Below are positions 1-64,000 of a DNA stretch of 64,000 nucleotides, piece by piece. Source of the stretch: a virus; the IMG/VR virus record IMGVR_UViG_3300025174_000008, positions 1-64,000 of that record; one strand, given 5' to 3'. Within the stretch, counting starts at the first letter, position 1; every line of letters begins with the position of its first letter. A model generated the notes under the pieces. That model had not been told where the DNA came from. It made no database searches and worked only from the letters and a program-made list of their open reading frames with translations. The position numbers and the translations under genes are program-made.

Positions 1-397
1 CTCCACTGCCTCCGCATCCTGTTCTCCGTTCCGACTGCAGCACCCCTGCACGACGAGCCGCCCGACGAGTGGGCTCCACTGCCTCCGCATCCTGTTCTCC
101 GTTCCGACTGCAGCACCCCTGCACGACGAGCCGCCCGACGAGTGGGCTCCACTGCCTCCGCATCCTGTTCTCCGTTCCGACAATGACCCGCTCACCCACG
201 CGCACGCTGGTCGGTATGCTCCACTGCCTCCGCATCCTGTTCTCCGTTCCGACCGGTCCAGTCCTCCCTAGGAGGCGGAGCCCCATCGAGCTCCACTGCC
301 TCCGCATCCTGTTCTCCGTTCCGACTGAACGCTCGCCTCGACGATCAACCCGCACGGCACCGCTCCACTGCCTCCGCATCCTGTTCTCCGTTCCGAC
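1..397 (-). CRISPR. CRISPR array, 6 repeats and 5 spacers visible, cut by window start
   Basis: Six copies of a perfectly conserved 36-nt repeat lie at 1-35 (first base off-window), 73-108, 146-181, 218-253, 290-325 and 362-397. Spacers are 37, 37, 36, 36 and 36 nt at 36-72, 109-145, 182-217, 254-289 and 326-361. Spacers 36-72 and 109-145 are identical. Read on the minus strand, the same strand as the effector gene, the repeat starts GTCGGAACGGAG and ends GCAGTGGAGC. This repeat is purine-rich and forms only a weak 3-bp hairpin (TGC/GCA), so an extra RNA may be needed for processing. The 5' GTCGGAAC matches, from memory, the start of a CasPhi (Cas12j) repeat. More repeats probably lie before the window. 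Transcription strand is inferred from the effector gene. Confidence 0.97.
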
Positions 398-452
398 CCG
401 CTCGCTAGAACCTCCACGATCCTGATGCGTTGCGCAGCAACTTGCGAGCGGG
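397..452. ncRNA. Structured segment abutting array: leader or tracr/scoutRNA-like candidate
   Basis: A 9-bp perfect stem (397-405 with 444-452) closes a region containing a second hairpin (429-433 with 437-441, loop GCA). Inside the loop, CCTCCACGATCCTG at 411-424 resembles the middle of the repeat. Transcribed on the plus strand it could pair with a minus-strand crRNA through CAGGAT/ATCCTG (6 bp) and GGAGG/CCTCC (5 bp), separated by a small internal loop. A T5 run follows at about 469-473. It could equally be a degenerate repeat or the array leader. The role is inferred from pairing only. Confidence 0.35.
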
Positions 453-494
453 TCATGCACGGGTGTCCTTTTTCACTACCCGATGGGTTATCGC

Positions 495-1226
495 CTACTC
501 GGCCGGAGCCGGAGAAGTATGCGATTCCGATGGTTTGCGCGTAGCGCGAGCGCCTAAGGCTGTTTGAGCAGCACTGAGCCGCTCGCGAAGTTCCATATTC
601 TCAATCTCTAGTCGGGCGATCGTTCGGTCGCGCTCGGTGATAGCAGTTCTCGCTTCCCGCAACTCATTCTCCAGCGAATGGGAATGAACGCGGGCTGTGT
701 GTACTTTGTCGCGTAGCTTCGCAATCTCGGGACGCTTAGGAGTTGAAGGGCACACATCGGGATGCGCCGACTTGATTGACTGAATGATTGACGGTGCGGT
801 CTTGGGTGAGACCGGTTGACCAATCTCCGCACGCTTATCGGCTAGTCGTGCAAAACCCTCAGAGCGGAGTTCGGGAGGAAGGTTCTTGGCCACCGTAGCG
901 GCAGCAAGAGGACCAACACGCTGCACCCATTCCAAGCCATTATCGTCGATTACCGATAGCATCGCTCGATAGCGCGCCGGGTCTTCGTGGAGCGCGTTCT
1001 TCCGTAACCAGTGATCGAACGTCTGTGGTTCTTTGGAGTCCAATCCAGAGCGCCAATCTGCCGACCGCGTTTCGACCGCGTGCAAGAACAGACAGTAACT
1101 CGACTCTGCTTTGTCCCGTGCAACTCGAAAGTTCGCCAGCTCGCGTTGGACTAGTTCCCAGTCGGTCCAGTGCGCAAATACGATTCCAGCGTCATTGAGC
1201 AGCTTCGTCAGTTTCTTCGGTTCCAT
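495..1226 (-). CDS. Coiled-coil protein coupled to the Cas12-like effector gene
   Basis: Predicted 243-aa soluble protein of no family I recognise. The N-terminal ~140 residues look alpha-helical with several Trp and Arg/Glu-rich segments. Residues ~170-225 are a continuous charged heptad-like stretch (ELREARTAITERDRTIARLE), a likely coiled coil, followed by a Ser/Pro-rich tail. The start lies 35 bases inside the 3' end of the effector gene, so the two are probably translationally coupled, and the array follows directly downstream on the same strand. By position it is a candidate accessory protein of the CRISPR locus (for example dimerisation, DNA bridging or array maintenance), but nothing in the sequence proves a role. 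No cas1, cas2 or cas4 homolog is seen nearby. Confidence 0.8.
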   Translation of the reverse strand: MEPKKLTKLLNDAGIVFAHWTDWELVQRELANFRVARDKAESSYCLFLHAVETRSADWRSGLDSKEPQTFDHWLRKNALHEDPARYRAMLSVIDDNGLEWVQRVGPLAAATVAKNLPPELRSEGFARLADKRAEIGQPVSPKTAPSIIQSIKSAHPDVCPSTPKRPEIAKLRDKVHTARVHSHSLENELREARTAITERDRTIARLEIENMELRERLSAAQTALGARATRKPSESHTSPAPAE

Positions 1227-2919
1227 GGTTGATCGCCTTTCTGCGGACAGAGTCCGCGAATTCGGCTGCCTTTTTGAAAGCCTTACCTACCTCGATTAGG
1301 TCGTAGTGGGAGCTGGCGCCACCGGCGACAAATGTCTGCCATCCGGTCCATAGGTCTCTAGGTGCCACCAGATGGCATTCCGGACAGACCCAGTCATAAC
1401 CGCAAAAGTGCTTCAGCTTGGATTTGCCACAGTGAGGGCAAACGTTTGTCGGCTTGACGACTCGATGGGGGATTCCTGCCTTGGTAAGGGCCCAGCAGAT
1501 CTTGTCGCGTGCGGTACAGATTGGATATCGGCGCAGGATCTTCTCCACCCGAGCATTCGAGTGCGTGGGGCAGAAGTTACCGAAATCAGCAACTAGGACC
1601 TCCCCGACGGGGCCTCGCGTCTCATTCCAGCCATGTTTCCCTAGCCGGTCCCCAGTGGCGAGGCGCCGGACGCGAGACGCTGCCTGTTCGATGTGGGTTC
1701 GTGTAAAGTTTGTTTCCAACTCGGAGAAGTGCCGCAGTAATCGAGTGAACCGTTTCACTCCGTGGCCGCGTGCACCATGGCCCTGGAAGTCCTTGTGTTG
1801 ACCGCGGCTCGCTTTGCGGGCGTCAAGCCCAAGCTTGAACGCTACCAGGCTCGCTGTGTTGTCCTGTGGACCTTTCCAGGCATCGTCTGTGTAGCACCGC
1901 ACGAACGAGTCAATGCCGGGGCATACGGCCATCGCGCCGGTCCCGCTCTGCAGCTCCGGACGCGCCCGCGAGTAGGAGATATTTAGCGTCCAACGTCGTC
2001 TGTTGCAGTCCCATACCAGCCGGGCCGCGGCGCGCGCGTACTCACCAGAGAGAAGTCGCCGGATATCCGCCCAAGCCGATGGCCCCCTACCGTAGGCCTT
2101 GAATCGGATCTCAGGGATCCGACGCTCTACAGCACCCTGGACTCCCAGGGTCACATACAGTTCTCTGCCCTGCAACTCAAGCCGATAGCGGGAATCCTTG
2201 ATTGGCATCGAGATAGATGTGAACCATGGCGGAGACTGGTCGGCTTGGTTCGAACGTTGCCACAAAGCAAACTTGTCGGCCGCCAATTTGCTGGCCATCG
2301 CCATGACATCTCCGCACACGGATAGACCGTGAACGCGGTCATCTTTGGACTTCGACAAGAAATCGGTCACTGTCGCGGATAGAACCCGATATGCGTGAGT
2401 TCCTGCGTTGACTGTTCCGTTGTCACCACGGAACAGCGATAATACTGCCGCTCTCTGCCCGGCTACAACAGCCCGAGAGAGACCGAACAACAGCCAGCTA
2501 CTCTCTGCCGCATCCGCAGGGTTCAACTCAACCTTGAGGCATCCTCGTATTCGGAACAACCCATCGATCGCCGATGTATCATGCGTAAGCAACTCAGTGT
2601 TATCGAGCTGCCCAAGCTTGCGTTTTCCGTCTTTTACTTCGACGCCGTGGCCCTTGCGGGCACGGAAGACGACTGGCTTCTGAACTCCACGCAACAGGAG
2701 TTCTGATGTGAGCCACTCCCGAGCCAGGTCAAGATCCGCTGACCCAAGCGACTTGGGTCCCTTAGACGGTGCAGCGCTCGAGTCCAGGTCGCCGGGATGC
2801 AGAGGACTTGAGCGCGTGAGCTCAAGTTTGGCTGAGTGCATCTTGGCCTCGCCTTTGGGTGAGTGGAGGTCACCCTTCCTGCGACGACCCAGACTCGAAC
2901 GTTGTACTGTGCGTGTCAT
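1192..2919 (-). CDS. Compact Cas12/TnpB-like RuvC effector, phage-borne
   Basis: A 575-aa protein with the C-terminal layout of TnpB/Cas12 nucleases: RuvC-I around D337 (PGIDSFVRCYT), RuvC-II around D445 (VLVADFGNF), a zinc ribbon with C494/C497 and C512/C515, and RuvC-III at R521-D522. The spacing matches that of the TnpB elsewhere in this window. Two things are odd: the RuvC-II catalytic Glu is Asp, and the usual DxNAA of RuvC-III is DLWTGW. Its length is like the smallest type V effectors (Cas12f, Cas12m, Cas12n), and the array lies 0.8 kb downstream. It would bind crRNA and recognise, cut or block target DNA. A TTGACA-17-TAATGA promoter overlaps this start, so ATG at 2841 (549 aa, preceded by AAGGCGAGG) may be the real start. 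Assignment to a named subtype needs a search. Confidence 0.85.
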   Translation of the reverse strand: MTRTVQRSSLGRRRKGDLHSPKGEAKMHSAKLELTRSSPLHPGDLDSSAAPSKGPKSLGSADLDLAREWLTSELLLRGVQKPVVFRARKGHGVEVKDGKRKLGQLDNTELLTHDTSAIDGLFRIRGCLKVELNPADAAESSWLLFGLSRAVVAGQRAAVLSLFRGDNGTVNAGTHAYRVLSATVTDFLSKSKDDRVHGLSVCGDVMAMASKLAADKFALWQRSNQADQSPPWFTSISMPIKDSRYRLELQGRELYVTLGVQGAVERRIPEIRFKAYGRGPSAWADIRRLLSGEYARAAARLVWDCNRRRWTLNISYSRARPELQSGTGAMAVCPGIDSFVRCYTDDAWKGPQDNTASLVAFKLGLDARKASRGQHKDFQGHGARGHGVKRFTRLLRHFSELETNFTRTHIEQAASRVRRLATGDRLGKHGWNETRGPVGEVLVADFGNFCPTHSNARVEKILRRYPICTARDKICWALTKAGIPHRVVKPTNVCPHCGKSKLKHFCGYDWVCPECHLVAPRDLWTGWQTFVAGGASSHYDLIEVGKAFKKAAEFADSVRRKAINHGTEETDEAAQ

Positions 2920-2944
2920 TAGTATTTCCGTCGTTAGATGTCAA
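2916..2944 (-). promoter_or_regulatory. Sigma70-type promoter for the CRISPR effector gene
   Basis: On the minus strand TTGACA (2939-2944) is separated by 17 bases from TAATGA (2916-2921). Transcription would begin near 2909, inside the annotated effector ORF, which favours the downstream start at 2841. It suggests the CRISPR locus has its own promoter and need not depend on the leftward early operon. Confidence 0.5.
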
Positions 2945-2965
2945 CTGTGTTGGTGATAATTGTTG

Positions 2966-2993
2966 CCCCGAGCGCCGGACTCGAACCGGCGCT
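2966..2993 (-). other. tRNA 3'-end-like hairpin upstream of the CRISPR effector
   Basis: Minus-strand GCCGG-TTCGAGT-CCGGC (2974-2990) has a perfect T-arm with a canonical T loop, extended to an 8-bp stem (2971-2978 with 2986-2993), then CTCGGGG. No matching acceptor 5' strand, D arm or anticodon arm is found in the preceding 75 bases. It is either a remnant of a tRNA 3' end (a past attachment site) or a plain hairpin or terminator stem in the gap before the effector gene. Confidence 0.45.
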
Positions 2994-3076
2994 CTGAACG
3001 TCGCGGGGGGTAGTGCCTACTGGCACTGATTGAACGAGCAGGAATCGATATTGTTGCTGTCGGTCCTCATAGTGAA

Positions 3077-3250
3077 CTAGCACGTGGGCTTGGCGGTGGT
3101 GCAGCCGGAACACTCGTCCGGAACGCATTTGTACCCCTGCCCCGTAGCGAGACACGAGAGGCCGGACGAGCACCCCGTTTCCGTGGGTGTACGCAAGCAC
3201 TGCCGACCTCCGTTGAGCCGGCAGCCGCGGGCATGGCTCGCACGCGCGTG
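3077..3250 (-). pseudogene. Cys-rich reading frame without a start codon, possible remnant
   Basis: Between 2994 and 3443 no convincing gene is seen. One minus-strand frame, open from 3250 to a TAG at 3077, encodes 57 residues with eight Cys (for example LSCLATGQGYKCVPDECSGC), like the tail of a small secreted or lipoprotein. It has no ATG or GTG, only an internal TTG, and is preceded in frame by TGA (3251-3253). It may be a decayed moron gene or chance. Overlapping longer ORFs here have compositions unlike real proteins. Confidence 0.25.
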
Positions 3251-3443
3251 TCATCTGGCCACGCCGCCACCACCGTTAGCCCTCCAGGGCCTGGTCCGGA
3301 TTGTCCGCTCCGGCGCGTGGGGCTGAGCACCACCGCCCTCGGGTACTGGTTTCCTTGAGCCAGCAAAGCTGCACCTTCCCCCCCAGGCGTGCGCCGCCGG
3401 GGAGTTCTGCCTTCCAACGCAGGACGAGGTGCGCGCCCTAGAA

Positions 3444-3839
3444 TCATTCGCTACCCGGAGGGAACGGGTCAGGGAGCACGTCTGGGTTATCCGAACTTTC
3501 GGCACTCAACCCGTCCTGAGTCCAGTAACCGAGCAGGCCGACGATCATGTTCTGTACCCAGGCGTCCGGGTCGTAGTCATTATCCTCTCCGTTCACCGTC
3601 GTTACGCGAACGGCGTAGCGCGCGGCTTCGCTGATTTGTGCCGCAAGCCTATCTCGCTCCGGACCCGTACCAACGCGCATCGGCATAGGCGGTACGTTGT
3701 ACCCCGGCTTGTGGAGCCAGTGGTCGGCGCGAAGCGGAAAGCTCGCGGTGGCGAAGCCCGAACCGTCGGGTAAAACCCCAACTTCGTCCACTTTCCCTCC
3801 GCACTGCTCGACCATATCGATCACCTTTTCTGGAAGCAT
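3444..3839 (-). CDS. Hypothetical phage protein, 131 aa
   Basis: Not recognised. A 131-aa acidic protein beginning MLPEKVIDMVEQCGGKVDEV, with the start supported by an AAGGAG Shine-Dalgarno 8 bases upstream. The first half looks like a small alpha/beta domain, the last ~30 residues are Asp/Pro/Ser-rich and probably disordered. It lies 14 bases after the DHH gene and is the last gene of the leftward early operon; the gap before the CRISPR effector is ~500 bases. Confidence 0.75.
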   Translation of the reverse strand: MLPEKVIDMVEQCGGKVDEVGVLPDGSGFATASFPLRADHWLHKPGYNVPPMPMRVGTGPERDRLAAQISEAARYAVRVTTVNGEDNDYDPDAWVQNMIVGLLGYWTQDGLSAESSDNPDVLPDPFPPGSE

Positions 3840-3853
3840 GGTGGTCTCCTTTC

Positions 3854-4702
3854 TCAGAACGGGCAGGCCTTCATCTGGAACCCCGCGGCCTTCCGGTGCC
3901 CTCCACCGCCGTGCCGCTTACAGAACTCGCCGACGTCCACGTCTTCCCGGTCCGTGTAGAGGGACACGGACCAGATACCGTTCGGTCGCCGAACGAACGC
4001 GCACATGGCCTGGTAGAGCGACGGATCCCAAACGCTCTTGAAGGAGCGCGAGTTCACGAGTGAACGGTTAAGCGCGATCACCTTGAGGCCAGCGAGCTCT
4101 GCCGGAAACGCGCAACCGGCGCAGGCTTGGGCGTCCTGAGTGTCCTGGAAATCAAGCACTGTGCGGCCGACCTCGCAAAGGTGCTGTACGCAGTCGGGGT
4201 CGCCCGAGAACAACGCCACCCAGAGCGGGGAGAAGTCAGGGGTGGTTTTCTTTAGCGACCGCATCCCGTACTGGAAGGGCAGGACGTCTGGGTGAGCATC
4301 CAACGCCCAAACGTCGTAGCGCCCCAACAGGAACACAGACATCGGAACTGTCGATCGTTCGAAGAACCACTCCCAAGCGAGCTCACAGGCGGCCTTTCCG
4401 ATCAACCGGAGACCGGGCGTCATGTAGAGCGCCGGGTATTTCGCGGACTCCTTGATGGCCGACTCGTGGTGATCGATCCACACGAGCCGTTCGCAGGACT
4501 CCTGGAGCCGCACCATGCCATCGATGGGCTGGATGCTGAAGTCGACCATGATGACCTCGGTCTCCTTGTCGATCTTGTCCCACGGGAACGGGTCCCCGTA
4601 GTCGATACCGATGAGCTCGGCGTCCGGATGAGCTCGGTGCACGATGGCGCCCGAGCAGTGGCCGTCAAGGTCCGAGCGGTGATAAAAGCATAGAGTTTTC
4701 AT
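3854..4702 (-). CDS. DHH-family phosphoesterase
   Basis: Predicted metal-dependent phosphoesterase of the DHH superfamily, 282 aa. Motif I is HRSDLDGHCSG (D11, D13), motif III is WIDHHES near residue 75, and the C-terminal DHHA1 signature GGGGHRKAAGF is near residue 265. Family members cleave short oligonucleotides (nanoRNase, RecJ-like) or cyclic dinucleotides. Here it sits in an operon with a PD-(D/E)XK exonuclease and a putative annealing protein, so degradation of short DNA/RNA products or of a cyclic nucleotide defence signal are both possible. All metal-binding motifs are present, so it should be active. Confidence 0.9.
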   Translation of the reverse strand: MKTLCFYHRSDLDGHCSGAIVHRAHPDAELIGIDYGDPFPWDKIDKETEVIMVDFSIQPIDGMVRLQESCERLVWIDHHESAIKESAKYPALYMTPGLRLIGKAACELAWEWFFERSTVPMSVFLLGRYDVWALDAHPDVLPFQYGMRSLKKTTPDFSPLWVALFSGDPDCVQHLCEVGRTVLDFQDTQDAQACAGCAFPAELAGLKVIALNRSLVNSRSFKSVWDPSLYQAMCAFVRRPNGIWSVSLYTDREDVDVGEFCKRHGGGGHRKAAGFQMKACPF

Positions 4703-4758
4703 CCAGGTTCCGGGTTGGGTTTGTGGGGTTCCCGTCTCTCCGGGGTGCCACGCATGGT

Positions 4759-5130
4759 TCAGGGAGCCGCGTTCCTCCCCCGGCGTTCACTCGAGCCATC
4801 CCACCACGTTCGCGGGACAGCGCTAGAAGGCCGGCAACGTCTTTTGGCTACGCCGTGGAGCCCGACTTTTCGCCCAGGTCGAACAGGTGAAAAGACCAGC
4901 GGACCCATTTGGACCGTTCCTACGAACGCCGAATGCTTCGGCATGGGTAGTTCATGACCGGTACCTACCGACACGAACCCGTGCTGGATCTCCCTGCAGA
5001 GATGATCGACAATCGCCCAGATGCATGGGGTGTCTGCCTGCAGTTGCACGCCAAGGACACGTGCCCCTCTGGGCATAGGAATCGAGAACTCCCCAAACTG
5101 GGGATTGAACTGGTACTTGTAAATACGCAT
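4759..5130 (-). CDS. Small phage protein, DUF7352-like
   Basis: 123 aa. The first ~85 residues (MRIYKYQFNPQFGEFSIPMP, then PCIWAIVD and FVGTVQMGPLVF) follow the pattern of small phage and bacterial proteins grouped as DUF7352, function unknown. Those proteins normally end soon after the GTVxMGPLVFH segment. Here ~40 more residues rich in Arg, Pro and Trp follow, which reads like out-of-frame sequence and suggests a frameshift near the 3' end. It lies 18 bases before the exonuclease gene end in the same operon. Confidence 0.7.
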   Translation of the reverse strand: MRIYKYQFNPQFGEFSIPMPRGARVLGVQLQADTPCIWAIVDHLCREIQHGFVSVGTGHELPMPKHSAFVGTVQMGPLVFSPVRPGRKVGLHGVAKRRCRPSSAVPRTWWDGSSERRGRNAAP

Positions 5131-5148
5131 GGTGGTTTGCCTTTAGGG

Positions 5149-5829
5149 TTACGCCGCCACCTCGCGACACAGCCCCTGGAGCTTCGCGTCGAAGCTGTAG
5201 GCCCGGCGAAGCGCCATGAACATCTCGAAGGCTTCGTCCAGGGTCTCCACCGACCAGGTGTGGGGGATACATTCCCCGGTCCCCTTGTCGATCTGGAGCA
5301 GCAGAACGTCCGGCGGCTCGTCGGGTTTCTTCTGCTGGGCAAGCACGCGCTCGGCCGCTAACTGCAACAGGTGTTCCAGGTACACCCCGGACGCGAGTTT
5401 CCAGTCGGCGACCACCCGGCGGCCCCGCCACCGTCCGATGGCGTCCAGCACACCACCGAATCGGTATTCTGAGCTCACGAGCGCTATTTCGCTATGGATG
5501 ACCGAGAATTCCTCAGCCGACGCCCACTCCTTGAACCCCTCGAACCCATTCTGTCCCTGCATGAGGGCAACCTTATAGACGTCGGGGTCTACTCCGAGCT
5601 CCATGGCAGTCGGAATCCTGGGGGCCTGGCTCTTGTTGTGGGCGTCGATCAAAGCGTGCGCGATCTTGCCCGAAGCAGCCGCCGGGTCCCGGAATCCCCG
5701 GAGGTCCTCGCCGGCCTTGCCGACGCGCCACGCCCAGTTGATGAGCGCACCGGAGTCCTTGAACCGGTTGATGATCGAGGTCACGGCCGGGACGACTGCG
5801 CCGTCCGGCAATCGAAGTCGTGGTGCCAC
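5149..5829 (-). CDS. PD-(D/E)XK (RecB/Cas4-like) phage exonuclease
   Basis: 226 aa from a GTG start at 5829, chosen because a strong AGGAGG (5836-5841) overlaps the stop of the upstream gene; the longer frame to 5904 has an Arg/Thr-rich, unlikely N-terminus. Nuclease core: SGKIAH near residue 53-58, E114, GGVLDAIG (D129) and ADWK (D142, K144), the GxxD...(D/E)xK signature. Such enzymes resect dsDNA 5' ends to make 3' tails for annealing. The neighbouring 5840-7042 gene is a plausible annealing partner. Confidence 0.85.
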   Translation of the reverse strand: MAPRLRLPDGAVVPAVTSIINRFKDSGALINWAWRVGKAGEDLRGFRDPAAASGKIAHALIDAHNKSQAPRIPTAMELGVDPDVYKVALMQGQNGFEGFKEWASAEEFSVIHSEIALVSSEYRFGGVLDAIGRWRGRRVVADWKLASGVYLEHLLQLAAERVLAQQKKPDEPPDVLLLQIDKGTGECIPHTWSVETLDEAFEMFMALRRAYSFDAKLQGLCREVAA

Positions 5830-5839
5830 GGGTGTCCTC

Positions 5840-7042
5840 CTAGACCTTGTCGGTGTCGCCGAAGTCCGACATGTCGTCGATTTCGTCGTCCGGATCGTCC
5901 CCATCCTCTTCTGCGCCCTGGGTCTGGTCCGATACCCCGTCCCGGTCGAAGGTCTCGGCAGGCTTCGGGCTGCCCGCCGGTAGCTGCGCCGGCACCGACG
6001 TCTTGAGCTGCGATTCCAGGAGCCTCGAGGCTTCGTGAATCGCCTCGGTCGGCCCCTTCCCGAAGAGCAGCAGATTGGCCTGGTGCACCCGGAGGTAGTT
6101 CAGCATCTTGATCTGGGAGTCGAATTCCGCGTTGCCCGTCACGTAGTTCCCGTGCCGGTACAGCCGCACGACGACGAACGACTTGGAGAGCTGGACCTGG
6201 GTGTAGGCGTCGTTCAGACCGAGCAGCACCCGGACCAGTCGGTACTTCGCCTTGGTCTTCGTGGCCTGCTCGATGTTCACGCGAGAGCGCGCGAGCTGCT
6301 TATCGCTTTGGATCGACGCTTCGGGGGATCCGTCCCGTAGGTCGACCGTCTTCTCCTCGGTCTTGTCGAGCACGCTACCGTCGAGCTCTTCGCGCGTCCC
6401 GCGGCAGGTCCAGCGCTGGAAGAACGGGTGCGGCGGGCCATACGGGTACTTCCCGTATTCGTCGCGGTAACCTGGATTTCCGGGCAGGAACTCCGGCTTG
6501 TGGTCCAGATATTTGATGTTTGCCAAGAGCGCCAATTTCTTCAGCGCCCCGCCGCCGAGCGAGAACCGGTCTGGACCGCCTTCCGTGGGGTCTTTCTTTT
6601 GCTTGTAGACCATGCCGTCCGAGGGGTCCCCGTAGACGTCGAGCTTGCCAAGAGTGAGCGAACACCCGGGGGGAAGAGTATCGAGCGTTGTCGCGCTAGT
6701 CAGTAGGTTGGCGTACTTGTCGAGCTCAGCCATCCGGGCCGTGAAATCCTTCGGGTCCTCGATGGGCATGAGGAGCTCCGGCGGAATCTTGACGCGCTCG
6801 TGAAGCGCCTCTTTGGTGGCCGCCGGAGTCGACGGAGCCTGGGACTTCCCGTTGGCGCGTGCAGCCCGCTCTTTCTGGACAGTGTCCAGCTTGAGCCGGT
6901 TGCTCGAGGCCCACTTCCCGTCGGGGTCGTCGCGCAACTGGTCCCCGAGATACTTCTCCCAGAAGCCGAGCTGTTGGTCGCTCAGGTAGGCGATCGGAAC
7001 CGGATCTTCTCCCTTGCTCGGAGGTAGCTTGATTTCGGCCAT
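5840..7042 (-). CDS. Putative single-strand annealing (recombinase) protein
   Basis: 400 aa. Residues ~250-300 contain NIEQATKTKAKYRLVRVLLG followed by LNDAYTQVQLSKSFVVVRL, resembling the xAxTKAxxRaxRxxLGxxxxyTxxEL segment of phage annealing proteins, though the match is not to a family I can name. The C-terminal ~40 residues are strongly acidic (EEDGDDPDDEIDD) like tails of ssDNA-binding proteins. Directly upstream of, and coupled to, the exonuclease gene: exonuclease plus annealing-protein pairs are the usual phage recombination unit. Assignment rests on pattern and context. Confidence 0.6.
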   Translation of the reverse strand: MAEIKLPPSKGEDPVPIAYLSDQQLGFWEKYLGDQLRDDPDGKWASSNRLKLDTVQKERAARANGKSQAPSTPAATKEALHERVKIPPELLMPIEDPKDFTARMAELDKYANLLTSATTLDTLPPGCSLTLGKLDVYGDPSDGMVYKQKKDPTEGGPDRFSLGGGALKKLALLANIKYLDHKPEFLPGNPGYRDEYGKYPYGPPHPFFQRWTCRGTREELDGSVLDKTEEKTVDLRDGSPEASIQSDKQLARSRVNIEQATKTKAKYRLVRVLLGLNDAYTQVQLSKSFVVVRLYRHGNYVTGNAEFDSQIKMLNYLRVHQANLLLFGKGPTEAIHEASRLLESQLKTSVPAQLPAGSPKPAETFDRDGVSDQTQGAEEDGDDPDDEIDDMSDFGDTDKV

Positions 7043-7070
7043 CTCATTCCCTCACTTCTCGTGTTTCAGT

Positions 7071-7340
7071 TCAAATCCAGGTTTCATAAATCGAAAGGTC
7101 ATCCCCCTGCATTCGCGCCATCCGCACGAACCCCTGTGGAATCCACTCCCTCGCCTCATCGAGGCTCTTCGCAAACCTCGGGACCACGTCCGCCACCGGC
7201 TCAGTCTGCCCCCGGCGCACCCAGTGGCGCCGCACTACGAATCCCTCTGGGTAGTCCAACGGGTGATCGTGGATGGCAAAGACGGTCATCTCGACGATGC
7301 CCTCCGGGTTGGGCCATGTGGAACCGAGGTCGACTTGCAT
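7071..7340 (-). CDS. Hypothetical phage protein, 89 aa
   Basis: Function unknown. An 89-aa protein with the central segment MTVFAIHDHPLDYPEGFVVR and a C-terminal FAKSLDEAREWIP, a pattern I associate with small conserved phage proteins. It lies between the annealing-protein gene and another small gene, with gaps of 28 and 3 bases, in the leftward operon. Confidence 0.7.
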   Translation of the reverse strand: MQVDLGSTWPNPEGIVEMTVFAIHDHPLDYPEGFVVRRHWVRRGQTEPVADVVPRFAKSLDEAREWIPQGFVRMARMQGDDLSIYETWI

Positions 7341-7343
7341 GGA

Positions 7344-7637
7344 TCAGCTCGCCTCCTTGGCCACAATCTCTCCCAAGTCCGGCACGTTCCTGACCTTGCT
7401 CTCCTGGGCGTGCTGCACGTTTGCTCGCTCTAGGCTAGCGGTCGCCAGGATGAGCGCGTTTACCGCGTTGGGGCTTCGTCCGACCCCGAGCTCTCCGGTC
7501 ACACGGTCGTAGAGCTGGACGTACCATCCGCCCCGCGGCCCCACCGGGGGGCTGATAGCGAGCATGATCTGATCCCGCAGCAGGAGCGCGGTGATGTCCC
7601 GGAAGTCCGGGTGACCTTGCAGGTCTTCGAGTTTCAA
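7344..7637 (-). CDS. Hypothetical phage protein, 97 aa, TTG start
   Basis: Function unknown, 97 aa beginning MKLEDLQGHPDFRDITALLL. The TTG start at 7637 overlaps the TGA of the 43-aa gene upstream (ACTTGA) and is preceded by AGGAGGGG, which supports both the start and the small gene before it. The middle segment GGWYVQLYDRVTGE suggests a beta-rich domain. Member of the leftward operon. Confidence 0.7.
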   Translation of the reverse strand: MKLEDLQGHPDFRDITALLLRDQIMLAISPPVGPRGGWYVQLYDRVTGELGVGRSPNAVNALILATASLERANVQHAQESKVRNVPDLGEIVAKEAS

Positions 7638-7765
7638 GTCCCCTCCTGCGCCGCATCGAGCAGTCCGACCAAATGGAGCGTTCTAGTCGTTCTGAACTCC
7701 GGAGCCTTAGTCGCTGCGCGCAAAAGGTCGCACAGAACTCGCCGAGCGAGTGCTCTCGGAATCAT
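7634..7765 (-). CDS. Small 43-aa basic protein
   Basis: A short gene of 43 aa (MIPRALARRVLCDLLRAATK...). Its ATG shares ATGA with the stop of the upstream gene (7762-7765), and its TGA overlaps the TTG start of the next gene. This double coupling supports expression. Arg-rich amphipathic helix N-terminus; function unknown. Confidence 0.6.
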   Translation of the reverse strand: MIPRALARRVLCDLLRAATKAPEFRTTRTLHLVGLLDAAQEGT

Positions 7766-7941
7766 GACGCGGCTCTCTCTAGATGAACCGCGTCTGGAGG
7801 GGTGCCGCCCAACAGGAGCAGGGCCTCTCGCACGTGGCCCAGGATCAACGGCTCGTCCGACGGCAAGCTCTGGACGAGCGCGACGTACAGGTGCGACCTC
7901 GCGTCGCGCAGCTGGTCTTCGGTGGGTTGTTTCGCCATCAT
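7762..7941 (-). CDS. Small phage protein, 59 aa
   Basis: 59 aa (MMAKQPTEDQLRDARSHLYV...), predicted all-helical. Start taken at the tandem ATG ATG (7936-7941) preceded by GAGGGA; the frame extends further upstream but without a ribosome site. Ends in a 4-base ATGA overlap with the next small gene. Function unknown. The 189 bases upstream (7942-8130) hold no gene, only a degenerate tRNA-like stretch near 8068-8125. Confidence 0.6.
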   Translation of the reverse strand: MMAKQPTEDQLRDARSHLYVALVQSLPSDEPLILGHVREALLLLGGTPPDAVHLERAAS

Positions 7942-8130
7942 TCCCTCGGCTCGGCTCACCCGCGGAAAAGAAACGCCCGTGAATCGCAATGGTGAGCCGA
8001 GCCCAAGGCTGGATTAGCGGTGGCTTGTGCTACGAAGGCGGACCAGCGACAGAATCGGCACAGAGGGGGGGACCGGTGGGATTCGAGTCGTCAGGCCCGG
8101 CTTCGTGGCGCTAGACCGTCAATGTGCTGA

Positions 8131-8358
8131 CTAAGTGATTTGCCGTATCAAGCGAATCGCTCCCTGCCACGCTTCGATGGCTCCATCGTGTTTTGCCAAT
8201 TGAACCGCGCGCATCGCCAAACCCTCTGGAGTAGCGACCTGCGGCTGGGCGTCCCGCAGTGCCACCAGGAGATGAATCCGCTTTTTGGCGGCTTCGACGG
8301 CTGCGGATGGCGTCATGGGTCGACCTTGCAGCAAAGAAACAACATTGTCAATAAACAA
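8131..8358 (-). CDS. Small helical phage protein, first gene of leftward operon
   Basis: 75 aa from a TTG at 8358, or 60 aa from ATG at 8316 (MTPSAAVEAAKKRIHLLVAL), which has AAGGTCG upstream and is the better start. Predicted helical, Ala-rich, no known domain. Its 5' region contains the decamer ACAACATTGT (8339-8348) that is repeated in the CI/Cro intergenic region, so it is probably under repressor control. Confidence 0.6.
   Translation of the reverse strand: MFIDNVVSLLQGRPMTPSAAVEAAKKRIHLLVALRDAQPQVATPEGLAMRAVQLAKHDGAIEAWQGAIRLIRQIT
8339..8348. promoter_or_regulatory. Operator-like motif, left copy
   Basis: ACAACATTGT here is identical to 9054-9063 in the repressor/Cro intergenic region. 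Both sit beside TTGACA-like sequences. In a lambda-like layout this would be the left operator at the head of the leftward operon and the other copy the right operator. Confidence 0.5.
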
Positions 8359-8402
8359 TCTTGACCGGGCGTAAGATAGGCCATCTGACCTACGGGTCGC
8401 GT

Positions 8403-8423
8403 CGTCTACGCGTTTAGTAGACG
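8403..8423. terminator. Hairpin between repressor gene and leftward operon
   Basis: A perfect 7-bp stem CGTCTAC/GTAGACG with a 7-base loop lies in the 170-base gap (8359-8530) downstream of the repressor gene. It has no T-tract on either side, so termination is only possible. Nothing else is seen in this gap. Confidence 0.3.
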
Positions 8424-8530
8424 CGGCGTACGTGCGGGCGCGCGAGCTTTGGTGTTACGCGGAGCCACAGAGTCGTGGTAAGACTGTGGGTCCAACGGAA
8501 GGGAGGGCGCTACCCGCAATGATGACGCTA

Positions 8531-8995
8531 CTATTTCCTCTTGGCGATGCGTGGTGTGCGAGGGTCTATCGCCGGTGCGCGTGCGGCCAATTTATCGTAC
8601 TTTTGGCGACCGCCACCGGGAACCTTGATTACTGTCGTCGGGTCATTGCCCGCCTCAGTCGAGGCCCCGCCCCGTACCGAGTTGAGTGCTGCGGCGTTGT
8701 GGACGCGGAGAGACGTGTCCCCATGCCCCCACGGTGCAACACCTTCACTCGCGAGAAGCCAGCCACACGGGACATCTAGAAACCTGGCCAGCCGCACGAC
8801 CATGTCGGCGGTGATTCCGTGCGTACTTTTCCCGCGCCGGTATCTCGAAATCAGCGCGACGTCGATATGAGAGCGTTCAGAGAACTTCCGTAGGTCTCCG
8901 CGTTCCCCAGAATAGCCGGCATACTCCATGGCCTCGTTAAGACGGCAGTGGAGCGTCGTGACTTCCGGGGTCGGTTTCGTGGATCGACGTGGCAT
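8531..8995 (-). CDS. CI-like XRE-family repressor
   Basis: 154 aa from ATG at 8995 (MPRRSTKPTPEVTTL), preceded by AGAGAG. The N-terminal ~85 residues form an XRE helix-turn-helix domain: LRKFSERSHIDVALISRYRR then GITADMVVRLARFLDVPCGW, with the recognition helix around VALISRYRRG. The C-terminal part has no S24 peptidase motif, so induction by RecA-stimulated self-cleavage is not expected. It is divergent from the Cro-like gene and probably binds the shared ACAACATTGT motif to keep early operons off in the lysogen. Confidence 0.85.
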   Translation of the reverse strand: MPRRSTKPTPEVTTLHCRLNEAMEYAGYSGERGDLRKFSERSHIDVALISRYRRGKSTHGITADMVVRLARFLDVPCGWLLASEGVAPWGHGDTSLRVHNAAALNSVRGGASTEAGNDPTTVIKVPGGGRQKYDKLAARAPAIDPRTPRIAKRK

Positions 8996-9050
8996 ATCTC
9001 TCTTGTATCGGCCGTTTGGTCGCCGATCTACTGGCCCCGTCTGATACTTC

Positions 9051-9079
9051 TTGACAACATTGTTGAACCGCAACATAGT
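9051..9079 (+). promoter_or_regulatory. Early rightward promoter with overlapping operator
   Basis: TTGACA (9051-9056), 17 bases, then CATAGT (9074-9079). The odd palindrome CAACA-T-TGTTG (9055-9065) covers the end of the -35 and the spacer, and its ACAACATTGT is repeated at 8339-8348. A repressor bound here would occlude the promoter. The predicted transcription start, near 9086, coincides with the ATG of the Cro-like gene. Confidence 0.6.
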
Positions 9080-9086
9080 GGCCCGC

Positions 9087-9374
9087 ATGGTGACTGCGGT
9101 GCGTATGGTTCGGCGAGTTCTGCAGGAGCGCGGGTGGACCCAGGCCGATCTGGTACGTCGAATGCGCAGGGTGCTGGCTACGGAGCCAGCGTCTGTGTCC
9201 AGGTGGGTGAACGGACTACAGGTACCGAATCACCCTTCGGCCAACGCGATCGAGCGCTTGCTCGGTGTGCCGGTTCGTGCGTGGGGAGAGGAAGATCGGT
9301 CCGATGCCGCGCTGCCGAAGATTCCGCAGCGCCCATGCAAGACACCGAGACGACAAAAGAGAACGGCGGCCTAG
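9087..9374 (+). CDS. Cro-like helix-turn-helix protein
   Basis: 95 aa from ATG at 9087. HTH segment: RMVRRVLQERGWTQADLVRR, then PASVSRWVNGLQVPNHPSAN and a short basic tail (PRRQKR). First gene of the rightward operon, divergent from the repressor. The ORF extends upstream to a TTG at 9051 but that lies inside the -35 box. With the promoter above, the message would be leaderless or nearly so. Confidence 0.75.
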   Translation: MVTAVRMVRRVLQERGWTQADLVRRMRRVLATEPASVSRWVNGLQVPNHPSANAIERLLGVPVRAWGEEDRSDAALPKIPQRPCKTPRRQKRTAA

Positions 9375-9377
9375 CCC

Positions 9378-9626
9378 ATGGCCGGCATCACCGTTTTTAG
9401 CTGCGGAAGCAAGCGTGAGCCATGCGACACACCGGGTTGCGGCACGCGTGCCGTCGGAGCTTGTAAGCACCCGATCGTGAAGATCCGGCGCAAGGGAGAG
9501 CTCGTGGATGCCCCCGAGGGCACGGTGTGCGGGCGCCCGGTGTGCCGGAACTGCGCGGTTGTGGTTGAGGGCTCGATTCTATGCCTGGCCCACGCGCGCT
9601 TCATCGGGAAGGGAGCGGGTTCGTGA
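9378..9626 (+). CDS. Cys-rich zinc-binding small protein
   Basis: 82 aa with CDTPGCG, CGRPVCRNC and CLAH pairs, probably one or two zinc sites. Similar small zinc proteins near phage regulatory genes are common; function unknown. Ends in a GTGA overlap with the next gene, indicating coupled translation. Confidence 0.7.
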   Translation: MAGITVFSCGSKREPCDTPGCGTRAVGACKHPIVKIRRKGELVDAPEGTVCGRPVCRNCAVVVEGSILCLAHARFIGKGAGS

Positions 9627-9829
9627 TTAGCCAGGTTCTGGAGGTCGTCAAAGACGCGGGCGAAGCCGTGACTGCTGCTGAAATCGCACGTCGGCTAGGC
9701 GTGACGACCGAGGACCAGCACCGGGACTTGGTGTGTGCGCTGGGCGAGCTTCTCTTTGGACAGCAGCAGATTCAGTACGACCAACAGTCCGGCGGCTACC
9801 GAGCTCGCCAACACGAAGAGGCCCCATGA
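9623..9829 (+). CDS. Small winged-helix DNA-binding protein
   Basis: 68 aa from GTG at 9623, which overlaps the preceding stop. A winged-helix pattern: VLEVVKDAGEAVTAAEIARR followed by LGVTTEDQHRDLVCALGEL and a beta wing ending in GGYRARQ. Possible regulator of the early operon. Ends in ATGA overlap with the next gene. Confidence 0.65.
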   Translation: MISQVLEVVKDAGEAVTAAEIARRLGVTTEDQHRDLVCALGELLFGQQQIQYDQQSGGYRARQHEEAP

Positions 9830-10113
9830 AACGATTCGAGTTTGCGCAATTCATACCGGTAAGTATGCCGACTCATCAGTCGTCAGCCGTACAAGAACGT
9901 GTATTGCTGCGCCGGTACGTCGCAAGGGCCTTGCTTCGTAAGCTGGAAGAGCGGGGGCTCAAGCTCGAGCCAGCGGCAATCGCACTGGGAGTCCACCGTA
10001 ACACCCTGCAGGCGTATGTGAGCGGCCGGCGCCCTGTGCCGGGGGAGCTTCTGGCGAAGCTCGAATTGGTCGATCTGAGCGGAGTCCTGAAGAAGAAGGA
10101 GCGGGCGGCATGA
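9826..10113 (+). CDS. HTH DNA-binding protein, 95 aa
   Basis: Starts at ATG 9826 overlapping the previous stop. C-terminal HTH: LKLEPAAIALGVHRNTLQAY followed by VSGRRPVPGELLAKLE, in the style of XRE or plasmid-type regulators. N-terminal ~40 residues are a variable extension. A third regulator next to the lysogeny switch, perhaps a CII-like or antirepressor function, which is a guess. Confidence 0.65.
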   Translation: MKRFEFAQFIPVSMPTHQSSAVQERVLLRRYVARALLRKLEERGLKLEPAAIALGVHRNTLQAYVSGRRPVPGELLAKLELVDLSGVLKKKERAA

Positions 10114-10247
10114 ACGACGGGTGGCGTGAATCATCTGCGGATGGTGGCTCGTTGAAGTTGTCCGAAATCCTAGGATGGTGGCTCATCGGAGCACTGTTCG
10201 CGATCGGAATCGGATTTGCCGTTGGGCAGTTGCTGTTGGGGTCGTGA
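10110..10247 (+). CDS. Small single-pass membrane protein, 45 aa
   Basis: 45 aa with one hydrophobic segment (LGWWLIGALFAIGIGFAVGQ) after a soluble N-terminus. Overlaps both neighbours (ATGA at 10110-10113, TGATG at 10245-10249), so it is very likely translated. Function unknown; tandem with another tiny membrane protein. Confidence 0.65.
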   Translation: MNDGWRESSADGGSLKLSEILGWWLIGALFAIGIGFAVGQLLLGS

Positions 10248-10339
10248 TGCAGGACCGAGCGCTCGATGTTTGGGTAGGGCTCTTCATGGCCGGACTAGTG
10301 GTCTGTTGGGTAGCGTTGTCAATTCGGTGGATACCATGA
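10247..10339 (+). CDS. Tiny membrane protein, 30 aa
   Basis: 30 aa, nearly all one transmembrane helix (VGLFMAGLVVCWVALSIRWI). Its ATG overlaps the stop of the previous membrane protein by one base and its TGA shares ATGA with the next gene. Together the two could form a small membrane complex, for instance a superinfection-exclusion factor; that is speculation. Confidence 0.55.
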   Translation: MQDRALDVWVGLFMAGLVVCWVALSIRWIP

Positions 10340-11409
10340 AGCTAACGAAGATAACCCCAGAACAGAAGAAAACGCTCGTCGAGTTTCGCGCACGATGGTT
10401 CGCTATCGGATCTTCCACGGAACCGGCAGATCGCCCACGCGCAGAAAAATCGATAGCTTCGATGTATGCCCGGATCGGAAAACCTGCCCCAAAGTTTCTG
10501 TGGACGCAGTCGCCGGCTACAGCGTTACTAGCGATTGCCGTGATGCGTGAGCTTCCGGGGGCCTCGCTTGAGGACTCGCTTCGGGCCTCGCTTGGGGCCT
10601 CGCTTGGGGCCTCGCTTCGGGCCTCGCTTGAGGACTCGCTTGTGGACTCGATATTTTGGGGATCCCAAGATGCTTACTGGGTCTCCTTCTACCGCTTCAT
10701 GGAGGATGAACTCCATGTCCGGTACGAACCGCAGTCCAGTGCGGACTTACGGTTATGGTCAGAGGTGACGAAGTCCTGCGGATGGTGGTGGCCATATAAC
10801 GGGCTTTGTGTGTGCTCTGACCGACCGGAGCACGTTTCCTGGGAAACCAACCGCGAGCCTCCGCGGCTCCACAATGATAAAGGTCCAGCATTACGCTACC
10901 GCGACGGGTACGAGGTCTATTGTTGGCACGGAGTCCTTGTTCCGGAGCGAGCGATCAACTCTCCAGAGTCGTTTACCCACGAAGAGCTTGCGGAAGAGCG
11001 CAATTCAGAGATTCACCGATGTATCGCTGAGCGGCTCGGATGGGAACGCTACCTATACCTTCGTGGTGTCACGAAGATTGACGCCTGGACCTGCCCGAGC
11101 ACAGGCCTGCAATACCAACTGCTAGAATCGGTCCATAGAAGTGGAGAATTGGAACCGCGATACTTGAAGATGCAGAGTCCTCCACTTCACGACGGATCAC
11201 AGCCAGATTTCATCGAACCAGTAGACCCTGGACTGAATAGCGCCCAAGCAGCACGCAAATGGCAGATCCGGATTAGTCGGGATCCTGGGGCTCGGTACTA
11301 CCGGCATGGTGACGTCGTGGTGGTTTACGCCCCGAGAGAGTCTCTGTATTGGCCGTCGGTCGACGAGTGCAACACAAACCCACAACTGGAATTCGTTCAG
11401 GAGGCATAG
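10336..11409 (+). CDS. DUF6745-like protein with tandem 4-aa repeats
   Basis: 357 aa from ATG at 10336. The central segment PPRLHNDKGPALRYRDGYEV then YCWHGVLVPE is the hallmark of DUF6745 proteins, function unknown, common in actinobacterial and myxobacterial genomes, often with a short repeat-rich region. Residues ~76-105 are 4-residue repeats of the type (G/R)ASL/EDSL encoded by a 12-nt tandem repeat (10561-10650). The following small gene is often a neighbour of such proteins. Confidence 0.75.
   Translation: MKLTKITPEQKKTLVEFRARWFAIGSSTEPADRPRAEKSIASMYARIGKPAPKFLWTQSPATALLAIAVMRELPGASLEDSLRASLGASLGASLRASLEDSLVDSIFWGSQDAYWVSFYRFMEDELHVRYEPQSSADLRLWSEVTKSCGWWWPYNGLCVCSDRPEHVSWETNREPPRLHNDKGPALRYRDGYEVYCWHGVLVPERAINSPESFTHEELAEERNSEIHRCIAERLGWERYLYLRGVTKIDAWTCPSTGLQYQLLESVHRSGELEPRYLKMQSPPLHDGSQPDFIEPVDPGLNSAQAARKWQIRISRDPGARYYRHGDVVVVYAPRESLYWPSVDECNTNPQLEFVQEA
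10561..10650 (+). repeat. 12-nt tandem repeat inside DUF6745-like gene
   Basis: About 7.5 units of GCCTCGCTTGGG-like 12-mers (variants with GAC, CGG and GAG), keeping the frame. Copy-number change would vary the protein length by four residues per unit. Confidence 0.9.
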
Positions 11410-11410
11410 A

Positions 11411-11680
11411 GTGGACAAGATCAAGCGACAAAACGGGAAACTTGTACTGGGTGATGGAGAAGTAACGGGCCACCAGCACACGGTACGAGATCGACAAGCG
11501 TCCATGTATCAGCTCGAGAGAGAGCTGATGCTTCTTAAGCTACCGCGATCATCGGTGCTGCGTCACGAGCGAAACGACGTTCCGGCGGAGCACAGGGACA
11601 TCAAGCTACCAATCGGAGAACCCATCGTGTCGCACAAGAGACAGTACACCCCAGATGGGTGGACGAAAGTCGAAGACTAA
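11411..11680 (+). CDS. Small protein next to DUF6745-like gene
   Basis: 89 aa from GTG at 11411. N-terminal segment KLVLGDGEVTGHQHTV is a conserved GEVTGHxH motif seen in small proteins encoded next to DUF6745/leucine-rich-repeat genes; the rest contains SHKRQYTPDGWTKVED. Function unknown. One base after the previous stop. Confidence 0.7.
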   Translation: MDKIKRQNGKLVLGDGEVTGHQHTVRDRQASMYQLERELMLLKLPRSSVLRHERNDVPAEHRDIKLPIGEPIVSHKRQYTPDGWTKVED

Positions 11681-11709
11681 ACGGACCATGAACATCACTT
11701 CACCCATCC

Positions 11710-11859
11710 ATGAGTAGCCAGCTCAAGAAAGATAACGAAGTGGCTGAAGTTTGCATTGCGTTAGGTTTCGTGGTGTGCCTCGGTTTAGCATTTGCCCTGC
11801 CGGTCCTGTTCATCGCTTTGGGCGAAAAGCTGATCGATCGAATCGGAAGTAGGAAGTGA
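11710..11859 (+). CDS. Small membrane protein, 49 aa
   Basis: 49 aa (MSSQLKKDNEVAEVCIALGF...) with one strong transmembrane helix and a short basic cytoplasmic tail. Followed by a GTGA overlap with the next gene. Function unknown. Confidence 0.55.
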   Translation: MSSQLKKDNEVAEVCIALGFVVCLGLAFALPVLFIALGEKLIDRIGSRK

Positions 11860-12089
11860 CTAGTAGCTCCGTGAGCAACTTGACACCTCCGCCTCATAGC
11901 CCGGTCAAGTGGCGATGCACGGGCATCGTGTTGACGCCCGACGGGCGCATGAACGCGAACAGTGCCTGCGAGGTCGAGGCGCGCTTGTGGTTTGACGCGC
12001 GCGAGAAGGGGGAACGGATTCTCGGCCTGCCCCGCGGGGCGGTCGAAGCAGTTCTAGCGAACGGGAACGGGAAAGGCAGGAAGGCGTGA
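11856..12089 (+). CDS. Hypothetical protein, 77 aa
   Basis: GTG start at 11856 overlapping the previous stop. Contains VKWRCTGIVLTPDGRMN and a predicted helix-rich C-terminus. Not recognised. Ends in a GTGA overlap with the next gene. Confidence 0.6.
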   Translation: MTSSSVSNLTPPPHSPVKWRCTGIVLTPDGRMNANSACEVEARLWFDAREKGERILGLPRGAVEAVLANGNGKGRKA

Positions 12090-12367
12090 ATATTCTGAAG
12101 TTGCTTCCAGCGTTGTTGTTGTGCGGAATGGTTGGGCCTGGCCAGAACGCCGAGGAGGGGCCAGAGCCCGCGAGGCCTCGCGGCTCGGACGAGGATGGGC
12201 ACCGTTACTACCCGCCGCGTAAGAGCCGAGCGCGCCCCGGTCATGGCCGAGAGGAGAAGCCCATCACCGCTACCCAAAAACTCTTCCCGCATCACCCTGC
12301 CGCCGGCCTACCCAAGGCCGAGAAGAACGCCGCGAAGCGCGAGAGGCGGGCGAGGAGGGCGGGGTAA
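12086..12367 (+). CDS. Predicted exported basic protein, 93 aa
   Basis: GTG start. An N-terminal hydrophobic stretch (MNILKLLPALLLCGMVG) looks like a signal peptide, with a possible lipobox-like LLLC. The mature part is highly charged and basic (RKSRARPGHGREEKP, KRERRARRAG). Function unknown. Confidence 0.5.
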   Translation: MNILKLLPALLLCGMVGPGQNAEEGPEPARPRGSDEDGHRYYPPRKSRARPGHGREEKPITATQKLFPHHPAAGLPKAEKNAAKRERRARRAG

Positions 12368-12370
12368 GCC

Positions 12371-12571
12371 ATGCCGGGTCCCAACGCTGGACACTCCTAC
12401 CCTCCCCCGCCGCGTGAGACGGCAGACACGATTCCTGCGCCCCCTCCGGACAGGAGCTTCACGCCGGCTCCGGACACGGTCCGCGCCCTACGTGCTCCGT
12501 TCTACTGTCCCAACGAACCCGAGTCAGACGTGTCCAATTGCCCGCACTGCGGGGGGGAGCACAGGCCGTGA
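12371..12571 (+). CDS. Pro-rich small protein with terminal zinc knuckle
   Basis: 66 aa, Pro-rich and probably disordered first 45 residues, then FYCPNEPESDVSNCPHCGGE, a possible Cys4-type knuckle (only three Cys visible). Coupled to the next gene by GTGA overlap. Confidence 0.55.
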   Translation: MPGPNAGHSYPPPPRETADTIPAPPPDRSFTPAPDTVRALRAPFYCPNEPESDVSNCPHCGGEHRP

Positions 12572-13302
12572 ACGCAGCTCAGAAGGAGGAGGTGTTCGCC
12601 GAAAATCTGGGAAGGGTATTGCGGGACATCACATCCGAGATGATGCGCCTGCGGGATGAACGCAAAGCGATCCAAGCTCGGCTCGAGGAGATTAGAACAA
12701 CGTTCTCGGTCCTCACATCCGAACGCGACCATCTCCGCATAGATCTCGCGCAGGCGCAGGGTGATATTGACCAGGCCAGTCGAAAACTGCAGACCCAGCG
12801 AGCCGAGATTCAACGGTTGACCGCGCAAAACAGAGAACTCCAACAACTGCGCAGGAACAACCAGGCGCCAGAGATCGACTGGTTGTTGCTCGGCCTTGGC
12901 CCGGTAGAAAACGTGGCACATGCCGGGGTGCCCAAGGATGAATCGGTGACAGCCGTGAATAAGGAGCTCTGCGACGAGAAGGATAGGCTTCGACGTGATC
13001 TTGAGCACGCTCGCGAGGTCATCTCGGACATCGGGCAGAGCTACCGCAAAGAGCTGTTCCACTTGCAAGCGTCGCTCCGGAAGGCTTGGGCGGAACGCGA
13101 CCAGGCCAAGCGAGACCTCGCGACTTGCGCGGCGGCGGGTCCGTGGCGGGATGCACCGGAAGGAGACGGTGAGTATCTGACCGAACTAGTCGACGGTCGG
13201 ATGCTCACCGACACCTGGCTGGGAGGAAAGTGGGTAGACGCTAGGCGAACGAGGCCACCGATTCGGTGCGCCAAGATCCAGAATCCAGAGGTCGCCAAGT
13301 GA
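12568..13302 (+). CDS. Coiled-coil protein, 244 aa
   Basis: GTG start at 12568. Long coiled coil from ~15 to ~105 (RDERKAIQARLEEIRTTFSV..., then heptads rich in Gln, Arg and Leu), a second one at ~130-190, then a small C-terminal domain ending RTRPPIRCAKIQNPEVAK. Not recognised; perhaps structural or a DNA-organising protein. Confidence 0.65.
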   Translation: MNAAQKEEVFAENLGRVLRDITSEMMRLRDERKAIQARLEEIRTTFSVLTSERDHLRIDLAQAQGDIDQASRKLQTQRAEIQRLTAQNRELQQLRRNNQAPEIDWLLLGLGPVENVAHAGVPKDESVTAVNKELCDEKDRLRRDLEHAREVISDIGQSYRKELFHLQASLRKAWAERDQAKRDLATCAAAGPWRDAPEGDGEYLTELVDGRMLTDTWLGGKWVDARRTRPPIRCAKIQNPEVAK

Positions 13303-13520
13303 CCCGTGAAGAGGCACAGAAGCTCGGCTGGACCGAGAAGACGGTTACTTCGTGGCAGGTCATCAACCAAGAGCGTTGGTGCGCCAAGGTGTATTGGCAC
13401 ATCGAAGCATGGTTCGTCGATATCTACAGGCCAGACGCCATGTACTCCGAGTCGCGTGGATTCGATTCAGAGCCCGAGGCATTGGGATGGGCGAGCAAGC
13501 GACTGGGGTTGACCCCGTGA
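13299..13520 (+). CDS. Hypothetical phage protein, 73 aa
   Basis: GTG start in a GTGA overlap. Aromatic-rich (RWCAKVYWHIEAWFVDIYRP), likely a small beta-sheet domain. Not recognised. Confidence 0.55.
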   Translation: MTREEAQKLGWTEKTVTSWQVINQERWCAKVYWHIEAWFVDIYRPDAMYSESRGFDSEPEALGWASKRLGLTP

Positions 13521-13642
13521 ACTGGCTCGAAGAATTCGTGGCGCAGTTGGTGTTCGTGGCGTTCGAACCGCTGACCAACCAATGCTGGACGCTCCCGGCG
13601 TCGGTCCAGTGCAGGCCGGAGGAAGGGGTGGTGCGTGGCTGA
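13517..13642 (+). CDS. Small protein, 41 aa
   Basis: 41 aa from GTG at 13517 (VNWLEEFVAQLVFVAFEPLT...), coupled by GTGA to the previous gene and overlapping the start of the next. Hydrophobic helix at the N-terminus. Function unknown. Confidence 0.45.
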   Translation: MNWLEEFVAQLVFVAFEPLTNQCWTLPASVQCRPEEGVVRG

Positions 13643-13925
13643 TCTCTTGAACGAATCAGCCGCCGACATTCTCGGACTACCAGACGCGAACTGGGTCAAT
13701 CCGCCAGAGGTACGCGACGGTGTCATTGAGATTGCCCGCGGCAGCGGGCACACCGTCTGGTGGATCACTACTAGGTCCTGGGAGGGATTGTGCGACGACG
13801 ACTTCGCGGAGTCGGAGCGCCCCCTGCTGGTAGAGGGAACGAAGCTACGCCGGTGGGCAGGTCTCGTCGATCGCGCAGGACAACGCAGCCGCGTCGTCGC
13901 GTACAGGGTGGTGCGAGATGGTTGA
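13635..13925 (+). CDS. Hypothetical phage protein, 96 aa
   Basis: GTG start at 13635 (VADLLNESAADILGLPDANW). Contains a probable beta-rich core (HTVWWITTRSWEGL). Not recognised. Overlaps the next gene by 8 bases. Confidence 0.6.
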   Translation: MADLLNESAADILGLPDANWVNPPEVRDGVIEIARGSGHTVWWITTRSWEGLCDDDFAESERPLLVEGTKLRRWAGLVDRAGQRSRVVAYRVVRDG

Positions 13926-14298
13926 GATGTCTGACCGCTGCAAAGGTCGAGTCATGGACGGCAACGACTACGAGGATTGTGGCTGCGCCACCGTGCGCGC
14001 CGGCTACTGCCAGTCCTGCTTCGATTTTCGTCTACCGATGGCGCAGAAGCGAGTCGATGATGCAAAGACCGAGCTGAAGGCAGCTCTGGCGGAGCTAGCA
14101 CCGATGAGTGTGCTCACCCCAGACCTAGAGGTGCAGCAAGCGGTAAAACTCGGGGAAGACTGGCTTGACGCGCATGACGGTGACCTACGCTGCAACGCCG
14201 CAGCTGCGCGCGTCGTTATTCGTGGTCTGGTCGACGCGCGACAGACCGATCGATGCGGATGGTGCCACCGAGATAACCTGACGGATCGCGGGCCATGA
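13918..14298 (+). CDS. Cys-rich zinc-binding protein, 126 aa
   Basis: Two Cys clusters: N-terminal C(8), CGCATVRAGYCQSC and C-terminal CGWCH, with a helical middle (KRVDDAKTELKAALAELAPM). Probably zinc-binding, function unknown. Confidence 0.6.
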   Translation: MVEMSDRCKGRVMDGNDYEDCGCATVRAGYCQSCFDFRLPMAQKRVDDAKTELKAALAELAPMSVLTPDLEVQQAVKLGEDWLDAHDGDLRCNAAAARVVIRGLVDARQTDRCGWCHRDNLTDRGP

Positions 14299-14358
14299 CT
14301 GAAGCGCGGTTGGTACTCACCTGCACAGCTCGCGTAACTGAATACCGGAGGCTTGGAC

Positions 14359-14730
14359 ATGGCTGAGCTGTTCACCAGGCAAGAGGCTTCGGCATATCTA
14401 CACGTTTCCCTTCGGTTCTTTCAGGCGAACATCCGTCCAGTATTGGCTAGGGTCGAGGCCGAGGGCATTGTCCGGTACGAGCGCGAGGTACTGGACAGAT
14501 GGGTAGACGAGCACAGGGTTGGCGGCTTAGGTGGCGCAAAGAAGGATACTGGGAGGTCCGGTGGACCACGGAAGGGCACCGCACGCAAGAGTCCACCGGA
14601 TGCCGAGACCGCAGAGATAGAGCAGCGGCTGAGACTAGGGCTCGAGAGATCTACGCGCTCCACGTCCGCAAAGGCGCCGACGGCAAACAACGTCGTGCCG
14701 TTTCCCAGTCGGAGGTGCTCGGGTGCGTAG
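14359..14730 (+). CDS. Excisionase-like HTH protein overlapping integrase
   Basis: 123 aa. N-terminal LFTRQEASAYLHVSLRFFQA and VRYEREVLDRWVDEHRVGG is a winged-helix/MerR-like DNA-binding domain as in phage excisionases, which bend DNA and steer the integrase to excision. The last ~75 residues are Lys/Arg/Ser-rich and read from DNA that also encodes the integrase N-terminus in another frame (14499-14730). The long tail may be real or the gene may functionally end earlier. Confidence 0.7.
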   Translation: MAELFTRQEASAYLHVSLRFFQANIRPVLARVEAEGIVRYEREVLDRWVDEHRVGGLGGAKKDTGRSGGPRKGTARKSPPDAETAEIEQRLRLGLERSTRSTSAKAPTANNVVPFPSRRCSGA

Positions 14731-15608
14731 CCTCATGGGTGCGTTCGCTCGCGGGGCGCGAGGTTACTCGTGTTCGATACGAGGACTATGGTCTCGGCTG
14801 GTGCCGACGATGGGCTCGCGTTTCCGAGCTGACAGACGCATCGATCGCGAAGTATCTCCTCACGGAACGTCTGCAGGTGGTGACCGGGAAGGCGGTTCGA
14901 AACGAAGGGTCGGCGCTACGCAAGTTCCTGCGCTGGCTCGTGGCCGAGGGAGAGCTTCCGGAAATGCCGGAGGTCCCCGAGCTACCGTCAAGTCTACTTG
15001 GGAACAAATCCAAGTTGCCACGCCGCGTCCGAGCTCCAGAGCTGTCACGGGACGAAGTGGATCGTGTGATCGCCAGGCTGCCGGAGCGCTCAACCCGAGA
15101 CGGGTGGCCCATTCGATCGTGGGCCATCGTGGCGCACGAGACGTCCCTCAGGCCTGCGACGATCAAGCAACTGTCCGTGCCCGAGCACTACTCCAAGGGA
15201 CAGAGCGTCCTGAGGATCACACTGGAGATCGACAAGGAGGGATTCGCTCGGGACATTCCACTGAGCGATACCGCCCGCAAGGCACTCGATTCGGTGTGTC
15301 CCAAACAGGGACCGATCTTCGGAGCGCACCGACTCGACCCCTACGTCCGTCAGGCCGCCATAGCGGCGGAACTGCCGCCGATGAAACGACGCCTGTGCTG
15401 CCAGCACTTTCGGAGCGCGGCTCTGACACACATGGGGGAGCGGCCACAAGCGTCGCTGGCGGGGATCCAGTACATGGCCGGGCATCGGGACCCGCACACT
15501 ACCTCGAAGTATTTCCGCCCGTCTTTCAACGCGGCTCTGGCGGTTATTGGGTCGCATTCTGGGTCGGAGAAAACGGGTCGGTCCAAAAACTCGAAGAAAA
15601 GTGCCTGA
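14499..15608 (+). CDS. int: Tyrosine recombinase (phage integrase)
   Basis: 369 aa. N-terminal arm-binding-like segment (GYWEVRWTTEG), core-binding domain ~70-170, catalytic domain with Arg in HETSLRPATIKQL (R218), a box-II QHFR (302-305) where the usual His of HxxR is Gln, GHRDPHTTSKYF with H329 and the nucleophile Y338. It integrates the phage genome at attB. A tRNA-3'-end-like segment lies immediately downstream, the typical place for attP. The start could be slightly later but the N-terminus looks genuine. Confidence 0.92.
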   Translation: MGRRAQGWRLRWRKEGYWEVRWTTEGHRTQESTGCRDRRDRAAAETRAREIYALHVRKGADGKQRRAVSQSEVLGCVASWVRSLAGREVTRVRYEDYGLGWCRRWARVSELTDASIAKYLLTERLQVVTGKAVRNEGSALRKFLRWLVAEGELPEMPEVPELPSSLLGNKSKLPRRVRAPELSRDEVDRVIARLPERSTRDGWPIRSWAIVAHETSLRPATIKQLSVPEHYSKGQSVLRITLEIDKEGFARDIPLSDTARKALDSVCPKQGPIFGAHRLDPYVRQAAIAAELPPMKRRLCCQHFRSAALTHMGERPQASLAGIQYMAGHRDPHTTSKYFRPSFNAALAVIGSHSGSEKTGRSKNSKKSA

Positions 15609-15612
15609 TTGA

Positions 15613-15640
15613 GGGCTCCAGCGCGAGGACTCGAACCTCG
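15613..15640 (-). other. Candidate attP core: tRNA 3'-end segment
   Basis: Minus-strand CGAGG-TTCGAGT-CCTCG (15624-15640) is a perfect T-arm, followed by CGCTGGA and GCCC, the form of a tRNA 3' end. It lies 4 bases after the integrase stop with no tRNA body beside it, as expected for a phage attachment site that restores a host tRNA gene on integration. Confidence 0.6.
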
Positions 15641-15717
15641 GAGCGAGCAGCTAGACAGCACAAAAACCGCAGGCGCAAGAGGCACAGGAGGGCACTCCAG
15701 GGCACCGGATCTCGCGA

Positions 15718-15751
15718 TAGTGGGTCGGGCGACCCAGAATCCGACCCACTA
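15718..15751. promoter_or_regulatory. 11-bp perfect inverted repeat downstream of attP
   Basis: TAGTGGGTCGG (15718-15728) pairs with CCGACCCACTA (15741-15751). A second, exclusive hairpin GGGTCG-GG-CGACCC (15722-15735) shares the left arm. No T-tract. It may be an integrase or excisionase arm site, a transcript processing stem or an attenuator before the 15805 gene. The rest of 15641-15804 holds no gene. Confidence 0.45.
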
Positions 15752-15804
15752 CCAGTAGAGCGATGGAACCTGCGTTCCTCCTCCAGCGAGAGGAGGGCCG
15801 TCGC

Positions 15805-16191
15805 ATGATCCGGGTCGACCAAACCTTGTTCGGCGTGGGTCAGGGCAACTGCTTCGCCGCGTGCGTGGCTTGCTTCTTGGAGATACCGGTTTCGGAGATT
15901 CCGAACTTCTGCGTCATCTACGGGGAGCCCTGGTTTGAGAGGTTCGTCGAGTGGTGCGGGAATCGCGGGTGGCGCTCTGCCTACCTACTCGTCGGTATCG
16001 ATTGGGCCAGGCTGCACCTACGACAAGACGTGTTCTGGATCGCTAGTGGACTCTGCCCGCCGCGGAAGAACGGGGAGCAGGCGCTTCACTGCTGCGTCTA
16101 CCAATACGACAAGCTCTGGCACGACCCGAACCCGGAGCGGAGCGGTCTGGTTGAGGTCGTGGACTGCATATTCCTGTGGAGGGCGACGTGA
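15805..16191 (+). CDS. Papain-fold (C39-like) cysteine-peptidase-like protein
   Basis: 128 aa, ATG 8 bases after AGGAGGG. Candidate catalytic residues: Cys in GQGNCFAACVA, His in ALHCCVYQYDK and Asp in WHDPNPERSGL, the Cys-His-Asp order of papain-fold enzymes. Small phage and bacterial proteins with GNCxxA...HDPxPxRxGL are widespread, substrate unknown. First gene after attP. Coupled by GTGA to the next gene. Confidence 0.6.
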   Translation: MIRVDQTLFGVGQGNCFAACVACFLEIPVSEIPNFCVIYGEPWFERFVEWCGNRGWRSAYLLVGIDWARLHLRQDVFWIASGLCPPRKNGEQALHCCVYQYDKLWHDPNPERSGLVEVVDCIFLWRAT

Positions 16192-16712
16192 CCGATTTGG
16201 TCGTCATCGAGTCCCCGTTCAACGGAACGCCAGAAGAGCGTGCGCGGAACGCGCGCTATCTCGCGTGGTGCATCAAAGACAGCCTAGACCGCGGAGAGTC
16301 CCCGTTCGCTTCGCACGGTCTCTACACGACCGCATACCCGGAAGACGAGTTGCACCGAGCCCGCGGGATAGCGGCGGTGGCAGAGGTTCGCAAGCTGGCC
16401 AAGCTGACCGCGTATTACGTCGACCTGTCCTGGACGGCCGGGATGCTGAAGCTGGCCAAGCTGGCCGCGTATTACGTCGACCTGTCCTGGACGGCCGGGA
16501 TGCTGGAGTCGGTGGAGAACAGAACGGTCGAAGACCGTTGGGAGATTCGTTGTTTGAACGAATGGGAATCGAGGTCATTCCGTCGAGGTGAGTGGCCACC
16601 GGGAACCATGCGCCTGGTTCCAGTGTCTTGTCCGAATCCTCCCTGTCTGAAGGAGGATTGCCCGACGTGCGATTGGCGACGAGTCAGGGACCGCAAGGAT
16701 CATAGCCCATGA
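16188..16712 (+). CDS. DUF7768-like protein with 19-aa tandem duplication
   Basis: 174 aa from GTG at 16188. N-terminal VVIESPFNG, NARYLAWCIKDSL, RGESPFASHGLYTTA follow a phage family (DUF7768) related to nucleoside 2-deoxyribosyltransferase-like folds. Residues ~69-106 are two near-identical 19-residue copies (KLAKL-T/A-AYYVDLSWTAGML). The C-terminus carries CPNPPCLKEDCPTC, an added zinc-ribbon-like tail. Function unknown. Confidence 0.65.
   Translation: MTDLVVIESPFNGTPEERARNARYLAWCIKDSLDRGESPFASHGLYTTAYPEDELHRARGIAAVAEVRKLAKLTAYYVDLSWTAGMLKLAKLAAYYVDLSWTAGMLESVENRTVEDRWEIRCLNEWESRSFRRGEWPPGTMRLVPVSCPNPPCLKEDCPTCDWRRVRDRKDHSP
16392..16505 (+). repeat. 57-nt tandem duplication
   Basis: Two in-frame 57-nt copies (16392-16448 and 16449-16505) differ at a single site (A/G giving Thr/Ala), so the duplication is recent. 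Confidence 0.95.
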
Positions 16713-16780
16713 TGGTCGATCGTGTCCTGGTGCCGAGGTACCGCGCCGTTCTACCAGTCACCGCGAGGTGCACGCCGTGA
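16709..16780 (+). CDS. Tiny ORF, 23 aa
   Basis: MMVDRVLVPRYRAVLPVTAR... 23 aa, ATG in an ATGA overlap with the previous stop; its own TGA overlaps the next ATG (TGATG). Position suggests a coupled leader peptide or small protein, but length makes it uncertain. Confidence 0.35.
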   Translation: MMVDRVLVPRYRAVLPVTARCTP

Positions 16781-16902
16781 TGCACGCCTGCGGCTCTTTC
16801 TGGCACGATCTTCCGATGTGGGCGTTGCTGTCTCTGCCGTGGATCCCAACGGCATGGCGATGGGTCAGGAGCAGAATTACGAGAGGACGGAAACCATGCT
16901 GA
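16780..16902 (+). CDS. Tiny Trp-rich protein, 40 aa
   Basis: MHACGSFWHDLPMWALLSLP... with a short hydrophobic stretch and basic tail (RSRITRGRKPC). Overlaps the previous ORF by one base and the next start. May be membrane-associated. Function unknown. Confidence 0.35.
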   Translation: MHACGSFWHDLPMWALLSLPWIPTAWRWVRSRITRGRKPC

Positions 16903-17267
16903 GGGAATGCAAAGCCTGCGGAGGTGACGGGTTCAGGCGTGTGTGCTGCGGGTGCCGCGGAGCGATTCATGATCCGCTCCTCGGTAATCCCGAGGAGGAA
17001 CACGTCGGGATCTATCATAAGTTTTGGGTGCGTCGAACCGACGGCAGCAGCCGACCGGGAGGGAAGCACGCAGACTGCGAATACTTCGTGCTCGACTGGA
17101 ACCACGACCCGTTCGCGATCCCGGCCATGCGAGCTTACGCCGAGGCCTGCCAGGCAGAATACCCAGAGCTGGCGCAGGACATTTTGGATCGCGCAAAAAC
17201 CTTCGCCGAGCGCGCTAAACGCCGCGCTATGACTAGAGCGACAGCCCAACGTCAAGGGGCAAAGTGA
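16896..17267 (+). CDS. DnaJ-type zinc-finger-like small protein
   Basis: 123 aa from ATG at 16896, with GAGAGGA upstream; longer in-frame starts lack ribosome sites. CKACGGDGFRRVCCGCRGA resembles the CxxCxGxG elements of DnaJ-like zinc proteins. Also DCEYFVLDWNHDPF. Function unknown. Short coupling (GTGATG) to the next gene. Confidence 0.6.
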   Translation: MLRECKACGGDGFRRVCCGCRGAIHDPLLGNPEEEHVGIYHKFWVRRTDGSSRPGGKHADCEYFVLDWNHDPFAIPAMRAYAEACQAEYPELAQDILDRAKTFAERAKRRAMTRATAQRQGAK

Positions 17268-17530
17268 TGGCCGACTACTCATGGATCCATGAAGGCTCGC
17301 TCGTCTGGTACGAGCCGAGCCCGGGCTACAGGTTCCGAGCGGTCGCGCTAGCTCCGGCCCGAGATTTTGGTTCGTACTTTGGAGTTCAACTCGTGGTGCT
17401 GGATGAAGCGTATGAAGCCTACAGCGGACGCAAGATAGGCGCGCGTTCTATCGCGTATGTCCCAGCGGCACACGTTGGAGTAGTTACACCACGAAACATG
17501 AGCGTTGAGGAATCCCTATCATGCCCGTGA
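17267..17530 (+). CDS. Hypothetical phage protein, 87 aa
   Basis: ATG at 17267 (GTG at 17264 also possible). Beta-rich small domain (LVWYEPSPGYRFRAVALAPA; YFGVQLVVLDEAY), not recognised. Confidence 0.6.
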   Translation: MADYSWIHEGSLVWYEPSPGYRFRAVALAPARDFGSYFGVQLVVLDEAYEAYSGRKIGARSIAYVPAAHVGVVTPRNMSVEESLSCP

Positions 17531-17775
17531 TCGACCTTTCTGCTCGGCGTGCGACCCGTGCCTCCGAAGATGGCATTCTAGACTTTCCGGGTACCGGGAT
17601 CGTCATCCAGTCATCACCCGGCGCCGTGCTGTTCATCATCTCGTCGCAGAACATGCGGGACGGTCACCTAGTGGTCGAGGAATCCGAGTTCTGGCTCACT
17701 CCCGACCAGGCGAAGAGCATCGGGCTCGGGCTCGTGAGCTGCTCCGAAGATGCGGAAAGGAAGGGTGGGGGGTGA
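17521..17775 (+). CDS. Hypothetical phage protein, 84 aa
   Basis: MPVIDLSARRATRASEDGIL..., beta-strand pattern (GTGIVIQSSPGAVLFIISSQ) and a C-terminal helix. Not recognised. Overlaps both neighbours. Confidence 0.6.
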   Translation: MPVIDLSARRATRASEDGILDFPGTGIVIQSSPGAVLFIISSQNMRDGHLVVEESEFWLTPDQAKSIGLGLVSCSEDAERKGGG

Positions 17776-18074
17776 CGCCAGAAGCTCTGTCGGTGTTCGT
17801 CGACCGCGTCCAATCGATTCTGTCGGGCCAGCGCCAAGGGATGCAGCTCAGCGAGCTGATGTGTCGTCTTGCAACCGAGCGTGAACCGGCTGATGCAATT
17901 CAGTCCCGCCTCCACATGTGGTCGCGAGCGGACTGCCGAGACACCCACGGCCTGGGGTTCTACCAGGCACGGTTTCGAGCTCCGATCTTCGTCTACCTAC
18001 TAGCCGATCCGTTTCACCCACCACCACCAGAGCCGCCGGTGTCGCGGCGCGAGAAGAGGAAGCGTCGCGCATGA
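17772..18074 (+). CDS. wHTH-like protein, paralog of next gene
   Basis: 100 aa from GTG at 17772 in a GTGA overlap. VDRVQSILSGQRQGMQLSEL ... GLGFYQ ... LLADPFHPPPPEPP aligns with the N-terminal domain of the gene at 18071 (DRVRAELKGHPHGVMISEL ... GLGFYR ... FSPDEPFVPP). So these two are a tandem duplication of a winged-helix-like domain; this copy lacks the zinc ribbon tail. Confidence 0.65.
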   Translation: MTPEALSVFVDRVQSILSGQRQGMQLSELMCRLATEREPADAIQSRLHMWSRADCRDTHGLGFYQARFRAPIFVYLLADPFHPPPPEPPVSRREKRKRRA

Positions 18075-18598
18075 ACTACGAAGACTTTTGGGACAGGGTC
18101 CGAGCCGAGCTCAAGGGGCACCCGCACGGCGTGATGATCTCCGAGCTATCGGTGAAGCTCGAGTCCGCCGAGGACACCCGCGAAAGCGTCTACGCGCGAC
18201 TCAACTCACGAGCGCGGAGCAGCGCGGCAAAAACCGGCCGTCCAGCGCTCTTCAAGGGACTTGGGTTCTACCGTGTCCCCAAGTCATCCTACCGGATCTT
18301 CTCGCCCGACGAGCCCTTCGTGCCTCCGACCTCAGCAGAGCACCAGCGGGAGCGGGTTCGAAATCTCCAGGTCGATAGACGAGTGGAGATGAAGGGAGCA
18401 ACGGGTGGCCTATCGAGGGTTCCGGTATCCCGCGCCTCTTACGAGCCTCCGCGTCGTCGCGTCCCGGTTTGCAAGCTCTGCTGCAACCTGCCGCACGCGC
18501 GCCCTCAACCGGGATGCCCGATGTGCGGCCGGCCTCGGATACCCGAGCCGAAGCCAGTGGCGCCCGAGCGATGTTTTGACCGGGTGGTTGTGCCATGA
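18071..18598 (+). CDS. wHTH plus C-terminal zinc-ribbon protein upstream of MT-A70 gene
   Basis: 175 aa. Residues ~1-85 winged-helix-like; residues ~128-175 a Cys-rich ribbon (RRRVPVCKLCCNLPHARPQP then CPMCGRPR) ending FDRVVVP. The same ~48-residue C-terminal module ends the 29367 gene, which also sits directly upstream of a DNA methyltransferase. The stop overlaps the methyltransferase start (ATGA). Possibly a specificity or regulatory partner of the methyltransferase. Confidence 0.7.
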   Translation: MNYEDFWDRVRAELKGHPHGVMISELSVKLESAEDTRESVYARLNSRARSSAAKTGRPALFKGLGFYRVPKSSYRIFSPDEPFVPPTSAEHQRERVRNLQVDRRVEMKGATGGLSRVPVSRASYEPPRRRVPVCKLCCNLPHARPQPGCPMCGRPRIPEPKPVAPERCFDRVVVP

Positions 18599-19170
18599 AT
18601 CTTCACCGGTGCGTCGTGAGTGACCCGGGATGGCAGTTCCGGGACAAGCTCCCTGGAGGCGGCAGGGGGGCAAAAAAGCACTACAGGGTCAGCCCCATCC
18701 AGAAGATCATCGACTACCACCAGAAGGTTTTTGCTGAGCTCGTGGCTCCCACCGCTTGGCTATTCCTTTGGCGCGTGGCGGCGATGCAGGAAGAGGCCTT
18801 TGAGCTCGTGAAGGCGCTCGGGTTCATCGTCAAAGCCGACGTCGTTTGGATCAAGACCAAAGACCCCAAACGGCAACGGATCCAGATCGGCATGGGCCAC
18901 TACTGCCGCAACGCCCACGAAACGTGCCTAGTGTGCGTGCGCGGGAAGGGGGCGGCGTCGCTCCGGTTGTCCGCGAGCGAAGACAGCGTGGTGTTTGCTC
19001 CGCGCATCGGGCACTCCGAGAAGCCCGAAGAGTTCATGGAGAAGGTCGAGCGGCTCTGCCCGGGGCCGAGGCTTGAGCTATACGCACGGACCCAAAGGGA
19101 AGGTTGGACGCAGTTTGGGGACGAGCTCGGTAAGAAAGGTGTCAAATGGTTGACCGACGCGAAGCGCTGA
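18595..19170 (+). CDS. MT-A70-like N6-adenine methyltransferase
   Basis: 191 aa. VVSDPGWQF corresponds to the catalytic DPPW, here DPGW; further family marks are WLFLWRVAAMQEEAFELVKA, GFIVKADVVWIKT, GMGHYCRNAHETCLVCVRG, RIGHSEKPEEFMEKVERLCP and LELYARTQREGWTQFGDEL. It would methylate adenine N6 in DNA (or RNA), plausibly for protection against restriction. The P-to-G change in the motif leaves activity uncertain. Confidence 0.85.
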   Translation: MNLHRCVVSDPGWQFRDKLPGGGRGAKKHYRVSPIQKIIDYHQKVFAELVAPTAWLFLWRVAAMQEEAFELVKALGFIVKADVVWIKTKDPKRQRIQIGMGHYCRNAHETCLVCVRGKGAASLRLSASEDSVVFAPRIGHSEKPEEFMEKVERLCPGPRLELYARTQREGWTQFGDELGKKGVKWLTDAKR

Positions 19171-19355
19171 AAATTGCATCACAAATAGACGGGTTGTCGC
19201 CACCCGCACAACTCAGAGTAGCGGCTACTCTCCTTGAGAAATCCAAGGACACCCAGGACATCGAGTTGCTGAAGATTGTGCACTCGATCCTGAAGCTCAT
19301 CGAGTGTGACGTCCGCCACATGTTGAAGCTTATGGACCTGTCGGTAAATGGCTAG
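19146..19355 (+). CDS. Small helical protein, 69 aa
   Basis: Starts 25 bases inside the methyltransferase gene. All-helical (LKIASQIDGLSPPAQLRVAA; LLKIVHSILKLIECDV). Not recognised. Confidence 0.5.
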   Translation: MVDRREALKIASQIDGLSPPAQLRVAATLLEKSKDTQDIELLKIVHSILKLIECDVRHMLKLMDLSVNG

Positions 19356-19731
19356 CCTAGTCCGCCTGCAGCGCTCCCGGGCGAAAGGGACGCGACTCGT
19401 CAGCCCCAACGGTCTTCCAATTCGTTGCGTTGACCGAACCACCAAGTGGGGAAACCCATACAAGGTGATGGGTGCAAAAGGCACATGGCACGTGCTCGAT
19501 TCCGTAGCGTGCATGGTGCTTGCTACTTACCCAATGCGCCAACTAGCTACACAACGCGCAATTGAAATCTTCACAGAAGACCTTCTAAACGGAAGGATGC
19601 TTCGGTTCACCACAGAAGACATCTACCGTGAGCTCAAAGGCTTCAACCTGGCTTGCTGGTGCGCGCTGCCCGAGCAGGGACAGCCTGATCTGTGCCACGC
19701 TGCAATCCTTTTGAGGTTAGCCAATGCCTAA
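19348..19731 (+). CDS. DUF4326-family protein
   Basis: 127 aa. TTKWGNPYKVMG and ELKGFNLACWCALPEQGQPD then CHAAILLRLAN are the signature of DUF4326, a common phage protein of unknown function with conserved Cys/His that may bind metal. Confidence 0.85.
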   Translation: MASLVRLQRSRAKGTRLVSPNGLPIRCVDRTTKWGNPYKVMGAKGTWHVLDSVACMVLATYPMRQLATQRAIEIFTEDLLNGRMLRFTTEDIYRELKGFNLACWCALPEQGQPDLCHAAILLRLANA

Positions 19732-19990
19732 CCGTGCCCCTCTTTGGTCGAAGGTAGGCTGGGTCAGCACCGGGCCGAGTCACTACGTCCATCCGGAGTA
19801 TGGCGTTGTAGAGGAGGCAGCTGGGTTCTGGACCGCTGAGTCTCACCCGAAGCTCCTACCGCGCGTAGTAGCGAACCAGAACAACGGGCTCACGTTCTTC
19901 GCCTCATGCAGGACGATGCACGAGGCGATGCAGGAAGCGAAACGATTCACAGAGCGCGCCGCCGGGGCGCAGAAGGACCAGTATGGCTGA
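19724..19990 (+). CDS. Hypothetical phage protein, 88 aa
   Basis: WSKVGWVSTGPSHYVHPEYG and FFASCRTMHEAMQEAKRFTE: a small alpha/beta phage protein of unknown function. Overlaps both neighbours by 8 bases. Confidence 0.6.
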   Translation: MPNRAPLWSKVGWVSTGPSHYVHPEYGVVEEAAGFWTAESHPKLLPRVVANQNNGLTFFASCRTMHEAMQEAKRFTERAAGAQKDQYG

Positions 19991-20351
19991 CCAGACCACA
20001 ATACCCAGCTTCTCCCAATTCATCAGCGAGCTCCAGGATGGCGCCGCAGACGACGAGCTCACCGAGCGCGTATCTGAGCTACTCCAGAAGCTTTGGAACG
20101 AGGCCCAAGCCTCTGCGAAAGCCAAGGGTACCATCACCGTCGCCCTCAACTTCGAGGTCATCAACAGCGGCAAGTGCTACGTCGGCCTCGGGAAGGTGGA
20201 CACGAAGGCTCCGCAACCAGAACGCGACACATCGGCCTTTTTCGTCAACAAGAAGGGAGAGCTAGCTAAGTCTCCCTTCACGCAAACCAAACTGCAATTC
20301 GAACAGGATGATGCCGAGGCCTTCGGCAAAGGAAAGAGGATGCCATCGTGA
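19983..20351 (+). CDS. Hypothetical phage protein upstream of DUF2303 gene
   Basis: 122 aa, helical N-terminus (DELTERVSELLQKLWNEAQA) and beta segment (GTITVALNFEVINSGKCYVG). Its GTGA coupling to the DUF2303 gene suggests a functional pair. Not recognised. Confidence 0.65.
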   Translation: MADQTTIPSFSQFISELQDGAADDELTERVSELLQKLWNEAQASAKAKGTITVALNFEVINSGKCYVGLGKVDTKAPQPERDTSAFFVNKKGELAKSPFTQTKLQFEQDDAEAFGKGKRMPS

Positions 20352-21244
20352 CGAAAGAGAACGTTGCTCAGAGTGTTGCTGAGCTTACCCAAAGCTTGTC
20401 GACTAGCGAGACGCTATACGTCGAGCGCGACGGAAGAAAAGCTACCGTGATGCTCTTGCCGAAGGGAAAAGAGATCCGGTCAATCAAACCGTTTCTCGAC
20501 GAGTATCTGGACCGGCCGGAGCGTATCGTGGGCATCGCGGTACTGACCGACCTCGAGTCGTTTATCGCGCATACGAATCGGTTCAAGATTGAGGAGTCAT
20601 CTATATTCGCCAACGACGCTAACTGCACACTCACCACCGTCTTCGATTACCACTCCAATCAGTCGACGCCGGCCTTCGGAAAACACCGGGCGAATTACGA
20701 ATGCCCGAAGTCCGAATCCTGGGAAGGATGGAACGCCTTTGCGTGCGAGGTTCACACTCAGGAGGAGATGGCCGAGTTTCTCGAAGACCGGATCATGGAC
20801 ATCGGGGTAGTCGACACAGGCAATCCAGAGTACGCGGAAGCCGTCGAGATCGGGATCAAACTCCACAAGGAGTATGCACTCCCGAACAAGCTGCTCGAGT
20901 TGAGCGCCAAGATGGCGCTGACCGTCGAGATGAAGGTAGGGCGCGAAGTCAACCGGTCTTCCGGTGAAGCGGTGCTGTCCTACTCCGAAGAGCACAAGGA
21001 CGCGGCCACCGGCGAAAAGCTCAAGGTACCCGGTCTCTTCCTGCTTTCGATCGAGGTCTTCCGGGACGGCGCGGTGCACCACATTCCGGCGCGGCTCCGC
21101 TACCAGGTCAAGAACGGGACGATCACCTGGAAGGTCGAGCTCTACCGGCCAGACCTGGCCCTCAAAGAAGCCTTCGACAAGGTTTGCTCACTCGCGGCAG
21201 GAACCACTGGGCTTCCGCTGTACCGGGGATCACCGGAGAGCTGA
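20348..21244 (+). CDS. DUF2303 (YfdQ-like) protein
   Basis: 298 aa from GTG at 20348. Matches the phage YfdQ/DUF2303 layout: SIKPFLDEYLDRPERIVGIA, TLTTVFDYHSNQSTPAFGKH, then CPKSESWEGWNAFA and a C-terminal LYRPDLALKEAFDKVCSLAA. Function unknown, often near recombination genes. Coupled to the downstream nuclease (TGATG). Confidence 0.85.
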   Translation: MTKENVAQSVAELTQSLSTSETLYVERDGRKATVMLLPKGKEIRSIKPFLDEYLDRPERIVGIAVLTDLESFIAHTNRFKIEESSIFANDANCTLTTVFDYHSNQSTPAFGKHRANYECPKSESWEGWNAFACEVHTQEEMAEFLEDRIMDIGVVDTGNPEYAEAVEIGIKLHKEYALPNKLLELSAKMALTVEMKVGREVNRSSGEAVLSYSEEHKDAATGEKLKVPGLFLLSIEVFRDGAVHHIPARLRYQVKNGTITWKVELYRPDLALKEAFDKVCSLAAGTTGLPLYRGSPES

Positions 21245-21597
21245 TGTCACCAGCCGACCTCGTGCTTCTGCTCGGTTCGTATCGTTTTGATACTAGCACC
21301 GAGCGCGTTCTGCAGGATGGGATCGCTCAAGCGTTACATAACTCGGGCGTCCCATTCGTGCGCGAGGTACGGCTGTCTCAGCGCGATCGGATCGATTTCA
21401 TGGTTGGCCGTATCGGGGTCGAGGTGAAGATCGGTGGTTCATTCTCGGCCCTAGCCCGCCAGTTGTACCGCTACGCTGAATCGGCAAAGCTGGATGCACT
21501 GGTGCTCGTTTCCTCACGGGTCCGTCTTGGGCATCTACCTGAGATGATTCTCGGTAAGTCTGTTGTGACCTGTTGCCTCTTGGGGAGCCTATTGTGA
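21244..21597 (+). CDS. PD-(D/E)XK nuclease (VRR/HJC-like)
   Basis: 117 aa from ATG at 21244. E near residue 14 (STERVLQDGIAQAL), RIDFMVGRIGVEVKIGG contains D...ExK, followed by QLYRYAESAKLDALVLVSS. This is the core of small PD-(D/E)XK nucleases, possibly acting on branched DNA with the adjacent SNF2 helicase. Confidence 0.75.
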   Translation: MSPADLVLLLGSYRFDTSTERVLQDGIAQALHNSGVPFVREVRLSQRDRIDFMVGRIGVEVKIGGSFSALARQLYRYAESAKLDALVLVSSRVRLGHLPEMILGKSVVTCCLLGSLL

Positions 21598-23321
21598 AGA
21601 CGTTCGGAACCATCAAGCATGACCGTGGGAAGTGGGCGCTAGACGTCGAGCCGCATGTTGTAGTTCGGCTCAAGCGACTCTTCCCTAGGATCGCGAAATC
21701 CAACAAGGGCACGGTAAGACTGACCGACACGGTTGAGCTCTGCCGTGAGCTCGAGTGGTTCATGGAGCGTTACCCGCTGTCGTTCGTCAGGGACGAAGAC
21801 CGAGAGCGGCTTTGCGGACGGGCCCACGAGCATAAGGAAACCGAGACTCTGGTTTCCCAATTGATGGCTGGGCAACGGGAACCCAGAGACTTCGAACTGG
21901 CGCTTCCGGCTCGCGAATATCAGCGGGTCGCCGCCGAACTCGCGCTGGCTACTCGCGGCCTGCTGATCGCGGATGATATGGGCCTCGGGAAGACTTGCGA
22001 GGCGATTTGTGTGCTCTCAGACGCACGGACGCGGCCTGCTGTGGTGGTGACGCTCCCTCACCTTCAGCGGCAGTGGAGAGACGAGTTCAAGAAATTTGCT
22101 CCCCACATCACCACGCACATCGTCCAGAAGTCGGAGCCTTACGATGTGCGATTGGGTTCCCGGCGTGCCCGGGCCGGGCAGATTGCATTGCTGGACGATG
22201 CCTCAATGACGACCCCCAACGTTCTGATCATGACCTACCACAAGCTCGCCGGGTGGGCCGACACCCTGTGCAAGTTCACCAAAGCCGTTGTGTGGGACGA
22301 GGCACAGGAGGTCCGGCGCGGCGAGAAGTCCAAAAAAGGCGTCGCGGCCACACAGCTCGCCCGAGCGGTGGATTTTCGCGTCGGCATCACCGGCACACCC
22401 ATTTACAACTACGGGTCGGAATTCCATCCTGTGCTCGAGGTTATCCGCCCGGGGGCACTGGGGTCGAAAAGCGAATTCATGACCGAGTGGTGCTCGGGAT
22501 GGGATGGCGACAAGGCGAAGATCAAGGACCCAAAGGCATTCGGTTCGTACATCCGCGACTGCTGCCTGATGATTCGCAGGACGAAGGCCGACGTTGGGCG
22601 CGAGCTTCCAGATCTAGTGAAGATCCCGCACACCATCGACTGCGACGAAGGCGCCATCAGCCGCGTGGAATCATCCGCGATGTCCCTGGCGCGCGTTATT
22701 CTTGCCCACAACGAAGAGGTGCGTGGGGACAAATGGAAGGCTTCGGAAGAGCTCAGCAACCTGGTCAGGCAAGCGACCGGGGTAGCCAAAGCTCCCTACG
22801 TCGCGGACTTCGTCCAGATGATCGTGGAAACCGGCGAAAACGTTGTGCTCTTCGGGTGGCACCGTGAGTTTTACGCGATCGTTCGCGAGCGACTCGCAGA
22901 CCTGAATCCGGCCATGTACACCGGAAGCGAAAGCGAGACGCAGAAGGAAGAGTCAAAGCGCCGGTTTCTGTCCGGGGAGACCAAGGTGCTCATCATGAGC
23001 CTGCGCTCCGGTGCTGGAATAGACGGTCTCCAGGACAACGGCCGGGTCGTCGTCTTCGGCGAGCTCGACTGGAGCTACGGCGTGCATGAGCAGTGCACGG
23101 CGCGTAGGTGGCGAGATGGACAGAAAGACCCGGTGCTGGCCTACTACCTGCTGACCGAAAGCGGTAGCGACCCCATCGTAGCCGACGTTCTGGGAGTGAA
23201 ACGCGGCCAGATCGAAGGGGTACGCGACCCGAACGGTGGCCTCGTCGAAAAGCTCGACGTGTCCGGAGACCATATCAAGCGCCTGGCCGCGGCGTACCTT
23301 GCAAAACGGGAGGCAGCATGA
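21594..23321 (+). CDS. SNF2-family DNA helicase/translocase
   Basis: 575 aa from GTG at 21594. Motif I DDMGLGKT, motif II DEAQ (VVWDEAQEVRRG), motif III VGITGTPIYN, C-terminal motifs V LIMSLRSGAGIDGLQ and VI QCTARRWRDGQKDPV. An ATP-driven dsDNA translocase, common in phage early regions next to a small VRR nuclease; likely roles are fork processing and recombination. Confidence 0.93.
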   Translation: MKTFGTIKHDRGKWALDVEPHVVVRLKRLFPRIAKSNKGTVRLTDTVELCRELEWFMERYPLSFVRDEDRERLCGRAHEHKETETLVSQLMAGQREPRDFELALPAREYQRVAAELALATRGLLIADDMGLGKTCEAICVLSDARTRPAVVVTLPHLQRQWRDEFKKFAPHITTHIVQKSEPYDVRLGSRRARAGQIALLDDASMTTPNVLIMTYHKLAGWADTLCKFTKAVVWDEAQEVRRGEKSKKGVAATQLARAVDFRVGITGTPIYNYGSEFHPVLEVIRPGALGSKSEFMTEWCSGWDGDKAKIKDPKAFGSYIRDCCLMIRRTKADVGRELPDLVKIPHTIDCDEGAISRVESSAMSLARVILAHNEEVRGDKWKASEELSNLVRQATGVAKAPYVADFVQMIVETGENVVLFGWHREFYAIVRERLADLNPAMYTGSESETQKEESKRRFLSGETKVLIMSLRSGAGIDGLQDNGRVVVFGELDWSYGVHEQCTARRWRDGQKDPVLAYYLLTESGSDPIVADVLGVKRGQIEGVRDPNGGLVEKLDVSGDHIKRLAAAYLAKREAA

Positions 23322-23989
23322 AGCCCGCCAACAGCATCAGCCGAGAGGACTATCTTGCGCGTTCGGGAGCGCCGCAGCGTGAGCTCTTCGCATCCGACGG
23401 GACCCCAGCCTCGAAGCGCAAGAGGCCACCACCATTCGATCCTCGCGCCGAATCGCGAGCCTGGCTCGACACACTGGCATGGATGGATAAGCAGCTCTGG
23501 CATCCGCTGGTCGGTATCTACGCGCGCCTCTACCAGCCGGCCCGCGACCGTATGCCGGGCAGGATAGTCGTGCGCTTTGCGCTCCCGCTCGAGCTCTGCC
23601 CGACGGTCAACATGGTCCGGAGGATGCCTCCGTGGCGTTACGGGCAAATCAAGGAGCAGCTGTTTTCCATGATGTGGACGCAGATGTCCCACCAGGACGT
23701 GCGCCCCTACGAGACACTCCCCGGGTTCCCGGCGGCCCGCTGCGTCTGCTTCAGCCAACGCGAGCGTGACCCGAACTGCGGCTTCGAGAAGCAGGCGCTC
23801 GATATCTGCCAGCCTTCTCGGGAGCGGCGCAACCGCAAAACAGGCAAGATCACCCACATCTCGGGGATCGGCCTCATCAAAGAGGACAAGGGCACCCTCC
23901 TCAACCGGGCCACCTGGTGGGAGCCGGCCCCGAAGGAAGTGGCCGGCGGGGTGCTGCTTGAGATTTGGACCGGAGACACCGAACCATGA
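23318..23989 (+). CDS. Possible RusA-like resolvase or hypothetical phage protein
   Basis: 223 aa. After a disordered N-terminus, RIVVRFALPLELCPTVNMVR and later DICQPSRERRNRKTG, GIGLIKEDKGTLLN hint at a RusA-type resolvase, but the paired catalytic Asp residues are not clear. It lies directly after the SNF2 helicase, a fitting place for a junction nuclease. Confidence 0.5.
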   Translation: MKPANSISREDYLARSGAPQRELFASDGTPASKRKRPPPFDPRAESRAWLDTLAWMDKQLWHPLVGIYARLYQPARDRMPGRIVVRFALPLELCPTVNMVRRMPPWRYGQIKEQLFSMMWTQMSHQDVRPYETLPGFPAARCVCFSQRERDPNCGFEKQALDICQPSRERRNRKTGKITHISGIGLIKEDKGTLLNRATWWEPAPKEVAGGVLLEIWTGDTEP

Positions 23990-24294
23990 TCATGTTCCGC
24001 GTTGAAGGCACCAAACCCGTTGCAGTCGAATGCCCAGAGCCATCCTGGCCAAACAAAGATGCTGACGGGGAGACGATCTTCAACAACACCCACTTTGTCC
24101 TTGAGGGTGAAACATGGGAGAAGCTGCGCAGCGAGCATGAAGCGACGCTCAGGATGGCAGCTGGTAGCTTACGCTCAGCGCGAGCTCGGGTGGATGAATT
24201 AACGAAGGAACTAGCTGACGTGGTTTTGGAACGCGAAGAATGCGAGCGGAATTTCGATGATTGGTCCCGAGAACCGAAAAGGGACGCACCATGA
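23986..24294 (+). CDS. Hypothetical protein, 102 aa
   Basis: Short beta N-terminus and a coiled-coil-like C-terminus (RSARARVDELTKELADVVLE). Overlaps both neighbours by ATGA. Not recognised. Confidence 0.6.
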   Translation: MIMFRVEGTKPVAVECPEPSWPNKDADGETIFNNTHFVLEGETWEKLRSEHEATLRMAAGSLRSARARVDELTKELADVVLEREECERNFDDWSREPKRDAP

Positions 24295-24752
24295 AGACCT
24301 TCCGCGTCGAATTCAACGCCGCTGGACATGTGACCTCGTGCATCGAGCTCGACCGCGGAGCGCCAGACTCGGTCACGCTCGTCTATGTCCAAGCGACCTC
24401 CGCCGACGCAGCAAAAGCCAAAGCCGAGCGGATTCGTCAAAGACTTCGTACGCAGGCGCGTAGGCAGGAGTACCGCGCACAGGGCCTATGCCCGTATTGC
24501 GGACGAACCCCGCAATCGGGGATGGTCAAATGCGAGACTTGTCTTGTCTCTGCGCGGGAAAGAAACGACTCACGGCAGCGGCCCACCCGAAGCGCCCAGC
24601 ATCTGGCCCTCCGCGCGTCCAAAGAGCAGCGCGAGCGTCTCGCAACGCTACTCGAGGTCAAGCGTCAGTGGCGGAGCACCGATAGCGACGATGCGTTTAT
24701 CGCTTGGTTGGACGCTGAAATCTCAAAGCTACTCGAGAGGAAGGCTGCGTGA
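24291..24752 (+). CDS. Zinc-finger protein, 153 aa
   Basis: Beta-rich N-terminus, then a Cys4 motif CPYCGRTPQSGMVKCETC and a basic helical C-terminus. Likely DNA-binding. Not assigned to a family. Confidence 0.6.
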   Translation: MKTFRVEFNAAGHVTSCIELDRGAPDSVTLVYVQATSADAAKAKAERIRQRLRTQARRQEYRAQGLCPYCGRTPQSGMVKCETCLVSARERNDSRQRPTRSAQHLALRASKEQRERLATLLEVKRQWRSTDSDDAFIAWLDAEISKLLERKAA

Positions 24753-25171
24753 TGGACTTCCGCAACGCCAAGCTCTTCATCGACGGCACCGAGATCCCGG
24801 TCGAGAACGTGCAGATCGGTTACGACACCGCGAGCGGCCCGGACCACAGTGTGGTTTCAATGGTAACCGGATTAGCCCAAGGGAATTTGGGCGCTTTTCG
24901 AGGTTTCCTGGAGTTAATGGAGGCGGCCGAAAGTTCGGTGAAGGAGGAGCTCGCGATTCGGAGCGGTCGAATCGTGCAGGTCACTGGATACCGCGGAGAC
25001 TTCGCGGTTTACATCATCGGCCGGCGCAAACGGAAGTTCGGTGGCGGCTGGGCCGTTGTGATTACCAAAACACTCGTGGGCAAAGCGGTTTGGTTACGCT
25101 CCCCTAGCCGCCCGTTCCGTTCTATCAAGTCGGCAAGAAGGGCGCTGGATAGGAAAGGAGTCGGAACGTGA
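24752..25171 (+). CDS. Hypothetical phage protein, 139 aa
   Basis: ATG at 24752 (MDFRNAKLFIDGTEIPVENV). Small beta-sheet domain, then AVYIIGRRKRKFGGGWAVVI and a basic tail. The TGA is in a GTGA overlap with the next gene. Not recognised. Confidence 0.6.
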   Translation: MDFRNAKLFIDGTEIPVENVQIGYDTASGPDHSVVSMVTGLAQGNLGAFRGFLELMEAAESSVKEELAIRSGRIVQVTGYRGDFAVYIIGRRKRKFGGGWAVVITKTLVGKAVWLRSPSRPFRSIKSARRALDRKGVGT

Positions 25172-25593
25172 CATGGTTACGGCTCGATGACGGGTTCGCG
25201 CACCATAAAAAGGTGGCTCCGCTCACTGATCGGGCTTTCCGTTTGCACGTTACAGCAATGCTACACTGTGCAGATCAGTTGACCGACGGATTCGTCGGAG
25301 ACGCCATTCCGGAGTGTCTAACCAAGGCCCCGCAGGGAAAATCGCTAGTCGCGGCCATCAAAGAGCTTGTGGATATTGGGCTCTGGGAGCCTGTTGATGG
25401 GGGGTGGCTCATTCATGACTTCGCAGACTGGAATCCGTCGTCAGACTCTGTTCGCACCAAGCGGGCCGCTGCGTGCGAACGAATGAAGCGAGCTCGTTCG
25501 CAGAATGTTCGCGCGAACACGTCGCGAAGTTCGCCAGAACCTGTCTCAACCCCGTCCCCGTCCCCGTCTGATGGAAGGATTGATCTCTCATGA
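25168..25593 (+). CDS. Phage replisome organiser-like protein
   Basis: 141 aa from GTG at 25168. WLRLDDGFAHHKKVAPLTDR, then FRLHVTAMLHCADQLTDGFV and HDFADWNPSSDSV follow the N-terminal winged-helix domain of phage replication initiator/DnaD-like proteins; the tail is Ser/Pro-rich. Located just upstream of the helicase genes. Confidence 0.75.
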   Translation: MTWLRLDDGFAHHKKVAPLTDRAFRLHVTAMLHCADQLTDGFVGDAIPECLTKAPQGKSLVAAIKELVDIGLWEPVDGGWLIHDFADWNPSSDSVRTKRAAACERMKRARSQNVRANTSRSSPEPVSTPSPSPSDGRIDLS

Positions 25594-26198
25594 ATCTTAT
25601 TTCTAGGCCTGATCCGGATCTACCTGTCAGGTCAGGATCCCGTCCGCACGAGGGAGCTCAAACCGAGCCCGCTATCCCCTGCCCGCTATCCCTCGCTCTG
25701 ACCGAAGAGCAGGTCTACACGCTGGTGGCCCGGTGCGGCATGCCGGAATGGGCCATCGAGCCGTGCCTGCAGGACTTCCTGCTGGGGGCAACCGCGGGGT
25801 CTGAGGTTCGCCCTCTGGACGTCTGGCGCCGGTGGGCCGCCAAGCACGTTTGGTCGATGTGGCAGACCCCTGGGAGGCGCCCGCTCAAGCCAGAGGCTAC
25901 GCTGGACCCAGCAGACGCATCGGCTCTCCGCCGGGCACGCCGGGCCGCCCTTCGCTCCGAACGGGAGCGGTCCGAGGAGGCGTGGCGGAGGTTCACGGCC
26001 GGGTCATGCCTGCCCACCCCGGAGCAGGCGTCCCAGTTCGCGAAGATCGGAATCAAGATCCCGTCTCGGTCGAAAGAGCCCCGTGGCGCCACAGGTTTGA
26101 GTCCCACCGAGCGAGAGGGGGCCAACGCTGGGGTCAGGACGTCCGAGGCTCACAGCGCGTCTGAGGGGCTCCTGGGCGGCAGCAAGGGGGCGGAGTGA
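25590..26198 (+). CDS. Replication-associated protein, putative helicase loader
   Basis: 202 aa. WAIEPCLQDFLLGATAGSEV, RPLDVWRRWAAKHVWSMWQT, then an Arg-rich helix: the arrangement is like the C-terminal part of phage replication proteins that load DnaB. Its first 100 bases contain a 21-bp sequence repeated at 44174 and a direct repeat, so an origin may lie within the gene as in lambda O. Confidence 0.55.
   Translation: MNLISRPDPDLPVRSGSRPHEGAQTEPAIPCPLSLALTEEQVYTLVARCGMPEWAIEPCLQDFLLGATAGSEVRPLDVWRRWAAKHVWSMWQTPGRRPLKPEATLDPADASALRRARRAALRSERERSEEAWRRFTAGSCLPTPEQASQFAKIGIKIPSRSKEPRGATGLSPTEREGANAGVRTSEAHSASEGLLGGSKGAE
25622..25642. repeat. 21-bp repeat, copy 1 (also 44174-44194)
   Basis: Identical 21-mer containing the palindrome ACCTG-T-CAGGT followed by CAGGATCCCG; exact second copy at 44174-44194. 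Shortly after it, GCCCGCTATCCC occurs twice (25669-25694). An origin or regulatory site inside the replication gene is possible. Confidence 0.7.
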
Positions 26199-26374
26199 CC
26201 AGAACTCAACAGGCTAACCTGATTCTCTCGAAGTTGAGCCGTAGGCTGAGACTGGTTGTTGGGCCGAGCCATCCAGATCCGTTGGATCTGCAGTCCACAA
26301 AAGTGCATCCGGATCGTGCCGTATTGCTCGGAGAGCATCTCCCACGGGTGAGGCACCGGGCGGTGAAAACGTGA
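26195..26374 (+). CDS. Small protein, 59 aa, between replication genes
   Basis: GTG start at 26195 and stop at 26374 both form GTGA overlaps with the flanking genes, supporting translation. Basic (LILSKLSRRLRLVVGPSHPD). Function unknown. Confidence 0.5.
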   Translation: MTRTQQANLILSKLSRRLRLVVGPSHPDPLDLQSTKVHPDRAVLLGEHLPRVRHRAVKT

Positions 26375-27903
26375 CCGACCCCGCCACGACCGCCGCCCGC
26401 CGCGCCCCGGAGCCGGGTCCCACAGTTGGCAGAGTCCCACCGGCGGACCTGGACGCCGAGGCTACGGTGCTGTCCGCGGTCCTGCTGTCCGCAGAGCTAG
26501 CCGACGAAGTAGCGACCTTCTTCCGGCCCGAGCACTGCTATTCGAACGCCAACCGGATCATCCTCGAAGCAGCATGGTCGCTCCGTGAGACCGGTAGACC
26601 CGTGGACCAAGTGTCCATTGCTGGGTGGCTCAGGGACCGCGGAAAGCTTGAGCAGATTGGCGGCACCCCCTACCTCGCCCAGGTCGTGGACGCGACGCCG
26701 GCCGTTGCCAACGTCGAGACGCACGCCAGGCGACTAGTCGAGCTTTGGCGACAGCGACAGCTCATACAGGAATGCCAAGACACGGCCGCTGAGGGTTACG
26801 GGGCCGTACAGAACGTCCAGCAGTACATCGACCAGCACGAGCAGAAGGTCTTCGAAATCGCCCACACGTCGGACAGGACGGCGATCGTCCCGGTCAAGGA
26901 CGTGATGGTCGAGTCGTTCAAGATCATCTCGGTGGCAAGTCAGACTGGCGGCGGAGTATCGGGAGTCCCGACCGGGTTCACCGAGATCGATCGGAAGACC
27001 ACAGGGATGCACAAGGGTGACTTGTTCATCGTCGCTGGTAGGCCGGGGATGGGCAAATCAGGTCTTGCGCTGAATATCGCCATCAACGTCGCTCGGCCGA
27101 AGAGCTCAGGCTTCTCCACCGATCCGCTTGGAAATCCAGTTCCACTAACCCCAGGCAAAGGGGTCGCGTTCTTCAGTCTGGAGATGCCCAAGGAGCAACT
27201 CGGTATGCGTCTGATGGCCAGCGAGGGGCGCGTTGACTTAGCGCGTATACGCTCCGGACAGACGCGCTCTGAGGACTGGGGGAAACTCACCGATGCTGCT
27301 GCACTCATCGGACTAATGCCAATCTGGATCGATGACACTCCGGCGATCACACTGCTCGAGGTTCGGGCGAAGGTGCGACGGATTCAGGCAGAGCTCGCGC
27401 GAGCTACGGATGACTCTGGTCTGCCCAATGAGTTGGGGTTGGTCGTTGTTGATTACCTACAGTTGATGCATGGGCGTCGGGATGCCCACAGCCGCGAACA
27501 AGAGATCAGTGAGCTTTCACGTGGGATGAAGCAGTTGGCGAAGGAACTCAAGGTTCCGGTGATGGCGCTTTCACAGTTAAACCGGTCCGTCGAAACACGC
27601 GCCACAAAGGACAAGCGCCCGCAGCTAAGTGACCTCCGTGAGAGCGGCGCTATCGAACAAGATGCCGACACGATTCTGTTCATCTATCGGGACGAGTACT
27701 ACTTCAAGAACGAGAGCGTTGACCGAGGTATCGCCGAGATCATCATCGCGAAGCAACGGAACGGCCCCACTGGTGTGGTAAAGGCCAAGTTCTCAAGCGA
27801 GTACACTCGCTTTGATAACCTAACGATCGGTGAGTCCGACGAATTTGATAGCTACGCAGAAGAATCGCGACTCGATGACGAGAGGCCTCGTGGAGGTTTC
27901 TGA
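26371..27903 (+). CDS. dnaB: DnaB-like replicative DNA helicase
   Basis: 510 aa from GTG at 26371. N-terminal domain LDAEATVLSAVLLS through TPAVANVETHARR; RecA-fold domain with Walker A AGRPGMGKSG, Walker B LVVVDYLQLM, SQLNRSVETR and the arginine finger region KQRNGPTG. It unwinds the fork as a hexamer. The C-terminal tail ends DDERPRGGF, shared with the paralog downstream. Confidence 0.95.
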   Translation: MTDPATTAARRAPEPGPTVGRVPPADLDAEATVLSAVLLSAELADEVATFFRPEHCYSNANRIILEAAWSLRETGRPVDQVSIAGWLRDRGKLEQIGGTPYLAQVVDATPAVANVETHARRLVELWRQRQLIQECQDTAAEGYGAVQNVQQYIDQHEQKVFEIAHTSDRTAIVPVKDVMVESFKIISVASQTGGGVSGVPTGFTEIDRKTTGMHKGDLFIVAGRPGMGKSGLALNIAINVARPKSSGFSTDPLGNPVPLTPGKGVAFFSLEMPKEQLGMRLMASEGRVDLARIRSGQTRSEDWGKLTDAAALIGLMPIWIDDTPAITLLEVRAKVRRIQAELARATDDSGLPNELGLVVVDYLQLMHGRRDAHSREQEISELSRGMKQLAKELKVPVMALSQLNRSVETRATKDKRPQLSDLRESGAIEQDADTILFIYRDEYYFKNESVDRGIAEIIIAKQRNGPTGVVKAKFSSEYTRFDNLTIGESDEFDSYAEESRLDDERPRGGF

Positions 27904-27907
27904 AACG

Positions 27908-29128
27908 ATGAACAGAGAACAATATCAAGAGTATCTAGCTTCAGAGTGGTGGATAACACGCAGCACCAGCATCCGGGCGCGGTCCGGAGGACAGTGTGAA
28001 ATATGTCAGCGAGAACTATGCACACAGGTGCATCATCTGAGTTACGCACATATAGGTGCGGAACGGGACGACGAACTGGTGGCTGTGTGCGACTTCTGTC
28101 ACCGAAATCTACACGGACGAATTCCCAGCCCCAGAATTCTGTCGGTTGAAGAGCTTCTGCGATCATCAGGTCAAAGATCGGTATCGGTGGAACATCAAGG
28201 AGTCATCACCACCGGCAACTGGAGAATAGACCGCCATACCGGCGGCATTCAGCCAGGACACGCTTGGATCCTGGCGGCCGAAACATCGTGGGGGAAAAGT
28301 GCGTTTTCGCTATCGGTAGCCGACGAGAACCTGAAACTCGGCAAGGTCGTGTTGGTGGTCGCAACGGAAGACGACGAGTCGATTTATGGCGATCGATTAC
28401 TAGCCCGCCGTTCAGGCGTGGATGCAACGAAGATCCGAGACCACGCGCTCGATAATGTAGACCTGGCCAAGATCAACACCGTCATCCAAAAAGCCGAACT
28501 AACACCGATCTATTTGGATGGCCGGGATGTTCCAGAGGACCAGTTGTGTAAACAGATTGGTGCCATCGTCAAGGAGTACGGAGTCGCGCTAGTCATCGTC
28601 GACTACCTCCAAACAATACCAGCGTCCCACCGCTATCAAGACGAGCGAGTCCGATTCCGGGAGACCGCTCAGCGCTTGACCCACACCTGTAAGGCACTGA
28701 AGACGCCCCTGATCATCTGCTCGCAGATCACGCCAGATGAGTCCGGGAAGATGCCCGGAAAATACCGTGTACGAGAGAGCAAAGACGTTGTGCACGCGGC
28801 CGAGGCGGTGCTCATTGGCTTCGAGCTCCAGAGCGAGTGGACGGACCCAAAGGACCAGCATCTACCAGAGCACGAGAGGCGAAAGATTGCTGCTGGAACC
28901 AAGTGCATCAACATCGACAAGGCCAAGGTCGGGACGAGGGGCGTTGTGGCGCTGAATTGGAACCAGATCACTGCTAGCTTCGATGCTGAGTATCGGCGCG
29001 ACGGGTCATACGACTACCTGGACCAATACCGCGACCCTGATGGTGCCCCAACCATTGACGACGCAGCCATGACCGACGCTGACTTCGAAGTACCCATTCC
29101 AGATGAGCGCCCGCGAGGAGGCTACTGA
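27908..29128 (+). CDS. HNH-DnaB-like fusion ATPase
   Basis: 406 aa. Residues ~1-85 form an HNH/zinc domain: C30/C33, H42-H43 (VHHLSY), C61/C64 and H69 (VCDFCHRNLHG). Residues ~95-350 form a DnaB/RecA-like ATPase: Walker A AETSWGKS (124-131), Walker B ALVIVDYLQT, ICSQITPDESG. The DnaB N-terminal primase-binding domain is absent. The last residues PDERPRGGY repeat the tail of the DnaB 5 bases upstream. Possibly a fork-associated nuclease-translocase; function not known to me. Confidence 0.85.
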   Translation: MNREQYQEYLASEWWITRSTSIRARSGGQCEICQRELCTQVHHLSYAHIGAERDDELVAVCDFCHRNLHGRIPSPRILSVEELLRSSGQRSVSVEHQGVITTGNWRIDRHTGGIQPGHAWILAAETSWGKSAFSLSVADENLKLGKVVLVVATEDDESIYGDRLLARRSGVDATKIRDHALDNVDLAKINTVIQKAELTPIYLDGRDVPEDQLCKQIGAIVKEYGVALVIVDYLQTIPASHRYQDERVRFRETAQRLTHTCKALKTPLIICSQITPDESGKMPGKYRVRESKDVVHAAEAVLIGFELQSEWTDPKDQHLPEHERRKIAAGTKCINIDKAKVGTRGVVALNWNQITASFDAEYRRDGSYDYLDQYRDPDGAPTIDDAAMTDADFEVPIPDERPRGGY

Positions 29129-29361
29129 TGGCTGACCATTTATGGATCCTGCGACAACGAGACCAACAACGTGCACAGTACGGGTCGTATACCGGGTTCG
29201 TGGTGCGAGCTAACTCCGCGGTCGAAGCTAGGCAGTTGGCTGCGCAGGAAGCGTCAAGCGAAAAACCGGAGTGCTGGATCAACACGAAGACTTCGACCTG
29301 CGTACCCCTCTGGGACGAGGGTCCATCCGAGATCATCATGGCTGAGGGGAACCAGGAGTAG
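29128..29361 (+). CDS. Hypothetical phage protein, 77 aa
   Basis: MADHLWILRQRDQQRAQYGS..., with GFVVRANSAVEARQLAAQEA resembling small phage proteins that follow replication genes. ATG overlaps the previous stop by one base. Function unknown. Confidence 0.65.
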   Translation: MADHLWILRQRDQQRAQYGSYTGFVVRANSAVEARQLAAQEASSEKPECWINTKTSTCVPLWDEGPSEIIMAEGNQE

Positions 29362-29366
29362 CTACC

Positions 29367-30005
29367 ATGCCAATTGACCAATCCTGGCGAGACAACGTCT
29401 ACATCAAAGCTCGAGAGTACCTCGCCACTCGCGGACTCGACGGGGCAACGTCGACCGAGATCGCCTACTCGATCGCGGGTGACGGCGCCGAGAAGGTGCG
29501 GGCCACCATTTGCGGGGCGACCGCACACGGCGGCATCGTGGCCTACGGCATGGCGTGCCGGAAGCATCGCTCGGACCACCCACAGGGAAACCACGTGTAT
29601 CACCTAGCCGAGCGTGCTGAAGCGGTGGACGCCCACAGGATTGAGTGCACCCGATGCCGTGAGCAGAAACCTCGTCTCGAATTTGGGTGCGTCAACCGCG
29701 GGTGCTCAGAGCTGCTCAAGATCTGCAATGCGTGCACCGACACCTTGAACCCCGAAGAGCGCCGGATATCGAGAGAGGAACGGGTGCGGAAGTGGCACCA
29801 AACACACCGCATCGCCACGGGTGAGGATGCTCGGAATTCCGTCGACTACCAGTCACCCCGGCGCCGGGTTCCGATCTGCAAGGTGTGCTACGACCTCCCA
29901 CACGCGAGACCCAAAACCGGGCTTTGCAAGTGCGGGAGACCGCGGTACGAAGAGGCGCTCCCACCGCTTCAAGAGCGGAGCTTCGACAGGGTGGCGGTGC
30001 CTTGA
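29367..30005 (+). CDS. wHTH and double zinc-ribbon protein upstream of DNA MTase
   Basis: 212 aa. N-terminal winged-helix-like domain (GATSTEIAYSIAGDGAEKVR), central Cys cluster CTRCREQKPRLEFGC and CNAC, and C-terminal ribbon RRRVPICKVCYDLPHARPKT then CKCGRPR ending FDRVAVP. That last module is a close paralog of the end of the 18071 protein. Both genes overlap the start of a DNA methyltransferase gene, so they are likely partners of the modification enzymes. Confidence 0.75.
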   Translation: MPIDQSWRDNVYIKAREYLATRGLDGATSTEIAYSIAGDGAEKVRATICGATAHGGIVAYGMACRKHRSDHPQGNHVYHLAERAEAVDAHRIECTRCREQKPRLEFGCVNRGCSELLKICNACTDTLNPEERRISREERVRKWHQTHRIATGEDARNSVDYQSPRRRVPICKVCYDLPHARPKTGLCKCGRPRYEEALPPLQERSFDRVAVP

Positions 30006-30802
30006 CCGTGGAGATTTACCACTGCGACTGCCTCGACTGGGCAGAGACCAGCGTGGACAAGGTGGACCTGATCTACCTGGATCCGCCCTTCATGACGCAG
30101 CGCGACTTTGGCGCGTTTGATGACCGGTGGGGACCAAAGTCCAAAGAGTACCTCGAGTACATGACGGTCAGAATCAAGGCGCTCTTCGAGCTACTCAAGC
30201 CGACGGGGTCGATCTGGGTGCATTGCGACAACCGGACGAGCCATTACCTGAAGGTCGCGATGGACGGCATGTTCGGTCTCGAGCGCTTCCGGAACGAGGT
30301 CATCTGGCGATACCGTCGGTGGACCACGAAGTCTTACCAGCTGCAGAAGATGCACGACGTCCTGCTCTGGTACTCCCGAGAGCCCAGCGGCTACACGTTC
30401 CGCCAGCTCTTCGAGCCCCAAGCTGCGTCGACCCTGAAGGCCTTCGGGACCAGGAAGCAGCACGCGGACTTCTCGTCGGGCCACCGCAAGCCCGGGGTCG
30501 CAGCGGAAGAGTCCCCGGGCGTGGCCCTGTGCGACGTGTGGACCATCCCTTGCGTGGCCCCGAGCAGCAAAGAGCGCACGGGGTACCCAACCCAGAAGCC
30601 CGAGGCTCTGCTCGAGCGGGTCATCCGCTGCACCAGCAACAAGGGGGATGTGTTCGTCGATGCAATGTGCGGGTCGGGAACCGGCGTCGTCGTGGCCAAT
30701 CGCATCGGGCGCCACGCCATCGGCATCGACCAAAGCCCAGATGCGATTCGGGTAACCCAGGAGAGATTGGCGCATGGAAACGTCAACCAGCAAGTGGGAT
30801 AG
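30002..30802 (+). CDS. DNA N6-adenine/N4-cytosine methyltransferase (beta-class)
   Basis: 266 aa from TTG at 30002 overlapping the previous stop, or GTG at 30008. Catalytic DPPF in LIYLDPPFMTQ precedes the SAM-binding FVDAMCGSGTGVVVA, with YPTQKPEALLERVI in between: the beta-class order. Predicted to modify phage DNA at a specific site, probably to evade restriction. No cognate endonuclease is seen. Confidence 0.92.
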   Translation: MTVEIYHCDCLDWAETSVDKVDLIYLDPPFMTQRDFGAFDDRWGPKSKEYLEYMTVRIKALFELLKPTGSIWVHCDNRTSHYLKVAMDGMFGLERFRNEVIWRYRRWTTKSYQLQKMHDVLLWYSREPSGYTFRQLFEPQAASTLKAFGTRKQHADFSSGHRKPGVAAEESPGVALCDVWTIPCVAPSSKERTGYPTQKPEALLERVIRCTSNKGDVFVDAMCGSGTGVVVANRIGRHAIGIDQSPDAIRVTQERLAHGNVNQQVG

Positions 30803-31229
30803 GAGGTTCTTGGAGCTAGCCACCTTGGTGGCAACGTGGTCGAAGGACCGAAGTACCAAGGTGGGTGCCGTCGTGGTGGGACCGGACCGAGAGGTTCGGT
30901 CGCTTGGCTACAACGGCTTCCCCCGCGGAGTAAGCGACGACATCGAAGAACGGCACGAGCGTCCAGAAAAGTACAACTGGGTAGAACACGCGGAAAGAAA
31001 TTCCGTCTACAACGCGAGCAGGTTCGGGGCGTCCCTCAAAGGCTGCACGCTCTACTGCACTCACCCACCGTGCACTGACTGTGGACGAGCCATCATCCAA
31101 GCGGGAATCACGTCCGTGGTGGTTCGACGGGTCACGGGTGAGATGATCGATCGGTGGGAGAAGAATCTAGAAACAGCGGCATCCATGATCATGGAGGCCG
31201 GGTGCACCTACCGGCAGGTGGCGCTATGA
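30774..31229 (+). CDS. dCMP/cytidine deaminase
   Basis: 151 aa. Zinc motif HAERN (WVEHAERNSVYNA) and PPCTDCGRAI, plus STKVGAVVVGPDREVRSLGY. Converts dCMP to dUMP, feeding thymidylate synthesis during replication. Overlaps the methyltransferase 3' end by 29 bases. Confidence 0.95.
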   Translation: METSTSKWDRRFLELATLVATWSKDRSTKVGAVVVGPDREVRSLGYNGFPRGVSDDIEERHERPEKYNWVEHAERNSVYNASRFGASLKGCTLYCTHPPCTDCGRAIIQAGITSVVVRRVTGEMIDRWEKNLETAASMIMEAGCTYRQVAL

Positions 31230-31489
31230 CACGCGAGTACGACTTCAAGGGGTGGCACATCACGGTCGAGTCGGAGGCAATCGGCTGGGGGGGCTCACCA
31301 CGCGGACCGGTGGTTGAGGCAAAAAGGGATACTGACGAGTACGAGATCAGTGAATACGGTTTGAACGGGAACGACGGGCGATATCACCCGAGCCGGCGGT
31401 TACCCCTCTGGGTTCTCCGTCGGATGCTACGAGACTGGACGGATCTCAAGAACCTGACGGGCGCGCATGACAAAGAGGAACACGTTTGA
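31226..31489 (+). CDS. Hypothetical phage protein, 87 aa
   Basis: DFKGWHITVESEAIGWGGSP then RRLPLWVLRRMLRDWTDLKN. Not recognised; ATGA overlap with the deaminase gene. Confidence 0.6.
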   Translation: MTREYDFKGWHITVESEAIGWGGSPRGPVVEAKRDTDEYEISEYGLNGNDGRYHPSRRLPLWVLRRMLRDWTDLKNLTGAHDKEEHV

Positions 31490-31503
31490 AAGGCGCGTAA
31501 ACC

Positions 31504-31722
31504 ATGAGCAACATCGATGAATTACTTCTGGCAGTGGGAGCTTTGAGTAGCAACGGGGCTGAAGTAAGGATCCTGTACAAGACCTACAAGAAACACCTGC
31601 CGTTTGAAGCGTGTGTATACCTGAGTGGCTGTTATTGGGCAGCCAGCGAGGACGCTGGGACAGCAGAAGAAGCAGTGCGAACAGCGGTAGAGAGAGCGAT
31701 CGAACGAGGCCGACACTTGTGA
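31504..31722 (+). CDS. Hypothetical phage protein, 72 aa
   Basis: MSNIDELLLAVGALSSNGAE..., alpha/beta small protein ending with a helix (AEEAVRTAVERAIERGRHL). Not recognised. Coupled by GTGA to the next gene. Confidence 0.6.
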   Translation: MSNIDELLLAVGALSSNGAEVRILYKTYKKHLPFEACVYLSGCYWAASEDAGTAEEAVRTAVERAIERGRHL

Positions 31723-31904
31723 AGCTCCCGAAGTGCGACCCCTGCACGAACTGCCCAGATAAGCTCTGCCAGATCGAGTACCGCTACGAAACCGAGAGAG
31801 AGAAGTCAGAACGCGAAATCATGCAACGCAACGGACTTGTTTGGGTCTTGGTGCCCAAGCCTGGCGCCTCGTGGGCGCCCGTTCCGCCGAGGTCATCTCG
31901 GTGA
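31719..31904 (+). CDS. Cys-rich small protein, 61 aa
   Basis: GTG start. KCDPCTNCPDKLCQIEYRYE gives four Cys in 12 residues, likely a zinc site, then a charged helix. Function unknown. Confidence 0.5.
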   Translation: MKLPKCDPCTNCPDKLCQIEYRYETEREKSEREIMQRNGLVWVLVPKPGASWAPVPPRSSR

Positions 31905-31930
31905 AGCACCCCCGAAAGGACAGAATTAAC

Positions 31931-32446
31931 ATGGACCTCCTCAGCGCAACCCTCTCCGTCATGCTCGCCTTCCCGGCCTACTCCCTCGAGACCGAGGCCC
32001 CGGAGTCTAGGCGGGCACGGTTGACCGACGTCGCGGAGGCGATCTGCTCGGCAACCAACGGGAGTCCGACGCGTACGGCCGCCCTCGTCACCCTGTGGTG
32101 GAAGGAATCCTCCGGCGCCGCCTACGTGCAGGACGGATGCCGAAAGGATGACATCCCGAAGGGCGCCCCGGACTGCGACGGGGGGCTCGCCGCCACGCCG
32201 TGGCAGCTGCACCACCCGGTGTGCCCGATGCTGCGGGAGATGATCCCCGGGTCCTACGAATGGCTCGAGGCCGGCGCAAAGTGCGCTCACCGGCAACTCG
32301 TCGGCGCCTACGGGCGGTGCCACCTGGGCTGGTGGGGCGCCTTCTCCGGCTACGCCGGCCTGCGCTGCGACTACCCGTGGGCGGAGAAACGGAAGGACTT
32401 CATGGGAGACGTGTTGGGGAAGATTCGCAAGGAGCTGGCGCAATGA
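31931..32446 (+). CDS. Lysozyme/transglycosylase-like exported protein
   Basis: 171 aa from ATG at 31931. Hydrophobic N-terminus (LLSATLSVMLAFPAYSLE) looks like a signal peptide. LWWKESSG (E59 as candidate catalytic Glu), GLAATPWQLH and HLGWWGAFSGYAG resemble the Glu, (S/T)xxxxQ and aromatic motifs of SLT-type lytic enzymes. Could be the endolysin or an entry lysozyme. No holin is adjacent. Confidence 0.55.
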   Translation: MDLLSATLSVMLAFPAYSLETEAPESRRARLTDVAEAICSATNGSPTRTAALVTLWWKESSGAAYVQDGCRKDDIPKGAPDCDGGLAATPWQLHHPVCPMLREMIPGSYEWLEAGAKCAHRQLVGAYGRCHLGWWGAFSGYAGLRCDYPWAEKRKDFMGDVLGKIRKELAQ

Positions 32447-33069
32447 ATGAGTGGCGAGCAAAGATTGAGACCGAATACACCAACCGGCTGCGCGTAGAAT
32501 TCGGCAACGGAAACACCCATGGGCACCGAGAACGCGACGCGACGGTCGAAGACGTGTCCTCCTGGTTCAAAGCACAGTCGAAGGAGGATCAACGCAGGAT
32601 CCTAGACGAACTGTTCTTCGTCCCAACGATGGCGGAGGCACAAGTGGTAGTAGCGCGCGCCGAGAAGGCTGAAGCAGACCGAGACCGCTGGAGGTCGCAA
32701 CCGGCGTTCAAGAACGCCTTCGACGACGCCGAGTATCTTCCGGCAAACGCACATGTCGCGCCGATTCACCAACTGCGAAGCGAATACGAGGCGCTCCGAA
32801 TAAAGCTTCAGGAAGCCACAGATGCGGTTAAGCAGCTGCGCACAAAGCTTGCTGTGTGTGGGGAATTCGCACTCGGTGGCCCCAAATACGAATGCAATCA
32901 GGGAGATGTCCGATGGTCTCCATCGTTGGACGACGTCAAGAGTCTCTATGCAAGGTACGTGCGCCGGGGGGAAGATCTAACGATCGCTATCATGCGCGCC
33001 GTTTCTGCCGAGGCGACACTGGTTAAGGTGCAGAACTTGATCAAGGTATCCACGGAGCCGTCACCATGA
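32443..33069 (+). CDS. Hypothetical coiled-coil protein, 208 aa
   Basis: ATGA overlap with the previous gene. WFKAQSKEDQRRILDELFF, then heptad-like QLRSEYEALRIKLQEATDAV. Not recognised. Confidence 0.6.
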   Translation: MNEWRAKIETEYTNRLRVEFGNGNTHGHRERDATVEDVSSWFKAQSKEDQRRILDELFFVPTMAEAQVVVARAEKAEADRDRWRSQPAFKNAFDDAEYLPANAHVAPIHQLRSEYEALRIKLQEATDAVKQLRTKLAVCGEFALGGPKYECNQGDVRWSPSLDDVKSLYARYVRRGEDLTIAIMRAVSAEATLVKVQNLIKVSTEPSP

Positions 33070-33758
33070 TCGTCGCTATCACCGGCCTCTGTGTTGCTCG
33101 CCGAAAGTGGTGGCAGCTCAGTCCTCGAATGGGCTCAGCTGGCGCCGGGAAGTCCACCGTGGCCAACCGCCTGGTGGCGAAGCACGGATTCACCGAGCTG
33201 GCGCTAGCCGCACCCATGAAGCGGTTTCTCGCCGACCTCTTCGACTGGCCGCTATCGATGCTCAACGGCGAGACCGCTGGCAAGAACGTCGGCGACCCAC
33301 GCTACCCGCGGCCCGACGGAACCCTGCTGAGCCCTCGGGAAGCCATGATCTTGCTGGCCACCGAATGGGGAAGGAACTGCTACCCAACGATCTGGGTCGA
33401 GTACGCCATCCGGAAGGCTACGGAGCTCGAGCGGGTGGTGATGTCCGATGTGCGATTCCGTAACGAGCTCGAGCAGCTCAAGGCGGCCGGCGCCATCACC
33501 GTAAGGGTGAAGCGCCCAGTGAAGGAGCTTTTTGTCAAGACGACGCACCCGAGCGAGAACGAGCTCAACGAGATCCCAGACTTGGATTTCGATGTCGTGG
33601 TGAACGGGCCAGAGCATGGGGTTACCGAGCTCGAGACCCTGGTTGACAGGATGATGCGACGATTGGGTCGCGACTACGATCACCAAGTGCACCGAACGTT
33701 CACGTTAACCGGCACACCCGTTCGTCGCGTGGAAGAGGAGGAGGTAGTTCTTCGATGA
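33066..33758 (+). CDS. Deoxynucleoside monophosphate kinase-like P-loop protein with insertion
   Basis: 230 aa. Start MIVAITG and P-loop GSAGAGKST are normally adjacent in phage dNMP kinases; here 13 residues (CVARRKWWQLSPR, 9-21) intervene. Downstream features (RFLADLFDWP, DVRFRNELEQLKAAGAITVR, THPSENELNEIPDLDFDVVV) match the family that phosphorylates dNMPs for replication. ATG at 33129 would remove the insertion but also strand beta-1, so the long start is preferred. Confidence 0.75.
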   Translation: MIVAITGLCVARRKWWQLSPRMGSAGAGKSTVANRLVAKHGFTELALAAPMKRFLADLFDWPLSMLNGETAGKNVGDPRYPRPDGTLLSPREAMILLATEWGRNCYPTIWVEYAIRKATELERVVMSDVRFRNELEQLKAAGAITVRVKRPVKELFVKTTHPSENELNEIPDLDFDVVVNGPEHGVTELETLVDRMMRRLGRDYDHQVHRTFTLTGTPVRRVEEEEVVLR

Positions 33759-34009
33759 TCGAAACCATGAAGCAGGCGGCCCCAAAGCTCCGCCTAGGCG
33801 ACGTCGTGTACCTGCGGGTGGAGGTCATCAAGGCAGACCAGAGCGGCGCGGACAGCTACCCGGTGCTCGTCCAGATGCCCCGCGTCATGCGGAGCGAGAT
33901 GAACCGTCCGGACCAAGTGTGGCTGCACGAATTAGCCGTCGGGCAACCCGTCCATCTGGTGACCGAGATCAGCGGCGGGGAAGTGAAGATCAAGGCGATA
34001 GCGCCGTAG
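33755..34009 (+). CDS. Hypothetical phage protein, 84 aa
   Basis: Beta-rich (LRLGDVVYLRVEVIKADQSG; QPVHLVTEISGGEVKIKAI). Not recognised. Followed by a CCGGGC/GCCCGG hairpin at 34023-34037. Confidence 0.6.
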   Translation: MIETMKQAAPKLRLGDVVYLRVEVIKADQSGADSYPVLVQMPRVMRSEMNRPDQVWLHELAVGQPVHLVTEISGGEVKIKAIAP

Positions 34010-34055
34010 AAGACTCAACCCCGGGCCACGCCCGGTTTACAGGAGACGATACAAG

Positions 34056-34490
34056 ATGGAAGCGAACAAGCAGATCCAGATGTTCATTGAGGCTAAAGGG
34101 CCCGACTTCGTCGTCGAGGCCTGTATTGAAAAGGCGCTTAGGCGCCCGGCACCCATCCCAATGCCGGGCAAGGTTGCCCAAACCAACGGCAAAACGAACG
34201 GAGCAGTCGAGCCAAAGGCTCCGAAGCCGCGCGTAGTCAAGGAACCGAAGGAACCTAAGCCCAAGAAGGGAAAGTCCCCGGGTGAGTCCAAAGGGATGAA
34301 CGTGGTGGCCTTAAAGGTCCTGAATGCGTTTCCACCGGCGGATCAGACCATCACCGCCGCATCGCTCGCCGAAAAGCTCGGCCTCGAAGCTCCCAACGTT
34401 CGCCAGGGGCTCCGAGCACTCTGCGACGACGCCAAAATCCAGAAGCTAGGCGGTGGAAAAGGCACGACGTACCAGCGCGTGCAGGAGTGA
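34056..34490 (+). CDS. Two-part protein with winged-helix C-terminus
   Basis: 144 aa. N-terminal helix, a Lys/Pro-rich linker (KAPKPRVVKEPKEPKPKKGK), then a winged helix (VVALKVLNAFPPADQTITAA; LAEKLGLEAPNVRQGLRALC; GTTYQRVQE). Likely DNA-binding regulator. Strong AGGAGA 13 bases upstream of ATG. Confidence 0.7.
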   Translation: MEANKQIQMFIEAKGPDFVVEACIEKALRRPAPIPMPGKVAQTNGKTNGAVEPKAPKPRVVKEPKEPKPKKGKSPGESKGMNVVALKVLNAFPPADQTITAASLAEKLGLEAPNVRQGLRALCDDAKIQKLGGGKGTTYQRVQE

Positions 34491-34539
34491 GAACCAGACT
34501 GGTCCCGCACTCCCGGTAGGCAGGCCCAGTCCCACAAAA

Positions 34540-34576
34540 CGCGAACCCCCCGCCGCGGGAACGGCGAGGGGCCCAG
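34540..34576. terminator. GC-rich hairpin in gap between operon genes
   Basis: In the 116-base gap after 34490, CCCC(C)CGCCG pairs with CGGCG(A)GGGG around 34547-34573. No T-tract, so termination or RNA processing is uncertain. Confidence 0.3.
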
Positions 34577-34606
34577 ATCAGAGACGGCGCCAAGGAGAAG
34601 CTTGGA

Positions 34607-35053
34607 ATGGAAAAGCCGTCTATGTCAAGGAATTCTCAGACCCGAGTGAAGCTCCGCCGGCTGTTTTATTCGTCGGCTTGCACGTGCTTGCTCGCACACG
34701 TCGATCGTTTCCTGCCCCGTCTGCGCGCGGACGGATCAAGCACCTACACCCTGCTACGTCTCTTCGACGGCGGAGAGCTCCTAGCCGAAGACGGTGGGAG
34801 CGACGAGTCGATCGACGTGCTGGCCCGGGCGTGGAACCGCCTGGCGAGGCACCACAGGTGCACCCTGGTTGCCGAAATCCTCGGCAAATCAGTCCCCCTG
34901 AAGGTCCCGGATCGGGTGCTAGACCGGGCGCACGAGGCCTACCGGGACGCGATCAACGAGCTCGAGCTCGATGCATTCCGGGAGAGAGCCGCGAGGCGGC
35001 AGGAAGACACCGCGAGTCGCGCGATCCTGGCGCAGAGCCCGGGGGCCGCATAA
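34607..35053 (+). CDS. Hypothetical protein, 148 aa
   Basis: LRRLFYSSACTCLLAHVDRF then a helical C-terminus (DRAHEAYRDAINELELDAFR). Not recognised; directly abuts the zinc-finger gene at 35053. Confidence 0.6.
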   Translation: MEKPSMSRNSQTRVKLRRLFYSSACTCLLAHVDRFLPRLRADGSSTYTLLRLFDGGELLAEDGGSDESIDVLARAWNRLARHHRCTLVAEILGKSVPLKVPDRVLDRAHEAYRDAINELELDAFRERAARRQEDTASRAILAQSPGAA

Positions 35054-36309
35054 TGGGCAACCGAGCGCAATCCGTCGCAACGGCTGTCCTGGAGTCCCTC
35101 AGCGAGCCGCGCCGGCCCAGGCCTAAGCGGCTACGCAGCGTCCAAGTCCAACCCGAGTTCCCTCTACGCGAGGAAAACTGCCTGCAGGGTGTGTTCGCGT
35201 GGCTCTCCAAGTGCGGCTCGAGTAGGACTGGGCACCAGCTGAACGAAGCCTTCCTATTTGGGCGCCCCATCCGGACCTGCGACAGGTGCCACGGTACCGG
35301 GCTCTTGGGAGGCGAGGAGTCCGAGGTGGCTGGGGTTGAGGCGGCCCTGGGGGACCGCCAGTGTGAGCGGTGCGACGGGAGCGGAGTGGTTTCCGTTTGG
35401 ATGCACAACCCCATCACCGAGTGGTACATCGAACCCTCCCCAGGGTGCCCGGACGGGGTCCACAACTGCTCCGGGGCGAACGCCTGGAGCGAGGAGGTGC
35501 GGCCCCGCGCGTGCCACGCCAATGAATCCGAGTACCGAGAACCGGATCCCTCGGCGTATGCGTGGATAGGGAGACAGCTGGCTCGGCTGCTCAAGGTCGA
35601 GCGTACACACGGTGCAACGATGGTGGCGGTACTGCAGGCCTGGTACGGCACCGAAGGGCGAAACTACGCCGCAGAAGAGGTACCGTTGACCACAGACGAT
35701 GCCCTTCGTACGCTCCGCCAGGCCGTGGAAGACGGAAATCTCGAGCTACCCTCCGCCCCTGGCGTCGACAACGAAGAGCTCCTGTGGGAACGACTCAAGC
35801 TCTTCAACGACGAGTTTGGGTCACGCAAAAAACCCGAGCTCACCAACAAGTGGATTCCGCCGCTCAGCGCTGACTCCATCGAGGTTGGGGACCTCCTCTT
35901 ACCGCAACGCCGAATCCGGGCCCAGTACCTGGGCAGGCTAGCGCGTCTCGAAGCGCTCTGGCCAGCGACCAAGCTTGGCAAGCGTGAGCTACGAGGGTTC
36001 GACGGAACCGGAATGCGTGAGCACGTCTGTACCAGAAAGGGCGGCCCTTCAATCGTAGCCCAACTGGACCGAGAGGCCGAACGGTTACTCAGGAGAGCGC
36101 AACAAGGATGGCTCGAGACAGAAAGCGCCAAGGCAGAGCCAGACGTAGACAGAACAGAATACTGGCAAGTCACATGGAAGACTCTCCAAGCGGCATGGCT
36201 GTTCAAGGCGGGCATTGAGACAATACCCACCGAAAACCTGGATGAATTCTGGGCGGAAGCCTTAGACGTCATTCAGCAAACGATTACGAACTGGAGGCCA
36301 CGGGCATGA
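35053..36309 (+). CDS. Large phage protein with DnaJ-type zinc finger
   Basis: 418 aa from ATG at 35053; the longer frame to 34453 is a shadow of other genes. CDRCHGTG and CERCDGSG (residues ~77-110) are CxxCxGxG repeats of a DnaJ-like zinc centre. A winged-helix-like part (DDALRTLRQAVEDGNLELPS) and a helical C-terminus follow. Function unknown, possibly a late regulator given its position at the end of the early operon. Confidence 0.65.
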   Translation: MGNRAQSVATAVLESLSEPRRPRPKRLRSVQVQPEFPLREENCLQGVFAWLSKCGSSRTGHQLNEAFLFGRPIRTCDRCHGTGLLGGEESEVAGVEAALGDRQCERCDGSGVVSVWMHNPITEWYIEPSPGCPDGVHNCSGANAWSEEVRPRACHANESEYREPDPSAYAWIGRQLARLLKVERTHGATMVAVLQAWYGTEGRNYAAEEVPLTTDDALRTLRQAVEDGNLELPSAPGVDNEELLWERLKLFNDEFGSRKKPELTNKWIPPLSADSIEVGDLLLPQRRIRAQYLGRLARLEALWPATKLGKRELRGFDGTGMREHVCTRKGGPSIVAQLDREAERLLRRAQQGWLETESAKAEPDVDRTEYWQVTWKTLQAAWLFKAGIETIPTENLDEFWAEALDVIQQTITNWRPRA

Positions 36310-36698
36310 CCACGACCATGGAACTCAGGTTCATTCCGATACAGGAAGCCTTGAAGCGCTGCGGTTTACCTGAAACCGTGAGCTCTGTACGCCGATTCCG
36401 AAGGCGCCTGCTCCGGGCAGAACGTGAAACGGGCAAATCCCTCCTGAAGCACAACAAGCCCCCGATTCCCACCGAGGTCGATTGGGGCCTTGTCGAGCAG
36501 CACTGGATGCGCCGCAAGCGGATCGCCGAGGAGTGGGACGAGATCGTAGAACGGTTACGTCTGGATGCGTCCGAACTCGCCGAGAAGGTCTCAAAGCTCG
36601 AGCAGCAGCAGTCGGAGGCCGACGAGAGAGTCTCAAGGGTGACCGATGCGATGCGGAAGCTCGCGTCCGCCATGGCGAAGCTAGCGCGAGATGGCTAG
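36306..36698 (+). CDS. HTH and coiled-coil protein, last gene of rightward operon
   Basis: 130 aa. FIPIQEALKRCGLPETVSSV..., possible small HTH, then a coiled coil (LDASELAEKVSKLEQQQSEA). Its TAG overlaps the convergent lipoprotein stop by 4 bases. Confidence 0.6.
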   Translation: MTTTMELRFIPIQEALKRCGLPETVSSVRRFRRRLLRAERETGKSLLKHNKPPIPTEVDWGLVEQHWMRRKRIAEEWDEIVERLRLDASELAEKVSKLEQQQSEADERVSRVTDAMRKLASAMAKLARDG

Positions 36699-37204
36699 AC
36701 CGCCGAGCAGCCTGCGACCCAGGACCCCTCTTCGCGCCAGTACGCGCATTCTCCGGGAGAACGCTGGTAGCACCGGCAGATTCCGGCCCACGTATCGCAG
36801 CACCACTCGAGGCCTGGGCTAGGCGTGGCGGGCGGCAGGCATCGGTCGACAATGCTGAACGCAGAGCCGGCTGGGGGAGCCGCGTTCGGAAGCCCGCAGT
36901 GGCACATGATCCCGGGTCGGTCCCAGCACGGGTCAGCCTCGGCGGCCGCGGGAGCACCGCCAGCGCCTCCAGCGCTCACAACGTCCAGCAGAGCCGGAGC
37001 CCCACCGGCTGCCTCCGGTGGACTCCCCTCCCCTACCGCGTCGTCCGCTGTGGAGTCCGGCGGCTCGAGCCCACCGCTTCCCCCGACGGGGATCCCGGGG
37101 AGCGAGGCGAACGTTTCGGTCTCCGGCGCAGGGGACGCCGCAGGGCCTCCGCACGCCGAAACGAGCACGGACAGAACGAGAGCAGAAAGTCGGTGGGTTC
37201 GCAT
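36695..37204 (-). CDS. Lipoprotein with Cys-rich tail (moron)
   Basis: 169 aa from ATG at 37204. Lipoprotein signal peptide MRTHRLSALVLSVLVSACGG with lipobox VSAC. A Gly/Ala/Pro/Ser linker (GGAGGAPAAAE) and a C-terminal domain with about ten Cys follow. Such proteins are common in Myxococcota outer membranes. Expressed from a prophage it could change the lysogen surface, for example exclude other phages. The longer frame to 37594 is a shadow of tnpB. Confidence 0.75.
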   Translation of the reverse strand: MRTHRLSALVLSVLVSACGGPAASPAPETETFASLPGIPVGGSGGLEPPDSTADDAVGEGSPPEAAGGAPALLDVVSAGGAGGAPAAAEADPCWDRPGIMCHCGLPNAAPPAGSAFSIVDRCLPPATPSPGLEWCCDTWAGICRCYQRSPGECAYWREEGSWVAGCSAV

Positions 37205-37224
37205 GGTGGTTATTCCCAAAACTT

Positions 37225-37262
37225 TGACATCCTCCCCCAGCTGCCTCGGAAGGCGAGCAGGG
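37225..37262 (-). mobile_element. IS200/IS605-type right-end hairpin
   Basis: CATCCTCCCCCAGCTGCCTC and GGCGAGCAGGGGGATTCCC around 37227-37268 form the imperfect hairpin usual at the 3' end of tnpB units, with GAGG/CCTC and CCCCC/GGGGG pairs. It lies just downstream of the tnpB stop on the minus strand and would be the 3' part of an omega-RNA. Confidence 0.6.
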
Positions 37263-37275
37263 GGATTCCCGGAGC

Positions 37276-38157
37276 TCATGCGCCGGGTTCCTGCTTCAGC
37301 CCCAGCTGCACCTGATTCCGGAGAATCCGACGACTGACGCCAGGTCCACAGGCTTTGCCCTCTCGGGATACCGCGTGTCCCGCGGCAAGAAGGTTCAGTG
37401 CGGCGTTGTGGTCTCGGTCGTGCACAACACCGCAAACTGGGCAGGCCCATTCGCGGATGCTGAGCGGGAGCGCTTCGACCACGAAGCCGCAGCAATGGCA
37501 CGTCTTGGAGCTCGGGAAGAACCGGTCCACCTGGACAAGCCGACGCCCGTACCAGGCAGCCTTGTAGGCCAGCATGTTCAGCAGTGCACTCCACGAGGCG
37601 TCGCTGATGACCCGTGCGAGGCAGTGGTTACGTACCATCCCGGAGACGTTAAGGCTCTCGACGACGATCACTTGGTTTTCGCGAATCAGGCGGGTCGAGA
37701 GTTTCTGAAGAGCATCGCGACGTCGGTCGACAATGCGAGCGTGCATCCGGGCAAGCTTCATCCGTGCCTTGAATCTGTTCTTGGATCCTTTCTGCTTGCG
37801 CGAGAGAGCCTTGGCGAACAGTCGCTTGCGCGCTTGCTCGGAGTCGGAGTGGCGAGGGTTGTGAATCTTCTCCCCGGTCGAGAGTGTGGCAAGAGCCGAG
37901 ATGCCGAGGTCGATGCCGACCGCGGTCTTGATCTTGGGCAGCGGCTTGATGCTTCTGTCCTCGCAGAGCAGGGACACGTGCCAGCGTCCAGCCGCATCCA
38001 GGCTGACCGTTGCAGAGGTCGGCTCGACACCCTTCGGGAGAGGCCGGCTCCAGCTGATGTCCAGGGGCGCCGTCGTCTTCGCTAGCGTCAATTCGCCGTC
38101 TCGAAACCGGAAGGCGCTTCGGGGTGGCGTCTCTAGCACCGGCACATGCCGCACCAC
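37276..38157 (-). CDS. tnpB: TnpB (IS200/IS605 family), N-terminally truncated
   Basis: 293 aa, about 100 residues shorter than a full TnpB. The RuvC triad is complete: D83 (VGIDLGI), E167 (VIVVESLNV), D249 (HDRDHNAALNLL), with zinc ribbon C220/C223 and C239/C242. The N-terminal recognition/wedge part (usual start of the MxxRxYKFRxYPT type) is missing: the frame begins at VRHVPVLETPPRSAF, overlapping the 3' end of another ORF. No tnpA is seen. TnpB normally is an RNA-guided DNA endonuclease; this copy is probably a broken insertion or a reduced derivative. Confidence 0.85.
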   Translation of the reverse strand: MVRHVPVLETPPRSAFRFRDGELTLAKTTAPLDISWSRPLPKGVEPTSATVSLDAAGRWHVSLLCEDRSIKPLPKIKTAVGIDLGISALATLSTGEKIHNPRHSDSEQARKRLFAKALSRKQKGSKNRFKARMKLARMHARIVDRRRDALQKLSTRLIRENQVIVVESLNVSGMVRNHCLARVISDASWSALLNMLAYKAAWYGRRLVQVDRFFPSSKTCHCCGFVVEALPLSIREWACPVCGVVHDRDHNAALNLLAAGHAVSREGKACGPGVSRRILRNQVQLGLKQEPGA

Positions 38158-38393
38158 GACACCGGTGGCAGTGTGGGGACTGCCTGCTCGGCCGATCGGT
38201 AGAATACTCTACCCCACCCATAAAAGGCGTCGAGACGACCGACCGCTTCCGACGCGGCCTCGAGGCCGACGACAGCGTCGAGTACTCGGTACTGTTCGCC
38301 CGCGTATCGCGGGCTCAGAATGATTCGGTAGGTGACCGGCTCGGTATCGGAGTCGTGGAGGGTTACGGTGGTCGCGGTTTTGGTTTTGGTCAT
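38133..38393 (-). CDS. Small phage protein, 3' end altered by tnpB fragment
   Basis: 86 aa (MTKTKTATTVTLHDSDTEPV...). RIILSPRYAGEQYRVLDAVV looks genuine; the last ~20 residues run into the tnpB segment (SAEQAVPTLPPVSWCGMCRC) and may be acquired. ATGA overlap with the upstream 49-aa gene supports the start. Function unknown. Confidence 0.65.
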   Translation of the reverse strand: MTKTKTATTVTLHDSDTEPVTYRIILSPRYAGEQYRVLDAVVGLEAASEAVGRLDAFYGWGRVFYRSAEQAVPTLPPVSWCGMCRC

Positions 38394-38539
38394 TGTACCA
38401 TCCTGATGCCATCCAGCATCTGCTCTGCCTCTGGGCCGACCACATGGGCTAGCCTACCTCCGGTACCGTCGCACCAGCCAGCCAGATATCCGGTGCGGTA
38501 GGTATCACGTAACAGTAGTAGCAGGGTGTCGAAGCCCAT
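38390..38539 (-). CDS. Small protein, 49 aa
   Basis: MGFDTLLLLLRDTYRTGYLA... 49 aa, start 2 bases after the upstream TAA and stop overlapping the next ATG (ATGA). Not recognised. Confidence 0.6.
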   Translation of the reverse strand: MGFDTLLLLLRDTYRTGYLAGWCDGTGGRLAHVVGPEAEQMLDGIRMVQ

Positions 38540-38541
38540 GG

Positions 38542-38886
38542 TTAGCTCGCGTACACTCGGCGGCCATTGACCCGGATGTGGCCTTCTCCGTACGCAGCCA
38601 GCGACTCTGCTACCGCAGCCGCGTACTCATCATCGGAGCAGCCGAGGTCCTCGGCTGTCACGGAGTCGTTGGTGTCACTGTCGTAGAGAGTCTCAGTCGG
38701 CATCTCGGTCACGTCGTATTTGGTCATTGTACTCGCTGGTCTCCTCGACGCCCCGGGACGCTCGAGCAGGAGCGGAGCCTCCGAGCGACATCTTTGTCCG
38801 TCGGTATCCACCCCGTACTGGGTGGCGTCGTGGCCGTCGCCGGCTTTGAGCGCGGCGGCCTGGTCGACTTTGAAGATGATGTGCAT
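38542..38886 (-). CDS. Small phage protein (114 or 61 aa)
   Basis: From ATG at 38886 (MHIIFKVDQAAALKAGDGHD, with AGGACAAG upstream) 114 aa; from ATG at 38727 (MTKYDVTEMPTETLYDSDTN, GAGGAG upstream) 61 aa. The stretch between the two starts is Arg/Pro/Ser-rich. TACAATGACCAAA around the 38727 start is also at the start of the 38393 gene, so 38727 may be the main start and a separate short peptide may precede it. Function unknown. Confidence 0.5.
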   Translation of the reverse strand: MHIIFKVDQAAALKAGDGHDATQYGVDTDGQRCRSEAPLLLERPGASRRPASTMTKYDVTEMPTETLYDSDTNDSVTAEDLGCSDDEYAAAVAESLAAYGEGHIRVNGRRVYAS

Positions 38887-39020
38887 GATGGTCTTGTCCT
38901 GTCGGTCTTTATTTACCGCCCGCTGAAGGCGCGTGCGGCGAGCCGTGTGGGCTCGGACCCTCGCCCCGGTCGCGAACCGGGTGGCTGCTGAGGCGCGGGG
39001 GCTAGAGCTTGCGCCCTGCG

Positions 39021-39167
39021 TCACGCGCGAAAATGATCCACGCGCTGCAGGTCGTGCCGGGTGACGATGACCCACCGGCGACCGCGGTCGTCCGTCGTGG
39101 AGCACTCCTCGATGGTGGCTTGTCCGGCGCGGGCGAGCAATAGAGCGTATTTGCGGCTGATAATCAT
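39021..39167 (-). CDS. Small protein, 48 aa
   Basis: MIISRKYALLLARAGQATIE... 48 aa ending DLQRVDHFRA, with AAGGACG 7 bases before ATG. A promoter-like TTGACG...TATAGA lies 20-60 bases upstream. Function unknown. The 38887-39020 interval holds only GC-rich inverted repeats. Confidence 0.55.
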   Translation of the reverse strand: MIISRKYALLLARAGQATIEECSTTDDRGRRWVIVTRHDLQRVDHFRA

Positions 39168-39196
39168 GGTCGTCCTTGGTGGTCTGAGTGTACAGA

Positions 39197-39227
39197 TCTA
39201 TAACAGCAAACGATTAGGTATCGTCAA
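39197..39227 (-). promoter_or_regulatory. Possible promoter upstream of 48-aa gene
   Basis: Minus-strand TTGACG (39222-39227) followed 18-19 bases later by TTATAGA. A related GGTATTGTCAA/GGTATCGTCAA box occurs at 42386-42396, suggesting shared control of this operon. Confidence 0.4.
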
Positions 39228-39511
39228 GAGGGTTTGCGGGGTGCCGCCTTTTTACGGCGAGAACCTAGGGCGGCCCCCGGTGGGGTCCACCCGAGCTCGC
39301 GTTGTGCGGAAGCAATTTTGGTTTCGAGCTGCGGGTACTTGGACCGCCAGTTGCCTAGCGTCTGGTACGAGACGCCAAGGGTCGGCGCGGCTTCCGTGGT
39401 GCTCCCGCCCGCCTCCCGCACGGCCGACACGATCCTAGCGATCGCGGTCGGCCTAAGCTGCGGGTCACGTAGTTGGGCAGACAGAATGGCACCTGAGACT
39501 GTGGAGATCAT
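39224..39511 (-). CDS. Helix-turn-helix (Fis-like) regulator
   Basis: 95 aa. AIARIVSAVREAGGSTTEAA followed by PTLGVSYQTLGNWRSKYP is a Fis/psq-type HTH; the tail is basic (GSRRKKAAPRKPS). It resembles the 43078 protein. Probably regulates this accessory operon. Confidence 0.75.
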   Translation of the reverse strand: MISTVSGAILSAQLRDPQLRPTAIARIVSAVREAGGSTTEAAPTLGVSYQTLGNWRSKYPQLETKIASAQRELGWTPPGAALGSRRKKAAPRKPS

Positions 39512-39538
39512 GGCGGTAGAATACCAAACGATACACGA

Positions 39539-39919
39539 TCAGGCCAGCCGGCGCGCAATTTCGTCGGGTAGCTCGAAAACCCCCAGCTTACCGCTAACTG
39601 GCACGGCCGGGCACGGCCGCCGGTTGGCCAGCACCCAAACGAAATCCCCCGTAGGGTCGCAGAGTGCCGCTCGGCGGTCCGTGCGCTTGCCCTCGCGACA
39701 GTCGACTAGGTCGACCAGACAGATCGTCACCCCGCTAGGGTACGGGTGCCCGGGTATCCGCTTTGACGCGGCCAGAGCCGCGTCACTGTGAGCGTCAGAC
39801 CGACTTGAACAGATGACCAGGGGCCCCCGATGGGCGGTCCGGCGTGACCGAACCTCTAGAGTTTTGACGCCAGCCGCAATCAGGCTGGCCCATGGCTGCT
39901 TCACAGAAAGGGCTTTCAT
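39539..39919 (-). CDS. ASCH-domain protein
   Basis: 126 aa. MKALSVKQPWASLIAAGVKT followed by LEVRSRRTAHRGPLVICSS and VGCxxLxDxxxxR-like VDLVDCREGKR is the ASCH (PUA-like) fold, which binds RNA or modified nucleotides; several members are nucleases or N4-acetylcytidine amidohydrolases. Common in phages. Confidence 0.9.
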   Translation of the reverse strand: MKALSVKQPWASLIAAGVKTLEVRSRRTAHRGPLVICSSRSDAHSDAALAASKRIPGHPYPSGVTICLVDLVDCREGKRTDRRAALCDPTGDFVWVLANRRPCPAVPVSGKLGVFELPDEIARRLA

Positions 39920-39995
39920 TGGAGTACCTCCAAGCGCAGACCGCCCGGGGCCGCCCCTGCTAGCTCGCTACAGAGGGCGTGCGACGGGTAGCGGC

Positions 39996-40286
39996 TCATG
40001 GTCCATCCGACCCGTCAAACCGTCCTAGAAACGCTTGCAGGCGGGCTGCCCGCGCCGTTGCGCGTTCGGCTGCGCGGTGCTCTATGCTGAGCTCGCACCG
40101 GGCCCGGTCCTCAAGCGACGCAATGGCCTCTTGCCGGCGGTCGGCTCCGAGCGAAAGGGTGAGGTCAGTCTCGGCCTGCTCTAGCGCGACGAGCCCATCC
40201 TGGGCGTGCGCCGAGACGATGGCCGGCGTGGCCGCGTAGCGCACGATAGCCGCGGTCCGGTTGCGTGGTTTTCGGTGTTTGATCAT
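39996..40286 (-). CDS. Small helical protein, 96 aa
   Basis: ATG at 40286 in an ATGA overlap (MIKHRKPRNRTAAIVRYAAT). Ala/Arg/Glu-rich helices (RAAERATARAARLQAFLGRF). Not recognised. Confidence 0.6.
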   Translation of the reverse strand: MIKHRKPRNRTAAIVRYAATPAIVSAHAQDGLVALEQAETDLTLSLGADRRQEAIASLEDRARCELSIEHRAAERATARAARLQAFLGRFDGSDGP

Positions 40287-40603
40287 GAGGTTATCTCCAA
40301 AATGGTGATGTAATCGTCTCCCGGCTTGGGCCGGGCCGTAGTCTGTAGGCCGGCGTGCTTGAGCATCCATCGTGCCAAGCGGGCCTCGTTTTGGCCCCAG
40401 ATCTCTACCCGTGCGCCCCGGCGCGTACGCTCCGCTCGGCAGCCCGGAAAGTGGGTTCGGGCCTGGTCAAGCACCAGCCTAACGGCTAGCGCTAGGTCGA
40501 GTCCCGGGTAGGCGCGAACGGCGGCTTCGGTGGCATTGCGATTGGCGTGCTGTCCAGCGATGCGCGCGCGCCGAGCGAGCAGTTTTTGCTCAAAAGGGGT
40601 CAC
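40283..40603 (-). CDS. Hypothetical protein, 106 aa
   Basis: GTG start at 40603 overlapping the preceding stop. MTPFEQKLLARRARIAGQHA, LALAVRLVLDQARTHFPGCR, ending DDYITILEITS. Not recognised. Confidence 0.6.
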   Translation of the reverse strand: MTPFEQKLLARRARIAGQHANRNATEAAVRAYPGLDLALAVRLVLDQARTHFPGCRAERTRRGARVEIWGQNEARLARWMLKHAGLQTTARPKPGDDYITILEITS

Positions 40604-41175
40604 TTTGCATCCATGGTCGCGCGTTCGATGGCATCGGCCAAGGGCAGTTTTTTGCGCAAGCGGCCGACCAGGGTGAGGTCGATTACCGGGGTGGGCCCGC
40701 GTAGCGGCACCGCGAATTCGACCGTCAGCCCCGGGTCTGGCTCGGGCGAGGCATCGGGCAATGGTGCCGGCGTAGGCTTGCGCGAGCGAGGCTTACGCGA
40801 GCGCTTGGCAGGCGCGTTCTCGGCAATGATTTGCGCGGCCATAGCGTTGGCACGGCTGACGAAATGCTCTTTGAGCTCTCGCAATTCTGCGGCCATGCTG
40901 GCGGCAGTCTCACGCTCAGCATCAAGAGCCGCTTCGAGAGATTCGAGCTCCCGCACGCGTTCGTCGGCCATGTCGCTGGCGATCGTCCGGGCCCGCTCCT
41001 CTGCCGACTCGTCCATCATCTCATCTACCCGGTTCAGTGTGTCGATAGCCTGCTCGTATTCCTGCTGGGTGAGCATCCGTCCGAGGAGATCCTCGACCTC
41101 CTGAATTTCAGGAATTTCGCGGTCGCGATAGAGCACGGCCACTCCGGCGGCGATGGTTTCGAGTAAGGCGTCCAT
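40600..41175 (-). CDS. Helical/coiled-coil protein, 191 aa
   Basis: ATG at 41175 (MDALLETIAAGVAVLYRDRE), with GGAG 9 bases upstream; a TTG at 41190 is a less likely start. Central coiled coil (RVRELESLEAALDAERETAA), a Lys/Arg/Pro linker, and a C-terminal GPTPVIDLTLVGRLRKKLPL. Not recognised. Confidence 0.65.
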   Translation of the reverse strand: MDALLETIAAGVAVLYRDREIPEIQEVEDLLGRMLTQQEYEQAIDTLNRVDEMMDESAEERARTIASDMADERVRELESLEAALDAERETAASMAAELRELKEHFVSRANAMAAQIIAENAPAKRSRKPRSRKPTPAPLPDASPEPDPGLTVEFAVPLRGPTPVIDLTLVGRLRKKLPLADAIERATMDAK

Positions 41176-41190
41176 GGGGGGTGACTCCAA

Positions 41191-41254
41191 CGGCCCAATC
41201 CCCGGGCCCGCGGTTGACCGCGAGAGCCGGGGCGAGCGCGTGACGATTGGGCCG
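41191..41254. other. Strongly structured intergenic element
   Basis: The whole gap folds: CGGCCCAATC (41191-41200) pairs with GATTGGGCCG (41245-41254); inside, CCCGG pairs with CCGGG and GCGG-TTGA-CCGC (41210-41221) forms the tip. Possible regulatory RNA or processing site between two operon genes. Confidence 0.6.
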
Positions 41255-41590
41255 CTAGCTCCGAGATTTGAACTCCACTGTTTGGTAAGGGTCGCCGGCT
41301 ACATGGCAAGCGGCGTAGACATCCGGGCTGAGCTCCCGAGCGACCCTGCCATGGTCTAGCCGGCGAGCCCCGGCGACCGTGGTTACTGCTACGATGCCCT
41401 CTAGGCCTTCGATTACCATGATTCCACGCTCGGCCAGCGCGAGGGCCGCCGGGCGGGCCTCCCCTTCGAGGGTCTTGAGCTCACGCTTGAGGTCCGCGAT
41501 CCGAGCGTACAGTCGAACGATCTTGGCCTGCTCGAGTGAGACGATCTGATGAGTCGGTGCTGAGACGACGAGTTGAGCTTTCCGTGCCAT
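41255..41590 (-). CDS. Hypothetical protein with coiled coil, 111 aa
   Basis: ATG at 41590 (MARKAQLVVSAPTHQIVSLE),  helix AKIVRLYARIADLKRELKTL. Not recognised. The 122 bases upstream hold an 8-bp GGGGCC hairpin near 41627-41652 but no gene. Confidence 0.65.
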   Translation of the reverse strand: MARKAQLVVSAPTHQIVSLEQAKIVRLYARIADLKRELKTLEGEARPAALALAERGIMVIEGLEGIVAVTTVAGARRLDHGRVARELSPDVYAACHVAGDPYQTVEFKSRS

Positions 41591-41712
41591 GGGTGAGTCC
41601 TCCGGTGGGTGGGTGAGCGGTCGGCTTCCGGGGCCCGCATCGGGGCCCCGGGGTGTCGAGCGTTGACCCTTAGCGGGCAGGTGGCGCTTGGTGCGGGTCC
41701 AGTCAGTCATGG

Positions 41713-42075
41713 TTACTCGGCTCTCGCTTGTCGCAACGACTCGTCAATCTCACTCATGCGTTCGGTGACCTCGGCAGCCGAGCTGACCGTTAGCGACCGA
41801 CCATCCCACCAAAACCAGCGGCAGCCTGAGAAGATCTCGTCAACACTCTGGCAGAGTTCAGCTGAGGTCAGCTTGCTCTGGTGTCGCTGGCGAGACCACA
41901 CTAGGTGGGTGCCGGCATCGTAGAGGGCCCAGGCGAACGGTTCGGTGGGCAGCCAATGCGTGAGAGCCGCCCGGTCGTGTTTGGTGAGGTCGGTCTCGAA
42001 AGATCGGGGTAGGCCGGTTGCTTTGCTGGCGGCCAGCATGGCGGCGTAGGCAGGGTGATTAGAGCGCTTGTTCAT
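41713..42075 (-). CDS. Hypothetical protein, 120 aa
   Basis: Trp-rich (WLPTEPFAWALYDAGTHLVW; CRWFWWDGRSL), ATGA coupling to the upstream gene. Not recognised. Confidence 0.65.
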   Translation of the reverse strand: MNKRSNHPAYAAMLAASKATGLPRSFETDLTKHDRAALTHWLPTEPFAWALYDAGTHLVWSRQRHQSKLTSAELCQSVDEIFSGCRWFWWDGRSLTVSSAAEVTERMSEIDESLRQARAE

Positions 42076-42359
42076 TGGGCATCGCTCCCGAGCATTGCAG
42101 CGATTTGAGCGTCGAACCGGGCGAACAGTTCGTCCTGGGCGTAGGGGGGTAGGTGGTAGAGTGAGACCTTGTGCAGATCATCATCCGAGAGCCCGGCGTC
42201 CGAGAGCCCGCGCGGCTCGTAAACACCGGCGCCCCAAAAGCGCAGCCGGTCGACCAACTGCCAGATGACCTCCCCTAGGTGGCGGTCGTTGCGCGACCTA
42301 GGGTCGGCCGTCTCGGCGAGAATACCGGTCAGTTCGGTGAGAAGGTCGGTGCGGCTCAT
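42072..42359 (-). CDS. Hypothetical helical protein, 95 aa
   Basis: ATG at 42359 (MSRTDLLTELTGILAETADP), AGGA 9 bases upstream. First gene after a good promoter at 42369-42396. Not recognised. Confidence 0.65.
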   Translation of the reverse strand: MSRTDLLTELTGILAETADPRSRNDRHLGEVIWQLVDRLRFWGAGVYEPRGLSDAGLSDDDLHKVSLYHLPPYAQDELFARFDAQIAAMLGSDAQ

Positions 42360-42368
42360 GTTGATCCT

Positions 42369-42396
42369 AGAATAGCGCATGATACGGTATTGTCAA
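42369..42396 (-). promoter_or_regulatory. Promoter for leftward accessory operon
   Basis: Minus-strand TTGACA (42391-42396), 16 bases, TATTCT (42369-42374), just upstream of the 42359 start. Confidence 0.6.
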
Positions 42397-42404
42397 CCAA
42401 AAGA

Positions 42405-42716
42405 TCAGTGTGTGCAACCGGTCTCCCAGCAAACCGTGCCGGGGGTGGCATACTCCCCGCATTCGTCGCATTCCCGGCGGGCGCTCCGGCTGCCTCGCCG
42501 TCCGCCCCGGCTGCCTGAGGTAGCCTGCTCGATGGCGCAAATGCTCAGGCCGTCTTTGCAAGACAGCACCCGGCCAACCGTTTCGGTTTTCGTGGTGCCG
42601 TCCCGTTTGGTGACCGTAACGGTCTCGCCGGCCGTTACGATGCCCTTGGCACGAATTCCCCAACTGCCGTTGTGCAGTTTCGCGTAGGTGCATGAGACGG
42701 TTGCGACGGTGTTCAT
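42405..42716 (-). CDS. Small protein with C-terminal zinc ribbon
   Basis: 103 aa from ATG at 42716 (MNTVATVSCTYAKLHNGSWG). N-terminal beta-barrel-like part (GETVTVTKRDGTTKTETVGR), C-terminal CDECGEYATPGTVCWETGC zinc ribbon. Upstream lies a G-quadruplex-like repeat. Function unknown. Confidence 0.65.
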   Translation of the reverse strand: MNTVATVSCTYAKLHNGSWGIRAKGIVTAGETVTVTKRDGTTKTETVGRVLSCKDGLSICAIEQATSGSRGGRRGSRSARRECDECGEYATPGTVCWETGCTH

Positions 42717-42728
42717 GATTGGTCCCTT

Positions 42729-42754
42729 GGGTTGGGTGGGTTGGGTGGGTTGGG
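42729..42754 (+). repeat. G-quadruplex-capable GGGTTGGGT repeat
   Basis: Six GGG runs separated by TT or T on the plus strand, in the region transcribed as the 5' leader of the 42716 gene (as C-rich RNA). Strong G4 potential on the template strand. Confidence 0.8.
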
Positions 42755-42842
42755 TGGCGCTCGCTAGACACGAGCCGACTCCCGTTTCGATATGGGGCGA
42801 GGGGTGACGGCCGCCTACGGCGGGGCTCCCTCTAACGCCCGA

Positions 42843-42942
42843 AGGCCCGGCCCCTTGCGGGGTGCGGGCCTGGGCCGCCTTGCGTTGCGGCTCATGCCCA
42901 CTGCTAATGCATGAGCTATGCCATGCACGCCATAGCCGCAAC
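42843..42942. ncRNA. Candidate structured RNA (nested hairpin plus three-way junction)
   Basis: In the 361-base gap 42717-43077: AGGCCCG/CGGGCCT (42843-42849 with 42865-42871) encloses CCCC-TTGC-GGGG. Next, GTTGCGG (42884-42890) pairs with CCGCAAC (42936-42942), enclosing GCTCATGC/GCATGAGC (42890-42897 with 42909-42916) and TATG/CATA (42917-42920 with 42931-42934), a three-way junction. Strand unknown. No protein gene is seen in this gap. Confidence 0.45.
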
Positions 42943-43077
42943 GGGTAGGCCAAGTCCGCGAAACCAGGCCGGGTACCGATCTGGTCCACTAGCCCGGTAT
43001 GGCGCTAATGTCATAGCTAACGACTGGCCGACAGTCAGTCGAACGCCCGGTGCGCCAAGAAACCTTAGTGGTTACGG

Positions 43078-43416
43078 CTACTTGGTGCCCTGGTCCCCGC
43101 GCTCGACCGGTATGGCGTCCACGTCATAGGCACCATGCAATGGTTGCGTGGGCCCCGTCTTGGGTCGGCAGGCCGTATTGGCGCAGGCCTCATAGGCTGC
43201 TCCGAGCTCGCTCCTATGGGCTCGCACTAAACGCATCAGAGCGTGGTAGCTCAGTCCTAGTGCCCTGGCCGCGGCAGTGGCGCTATTGGCGTCCCTAAGG
43301 GCGCGCCTGATGCCAGCAATGGCCGTCCGGCGCAACTGGCGAACTAGAGGCGGGGTTTTGCCGCCCGGCTCTCTCAGTAAGTGGCCATAGGCCCAAGTGC
43401 GTGGGTCGTTGGTCAT
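43078..43416 (-). CDS. Fis-like HTH protein
   Basis: 112 aa. TAIAGIRRALRDANSATAAA then ARALGLSYHALMRLVRAHRS is an HTH related to that in the 39224 protein. Overlaps the GIY-YIG gene by ATGA. Probable regulator. Confidence 0.7.
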   Translation of the reverse strand: MTNDPRTWAYGHLLREPGGKTPPLVRQLRRTAIAGIRRALRDANSATAAARALGLSYHALMRLVRAHRSELGAAYEACANTACRPKTGPTQPLHGAYDVDAIPVERGDQGTK

Positions 43417-43859
43417 GGCGCTTGCGCGACCCTTCGAACGAAGGCCAGAAGCGGCTCAACCGGTCGAAACCATTCGTTGTTGTGTCGAATTCGAGCCAAC
43501 CGAAACTTGCGGTGAAGCCTGCGCTCGAGCGGGAGGCCACCGGGAAGCGTAGCAATCACGCTCAAATCGCCATCGTTACCGCTCTGGAGCTCGGTGAGCC
43601 TCTTGGCTAACCGGACCGACAAGCTTGTCCCAATTTTGATCGCCCCGGAGCTCGATTGGATGAAATAAACGACCTGCGTGGGCTGTCGCCGGCCAGTTTC
43701 CTGGCGAAATTTGGGAAGGAAATGCTCGACAAGAACAGGTTTCTCCGGAGCTCGGCCCCCTGCACGCTTGCTTAGCCGTCGCTCGAAAGAGCCAAAGGCT
43801 TGGTCTCTAATGGCTTCGTAGATTTGTCTTCCGAGTTCAACGGAGCATGGGTCGGGCAT
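43413..43859 (-). CDS. GIY-YIG-like (T5orf172/MUG113) nuclease-domain protein
   Basis: 148 aa. VVYFIQSSSGAIKIGTSLSV, RLAKRLTELQSGN, LPGGLPLERRLHRKFRLARI and NEWF match the MUG113/T5orf172 branch of the GIY-YIG superfamily. Often found in phage accessory regions; substrate unknown. First gene of the leftward accessory group. Confidence 0.85.
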   Translation of the reverse strand: MPDPCSVELGRQIYEAIRDQAFGSFERRLSKRAGGRAPEKPVLVEHFLPKFRQETGRRQPTQVVYFIQSSSGAIKIGTSLSVRLAKRLTELQSGNDGDLSVIATLPGGLPLERRLHRKFRLARIRHNNEWFRPVEPLLAFVRRVAQAP

Positions 43860-44178
43860 AGCCGCCCCAGCAGTGCAAAGTACGGGCCACGATGTCCGGA
43901 GATGTACGCCCGGCCCATGGGTTCCGGAGCCTTTTTGAAAATTCCTGAATTTTATTCGTACTTCAGCCGATTCAGGCTCTGAAATACGCTCGGTTGGCCG
44001 GTGTTAGACTGACCATTACTGACCAGCACGAACCACGCGAAAGCGAGATGGATAGGAGGGTGGCAGTTTCGAACCTGGGGGCTGTCTGAGGGATCGCCTC
44101 TGGGCGAGCCCGAAGACTGGGGGGAGGAGCCGGAGCGAGCGAAGCGAGCGACCCTCTGCACCCAGGCGGAACAACCTG
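43860..44178. other. Intergenic region without evident gene
   Basis: About 320 bases between divergent or unrelated units. It is locally AT-richer (43940-43970) than the rest, fitting promoters for the leftward operon, but I cannot point to clear boxes. The right end carries copy 2 of the 21-bp repeat. Confidence 0.5.
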
Positions 44179-44194
44179 TCAGGTCAGGATCCCG
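44174..44194. repeat. 21-bp repeat, copy 2 (also 25622-25642)
   Basis: Exact copy of the 21-mer in the replication gene, with the palindrome ACCTG-T-CAGGT. Here it spans the 3' end of the 44179 gene. Confidence 0.7.
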
Positions 44195-44466
44195 CGCGGT
44201 TCAGACGAGGCCTCCGGTTCGCCCCGGACAGCGTCAGTCGAGACGAAGCATCGGCCGCTGTGCCCACGGATCGCGAGGATGTGCTCGGGGGTCCCTCCCG
44301 TCGCTACCATGCAGGTGTAGATGTGGACCCCGGGCGCAGATAGGGCCGCCTCCAAGTCCGCCTCGGTCGTCTCGCAGAGCTCATCCTGGGACATACCCGT
44401 TTGGCTAGGGCCACTTCCGGGAGCAGCAAGGACGGGCCACAAATCATCAACCGATTCAAGCGTCAT
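44179..44466 (-). CDS. Hypothetical protein, 95 aa
   Basis: ATG at 44466 (MTLESVDDLWPVLAAPGSGP). HIYTCMVATGGTPEHILAIR suggests a beta core. The frame continues upstream to 44772 through tRNA-like sequence, which is not coding. No ribosome site is evident. Not recognised. Confidence 0.5.
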   Translation of the reverse strand: MTLESVDDLWPVLAAPGSGPSQTGMSQDELCETTEADLEAALSAPGVHIYTCMVATGGTPEHILAIRGHSGRCFVSTDAVRGEPEASSEPRGILT

Positions 44467-44658
44467 GGCCCGGGGTGGGCCGCTCGGCTTGGAACCGAGA
44501 ACCCTCTGGTCAGAACGTAAGCCCTCGCCATCCGGCGATGCCCGGCGGCCTGTACCCGCCGGGGAGTGGGTCGGCACCACTCGAGGGCTCTGGAGGCCGG
44601 GAGCACCGACAGGCCCCCGAGCTTCTGCGATCCGTCGCAACGGCACCAAGGGGGCTAC

Positions 44659-44735
44659 TGCGGAGTGGCCCAACGGAAGGGCACTGAGGTTCATACCCCG
44701 GAAGCAGCGCGGTTCGACTCCCGCCTCCGCTACCA
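44659..44735 (+). tRNA. tRNA-Met (CAT)-like, irregular
   Basis: 77 nt with encoded CCA. Acceptor GCGGAG/CTCCGC plus a T1xT72 mismatch as in initiator tRNAs, D stem GCCC/GGGC, anticodon loop TTCATAC (CAT), T loop TTCGACT. Irregular: the T stem needs a bulged C (GCG-C-GG/CCCGC) and the anticodon stem has an AxC mismatch or a short loop. A decayed tRNA is possible. Confidence 0.6.
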
Positions 44736-44787
44736 GATTCGAAGACTTCAAGCCGCCGTCCGGCGGCAGCAACAGGAGAAAACCATC

Positions 44788-44880
44788 ATGGGATGCGGCG
44801 GAAAAGGCAAAGGTAAGGGAAACGGCGGTCCGAAGATGCCCAAGGGCGGCAAGGGCAAGGGAAAAGGTAAGGGGAAGTAG
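44788..44880 (+). CDS. Gly/Lys-rich peptide, 30 aa
   Basis: MGCGGKGKGKGNGGPKMPKG... ending in GK repeats; AGGAGA 8 bases before ATG. Extremely basic, probably nucleic-acid- or membrane-binding. Clear ribosome site makes translation likely. First of three tiny genes before the packaging module. Confidence 0.6.
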   Translation: MGCGGKGKGKGNGGPKMPKGGKGKGKGKGK

Positions 44881-44965
44881 CCTTACACCCGATCAGCGAC
44901 CGACGCCTACGCGCGCGCGGGGACATCACGACACCAGGTCAACACCGAACTTTGAGAGGTGACAA

Positions 44966-45127
44966 ATGGCATCAGCAAAGCTACCCAGCTACACCCGCAA
45001 GGGTGGACCCTACGACGTGAAGTCCAAATTGCGTCGGGAGAGTAGGAAGTCCCCGGCGCGTTTCAGTAAAGCAGCCGGCGGCGGAGCGATCCGCTTTACG
45101 CCCGGCGCTGGTAGTTCTGCTGGGTGA
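44966..45127 (+). CDS. Tiny basic protein A, 53 aa
   Basis: MASAKLPSYTRKGGPYDVKS... ending RFSKAAGGGAIRFTPGAGSS-AG; GAGAGG before ATG. The last 22 residues are almost identical to those of the next gene. Paralogous tiny proteins of unknown function, possibly virion or DNA-packaging accessory. Confidence 0.65.
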   Translation: MASAKLPSYTRKGGPYDVKSKLRRESRKSPARFSKAAGGGAIRFTPGAGSSAG

Positions 45128-45186
45128 ACAGACGACTCGCCGGGTCGTCCGGCGTTCGACAACAACAACCCTCCGGAGGTTGAACA

Positions 45187-45300
45187 ATGGCAGCTCGAAA
45201 AAAGAAGGCTCCCGTGCGAAAGGCGCCCGTGAGGTTCAGTAAGGCATCTGGCGGCGGAGCGATCCGCTTTACGCCCGGCGTGGGCAGTTCCGCAGGCTGA
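45187..45300 (+). CDS. Tiny basic protein B, 37 aa, paralog of A
   Basis: MAARKKKAPVRKAPVRFSKA then SGGGAIRFTPGVGSSAG, GGAGG 8 bases before ATG. Shares the C-terminal RFSKA(A/S)GGGAIRFTPG module with protein A; the N-terminus is different and Lys/Arg-rich. Confidence 0.65.
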   Translation: MAARKKKAPVRKAPVRFSKASGGGAIRFTPGVGSSAG

Positions 45301-45314
45301 ACTTGCCGAAAGCG

Positions 45315-45986
45315 ATGGAGCGGCCATGGCAGGAGACCGAAAGGATCCTGCGCGAAGCCGCGGATGAGAGCGAGGCTGTTCTGGTCGCCTACTCAGGCGG
45401 AAAAGACAGTCTCGCTGTCATCGACCTCTGTTCGAGAGCCTTCAAGCGGATGGAGGCTTTCTTCATGTCGTTCCTGCCTGGATTGCGGTGCTGTCAGCCG
45501 CTCATGGATTACGCGAAGGAGCGCTGGGGGGTAACGGTCCGGGAGTACATTCACCCGCAAGTCTTGGTGTCGCTACAGAACGAGATCTTCTGCCCTGTGC
45601 GCGACCAATACAGCGACCTCGAGAAGCTCTCCATTCAGGATATCTACGAGGTGGCTGCGCAAGACACGGGAATTCGGCTGATAGCCAACGGGCAGCGTCG
45701 AGCCGACTACATGTTCCGCGCATCCAACGCGCGGAAGGCGCAGAGAACGAAGACGATTTGCCCGATTGTCGGGTGGAACAAGTTCGACGTGCTGGCGTAC
45801 TTGAAGGCTCGGAACATACCGCTGCCAGACGCTCAGAAGGGCACCCAAACGACCGGGATTGATCTGTCGATCCCTCGATTGCTGTGGCTCTTTGACAACT
45901 ACCCTGATGACTTCGATCGGATTGCCCAGGTCTTTCCCTACGTCGGGGTAGTCCCGGCGCGACGTGAGTTCTATGGACTCGGCTAG
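45315..45986 (+). CDS. PAPS-reductase-like (PP-loop) protein
   Basis: 223 aa from ATG at 45315 (TTG at 45305 region also possible). PP-loop AYSGGKDSLAVIDL, then LPGLRCCQPLMDYAKERWG, GQRRADYMFRASNARKAQRT and ICPIVGWNKFDVLAYLK. Family members are CysH or DndC-like sulfur-transfer enzymes; phage copies occur next to ParB-like genes near terminase. Possibly part of DNA or RNA sulfur modification. Confidence 0.85.
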   Translation: MERPWQETERILREAADESEAVLVAYSGGKDSLAVIDLCSRAFKRMEAFFMSFLPGLRCCQPLMDYAKERWGVTVREYIHPQVLVSLQNEIFCPVRDQYSDLEKLSIQDIYEVAAQDTGIRLIANGQRRADYMFRASNARKAQRTKTICPIVGWNKFDVLAYLKARNIPLPDAQKGTQTTGIDLSIPRLLWLFDNYPDDFDRIAQVFPYVGVVPARREFYGLG

Positions 45987-46683
45987 TTCACTCGAAGAGC
46001 TCACGCTGACGCAATTCGAAGGATTCGTCTGTGAGGTAAGGCGACGGAGTGAGCTCAAGAATGCGCCTTACAACCCGCGCCGCATCAGCGATGCGGCACG
46101 AAAGAAGCTTCGCAACGGGATCAAGAAGCTGAAACTATTGGGGCCCGTGCAGTGGAACAAGCGCACAGGGAACCTCGTTGGCGGGCACCAGCGGCTCTCG
46201 ATTCTAGACCAGATGGAGACGAAGCCAGACTATCTGCTGACTGTTGCGGTAGTCGACCTTGACGAAAAGCAGGAGAAGGAAGCGAACCTGCTCCTGAACA
46301 ACTGGTCCGCTCAGGGCGATTGGGATCCAGAGAAGCTCAACGAGATGCTGCCGGGGCTCGACCTGGAGGCTACCGGATTCGACGATGCCGACGTCATGCG
46401 GATGCTCGGAGACCAGGTCGACAACGCCGAGGCACAAAAGCTTGAGGAAATGGCCGACCGGCTACGGGCAGCGCGTGAGGTTGTTGCGAAGACGGCCGAG
46501 GCTGGGGCTCGTTACAACACCACGGACTTCTACTTCGTCTCGGTGTTCAAGTCGCCAGAAGACGCGGCGGCCTTTCTGGAAGAGCTTGGACTCGAGGCGA
46601 ACCGCTTCCAGTCCGGTGACAAGCTCCGTGAGATCTTCCGAATGCGCAAAGCCGGAGAGCCCGAGTCGACCGCCGCGGAATAG
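45964..46683 (+). CDS. ParB/sulfiredoxin-like nuclease-domain protein
   Basis: 239 aa from GTG at 45964 (ATG at 45973). NAPYNPRRISDAARKKLRNG, LLGPVQWNKRTGNLVGGHQR and ILDQ are the ParB N-terminal (ParBc) motifs. Overlaps the PAPS-reductase gene. Usual companion of that gene in phages, where the pair is suspected of modifying DNA or regulating packaging. Confidence 0.85.
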   Translation: MSSMDSASSLEELTLTQFEGFVCEVRRRSELKNAPYNPRRISDAARKKLRNGIKKLKLLGPVQWNKRTGNLVGGHQRLSILDQMETKPDYLLTVAVVDLDEKQEKEANLLLNNWSAQGDWDPEKLNEMLPGLDLEATGFDDADVMRMLGDQVDNAEAQKLEEMADRLRAAREVVAKTAEAGARYNTTDFYFVSVFKSPEDAAAFLEELGLEANRFQSGDKLREIFRMRKAGEPESTAAE

Positions 46684-46686
46684 TCC

Positions 46687-47217
46687 ATGGCAGCACAGAA
46701 ACCCGACACAGAGACCACGAACAAGATTTGCGTCTGCGCCAACAAGGGGATGCCGCTATCCACAGCAGCTGAGCGATGCGGGCTGTCTCGCCAGCTTATC
46801 TACGAGTGGAAGCGCTGGGGAGACAAGGCGTTGAGTGAAGGCAGAACGAACGCCTACACGGACTTCGCCACGAAGGTCAACCAGGCTCAGGCAATGTTCG
46901 AGCAGACGGCGCTCGAAGCCATCCAAAAAGCGGGTCAAGACGCATTCACCACCGACGCCAACGGCAACGAACATCTTATTCGTAATGGGCAATGGACGGC
47001 GCTGGCCTTCCTGCTTGAGCGGACCAGGCCCGGCAAGTACGGGCAGAAGGTCAATGTCGAGGTCAAGCAAGCGAAAGAGGAGTTTCTCGACATCGTCGAA
47101 AAGCACCTGAACCAGCATGTCAAAGGGGTTCTTGCAAGAAAGATTCTCCAGGGGATCCTCGAAGACCTCATGGAGCTCGATCGCCGGCGCGAGGCTGGCG
47201 AGACTGCGGGCGGTTGA
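46687..47217 (+). CDS. terS: Terminase small subunit
   Basis: 176 aa. HTH in MPLSTAAERCGLSRQLIYEW then KRWGDKALSEG, followed by a helical middle and WTALAFLLERTRPGKYG. Binds packaging sites and feeds the large subunit. Immediately upstream of the terminase large subunit. Confidence 0.85.
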   Translation: MAAQKPDTETTNKICVCANKGMPLSTAAERCGLSRQLIYEWKRWGDKALSEGRTNAYTDFATKVNQAQAMFEQTALEAIQKAGQDAFTTDANGNEHLIRNGQWTALAFLLERTRPGKYGQKVNVEVKQAKEEFLDIVEKHLNQHVKGVLARKILQGILEDLMELDRRREAGETAGG

Positions 47218-48754
47218 GGACGAAGAGTCGGACCCGGTTCCGCTTGACGTCTCCGCAGTCTGGAATCCGAATCCGCCCGTCGAAGGCAGGCCCACCTACG
47301 ACAACGGGAAAAGCCCTCAGGAGCTTTTCTGGGACATCGATTGCGATGAGGTACTGTATGGCGGGGCCGCTGGGGGTGGCAAATCCGCCGCATCCGTCGC
47401 GTTCCCGCTCAAGTGGGGTCACCTGCCGGGGATGCGGACTCTCATCCTGCGTCGCCAAAGCAAAGATCTCGACGACCTCATTCACAAGAGCTGGGATTTA
47501 TACCCGGCGGTGTGCACCGGTGCGACGAAGGTCCAGAGCCCTCACTATCGGTGGACGTTTCCGAGCGGTGCCGAGGTCAGTCTCAGCCACTGCAACAACG
47601 AGGACGACTGGAAGAACTACGACGGTTGGGAAATCAACCTTCTGATCTTCGATGAGCTCACTCACTTCACCGAGCAGCAGTACACCTTCCTCATTGGACG
47701 AAACCGATCAAGTCGTCCTGGACTCCCGGTCTACGTGCGGGCTACCACCAACCCCGGCGGCAACGGGCACGAGTGGGTCTTCCGACGCTGGGGGGCGTGG
47801 CTCAACCCGAACTTCAAAGCGCAGGGACTGACAGAGCGCAAAGACGAGGCTGGACAGCTTCCTCCGGCCAAGCCCGGAGAAATCTGGCACGTCTACCTCG
47901 ATGATGCAGGGAACGAGGTCTACTGCCGAGAACGGGTCCTGAACCCAGACGGCACACCGAAGTCACTTTCGCGGACCTTCATTCCGGCAATGCTCGCGGA
48001 CAACCCGAGGGCAGACCCGAAGTACGGGGCGCGCGTTGCGTCGATTCCAGACCGCGTCAGGCGCCTTCAGCTCCGCGACGGTAACTGGCTCGTCAAGACC
48101 GTCGAGGGAGCGCTCTTTAATGGAGTTCAGCGCTTCACCAGGCTCCCGAGCGAAGGCGGGTACGCGATCGCCTACGGCGCCGACCTCGCCTACACGGTGG
48201 GCACCAAATCCGACTGGTCGGTGCTGCTCCGCGGCTACATCTTCGGAAGTGACATCTACGTTGTCGGGATGGAGCGAAAGCAGGTCGAGGCAACGTCGTT
48301 CGTCCTGACGATGAAGGCGAAGCTGACTGAACGCCGGGGAATCATCCGATGGTACATCGGTGGCGGAGGAGAGAAGGGCACTGCGCAGTTCATCGCAAAG
48401 CACCTCTGTGACGCCAACAACCGAACCTATCTGAGAGCCCTGCGCGCGACGGCCGACAAGCTTGTCCGCGCAACCCCGGTCTCATCCACTTGGAACGTTC
48501 CGACCGACGACGAAGGAAAACCCATCGAAGGGAAACGGGGACACATATTCGTGCCCGGAGAAGACTCTGAGCTCTACGGCGAATGGGTCGACGTCTTCCT
48601 GAACGAGGTCCTGTCGTTCACCGGGGACCCCAAGAAAGACGACCACGACGATATCGTGGATGCGTTGGCGGCCCTGCACGACGAACTCTGCAACACCCAA
48701 CAGGCGGAACGTGACCGGGCGATGCGGTCTAGGTTTCTGCCGACCATGAGTTGA
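47117..48754 (+). CDS. terL: Terminase large subunit
   Basis: 545 aa from ATG at 47117, a 101-base overlap with terS; no nearer ATG/GTG exists before the ATPase domain, so a rare start could also be used. Walker A GGAAGGGKS (82-90), Walker B INLLIFDELTHF (D179, E180), nuclease residues in YGADLAYTVGTKSD and DDHDDIVDAL. Drives DNA packaging and cuts the concatemer. Confidence 0.93.
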   Translation: MSKGFLQERFSRGSSKTSWSSIAGARLARLRAVEDEESDPVPLDVSAVWNPNPPVEGRPTYDNGKSPQELFWDIDCDEVLYGGAAGGGKSAASVAFPLKWGHLPGMRTLILRRQSKDLDDLIHKSWDLYPAVCTGATKVQSPHYRWTFPSGAEVSLSHCNNEDDWKNYDGWEINLLIFDELTHFTEQQYTFLIGRNRSSRPGLPVYVRATTNPGGNGHEWVFRRWGAWLNPNFKAQGLTERKDEAGQLPPAKPGEIWHVYLDDAGNEVYCRERVLNPDGTPKSLSRTFIPAMLADNPRADPKYGARVASIPDRVRRLQLRDGNWLVKTVEGALFNGVQRFTRLPSEGGYAIAYGADLAYTVGTKSDWSVLLRGYIFGSDIYVVGMERKQVEATSFVLTMKAKLTERRGIIRWYIGGGGEKGTAQFIAKHLCDANNRTYLRALRATADKLVRATPVSSTWNVPTDDEGKPIEGKRGHIFVPGEDSELYGEWVDVFLNEVLSFTGDPKKDDHDDIVDALAALHDELCNTQQAERDRAMRSRFLPTMS

Positions 48755-48758
48755 ACCG

Positions 48759-49391
48759 ATGAGCAACAAGCTTCTGGCGGCCCTTTCGCCGATCGTTACC
48801 GAGTACTACACGTCGCTTGCCAGCGACCTCGACTTGGTCGCCGAGGGCGGAGGCGGCAAGCCGGCGGCGTTGGTATGGGCGAACTCAGAGGCGACGATCT
48901 ACCTGACGGATAGTCGGGGTACGAAGGCGATCCCGCTGGGAGCGGGCTACACCAACGGAATCATGGGGCCGTGGAAGACCGTTGGGACCGGGACGGCAGC
49001 CACGGTCACGAGTAGCAGCGCAGACACGACGCCGACCTTTGCCGGCGGCGAAACGGTCACGCTTCGTTTCGACGAAGGAACGATCTACGACACCGGGGAC
49101 GTTGTGGTCACGTTCTTAGCGACGGACGATACGCAGGCGCTGGTCGCCGCTCGGATCAACGCGGCGGTTCAGGCTGCTGTCTTGGTACTAGAGGGCAAGG
49201 CCACAACCCACGCCTTCGTAGCCGTGGTGATCGACGAGTACGTTCTGACCGGGCGCGCCCACGGGACGGCCGCAGCGGTGGAGGTCGTTGCGTTCAGCGC
49301 TGCGGGCGTCGGGACGACCCTGGGCCTTTCGGTGGGGGTGACGAACGGAACCGCCACCGGAGCCCCGACTGGCCTCGGCGTGCAGTGGTAA
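48759..49391 (+). CDS. Hypothetical head-associated protein, 210 aa
   Basis: Between terL and portal genes. Thr/Ala/Val-rich beta-type protein (GTAATVTSSSADTTPTFAGG), perhaps a capsid decoration protein. Not recognised. Confidence 0.6.
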   Translation: MSNKLLAALSPIVTEYYTSLASDLDLVAEGGGGKPAALVWANSEATIYLTDSRGTKAIPLGAGYTNGIMGPWKTVGTGTAATVTSSSADTTPTFAGGETVTLRFDEGTIYDTGDVVVTFLATDDTQALVAARINAAVQAAVLVLEGKATTHAFVAVVIDEYVLTGRAHGTAAAVEVVAFSAAGVGTTLGLSVGVTNGTATGAPTGLGVQW

Positions 49392-49394
49392 TCG

Positions 49395-51104
49395 ATGGCC
49401 TTCGCCGAGTCTGTTTCCCGCGTCGGCTTCAAGAAGCTGTCGCAGCAGAATCCGGAGAACAAGCCGGAGATCTGGCAGCGCATCCGCTTGCTCTACAAGG
49501 GCGGGTATGAGCTCAAGGAGCAGGCGCGAAAATTCATCGAGAAAGCGATCAACGAGACGCAGCAGACTTACGAGTACCGGATTCAGCGCGTCTCGTACAT
49601 CAACTACTTTGGCCAGGTCGTCGACTACTTGGTCGCGGCGCTTTTCGAGGAAGAGCTTTCGGTAACCGCAGCGGGGGACGCCAAAGACCCGAACACTCCG
49701 GGGGAGCTACCGGACAAGGCATTCTGGCCAGACTTCGCAAACGACGCGGACCGAGCCGGAAGCCCTTTCGCAGAAGTGATGCGCCGCATCGTGACGCAGG
49801 CGCTGCTCTTCAAGCGTGGCGTCATCTATCTCGACTTCCCCCCTGTTGGCGCAGAGATCACGAACCGGGCCCAAGAAGAGAAGACGGGGGCGGGGCGCGG
49901 GTATTGCTGGGACGAGGGACTGGACCAGCAAGAGCTCTTGGATTGGCGAATCGGAGATGATGGCAAGTGGCTATGGGCCATCACGATGCGCAAACTCATC
50001 GAGCGCCTTGACCCTTGGAACGAGCGCACCGAGTACAAGTGCCGATTCAAGTGCTGGTACATGGAGGGCGGGGTTGCCAAGTTCGTGGTGCTCGAGTCAA
50101 AACTCCACAAGATCGGAGATCCCATCGGCGACAACGAGATCATGTTCCAGGTGGGTGAGGGAACGACCTCGTTTAATCGCATTCCGATCGTAGTGCTTGA
50201 GCTACCGGATGGGCTTTGGGCGGGCAATAAGATCGGAGCGTTAGCCGAAGAGCACTTCCAGCGGCGCTCCGATCTCTTCGGTGCGATAGGCAGGAATCTG
50301 ATCGAAATCCCGTGGTATCGACAGGGTTCGGAAGTCCGAGGAGTCGGAGAAGCACTTCCGAGTGCCACCGGAGAGGACGAGAAGCGCGGAGAAAAGACCC
50401 TACAGGCCTTACTTGAGAAAGGCATCGTACCCATCGGGGACAAGGATGAGATCGGCTATGCCAGTCCGAGCGGGAACGCCTTCAGTATTGCCGACAAGAG
50501 CCTCCAAAGTCTCAAGGAAGAGATCTACCTGACCGTAACGGCGATGGCGCTATCGCTGCCCAACACGGCGTCCACGGTCGGACGCTCCGGGGAGAGCAAA
50601 AAAGAGGATTCGTCGTCAGCCGAGAAGGTCTTGGGTGCGCTCGGGAAGTTCGTTCGCCGTGCCACCAAAGAGGTCTACAGCTGTCTCAGTGATGCGCGCA
50701 GAGAAGCAGTCGTCTGGGCCGTGTACGGGTGCTCGAAGTTCCGGCTAAACGAGCGCGGAGAATTGGTCGATGAAGCACTGACGGTGGAGACGATTCCGAT
50801 CCCGTCGAGCACATTCCAAAAAGAGTACAAGACCAGTCTGGCACTGTCCCTGGTCCCGCACTGCTCGCCCGAGACGCGGGTGCAGATTCAGAAGGAAATC
50901 GACGAAGGGATCGACGAGAACCAGGCCATGACCGACGCGCTTCGTGAGGCTGCGCTCCGAGCGGGAGAAGAGGGGACGGAAGAGGGCAACGAAGAGCTCG
51001 AAGAGGAAAAGCCGCGAAATGCCGCCGAAGGTACTGAGCGAGGAAACCCGAAAGCGTCTGCTGGCTCAGCACCGGGACGCAATTCAACGGGTCGTCGCCG
51101 CTGA
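49395..51104 (+). CDS. Portal protein
   Basis: 569 aa. YEYRIQRVSYINYFGQVVDY near the N-terminus, stretches typical of the DUF4055-type portal, and an acidic C-terminal tail (EEGTEEGNEELEEEKP). Forms the dodecameric packaging vertex. Position after terL fits. Confidence 0.88.
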   Translation: MAFAESVSRVGFKKLSQQNPENKPEIWQRIRLLYKGGYELKEQARKFIEKAINETQQTYEYRIQRVSYINYFGQVVDYLVAALFEEELSVTAAGDAKDPNTPGELPDKAFWPDFANDADRAGSPFAEVMRRIVTQALLFKRGVIYLDFPPVGAEITNRAQEEKTGAGRGYCWDEGLDQQELLDWRIGDDGKWLWAITMRKLIERLDPWNERTEYKCRFKCWYMEGGVAKFVVLESKLHKIGDPIGDNEIMFQVGEGTTSFNRIPIVVLELPDGLWAGNKIGALAEEHFQRRSDLFGAIGRNLIEIPWYRQGSEVRGVGEALPSATGEDEKRGEKTLQALLEKGIVPIGDKDEIGYASPSGNAFSIADKSLQSLKEEIYLTVTAMALSLPNTASTVGRSGESKKEDSSSAEKVLGALGKFVRRATKEVYSCLSDARREAVVWAVYGCSKFRLNERGELVDEALTVETIPIPSSTFQKEYKTSLALSLVPHCSPETRVQIQKEIDEGIDENQAMTDALREAALRAGEEGTEEGNEELEEEKPRNAAEGTERGNPKASAGSAPGRNSTGRRR

Positions 51105-52260
51105 GGCGGTCAGCCTCGGCATGATGACCGAGGCGACGCAGGCAGCGACGGGGAGGCTCATCGAGGCGAACCGGCGCCGGGCCAAGACGCGAGACGCCGA
51201 CGAGTCCCAGCGGTTCCTTCGCCAGGCCATCCACCAGGAGACCGGGCAGCTCGAAGACCAGTTCTGGGAGGCTACGACCCGGGGCCGGATGGCGGCCCGC
51301 GACCTCGCCCAGGGTCAGGTAGCGTCCGAGCTGGCCATCGTCGGGGCCTACGGGAAGGCCAAGGGATTCGGCTGGACGATCCCAGCGGCCCCCAAGGTCT
51401 GGGAGGCGGTACAGGTCGACGAGCTCGCCGCAACGATCGCCACCGGCTCCGCGGTGTCGCAGTGGGCGAGCGCAATGATGCTCGGGACCTCGCTTTGGGG
51501 GCGCGACGGGGGGCGACTCGAGGAAGCGCTGAAGCGCGCCGGCGGAACGCTCTCCGACAAGCTCGTGGGGCACGCGAGCTACCAGGCCTTCGAGGCCTAC
51601 GGCCACGAGCACCGAAGCGCCTGGGGCGAGATATCTCGGCTCCGGGACGAGGCAGCCCGACGAACACGACCCCGGGTCGACGAGGTCACCGACTCGGACA
51701 TCGGCCTCCCATGGGGCTGGACCGCCATGACCTTCAAGGTCTGGTCGGCGTTCCTGGACGGTCGGACCTGCGCGGTCTGCTGGAGACTCGATGCCCAGAT
51801 GGTCCCGTTTGACAAGCCATTCGACGAAGACGCCCAAGTACCACTGCACAACCGCTGCCGGTGCGCCGTCGTGAGCATGGTCATCCCCGAGGCGATGCGG
51901 CGCCGGCTCCCGGGGCTCCAGGTCGACTACGGCGAGATCAAGGCTGAGCTCCGAGAACTCATTGGGGCGCGCTCTCCACGGGGAAGGATGACACCGGAAG
52001 CGCGCAACGCGCTGGCGGCGACCAACCCTGTCAACGTCTTCCAGATCCAGGACCGAAGCGCCCTCCGTTACATCAGGGCCGTTACGCAAGGGCCACAGGG
52101 TATTCGCCCCGGCGTGCGGCAGAGCAGCCCGGAAGCGCTTCTGAAGCGGCTGAACGACATGCAGAAGCCCGCCGGCAGGGGCAGCCGTTTCCGGTCGAGC
52201 GCGGGAGCGACCCGCCCGAGGCTCTACCCTCCTCCGGGTCCGCGGGGAAAACGAGAGTGA
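51019..52260 (+). CDS. Mu gpF/SPP1 gp7-like minor head protein
   Basis: 413 aa from ATG at 51019, 86 bases inside the portal gene. C-terminal KVWSAFLDGRTCAVCWRLDA then VPLHNRCRCAVV is the Cys/His signature of MuF-type head morphogenesis proteins, internal virion proteins involved in ejection. Confidence 0.88.
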   Translation: MPPKVLSEETRKRLLAQHRDAIQRVVAAEAVSLGMMTEATQAATGRLIEANRRRAKTRDADESQRFLRQAIHQETGQLEDQFWEATTRGRMAARDLAQGQVASELAIVGAYGKAKGFGWTIPAAPKVWEAVQVDELAATIATGSAVSQWASAMMLGTSLWGRDGGRLEEALKRAGGTLSDKLVGHASYQAFEAYGHEHRSAWGEISRLRDEAARRTRPRVDEVTDSDIGLPWGWTAMTFKVWSAFLDGRTCAVCWRLDAQMVPFDKPFDEDAQVPLHNRCRCAVVSMVIPEAMRRRLPGLQVDYGEIKAELRELIGARSPRGRMTPEARNALAATNPVNVFQIQDRSALRYIRAVTQGPQGIRPGVRQSSPEALLKRLNDMQKPAGRGSRFRSSAGATRPRLYPPPGPRGKRE

Positions 52261-52298
52261 TTCATGCCCGTTTGGCGACGGGTAAACAGGAGAAGTCT

Positions 52299-52844
52299 AT
52301 GTCCGAGAACAGCATCATCCACGAAGAACAGCAAGCACACCAAGGTAGAACCTGGAGGGTATGCACGTGGAACCACGGTGGTGTAAGCGCTTATTGGAAC
52401 TGGAGTTCCGACAAATATGACCCCGGCGACATCCGAAGCATGATGTCGATTCACACGAACAAGTGCAAAGTAACCGTTGCTGTGGTGTTGAACCAACGTC
52501 CAGGGGGAACTTACACGATACAGAGAGATTGCACGTCTTTGGAGACGGGAATCCAGTGGGCTGGGGATGTTATCGGTAAACTAGAGCAGCATCGTAACTC
52601 TTGGGGGCAAAAGCTCTCTGAGCTAGCAGAAATCTGGGCCCTGCTAGAGGACCAGATGTCGCAGAAACGATCGTGGGACGACAAGGTCGGGAAGCTCCAA
52701 GTGGAGCTCACAGAGCTGACCAAGCACCAGCAATCTGCGCTGATTCGTGTCGGGTTTTTGGGGTCGAAAATAGACGACACGTTTGGTTTGTCACCGGAAT
52801 GCCGGGCACCGAGTCCGGAGCCGCTCGCCGACGCTGCTGAGTAG
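52299..52844 (+). CDS. Hypothetical protein, 181 aa
   Basis: ATG at 52299 with AGGAGAAG 8 bases upstream. TWRVCTWNHGGVSAYWNWSS is aromatic; middle and C-terminal parts helical (KVGKLQVELTELTKHQQSAL). Not recognised. Confidence 0.65.
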   Translation: MSENSIIHEEQQAHQGRTWRVCTWNHGGVSAYWNWSSDKYDPGDIRSMMSIHTNKCKVTVAVVLNQRPGGTYTIQRDCTSLETGIQWAGDVIGKLEQHRNSWGQKLSELAEIWALLEDQMSQKRSWDDKVGKLQVELTELTKHQQSALIRVGFLGSKIDDTFGLSPECRAPSPEPLADAAE

Positions 52845-52985
52845 ACACGGCCGGTTCCCGCTTCAAGCGCAGGAACTCTGGCGCCGAGGATCTCTCAGGG
52901 GCTGGGACGCTAACACTACGGGCCACGCCGCTGGCCTAGCCGAGCCCGAACCCCAACGGACGCGGTGAATAGCGGCGATTCTACC

Positions 52986-53010
52986 CCGGGCGACGGACGC
53001 CCGGCTTTTT
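52986..53010 (+). terminator. Rho-independent terminator
   Basis: CCGGGCG (52986-52992), loop ACGGA, CGCCCGG (52998-53004), then CTTTTT. It ends 11 bases before the next ATG, so it would attenuate the late operon unless antiterminated. The 52845-52985 stretch has no gene. Confidence 0.75.
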
Positions 53011-53020
53011 GGGAAGCGTA

Positions 53021-53887
53021 ATGAACGAACCTAACTCCGCACTGGTACTGCGTGATGGATGGGCCTTCCTGCCTCGTGAACTGGATGGAGACGTCGAGTA
53101 CTGGGTCTCTGGCACGGCCTTAGCCGAGAAGCTCGGAAGAGAGCCACGAAAGGTCCGGTCTGCGGTCCGAGAACTGGAGGCAGATAGTGAAATTTGCGGG
53201 GTTCTTTGGCGTCCAGAATCCGGACGCCAAAGAACCGGCCATCCAGGAAGCGATGGTCAGCGAATCTACGACTTCGACGAATGCTACCTGCCAGAAGAGG
53301 CAGTCTACCTAGTCATTATGCGGGTCCGATCGGACACGGCAAAGGTTCTCCGGCAGGAGTTCGCTAGAACCCTCAAAGCTGTGCGACGGGGGAAGCTTGG
53401 GCAAGAGGCATCAGAGGCCATGGTCCGGCTGGCCCCCGAGTCATGCGAGATGATTGGGGAAGCTACTGCGCGAAGGATCGGTCCGGTTCTGGCAACCATT
53501 CAGGACGAGCAACATCGGCAGGGACATGAACTTGCGCGGCTGAGAACCGACGTAGACGGACTCAAAGAGTCCAATCTCCGGTGCCTCGACGCGAAGCGTA
53601 AGAACCCTTCCAAGCTGACCCAGAAGCTGCACTTGGACTATCTCTATGCGTCAGGCGGAAAATGCCCTTGCTGCGGAGGGGTAGACCTGTTCACAGAGGG
53701 ACGATTCGTTGGCCACATCGACCACAACTTCAAGGTCTCTGATGCGAGTCTGGTCGCGACGTGGCCAGTCTGCCCGGAATGCAATGAGCGTCTGAAGTCT
53801 CCGGTATTCCGCGAAGAGAGACAGGCAGAGTTCAAGACGTATCACCGGCGACGAAGCGCCAGCAGCGGACCGCTCTTCAGCGCTTAG
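53021..53887 (+). CDS. Bro-N-like protein with C-terminal HNH zinc domain
   Basis: 288 aa. A phage antirepressor-like N-terminal part (EAVYLVIMRVRSDTAKVLRQ, ARTLKAVRRGK) followed by a helical middle and a C-terminal CPCCGG ... HIDHNF ... CPECNERL zinc/HNH-like domain (~210-260). A single gene preceded by the terminator hairpin; may be an acquired regulator or homing-type element within the head module. Confidence 0.65.
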   Translation: MNEPNSALVLRDGWAFLPRELDGDVEYWVSGTALAEKLGREPRKVRSAVRELEADSEICGVLWRPESGRQRTGHPGSDGQRIYDFDECYLPEEAVYLVIMRVRSDTAKVLRQEFARTLKAVRRGKLGQEASEAMVRLAPESCEMIGEATARRIGPVLATIQDEQHRQGHELARLRTDVDGLKESNLRCLDAKRKNPSKLTQKLHLDYLYASGGKCPCCGGVDLFTEGRFVGHIDHNFKVSDASLVATWPVCPECNERLKSPVFREERQAEFKTYHRRRSASSGPLFSA

Positions 53888-53937
53888 GTCCCCGCCACTC
53901 GCCCGCGGCCGCGAGTGAGCCCGGTCAGCACAAGCCG
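53888..53937 (+). promoter_or_regulatory. Structured leader element, copy 1
   Basis: CACTCG (53896-53901) pairs with CGAGTG (53912-53917) around a CGCGG core. About 50 bases align with 54593-54645 before the scaffold gene (common parts CCCGC, ACTCG, CGCGG, CGAGTGAGC, AGCCG). Likely RNA element of late genes. Confidence 0.5.
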
Positions 53938-53956
53938 CCAGATCTACAAAAGAACC

Positions 53957-54565
53957 ATGTTCAACTTCCACCCATATCCTCACCAGCAGGCGCTCATCGA
54001 GAGTAAGTCCCGTCAGAGCTTCATTGTCGGTCCGCGTGCCACCGGAAAGACGATGGGGCTTCTGTCCGTCATGGCGAGCAGGCTGCGAAGGGGATACGGC
54101 AGCAGCTACCGCGCGGCGCTCGTGTCAACCAATCCGCACCACTTACAGTTCCTGGTGGGGCAGGCGACCGAAGCATTCGAGTGGGTGAAGTACTCATTCC
54201 GACGTGATCCTTTCCCGATGTTCGTGTTCCCCGATGGGGGCACGTTCATTGGCAAAGTCGTAGAAACCGGAAACGAGCTTTGCGGGCTCGAGCTCAACAT
54301 CGTGGCATTCGATCATCTGACCAGGTTCACGAGAGAACAGTACAAGCAGATTGTGGATCGTTTACGTGACCTTCCAACGGCCCCAGCGCGCATTGTCGCT
54401 TCCGTGGAAAAGGAGCGCCTGTTCGAGCCGTTGCCGGACTGGATCGAGTACGAGCTCGCACAGCCCGCGAATTCGATTTACCTGACCTCAGTAGTCAGTG
54501 AGCGACCGAAACGCAGAGCCTCGGAGTACCTGAATCCGATCCTTGGCGTAGAGCGCCCAGTTTAG
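53957..54565 (+). CDS. Terminase-like mini-ATPase lacking nuclease domain
   Basis: 202 aa from ATG at 53957 (GTG at 53915 lies inside the leader hairpin). Walker A GPRATGKT (25-32) and Walker B LNIVAFDHLTRFTREQY (D119), aligning with terL IFDELTHFTEQQY except that catalytic Glu is His120. No nuclease domain. Possibly a regulatory or inactive ATPase of packaging; a decayed duplicate is the alternative. Confidence 0.7.
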   Translation: MFNFHPYPHQQALIESKSRQSFIVGPRATGKTMGLLSVMASRLRRGYGSSYRAALVSTNPHHLQFLVGQATEAFEWVKYSFRRDPFPMFVFPDGGTFIGKVVETGNELCGLELNIVAFDHLTRFTREQYKQIVDRLRDLPTAPARIVASVEKERLFEPLPDWIEYELAQPANSIYLTSVVSERPKRRASEYLNPILGVERPV

Positions 54566-54592
54566 GCCCCGGCGTAAGGCGGCCAACAAAAA

Positions 54593-54645
54593 GTCACCCC
54601 CGCACTCGTTCGCGGCAACGAGTGAGCACGGGTTAACAGCAGCCG
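54593..54645 (+). promoter_or_regulatory. Structured leader element, copy 2
   Basis: CACTCG (54603-54608) pairs with CGAGTG (54619-54624), with the same flanking CCCGC and AGCCG as copy 1. Lies in the 137-base gap before the scaffold gene. Confidence 0.5.
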
Positions 54646-54702
54646 AGCGACGCGGCTGGGACGTCGTTTTCCATCCCAGGGCACCGACAAGGTGAATGGC
54701 AC

Positions 54703-55494
54703 ATGACCGTCAAGATCAAGGATGCGTTTGGAAACGAGCACGAAGTTCTAGGAACCGATGACCTCAAGACGCTGAACGACGACATCGGGAAGCGATTCGA
54801 GGGATTCCAAGTTCAGCAAACCGAGATGATCACGGGCCTCGGTACGCGGCTCAAGAAGGAGCTCACTGCAGGAATTGGGTCTGCCGTGGGCGAGTCCTTG
54901 AAGCCGACCTTCGATGCGTTCGAAGCGAAGTTGAGGTCCGAACTTCAGCCGACCCAGCGAGCCGAAGAGGACGAAACGAAGGGCAAGGAGCTCAAGGGTA
55001 AGCAGGGCGAGAAGCCCGACGATCCACAAGTCATCGAGCTCAAGAAGCAGATCGCTTTGCTGACCAAGCAGAGCACCGAGCTCGACACGAAGTTCAAGTC
55101 GGCCGAGCAACAGCGCGACGCAGAGAAGAAAGCCCGGACCGAGCTCAACCTACGGCAAGCCCTCCGCAAGGAACTCGGCAAGAACGGCATCACCGCGGAA
55201 GAGGCCGCCGAAGCAGCGGAGCTGTTCCTCTACGACGGCAAGAAGCGCATCGGTTACTCCGAAGACGGAGAAACGCTCGTTTACAAGGACCCCGAGAAGG
55301 GAGAACTCCCGTTAACTCAGGGCCTCTCATCCTGGATCAAGACGCCAGAAGCAAAACTGTACCTGCCCCCTGTCGGGGCTTCGGGATCCGGCGAGAAGCC
55401 GGGACAACGCGCTGGACTCCCGCCAGCTACAGGTGAAAAGCGCACCCCGCAAGAGGTTGTGGGTAACGCGTTTGCGAATCTGCTGGGCCAGTAG
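54703..55494 (+). CDS. Capsid scaffolding protein
   Basis: 263 aa. Highly charged and helical, with a long coiled coil (VIELKKQIALLTKQSTELDT to KKARTELNLRQALRKELGKN), and a C-terminal tail, immediately upstream of the major capsid gene. Typical scaffold features and position. Confidence 0.8.
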   Translation: MTVKIKDAFGNEHEVLGTDDLKTLNDDIGKRFEGFQVQQTEMITGLGTRLKKELTAGIGSAVGESLKPTFDAFEAKLRSELQPTQRAEEDETKGKELKGKQGEKPDDPQVIELKKQIALLTKQSTELDTKFKSAEQQRDAEKKARTELNLRQALRKELGKNGITAEEAAEAAELFLYDGKKRIGYSEDGETLVYKDPEKGELPLTQGLSSWIKTPEAKLYLPPVGASGSGEKPGQRAGLPPATGEKRTPQEVVGNAFANLLGQ

Positions 55495-55535
55495 GCCCAG
55501 CCAAGAGGGCGGGGATCCGCCCAGAAGAGGTCATC

Positions 55536-56576
55536 ATGGCTGTCGAAACCCTGACCGTTGCTGCGGCAATTCTCGTCGATCAGTTCGGGCCCGATATCGC
55601 CCGCACGTGGAACAAGGAGTGTAAACTCCTGTCGTTGGTGCCGGCCCCCACCGGAGTTCCCCGTGGTCCTCGAGCCGCGTGGGCTGCCCAGCTCGGTGGT
55701 GCAACCGCCGCAACCGTTGCCGAAGGCGCGACCGTGGCTGCCAGCGACGCGACGCAGATGGTCGAAGACAACGCCTATCTGAGCTGGGGCATCTATCGGC
55801 ACACCTTCGGTTTCACGACGACCGAGCTCGATGTCTTGGCGTCGACCGGGCAACGTAACCCCCTGATCATCGGGAACAAGCTCGCCAACCGTATCATGGA
55901 AGGTGCGGCCACGATCGCTCGGGCCATCAATACCGACATGTGGACCGGCGATGGAACCGACGGATCAGGGAACGCGAACTGCGTGGGTCTCCTGGGCGGA
56001 GCCATTGCGTCGTCTGGCGCCTATGCGGCAATCACCGATTCGACCTACTGGGTCAGCACCGTGTTGGCCAATGGCGGAACGGACCGCCCCCTGACGCTGG
56101 ACCTCATCGCCCAGCTGAACCAGGGAATCAGAACGCACGCCGGCCAGGCCAACACGCCGAAGCGTTTCCTTTGCTCGCCCGGAGTGAAGACCAAGTACGA
56201 AGGGCTCTTCAACCAGAAGACCGTCGTTGCCGGCATGGGCGGAGCTGCGAACCTCGGAGCCGAGGACCTGTTCTGGAGAGGTCGTCCAATCGACGACGAC
56301 ATCGACTGCAGCGCGGGATACATGGTCGCCTTCAACCCCGACCAATGCGAGATGCAGTTTCTGCCCCCGGCGCCCTTCGGAGACCAGACGATGCAACAGA
56401 TCGTCCAGGCTAGGGGTACCGCCGACGGAAACGTGTTCGACGCGTCGAGCATTCCGATCAGGATCTACCCGCTGGGACGTCTGGGCAGCTACGTGCAGTT
56501 CGTCATGGAAGCGACCGTGGCGCTCTGTCTGAAGCGCCGTGGTGCCTTCGGGTACATCGCGGACATCGCCGAGTAG
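55536..56576 (+). CDS. Major capsid protein
   Basis: 346 aa. HK97-fold-like: helix start VAAAILVDQFGPDIARTWNK, TTTELDVLASTG, RIMEGAATIARAINTDMWTG, RFLCSPGVKTKYEGLFNQKT, and a C-terminal GSYVQFVMEATVALCLKRRG. A GGGCGG/CCGCCC hairpin at 55507-55523 precedes it. Position after the scaffold supports the call. Confidence 0.88.
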   Translation: MAVETLTVAAAILVDQFGPDIARTWNKECKLLSLVPAPTGVPRGPRAAWAAQLGGATAATVAEGATVAASDATQMVEDNAYLSWGIYRHTFGFTTTELDVLASTGQRNPLIIGNKLANRIMEGAATIARAINTDMWTGDGTDGSGNANCVGLLGGAIASSGAYAAITDSTYWVSTVLANGGTDRPLTLDLIAQLNQGIRTHAGQANTPKRFLCSPGVKTKYEGLFNQKTVVAGMGGAANLGAEDLFWRGRPIDDDIDCSAGYMVAFNPDQCEMQFLPPAPFGDQTMQQIVQARGTADGNVFDASSIPIRIYPLGRLGSYVQFVMEATVALCLKRRGAFGYIADIAE

Positions 56577-56674
56577 CCAAGCCGCTCTGGAGGGCGCCGC
56601 GCTGGGGTGACTCCCTGCGGCGCGGCGCCGTCCAGGCCAACCCCTTTCCATTCCTCTGGACCTGGAGCAACACC

Positions 56675-57211
56675 ATGAGTCTGAAAGTCAGAAAAGGCAT
56701 CGAGCCGGCCTCGCTGCTCAAGACGATCGCGCTGGCATTCAATGCGCTGCGCGAAGCAGTGGTTTCGACGAACATCCACTACGACATTTCGCGCGCTTCG
56801 GTGGATGACCCGATGGAGCCCACCATGCCGGGTGCGCTGGCATGTAGCACCGTAGCGGCGACAACGGCGGCGACAGCCGTAACGCTCGTCAACGACGTCA
56901 AGGGCATCTACAACCAGCACGCACCCGACGGAGTTCCCCACGGAACGACCGCCTCGGCGTCGATCACAGTAGCCGATGCGACCGACGTCACGACCGGCAT
57001 CACGCTGGCCAACGCGATCCTCACCGGATACACGGCTCACCGAACGGCATCGGGAGTCCACGCGACCAACGACACCGTCAACGCCATCACGGCAGCGACC
57101 TGCACCAACACGGCTACACTCATCACGCTGGTCAACGACGAAGCTGTCCAGCTCAACGCCCACGTGGTGGCGGGGTTAGCCGGAGCGCATATCGAGCCCA
57201 TCGATCCGTAG
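56675..57211 (+). CDS. Repeat-containing structural protein, 178 aa
   Basis: Three related stretches: TLVNDVKGIYNQHA, TLANAILTGYTAHRTASG and TLVNDEAVQLNAHV, separated by Thr/Ala-rich spacers. Probably a head-tail connector or decoration protein. Not matched to a family. Confidence 0.65.
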   Translation: MSLKVRKGIEPASLLKTIALAFNALREAVVSTNIHYDISRASVDDPMEPTMPGALACSTVAATTAATAVTLVNDVKGIYNQHAPDGVPHGTTASASITVADATDVTTGITLANAILTGYTAHRTASGVHATNDTVNAITAATCTNTATLITLVNDEAVQLNAHVVAGLAGAHIEPIDP

Positions 57212-57269
57212 TCGAAGCAAACAACGCTTCGGGTACACCTTCACAACGAACAGGGAGTCAAAGAGTCTC

Positions 57270-57773
57270 ATGCCACAAGAAACCATGTCGACAGTCGTCA
57301 ATGAGGACGAATACACCATCTGGGAAAATCCAACCAAACAGATCGTGACGTTGCGACTGTGGATAGACGCGGCGGGTCACAAGTTTTCGCAAAAGCAGTG
57401 GGCTGAAGGGACACGGCCCCGTAAGTACAAGGATGTCGTGGTACCACCAGGTGGGTCTATCCGTTTGGAGAAGATCTACGACCAAGCGGTCCAGTTCACG
57501 GACAAGAACGGCGTCATCCAGTCTGGACTCGCCCCGCAGCTCAAGAAGCGCGGCCGCGAGCCGGCGCCGATGCACCCCGCGCTCGACCCCGCTACGGCAC
57601 GCAAGCGTGAGCTCAAGGAAAAGGTCACGGCGGCCGCCGAGACCGCGGCCATCGTGCAAAACATGATGCAACAGCGGCCCCAGGTCGTGGTCGGCGAAGA
57701 CGAAGAGCTCGCCGAGCTTCAGGCGGAGATCGCCAAGATCGACCAGGCCCCGAAGGGACCCAAAGGCAGATAG
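57270..57773 (+). CDS. Hypothetical structural protein, 167 aa
   Basis: EYTIWENPTKQIVTLRLWID, then helical Ala/Glu-rich tail (EELAELQAEIAKIDQAPKGP). A short CGAAGC/GCTTCG hairpin precedes it (57213-57231). Not recognised. Confidence 0.65.
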   Translation: MPQETMSTVVNEDEYTIWENPTKQIVTLRLWIDAAGHKFSQKQWAEGTRPRKYKDVVVPPGGSIRLEKIYDQAVQFTDKNGVIQSGLAPQLKKRGREPAPMHPALDPATARKRELKEKVTAAAETAAIVQNMMQQRPQVVVGEDEELAELQAEIAKIDQAPKGPKGR

Positions 57774-57777
57774 ACCA

Positions 57778-58152
57778 ATGGCCTTTACCGAGTCCCACCG
57801 CGCCGCAATCCGAGCCTGGGGAGGATGGGCGGCTGCTCATCGAGATCTCCAGCTGGAGCGCCAGATCACGGCGTGCCAGTCGATTGCGGACGGTGGGATC
57901 AACCCGGACTCGTCAGCCGAGCTGCTGATCATCGGGTACCTTACAGAGCTGGCAGCGCTGGACCTTCAGATTCAGGAGGTCCTGACAGCACCCGAGGCCT
58001 TCAAGGTCAACGAGCTCACGATAGATCCGGCGCGCGGGTTAGCGATTCTGTGCAAGCGGGGGAGGCAGTTGATTGGGCGACTCTTCAACGCTATGAACTA
58101 CTCACCCCGCTGTGACGTCTTTGGGTCGCCGGTGCTCTATAGGGAGCGGTAA
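57778..58152 (+). CDS. Head-tail connector-like protein, 124 aa
   Basis: Helical small protein (MAFTESHRAAIRAWGGWAAA; LAILCKRGRQLIGRLFNAMN). The position suggests a neck or head completion role. Not certain. Confidence 0.65.
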   Translation: MAFTESHRAAIRAWGGWAAAHRDLQLERQITACQSIADGGINPDSSAELLIIGYLTELAALDLQIQEVLTAPEAFKVNELTIDPARGLAILCKRGRQLIGRLFNAMNYSPRCDVFGSPVLYRER

Positions 58153-58155
58153 GGG

Positions 58156-58590
58156 ATGAACCTCGACCGCTTCCGATTCGTGGCCGACCGAATTCGGAAC
58201 GTCGCCACCCCGATCCGTACCATCACCGTCACGGTACGCGAACGAACCTGGCCGAGCAAGATTGGACAGCCCAATACCACGCCCCGGGACGTCGATACCG
58301 TGCTCCCGATTCGATACCCAGTTCGCCAGCTCTCGGCGCGTGAGGTCAGCAGCTCCGGGGGTCTCTACGAGATGGGCGACGTAAAGCTCGGGCCCATCAC
58401 GCCACCCTTTACCCAAGGAAGTGGTGGAGGATTTTCGCGCGCTCAGCTGATGCCGACAGGATCGACGCACACCGAGATCCTGTACATGCTGAGCGGGGAC
58501 TACGAGGGGGAATTCAAGGTACAGAATCTCGACACGACCGACCCGTTGGCGTGGTTCGTCGTGCTGACGCGATCAAGGCGCACTCCGTAG
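58156..58590 (+). CDS. Head completion/neck-like protein, 144 aa
   Basis: VADRIRNVATPIRTITVTVR, YPVRQLSAREVSSSGGLYEM, ILYMLSGDYEGEFKVQNLD. Phage structural protein by position; role inferred. Confidence 0.65.
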   Translation: MNLDRFRFVADRIRNVATPIRTITVTVRERTWPSKIGQPNTTPRDVDTVLPIRYPVRQLSAREVSSSGGLYEMGDVKLGPITPPFTQGSGGGFSRAQLMPTGSTHTEILYMLSGDYEGEFKVQNLDTTDPLAWFVVLTRSRRTP

Positions 58591-58662
58591 ACGCGGGGTA
58601 GCGCAAGGAACCAGTCCTCTCCCCGTTGGCCCGGGGTGTCGGCTGAAGAACAGGAGCAGAGT

Positions 58663-59295
58663 ATGGGTGTGAGCGAGACGGCGGGTATCTTCGTCGGCGT
58701 GCAGAGTGAGAAAGGGCAGATCCACGACGTTTGCGTTGCCGGAATGCTCGAAGCAAGGGTGCGCTGGCAAGGGCGCGTGCGCGTGGATAGCCTCAAAGCA
58801 ATGGGGATCTGCAACTCACGCGACGAGATGATTCTTCGGTTTCTCGACTCTGGGTTGTCGCACTTCCTGAGCGTCGACGCCGACATCGGGTGGACTCCAG
58901 AGCAAGCCGAGACACTGATCGACATGAACGTCGACCTGGCGATCGGCGTCTACTGCTACAAGAACGCGGCGGCAGAGCCGGTAATCATGCCGTGTCCGAA
59001 GCCGAAACCGTCGGCACCCTGGACGTTCGAGAGTGCGGGGTATGGGTTCCAGGTTGTCAAGCGGGGGTTGGTGGTGCGGCTCTTTGATGAGTATCGCTCA
59101 CTGGCCTACAAGACTTCCGAGAAGGCCGGAATGACTAGGGCCCTGCACATGCAGTTCTTCCACAAGGGGATCCTGCAAGGTGAGGACACCGCCTTCCATT
59201 GCCGAGTGCGCGACATCGGCACGCAGATTTGGGCGCACCCCGGAGTCGTCCTGGGCCACACCGACGGAAACACAGTTTTTTACCCCAAGTGGTGA
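58663..59295 (+). CDS. Glycosyltransferase family 2-like protein
   Basis: 210 aa from ATG at 58663, AGGAG 7 bases upstream. LSVDADIGWTP (DxD), GEDTAFHCRVRDIGTQIWAH and GHTDGNTVFY are marks of phage-encoded GT-A enzymes. May modify phage or host glycans. Lies among cargo genes in the late operon. Confidence 0.82.
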   Translation: MGVSETAGIFVGVQSEKGQIHDVCVAGMLEARVRWQGRVRVDSLKAMGICNSRDEMILRFLDSGLSHFLSVDADIGWTPEQAETLIDMNVDLAIGVYCYKNAAAEPVIMPCPKPKPSAPWTFESAGYGFQVVKRGLVVRLFDEYRSLAYKTSEKAGMTRALHMQFFHKGILQGEDTAFHCRVRDIGTQIWAHPGVVLGHTDGNTVFYPKW

Positions 59296-59298
59296 GTC

Positions 59299-59772
59299 AT
59301 GAAAGGCAACCCAAGAATCATCGCAGCTCTGAACGAGCGTCTCTCCGAGGAGCTAACGGCGATCAACCAGTACGTGGTACACGCGGCCATGTATGGCCGA
59401 TGGGGATACGCGGCGTTGGCAAAACACGTCATGGGGCTCGCTCGCTCCGAGATGGGGCACGCCGATGAACTCATCGACCGGATCCTGTTCCTCGAGGGAA
59501 AGCCCATCGTGAGCAAGCTCAACGAGATCCGGATCGGTGCGGAACCCAAGGCCATGCTCGAGAACGACCGGGCGGCGGAAGCCGACGCCGTATCCAAGTA
59601 CAACGAGTCCGTGTTGCTCGCCGTGGAGCTCAAGGACGAAGGCAGCCGGGCGCTCTTCGAGGAGCATCTGAAGTCCGAAGAAGACCACCTTCTGTGGAGC
59701 GAGCAGCAGCTTGACCAGATTGCCCAGATCGGAATCGACAACTACCTGGCGAATCAGGTCGCGGGGGGCTGA
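59299..59772 (+). CDS. bfr: Bacterioferritin
   Basis: 157 aa, co-linear with E. coli Bfr numbering. Ferroxidase residues E18, E51, H54, E94, E127 and H130 are all present, as is heme-ligand M52 (ARSEMGHADELI). It should form a 24-mer iron-storing cage. A phage copy inside the late operon is unusual; it may protect DNA from iron-driven oxidation. Confidence 0.95.
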   Translation: MKGNPRIIAALNERLSEELTAINQYVVHAAMYGRWGYAALAKHVMGLARSEMGHADELIDRILFLEGKPIVSKLNEIRIGAEPKAMLENDRAAEADAVSKYNESVLLAVELKDEGSRALFEEHLKSEEDHLLWSEQQLDQIAQIGIDNYLANQVAGG

Positions 59773-59882
59773 TGTCCATCAGCGTCCTGGTATTCGATGA
59801 TCTGCAACGATTCACAGGCAAGCAGTACCGCGCACTAATTGAACGCGGACGAGCGCGTCGATGCGCCTCGCGGGGGGAGTAA
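59772..59882 (+). CDS. Terminase Walker-B-like peptide, 36 aa
   Basis: MSISVLVFDDLQRFTGKQYR ALIERGRARRCASRGE. Start overlaps the bfr stop by one base (TGATG) and the next gene starts 2 bases later. VFDDLQRFTGKQY aligns with terL IFDELTHFTEQQY and the mini-ATPase AFDHLTRFTREQY. Either a functional mimic of the motif or a remnant. Confidence 0.6.
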   Translation: MSISVLVFDDLQRFTGKQYRALIERGRARRCASRGE

Positions 59883-59884
59883 TC

Positions 59885-60406
59885 ATGGAACTTCTCCTTG
59901 GCTGCGGCGCGCTGCACGAAAAGCGCGTCGGCAATACGCCGTGGACGAAGCTGGTCACGCTCGACATCAACCCCGACCACAAGCCCGACGTTTTGCATGA
60001 CCTCGAGCGCCTACCCCTCCCTTTCGAGGCGGACGCCTTCGACGAGATTCACGCCTACGAAGTGCTCGAGCACACGGGTATGCAGGGGGACTACCGGTTC
60101 TTCTTCGAGCAGTTCACGGAGTTCTGGCGCATCCTGAAGCCGGGCGGTCTGTTTGCGGCCTCGGTCCCGCTGGCGAGCCATGAGCACGCCTGGGGCGACC
60201 CTGGGCACCGCCGGATGCTCACCGAGCAGACGCTGGTCTTTCTCGATCAGGAGCAATACTGGATTCAGGTCGGCCACACCTGGATGTCCGACTACCGGTG
60301 GCTCTTCAAGGCCGACTTCGGGAAGATGTGGACGCAGCGGCAGGGCGGAAACCTATTCTTCTCGATGCACGCCATCAAGCCGAGTCGGTACGGAACGTTT
60401 GGATGA
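59885..60406 (+). CDS. SAM-dependent methyltransferase
   Basis: 173 aa. Motif I MELLLGCGALHEK, DIN (VTLDINPDHKPDV), and HAYEVLEHTG then FWRILKPGGLF are class I methyltransferase marks; probably acts on sugars or small molecules rather than DNA. Coupled by ATGA to the following glycosyltransferase. Confidence 0.85.
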   Translation: MELLLGCGALHEKRVGNTPWTKLVTLDINPDHKPDVLHDLERLPLPFEADAFDEIHAYEVLEHTGMQGDYRFFFEQFTEFWRILKPGGLFAASVPLASHEHAWGDPGHRRMLTEQTLVFLDQEQYWIQVGHTWMSDYRWLFKADFGKMWTQRQGGNLFFSMHAIKPSRYGTFG

Positions 60407-61494
60407 GCGTCTGCCTCAACATGATCGTGAAGAACGAGGCGCACGTCATCCGGCGTTGCCTCGGCTCCGTCGCGCCGTTCATCGATAGCTGGGTCATCGT
60501 TGACGACCTGGAGTCCACGGACGGAACCGACGCGGTCATCCGCGAGTTCATGGCCGGCGCCCAGAAGCCCGGAGAGCTCCACCGGCGCCCCTGGCAGGAC
60601 TTCGGCACCAACCGAACCGAGGCTCTGGAACTGGCGCGCGGAAAAGCCGACTACATCCTGGTGCTCGACGCCGACGAAGTCTTTGTCGCTCCAGAGCGCT
60701 TCAGCTGGCCAAAGCTCGAACACGACGGCTACCAGCTGCAGCTACGGTCTGGCGCTTCAGAAGTACGGTTCTGGCTGACGAAGCTGGTCCGGAGCTCGAC
60801 CCCGTGGGAGTACCGTGGCGCCTACCACGAGGCCATTTACTGCGACGCCCCGCACACTGAATCTCGTCTGCCGGGGCCACTCGTGCACGGCCTCTTCGAC
60901 TCGGCGCAGAACCAGCTGAGCCCGGAGGAGAAGTACACGCGGCACGCCCTGGGCATCACCAAGGCGCTCGAGAAGGAACCGAACAACTCGCGTTACGTCT
61001 TCTACCTCGGCCAGAGCTGGCGGGACGCCAAGCAGTACGAGAATTCGCTAGAAGCCTACCGGCGCCGAGCCCAAATGGGCGGTTGGGATGAAGAGGTCTG
61101 GTACTCTGAGTTTCAGGTAGCGCGGAACCTCGAACACCTGGGGCGCAGAGCCGAGGCCATCGAGGCCTATCTCCGGGCCTACCAGGTCCGCCCGACGCGC
61201 GCCGAGCCGCTCTGCGAGCTCGCACGGATGCACCGGGAAACCGGAGCCCTCTGGCCCGCTTACCTGTTTGCCTCCGCCGCTACGCGCATCGATAAGCCGG
61301 ACGACACGCTATTTCTGGACGAAGGCGTCTACCGGTGGCGGAGCCTCGATGAGCTCTCTATCGCGGCTTACTGGGTCGGCAAGTACGAAGAGAGCGCAAG
61401 GGTAGCTCGGCGGTTGCTCATGGGTCTGCTCCCTGTAGAGCACCGGCCCCGCATTGAGCAGAACCTGCGGTTTGCGGTGGAGAAGCTTCACTGA
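60403..61494 (+). CDS. Glycosyltransferase family 2 with TPR-like C-terminus
   Basis: 363 aa from ATG at 60403. MSVCLNMIVKNEAHVIRRCL, STDGTDAVIREF and VLDADEVFV (DxD) are the GT2 SPBc2-type domain; helical repeats 190-330 (NSRYVFYLGQSWRDAKQYEN; EAIEAYLRAYQVRPT) are TPR-like. Predicted to glycosylate a phage or host protein or surface polymer. Confidence 0.88.
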   Translation: MSVCLNMIVKNEAHVIRRCLGSVAPFIDSWVIVDDLESTDGTDAVIREFMAGAQKPGELHRRPWQDFGTNRTEALELARGKADYILVLDADEVFVAPERFSWPKLEHDGYQLQLRSGASEVRFWLTKLVRSSTPWEYRGAYHEAIYCDAPHTESRLPGPLVHGLFDSAQNQLSPEEKYTRHALGITKALEKEPNNSRYVFYLGQSWRDAKQYENSLEAYRRRAQMGGWDEEVWYSEFQVARNLEHLGRRAEAIEAYLRAYQVRPTRAEPLCELARMHRETGALWPAYLFASAATRIDKPDDTLFLDEGVYRWRSLDELSIAAYWVGKYEESARVARRLLMGLLPVEHRPRIEQNLRFAVEKLH

Positions 61495-61503
61495 GGCACG
61501 CCC

Positions 61504-62082
61504 GTGGCTGAGTTCAAGTTCAAGTCGCTCGCGGCGGCCTTAAGGAAGATCTCAAGGGACCACGAGTCGCGTGAGCGCAGGCTTGACGACGCCAGGCGAC
61601 GGGCCGCCGATCGGGGAGCCCAGTACGTCCGGCGGCACATGCCGGTGGCGTTCGGGGAACTCCGGGACTCCGTCCACACGGGCCCCTTCCACACCATCAT
61701 CGCCGACGCTCCCCATGCTGCTTCGGTGGAGCGCGGGTCTAGGCCCCACTGGCCCCCACTGGCTCCCCTTATCGACTGGGTGAATCTCCGAGGGATGCAG
61801 GGGATAGACACCCGTGGGCGAGTGAACCCTCACCGTAGGCTTACCGGAAGCACGACTCGGCATCATGCAGCACGCATCGCTGGAGAGCTGCACGCCATGG
61901 CCGCCGCGGCCGGAGGCCAGCAGGTCGAAGACGCTGCGCGCATCGCCCGCGGCATTCAGCGGTCCATCGCGGCCCACGGGACCAGACCTCACTGGTTCAT
62001 GAGGTCGTCCATACCCCGGGTTCGCGAGATTCTTGCTGAGGAAGTACGCAGGGCATTGCCCGACCGGGGCGGGAACCGATGA
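61504..62082 (+). CDS. HK97 gp10-like neck/tail-completion protein
   Basis: 192 aa. FKSLAAALRKISRDHESRER, RRHMPVAFGELRDSVHTGPF and APHAASVERGSRPH follow the HK97 gp10 type neck proteins. Position between head and tail genes fits. Confidence 0.75.
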   Translation: MAEFKFKSLAAALRKISRDHESRERRLDDARRRAADRGAQYVRRHMPVAFGELRDSVHTGPFHTIIADAPHAASVERGSRPHWPPLAPLIDWVNLRGMQGIDTRGRVNPHRRLTGSTTRHHAARIAGELHAMAAAAGGQQVEDAARIARGIQRSIAAHGTRPHWFMRSSIPRVREILAEEVRRALPDRGGNR

Positions 62083-62342
62083 TCTACGACAGGCAGACCG
62101 CTGCGGCACTCGTGGCTCTAGGCGAGGCGGAATCAGATCCTGAACGTTGCGACGTACAGGTGTGGGACAGGGCGCACGATAACCTACTCTTGCGCATGGG
62201 CCGCGCCCGGCTCTGCGATGCTCCGAGGCACGAGGACACGGAGGTCGTCTACCACCTTCGCCCATTGGTACTGCGTCTATGGATGGGACAGGAATTCAAC
62301 TTCTGTGAGTGCTGCGGCGCCTCGGACTTCCCGGAAGCTTGA
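62079..62342 (+). CDS. Hypothetical protein, 87 aa
   Basis: ATGA overlap with the neck gene. Contains NFCECCGASDFPEA at the C-terminus, a Cys cluster. Not recognised. Confidence 0.6.
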   Translation: MIYDRQTAAALVALGEAESDPERCDVQVWDRAHDNLLLRMGRARLCDAPRHEDTEVVYHLRPLVLRLWMGQEFNFCECCGASDFPEA

Positions 62343-62345
62343 CCC

Positions 62346-62969
62346 ATGACCCAGCCCATCCAGAAAGCCGCCTGCGCGGCGCTTGGGCGGTTCATCGCTG
62401 GGCAGATGCCGGACACCGTCATCAGCTACGAGTGGCCGGCGGCTGATGCACCGCTTCCCCCGCGGGCCGTGACCATCCTGTGCGCCGGCTCTGCCGAGGA
62501 CGAGCAGGTTAACATCGACGACGTCGATATGGTACCGGTGGACGCGACCACGGGGCTCTACACGTGGCGTTTCGCAGACCGGAATCAGCCCATCCAGATC
62601 GACATCTGGTCGCAGTCCCAGGCCGAGCGAGACCAGATGCTGGCGGACCTGGAGGACGTACTGCACAAGGGTCCGCTCTTCACGTTGGGCGCCGGCAACC
62701 CGGTACGCGACGGAATCCTGCTCGAGTTCAACGCTCAGCTCGACGGGTTCGAAGGGCACGTCGACTTCGATTTCGACCCCCCGGACATCACGGATTCTCC
62801 GAGCCCAGTTCGGGTCAATGAGTGGCGCGCCACTATCGATGGGGAGGCCCACATGGTGGCGACGGTGACCGCGCAAAGCCCGCAGCTGTTACGGATTGCG
62901 CTGGGTATTCTGCTCGACAGCGCCTTACCGCGTGAAGAGATTGACGTGTTCGACAATCGCATTCCGTAA
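62346..62969 (+). CDS. Tail terminator-like protein
   Basis: 207 aa. FADRNQPIQIDIWSQSQAER followed by DQMLADLEDVLHKG resembles tail-terminator/tail-completion proteins; it directly precedes the sheath gene. Assignment partly by position. Confidence 0.6.
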   Translation: MTQPIQKAACAALGRFIAGQMPDTVISYEWPAADAPLPPRAVTILCAGSAEDEQVNIDDVDMVPVDATTGLYTWRFADRNQPIQIDIWSQSQAERDQMLADLEDVLHKGPLFTLGAGNPVRDGILLEFNAQLDGFEGHVDFDFDPPDITDSPSPVRVNEWRATIDGEAHMVATVTAQSPQLLRIALGILLDSALPREEIDVFDNRIP

Positions 62970-63062
62970 CACGACCATCTGACACTGGGCGGAGCAAACA
63001 TCACCGTAGACGGTGAAGCGATCTGGGTTGCCTGAGCCACGAGCTCAGCTGACGTAGGAACC

Positions 63063-63102
63063 CGAGGGCAAGCTCTGCCCTCGTCACAACCAAAACGAGG
63101 GC
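63063..63102 (+). promoter_or_regulatory. Switchable hairpin over the sheath-gene ribosome site
   Basis: CGAGGGC (63063-63069) and CGAGGGC (63096-63102) can each pair with GCCCTCG (63077-63083). The second copy contains the GAGG Shine-Dalgarno before ATG 63106, so one hairpin exposes and the other hides the ribosome site. The rest of 62970-63062 has no gene. Confidence 0.5.
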
Positions 63103-63105
63103 GCA

Positions 63106-64000
63106 ATGCCTGTATTCGTCCAATCCATCACGACTCCAACGTTGATGGGGATCTACGCGATCGAGCGCGAGCCCCCGGCGCTGGTGCAGTCCGCCGGGAC
63201 CGCTACCGCGTTACTACTGGGACAGTTCCCGTGGGGTCCCACCCATGTCGACCAGGCAACGCCCTTTCACCCGACGAACATCGGAGACCTGGCGTTGACG
63301 ATGGCGCCTCCCGGGATGACCCGCACCGGTTCAGGGTATCTCGCACTGCTAAAAAAGGGCTGGTACGACCTCCGTATCGTGCGCGCCGTCGGGAGCGCAG
63401 CGGCGAAGGCGACGGCGAACCTAGTGAATGGCGGAACCACCATCCTGGTCGCCACGCTGAAGTACGTTGGGGCCGCCGGCAACTCCGTCACGTGGACCAT
63501 CGCCGCCGCATCCGACGGAGACGCCAACCACTTCGACCTAACGATCACGATCACCGGGGCGAGCGGTACCAGCTCAGACATCCTGCGCAACGTCGATGCG
63601 TCGGGGTCGTCCTACACGGACCCGACGACAACGGGATGCATCCTGCTCGGGTCCATGACGCGCTCGAACACGGGACGTCCGACAGACGGCACCGGAAGCT
63701 TCAGCACCGGTTCCGACGGCACCGTAAACTCGGCGCGTTACCTCGGTACGGCTGGGTCCGGAGACTACGGTCTAGCGCTAGCCGAGTCCGACCGAGACGT
63801 GCGGGTCGTCTTTGCGGATGACCCCGGAGACGTTGACCGAGCCGGCGTCATGGCGGGGCTCGTGGCTCACGCGACCCTCATGGGCGACCGGATGGCACTG
63901 ATCCACGGGGACTCTGGGCTCACGCTGGCGCAAGCCCAGACCGACGTCGCCACCTCTGGTTACTCGTCCTGGCAAGCAGCCTACGTCGACGGTTGGGTAC
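63106..64000 (+). CDS. Contractile tail sheath protein, cut by window end
   Basis: Open for 298 codons from ATG at 63106 with no stop. N-terminal MPVFVQSITTPTLMGIYAIE, ALLLGQFPWGP, then Thr/Gly/Ser-rich beta domain and YGLALAESDRDVRVVFADDP, GVMAGLVAHATLMGDRMALI follow phage tail-sheath proteins. Indicates a myovirus. Confidence 0.85.
   Translation, partial: MPVFVQSITTPTLMGIYAIEREPPALVQSAGTATALLLGQFPWGPTHVDQATPFHPTNIGDLALTMAPPGMTRTGSGYLALLKKGWYDLRIVRAVGSAAAKATANLVNGGTTILVATLKYVGAAGNSVTWTIAAASDGDANHFDLTITITGASGTSSDILRNVDASGSSYTDPTTTGCILLGSMTRSNTGRPTDGTGSFSTGSDGTVNSARYLGTAGSGDYGLALAESDRDVRVVFADDPGDVDRAGVMAGLVAHATLMGDRMALIHGDSGLTLAQAQTDVATSGYSSWQAAYVDGWV

Follow-up and report, generated by a model that had tools for sequence, protein, structure and literature searches.

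An apparent homing-type HNH nuclease domain fused to a primase-coupled helicase motor at the edge of an exchanged phage replication module

Homing nucleases have usually been described in introns, in inteins or as separate genes. HNH nucleases occur in phage replication modules (PMC12724721), co-conversion during homing has been documented (PMC2988022), and nuclease genes, including HNH genes, have been reported at the boundaries of inter-phage exchange (Barth et al. 2023, PMC10448857). Here, we describe a locus of an environmental phage in a 64,000-nucleotide stretch of the IMG/VR virus record IMGVR_UViG_3300025174_000008 (positions 1 to 64,000, hereafter “the window”), in which an HNH domain forms the N-terminus of a helicase-type protein. 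The reading we favor, with somewhat better than even confidence, is that a primase-coupled helicase, at a boundary of module exchange, acquired a homing-type HNH as its N-terminus, and that this HNH would cleave DNA and promote its own homing.

The fusion gene lies on the plus strand, as do the other window genes and domains located below, at 27908-29128, where one ORF with an ATG start encodes 406 amino acids in the order HNH domain (~72 aa), linker and DnaB_C-type ATPase core. It starts 4 bases past the stop of a complete dnaB (26371-27903; 510 aa with both N and C domains by Pfam; TIGR00665, 4.4e-151), and a GGAGG within the last dnaB codons (27892-27896) is its likely ribosome-binding site. 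The HNH domain (residues 1-72, 27908-28123) is followed by a linker beginning PRILSVEELL (28124-28204) and by a RecA-like core (residues 100-359, 28205-28984) that matches Pfam DnaB_C (PF03796, E=1.3e-29), was modeled by AlphaFold with a pLDDT of about 78-92 and has DnaB as its nearest folds in Foldseek; the Pfam search returned no match to the DnaB N-terminal domain (PF00772) in the fusion protein. Walker A (AETSWGKS, 28277-28300) and Walker B (LVIVDYLQ, 28589-28612) are both present, with G129 and K130 of the former and D232, Y233 and Q235 of the latter invariant in the family alignment. A preliminary description of this DNA had recognized an ORF with C30/C33, VHHLSY (residues 41-46) and CDFCHRNLH (residues 61-69), a normal DnaB just upstream and conserved Walker motifs, all of which were confirmed.

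The same dnaB to HNH-ATPase layout recurs in a related phage, L006, where HNH and motor again form a single ORF rather than a separate HNH gene and the fusion is 83% identical overall, for which reason we do not regard the fusion as a product of chance or an assembly joint. A chimeric assembly is unlikely, as L006 comes from another dataset, and an intein was rejected because there is no intein/Hint match, the HNH is N-terminal and the motor is uninterrupted. The fusion is carried by these two genomes only. No HNH-DnaB_C fusion was found elsewhere in the phage records examined or the literature searched, and two scans of 84,980 bacterial and archaeal genomes gave no relative; tblastn matches in BgVeeders33 and Archie that resembled full-length relatives proved to be ordinary DnaBs. 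DnaB (27870-27903) and the HNH-ATPase (29095-29128) also share the C-terminal tail DERPRGGF/Y, the codons of which include what is probably the ribosome-binding site for the gene downstream, and the dnaB of L006 stops just ahead of it. A role of this tail as a docking motif was dropped: since the probable Shine-Dalgarno sequence lies in its final codons, it needs no protein-level explanation.

The N-terminal domain is predicted to adopt the nuclease-type HNH fold of a phage subfamily and may be catalytically active. Pfam PF01844 scores the domain alone at 16.2 bits, below its cut-off of 21.4, and PHROG HNH families match it at 3e-7 to 1e-3. In an alignment of 62 family sequences W15, C30, C33, H42, H43, Y46, C61 and H65 are invariant; the window protein keeps the zinc cysteine pairs (C30/C33/C61/C64) as well as H42, H43, E52, H65 and H69, and has D55/E56 where the canonical HNH motif has Asn, a position that is D/E in most of this subfamily. 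The HNH was unresolved in the full-length AlphaFold model (pLDDT <50, two HNH rows) and reached a mean pLDDT of 90 when refolded alone with 62 rows. The nearest solved folds of this model are the GVE2 HNH (5h0m) and Cas5-HNH (8yb6, 8zp7), at a Foldseek probability of 1.00 and an E-value of only 3e-3, and both are also among the nearest matches in a profile search against the PDB. Structure prediction, proposed in the preliminary description as a check, upheld its assignment of an N-terminal HNH domain. The missing Asn, the subthreshold Pfam score and the lack of several cysteines in a related domain of Lactobacillus phage ATCCB would suit a non-catalytic zinc domain that serves in docking or DNA binding, perhaps as a replacement for a primase zinc-binding domain, but the four retained histidines together with the four cysteines, and the HNH nucleases among the nearest folds and profile matches, make a purely structural zinc site quite improbable.

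The motor, in turn, is no DnaB from which the N-domain was stripped, but belongs to a separate phage clade that normally lies, HNH-less, behind a primase gene. In the tree, this ATPase clade splits from DnaB with 100/100 support and the HNH-bearing members are nested within it. Besides G001, a near-twin of the window phage, seven HNH-less relatives (L041-L047; L039 is the L041 contig) were recovered by scanning for motifs and by alignment search, and L051 entered the set of relatives through its HNH gene. A CHC2-type primase gene lies directly upstream of the motor in L042-L046, L051 and G001, and a Prim-Pol gene in L041; the motor of L047 has its own N-terminal region of ~100 residues in place of the primase arrangement of its relatives. 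The window motor is 32-43% identical to the distant family members and 89-96% identical to that of G001, and the family has DKxKxG versus KQRNG in DnaB, with Walker A and Walker B invariant along with other residues of the core. Most HNH-less relatives carry an N-terminal peptide of only ~40-60 aa where the window protein has its HNH. The peptide motif DENDxLxxGTLPxDP and the linker PRVLTVRDIL are common to most family members; in the window protein, the HNH takes the place of the peptide and is followed by the PRILSVEELL linker, which aligns as the homolog of PRVLTVRDIL. Of the earlier proposal that a DnaB-like ATPase carries an HNH in place of its N-terminal domain, the DnaB_C core thus stands, while the replacement of a DnaB N-terminal domain was not borne out in detail, as the motor comes from a primase-coupled family separate from DnaB. 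No primase lies directly upstream of the window fusion, where dnaB is found instead, and G002, a further genome compared, likewise has none upstream; primases of the PF01807 and PF09250 types were absent from both genomes, from which we infer that their DnaB probably uses host primase.

Comparison with L006 singles out the HNH as a mobile cassette (27868-28215), 340 of 348 bp of which are identical (97.7%) with flanks at 83% in dnaB and 71% in the ATPase. The two phages have a mean identity of 76% over 46.8 kb aligned, and the cassette is the best 300-bp window of that comparison (98.3%), the next separate one reaching 91.7%. The HNH has a dS of 0.04 against 0.94 for dnaB, and in the ATPase dS is saturated. 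The GC content of 27908-28204 is 51.2%, within the lowest 0.5% of the window (61%), GC3 is 0.41-0.47 in the HNH piece versus 0.67-0.71, and the composition and identity breaks coincide at the cassette. The HNH is thus a foreign piece that has moved recently between related phages. Both comparisons, with L006 and with G001, show a junction of the HNH-linker piece with the motor at 28198-28215. No allele with dnaB directly before the same ATPase and lacking the HNH occurs among the genomes compared, which counts against homing, and any insertion at a defined site is thus conjectural; the HNH-less ATPase alleles that were found sit behind a primase, not dnaB.

The near-twin G001 and the window phage (G000) are collinear, mostly 99-100% identical over ~100 kb and different mainly in a replication block (24317-28197). 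On the window side this block comprises the end of a small gene, a phage replication-initiation protein (25168-25593; phrog_2447), a 202-aa protein with no family match (25590-26198), for which a helicase-loader role can be guessed from position, dnaB and the HNH; on the G001 side the corresponding genes encode an HNH protein, an initiator and a primase of the CHC2/TOPRIM type, behind which the ATPase follows with no HNH. At this one locus the HNH is thus present in the window phage and L006 and absent in G001. G002 has a dnaB-type module at the same place, which points to this module as the probable ancestral state of the lineage and to G001 as the probable later recombinant. Elsewhere, the window phage has ~395 bp (41036-41429) that are absent in G001, and arrays of direct repeats with ~72-73-bp units lie near both record ends (window 1-400; record 104543-105763).

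Exchange of modules between phages can happen without any nuclease, which counts against homing, and phage modules exchange freely, so the HNH could be a passenger of ordinary mosaic recombination that owes its near-identity to the chance placement of a recombination tract. Homology between the window phage and G001 resumes at 28198, yet six third-codon-position differences follow in 28201-28318 and none further up to 29405; the crossover accordingly falls within 28319-29405, and an earlier placement exactly at the HNH edge was dropped. We nevertheless consider the passenger explanation improbable, as the tract shared with L006 is confined to the HNH and a little flanking sequence, and identity and base composition break together there.

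Further HNH genes were found in comparable settings. Related HNHs occur at 80 loci, most of which encode proteins of <200 aa with no recognized partner domain, many being small stand-alone HNHs. In L051 (2677-6087) a free-standing HNH, an initiator, a CHC2 primase and a DnaB-like motor follow one another in that order as four tightly packed or overlapping genes, and the initiator of L006 (2047-2658) has a further, C-terminal HNH (PF01844, 2.3e-9), which the window initiator lacks. Predicted HNH nucleases thus turn up at this replication operon again and again. L103 (1588-3708) encodes a complete dnaB and, 21 bp on, a 251-aa protein in which an HNH of the same subfamily is joined to a DnaB-N-like domain (PF00772, 2.7e-6); the arrangement is the same in L101, and the two contigs, 100% identical over their shared 4.7 kb, were counted once. 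They represent an unrelated phage and an independent case of an HNH on a helicase-type domain behind dnaB. Separately, Enterococcus and Lactobacillus phages (L018, 2992-3840; L020, 2875-3936) encode an N-terminal HNH of this subfamily followed by an unknown region of 200-260 aa; both genes lie near SSB genes, and the Lactobacillus copy lacks several zinc cysteines.

The L101/L103 case bears on the main rival to homing, namely a working nuclease-motor at the fork, in which a DnaB-like ring carries the HNH and nicks or trims DNA for phage replication, recombination or packaging. This rival also draws on the invariant motor residues, on purifying selection on the ATPase (pN 0.119 vs pS 0.77 against L006) and on the intact fusion in two phages; the motor conservation would fit a useful nuclease-motor but may reflect selection before the fusion. 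However, the near-twin G001 manages without the HNH, the HNH moves independently of the motor, and the usual partner of this motor family is a primase and not a nuclease, so that we rate a working nuclease-motor as rather unlikely. Taking the HNH on the primase-coupled motor of the window phage and L006 together with the HNH on the DnaB-N-like docking domain of L101/L103, it is also conceivable, if doubtful, that phage replicative motors are repeatedly fitted with an HNH behind dnaB, giving a fork-tethered nickase that would direct replication-module exchange during co-infection.

The preliminary description had offered three readings, the best fit among them being capture of the helicase by a homing element, since the HNH is present or absent at one locus, exceeds its flanks in identity, is foreign in composition and lies among replication genes at an exchange boundary; homing itself we infer from this pattern. 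Against it stand the lack of a recognized DNA-binding domain for the HNH and the existence of only two fusion genomes. The reading as a defense or counter-defense protein fared worst: nuclease plus translocase is a common defense layout and the HNH has a weak NCBIfam match to ZorE (0.15), but the gene lies inside a phage replication operon, the HNH proteins most closely related to it come from phages, in part from replication neighborhoods, and no supporting neighbor gene was found, which makes such a role very improbable. In the homing scenario, a DnaB-like motor, whose relatives pair with a primase much as if T7 gp4 were divided between two genes, would have gained an HNH of the free-standing type, from a common phage subfamily, as an in-frame N-terminus. 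The window motor would now sit behind an initiator-dnaB module that lacks the tested primase types, with DnaB as the likely fork helicase working with host primase. In mixed infections the fusion protein would most likely nick or cut alleles that lack the HNH, in or close to the junction of dnaB and motor, and repair from HNH-bearing genomes would copy the cassette with a short flank and sometimes the neighboring replication module, the motor presumably still working after the fusion.

What sets this case apart is that the HNH is fused in frame to a motor of the replicative type, which makes an apparent homing nuclease the N-terminal domain of a helicase-type protein and raises the question of whether a replicative motor can tolerate or use a nuclease. 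In addition, the natural pair of near-identical phages, set apart by an entire replication block on whose edge the HNH lies, makes HNH-driven replication-module exchange directly testable.

Compared with known systems, the window motor shares with DnaB the RecA-like C-terminal core, Walker A/B and DYLQ, but differs in lacking the DnaB N-domain, in having DKxKxG for KQRNG, in its separate clade and in a family that usually lies behind a primase. The HNH-less relatives, whose CHC2/TOPRIM or Prim-Pol gene overlaps the motor gene, resemble T7 gp4-type primase-helicases split into two genes, whereas T7 gp4 is one gene; the window phage yielded no primase of this kind, and its motor has the HNH at the N-terminal position. 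GVE2 HNH and Cas5-HNH are the closest in fold and profile, yet the former is a phage HNH linked to packaging and the latter belongs to a CRISPR Cascade subunit, while the partner here is a helicase-type motor. The homing endonuclease genes (T5orf172, HNH-IPA) that Barth et al. (2023, PMC10448857) treated in ICP1-like phages likewise put a nuclease domain at the border of a core-gene block that has been exchanged; the window case differs in its near-isogenic pair, the exchanged replication block and the in-frame motor fusion. Free-standing phage HNH homing endonucleases (T4 mob genes; I-HmuI-like and other Skunavirus HNHs; PMC2988022, PMC12724721) share with it the small HNH, presence or absence among close relatives, a position in or near replication genes and a cassette identity above that of the flanks. 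They are, however, separate genes, whereas the window HNH makes up the N-terminus of a helicase-type protein, has no recognizable DNA-binding domain of its own, in contrast to the T4 Mob proteins, and has no empty site among the genomes compared. On balance, we lean towards an HNH that would work like a free-standing homing endonuclease but is not classed as one.
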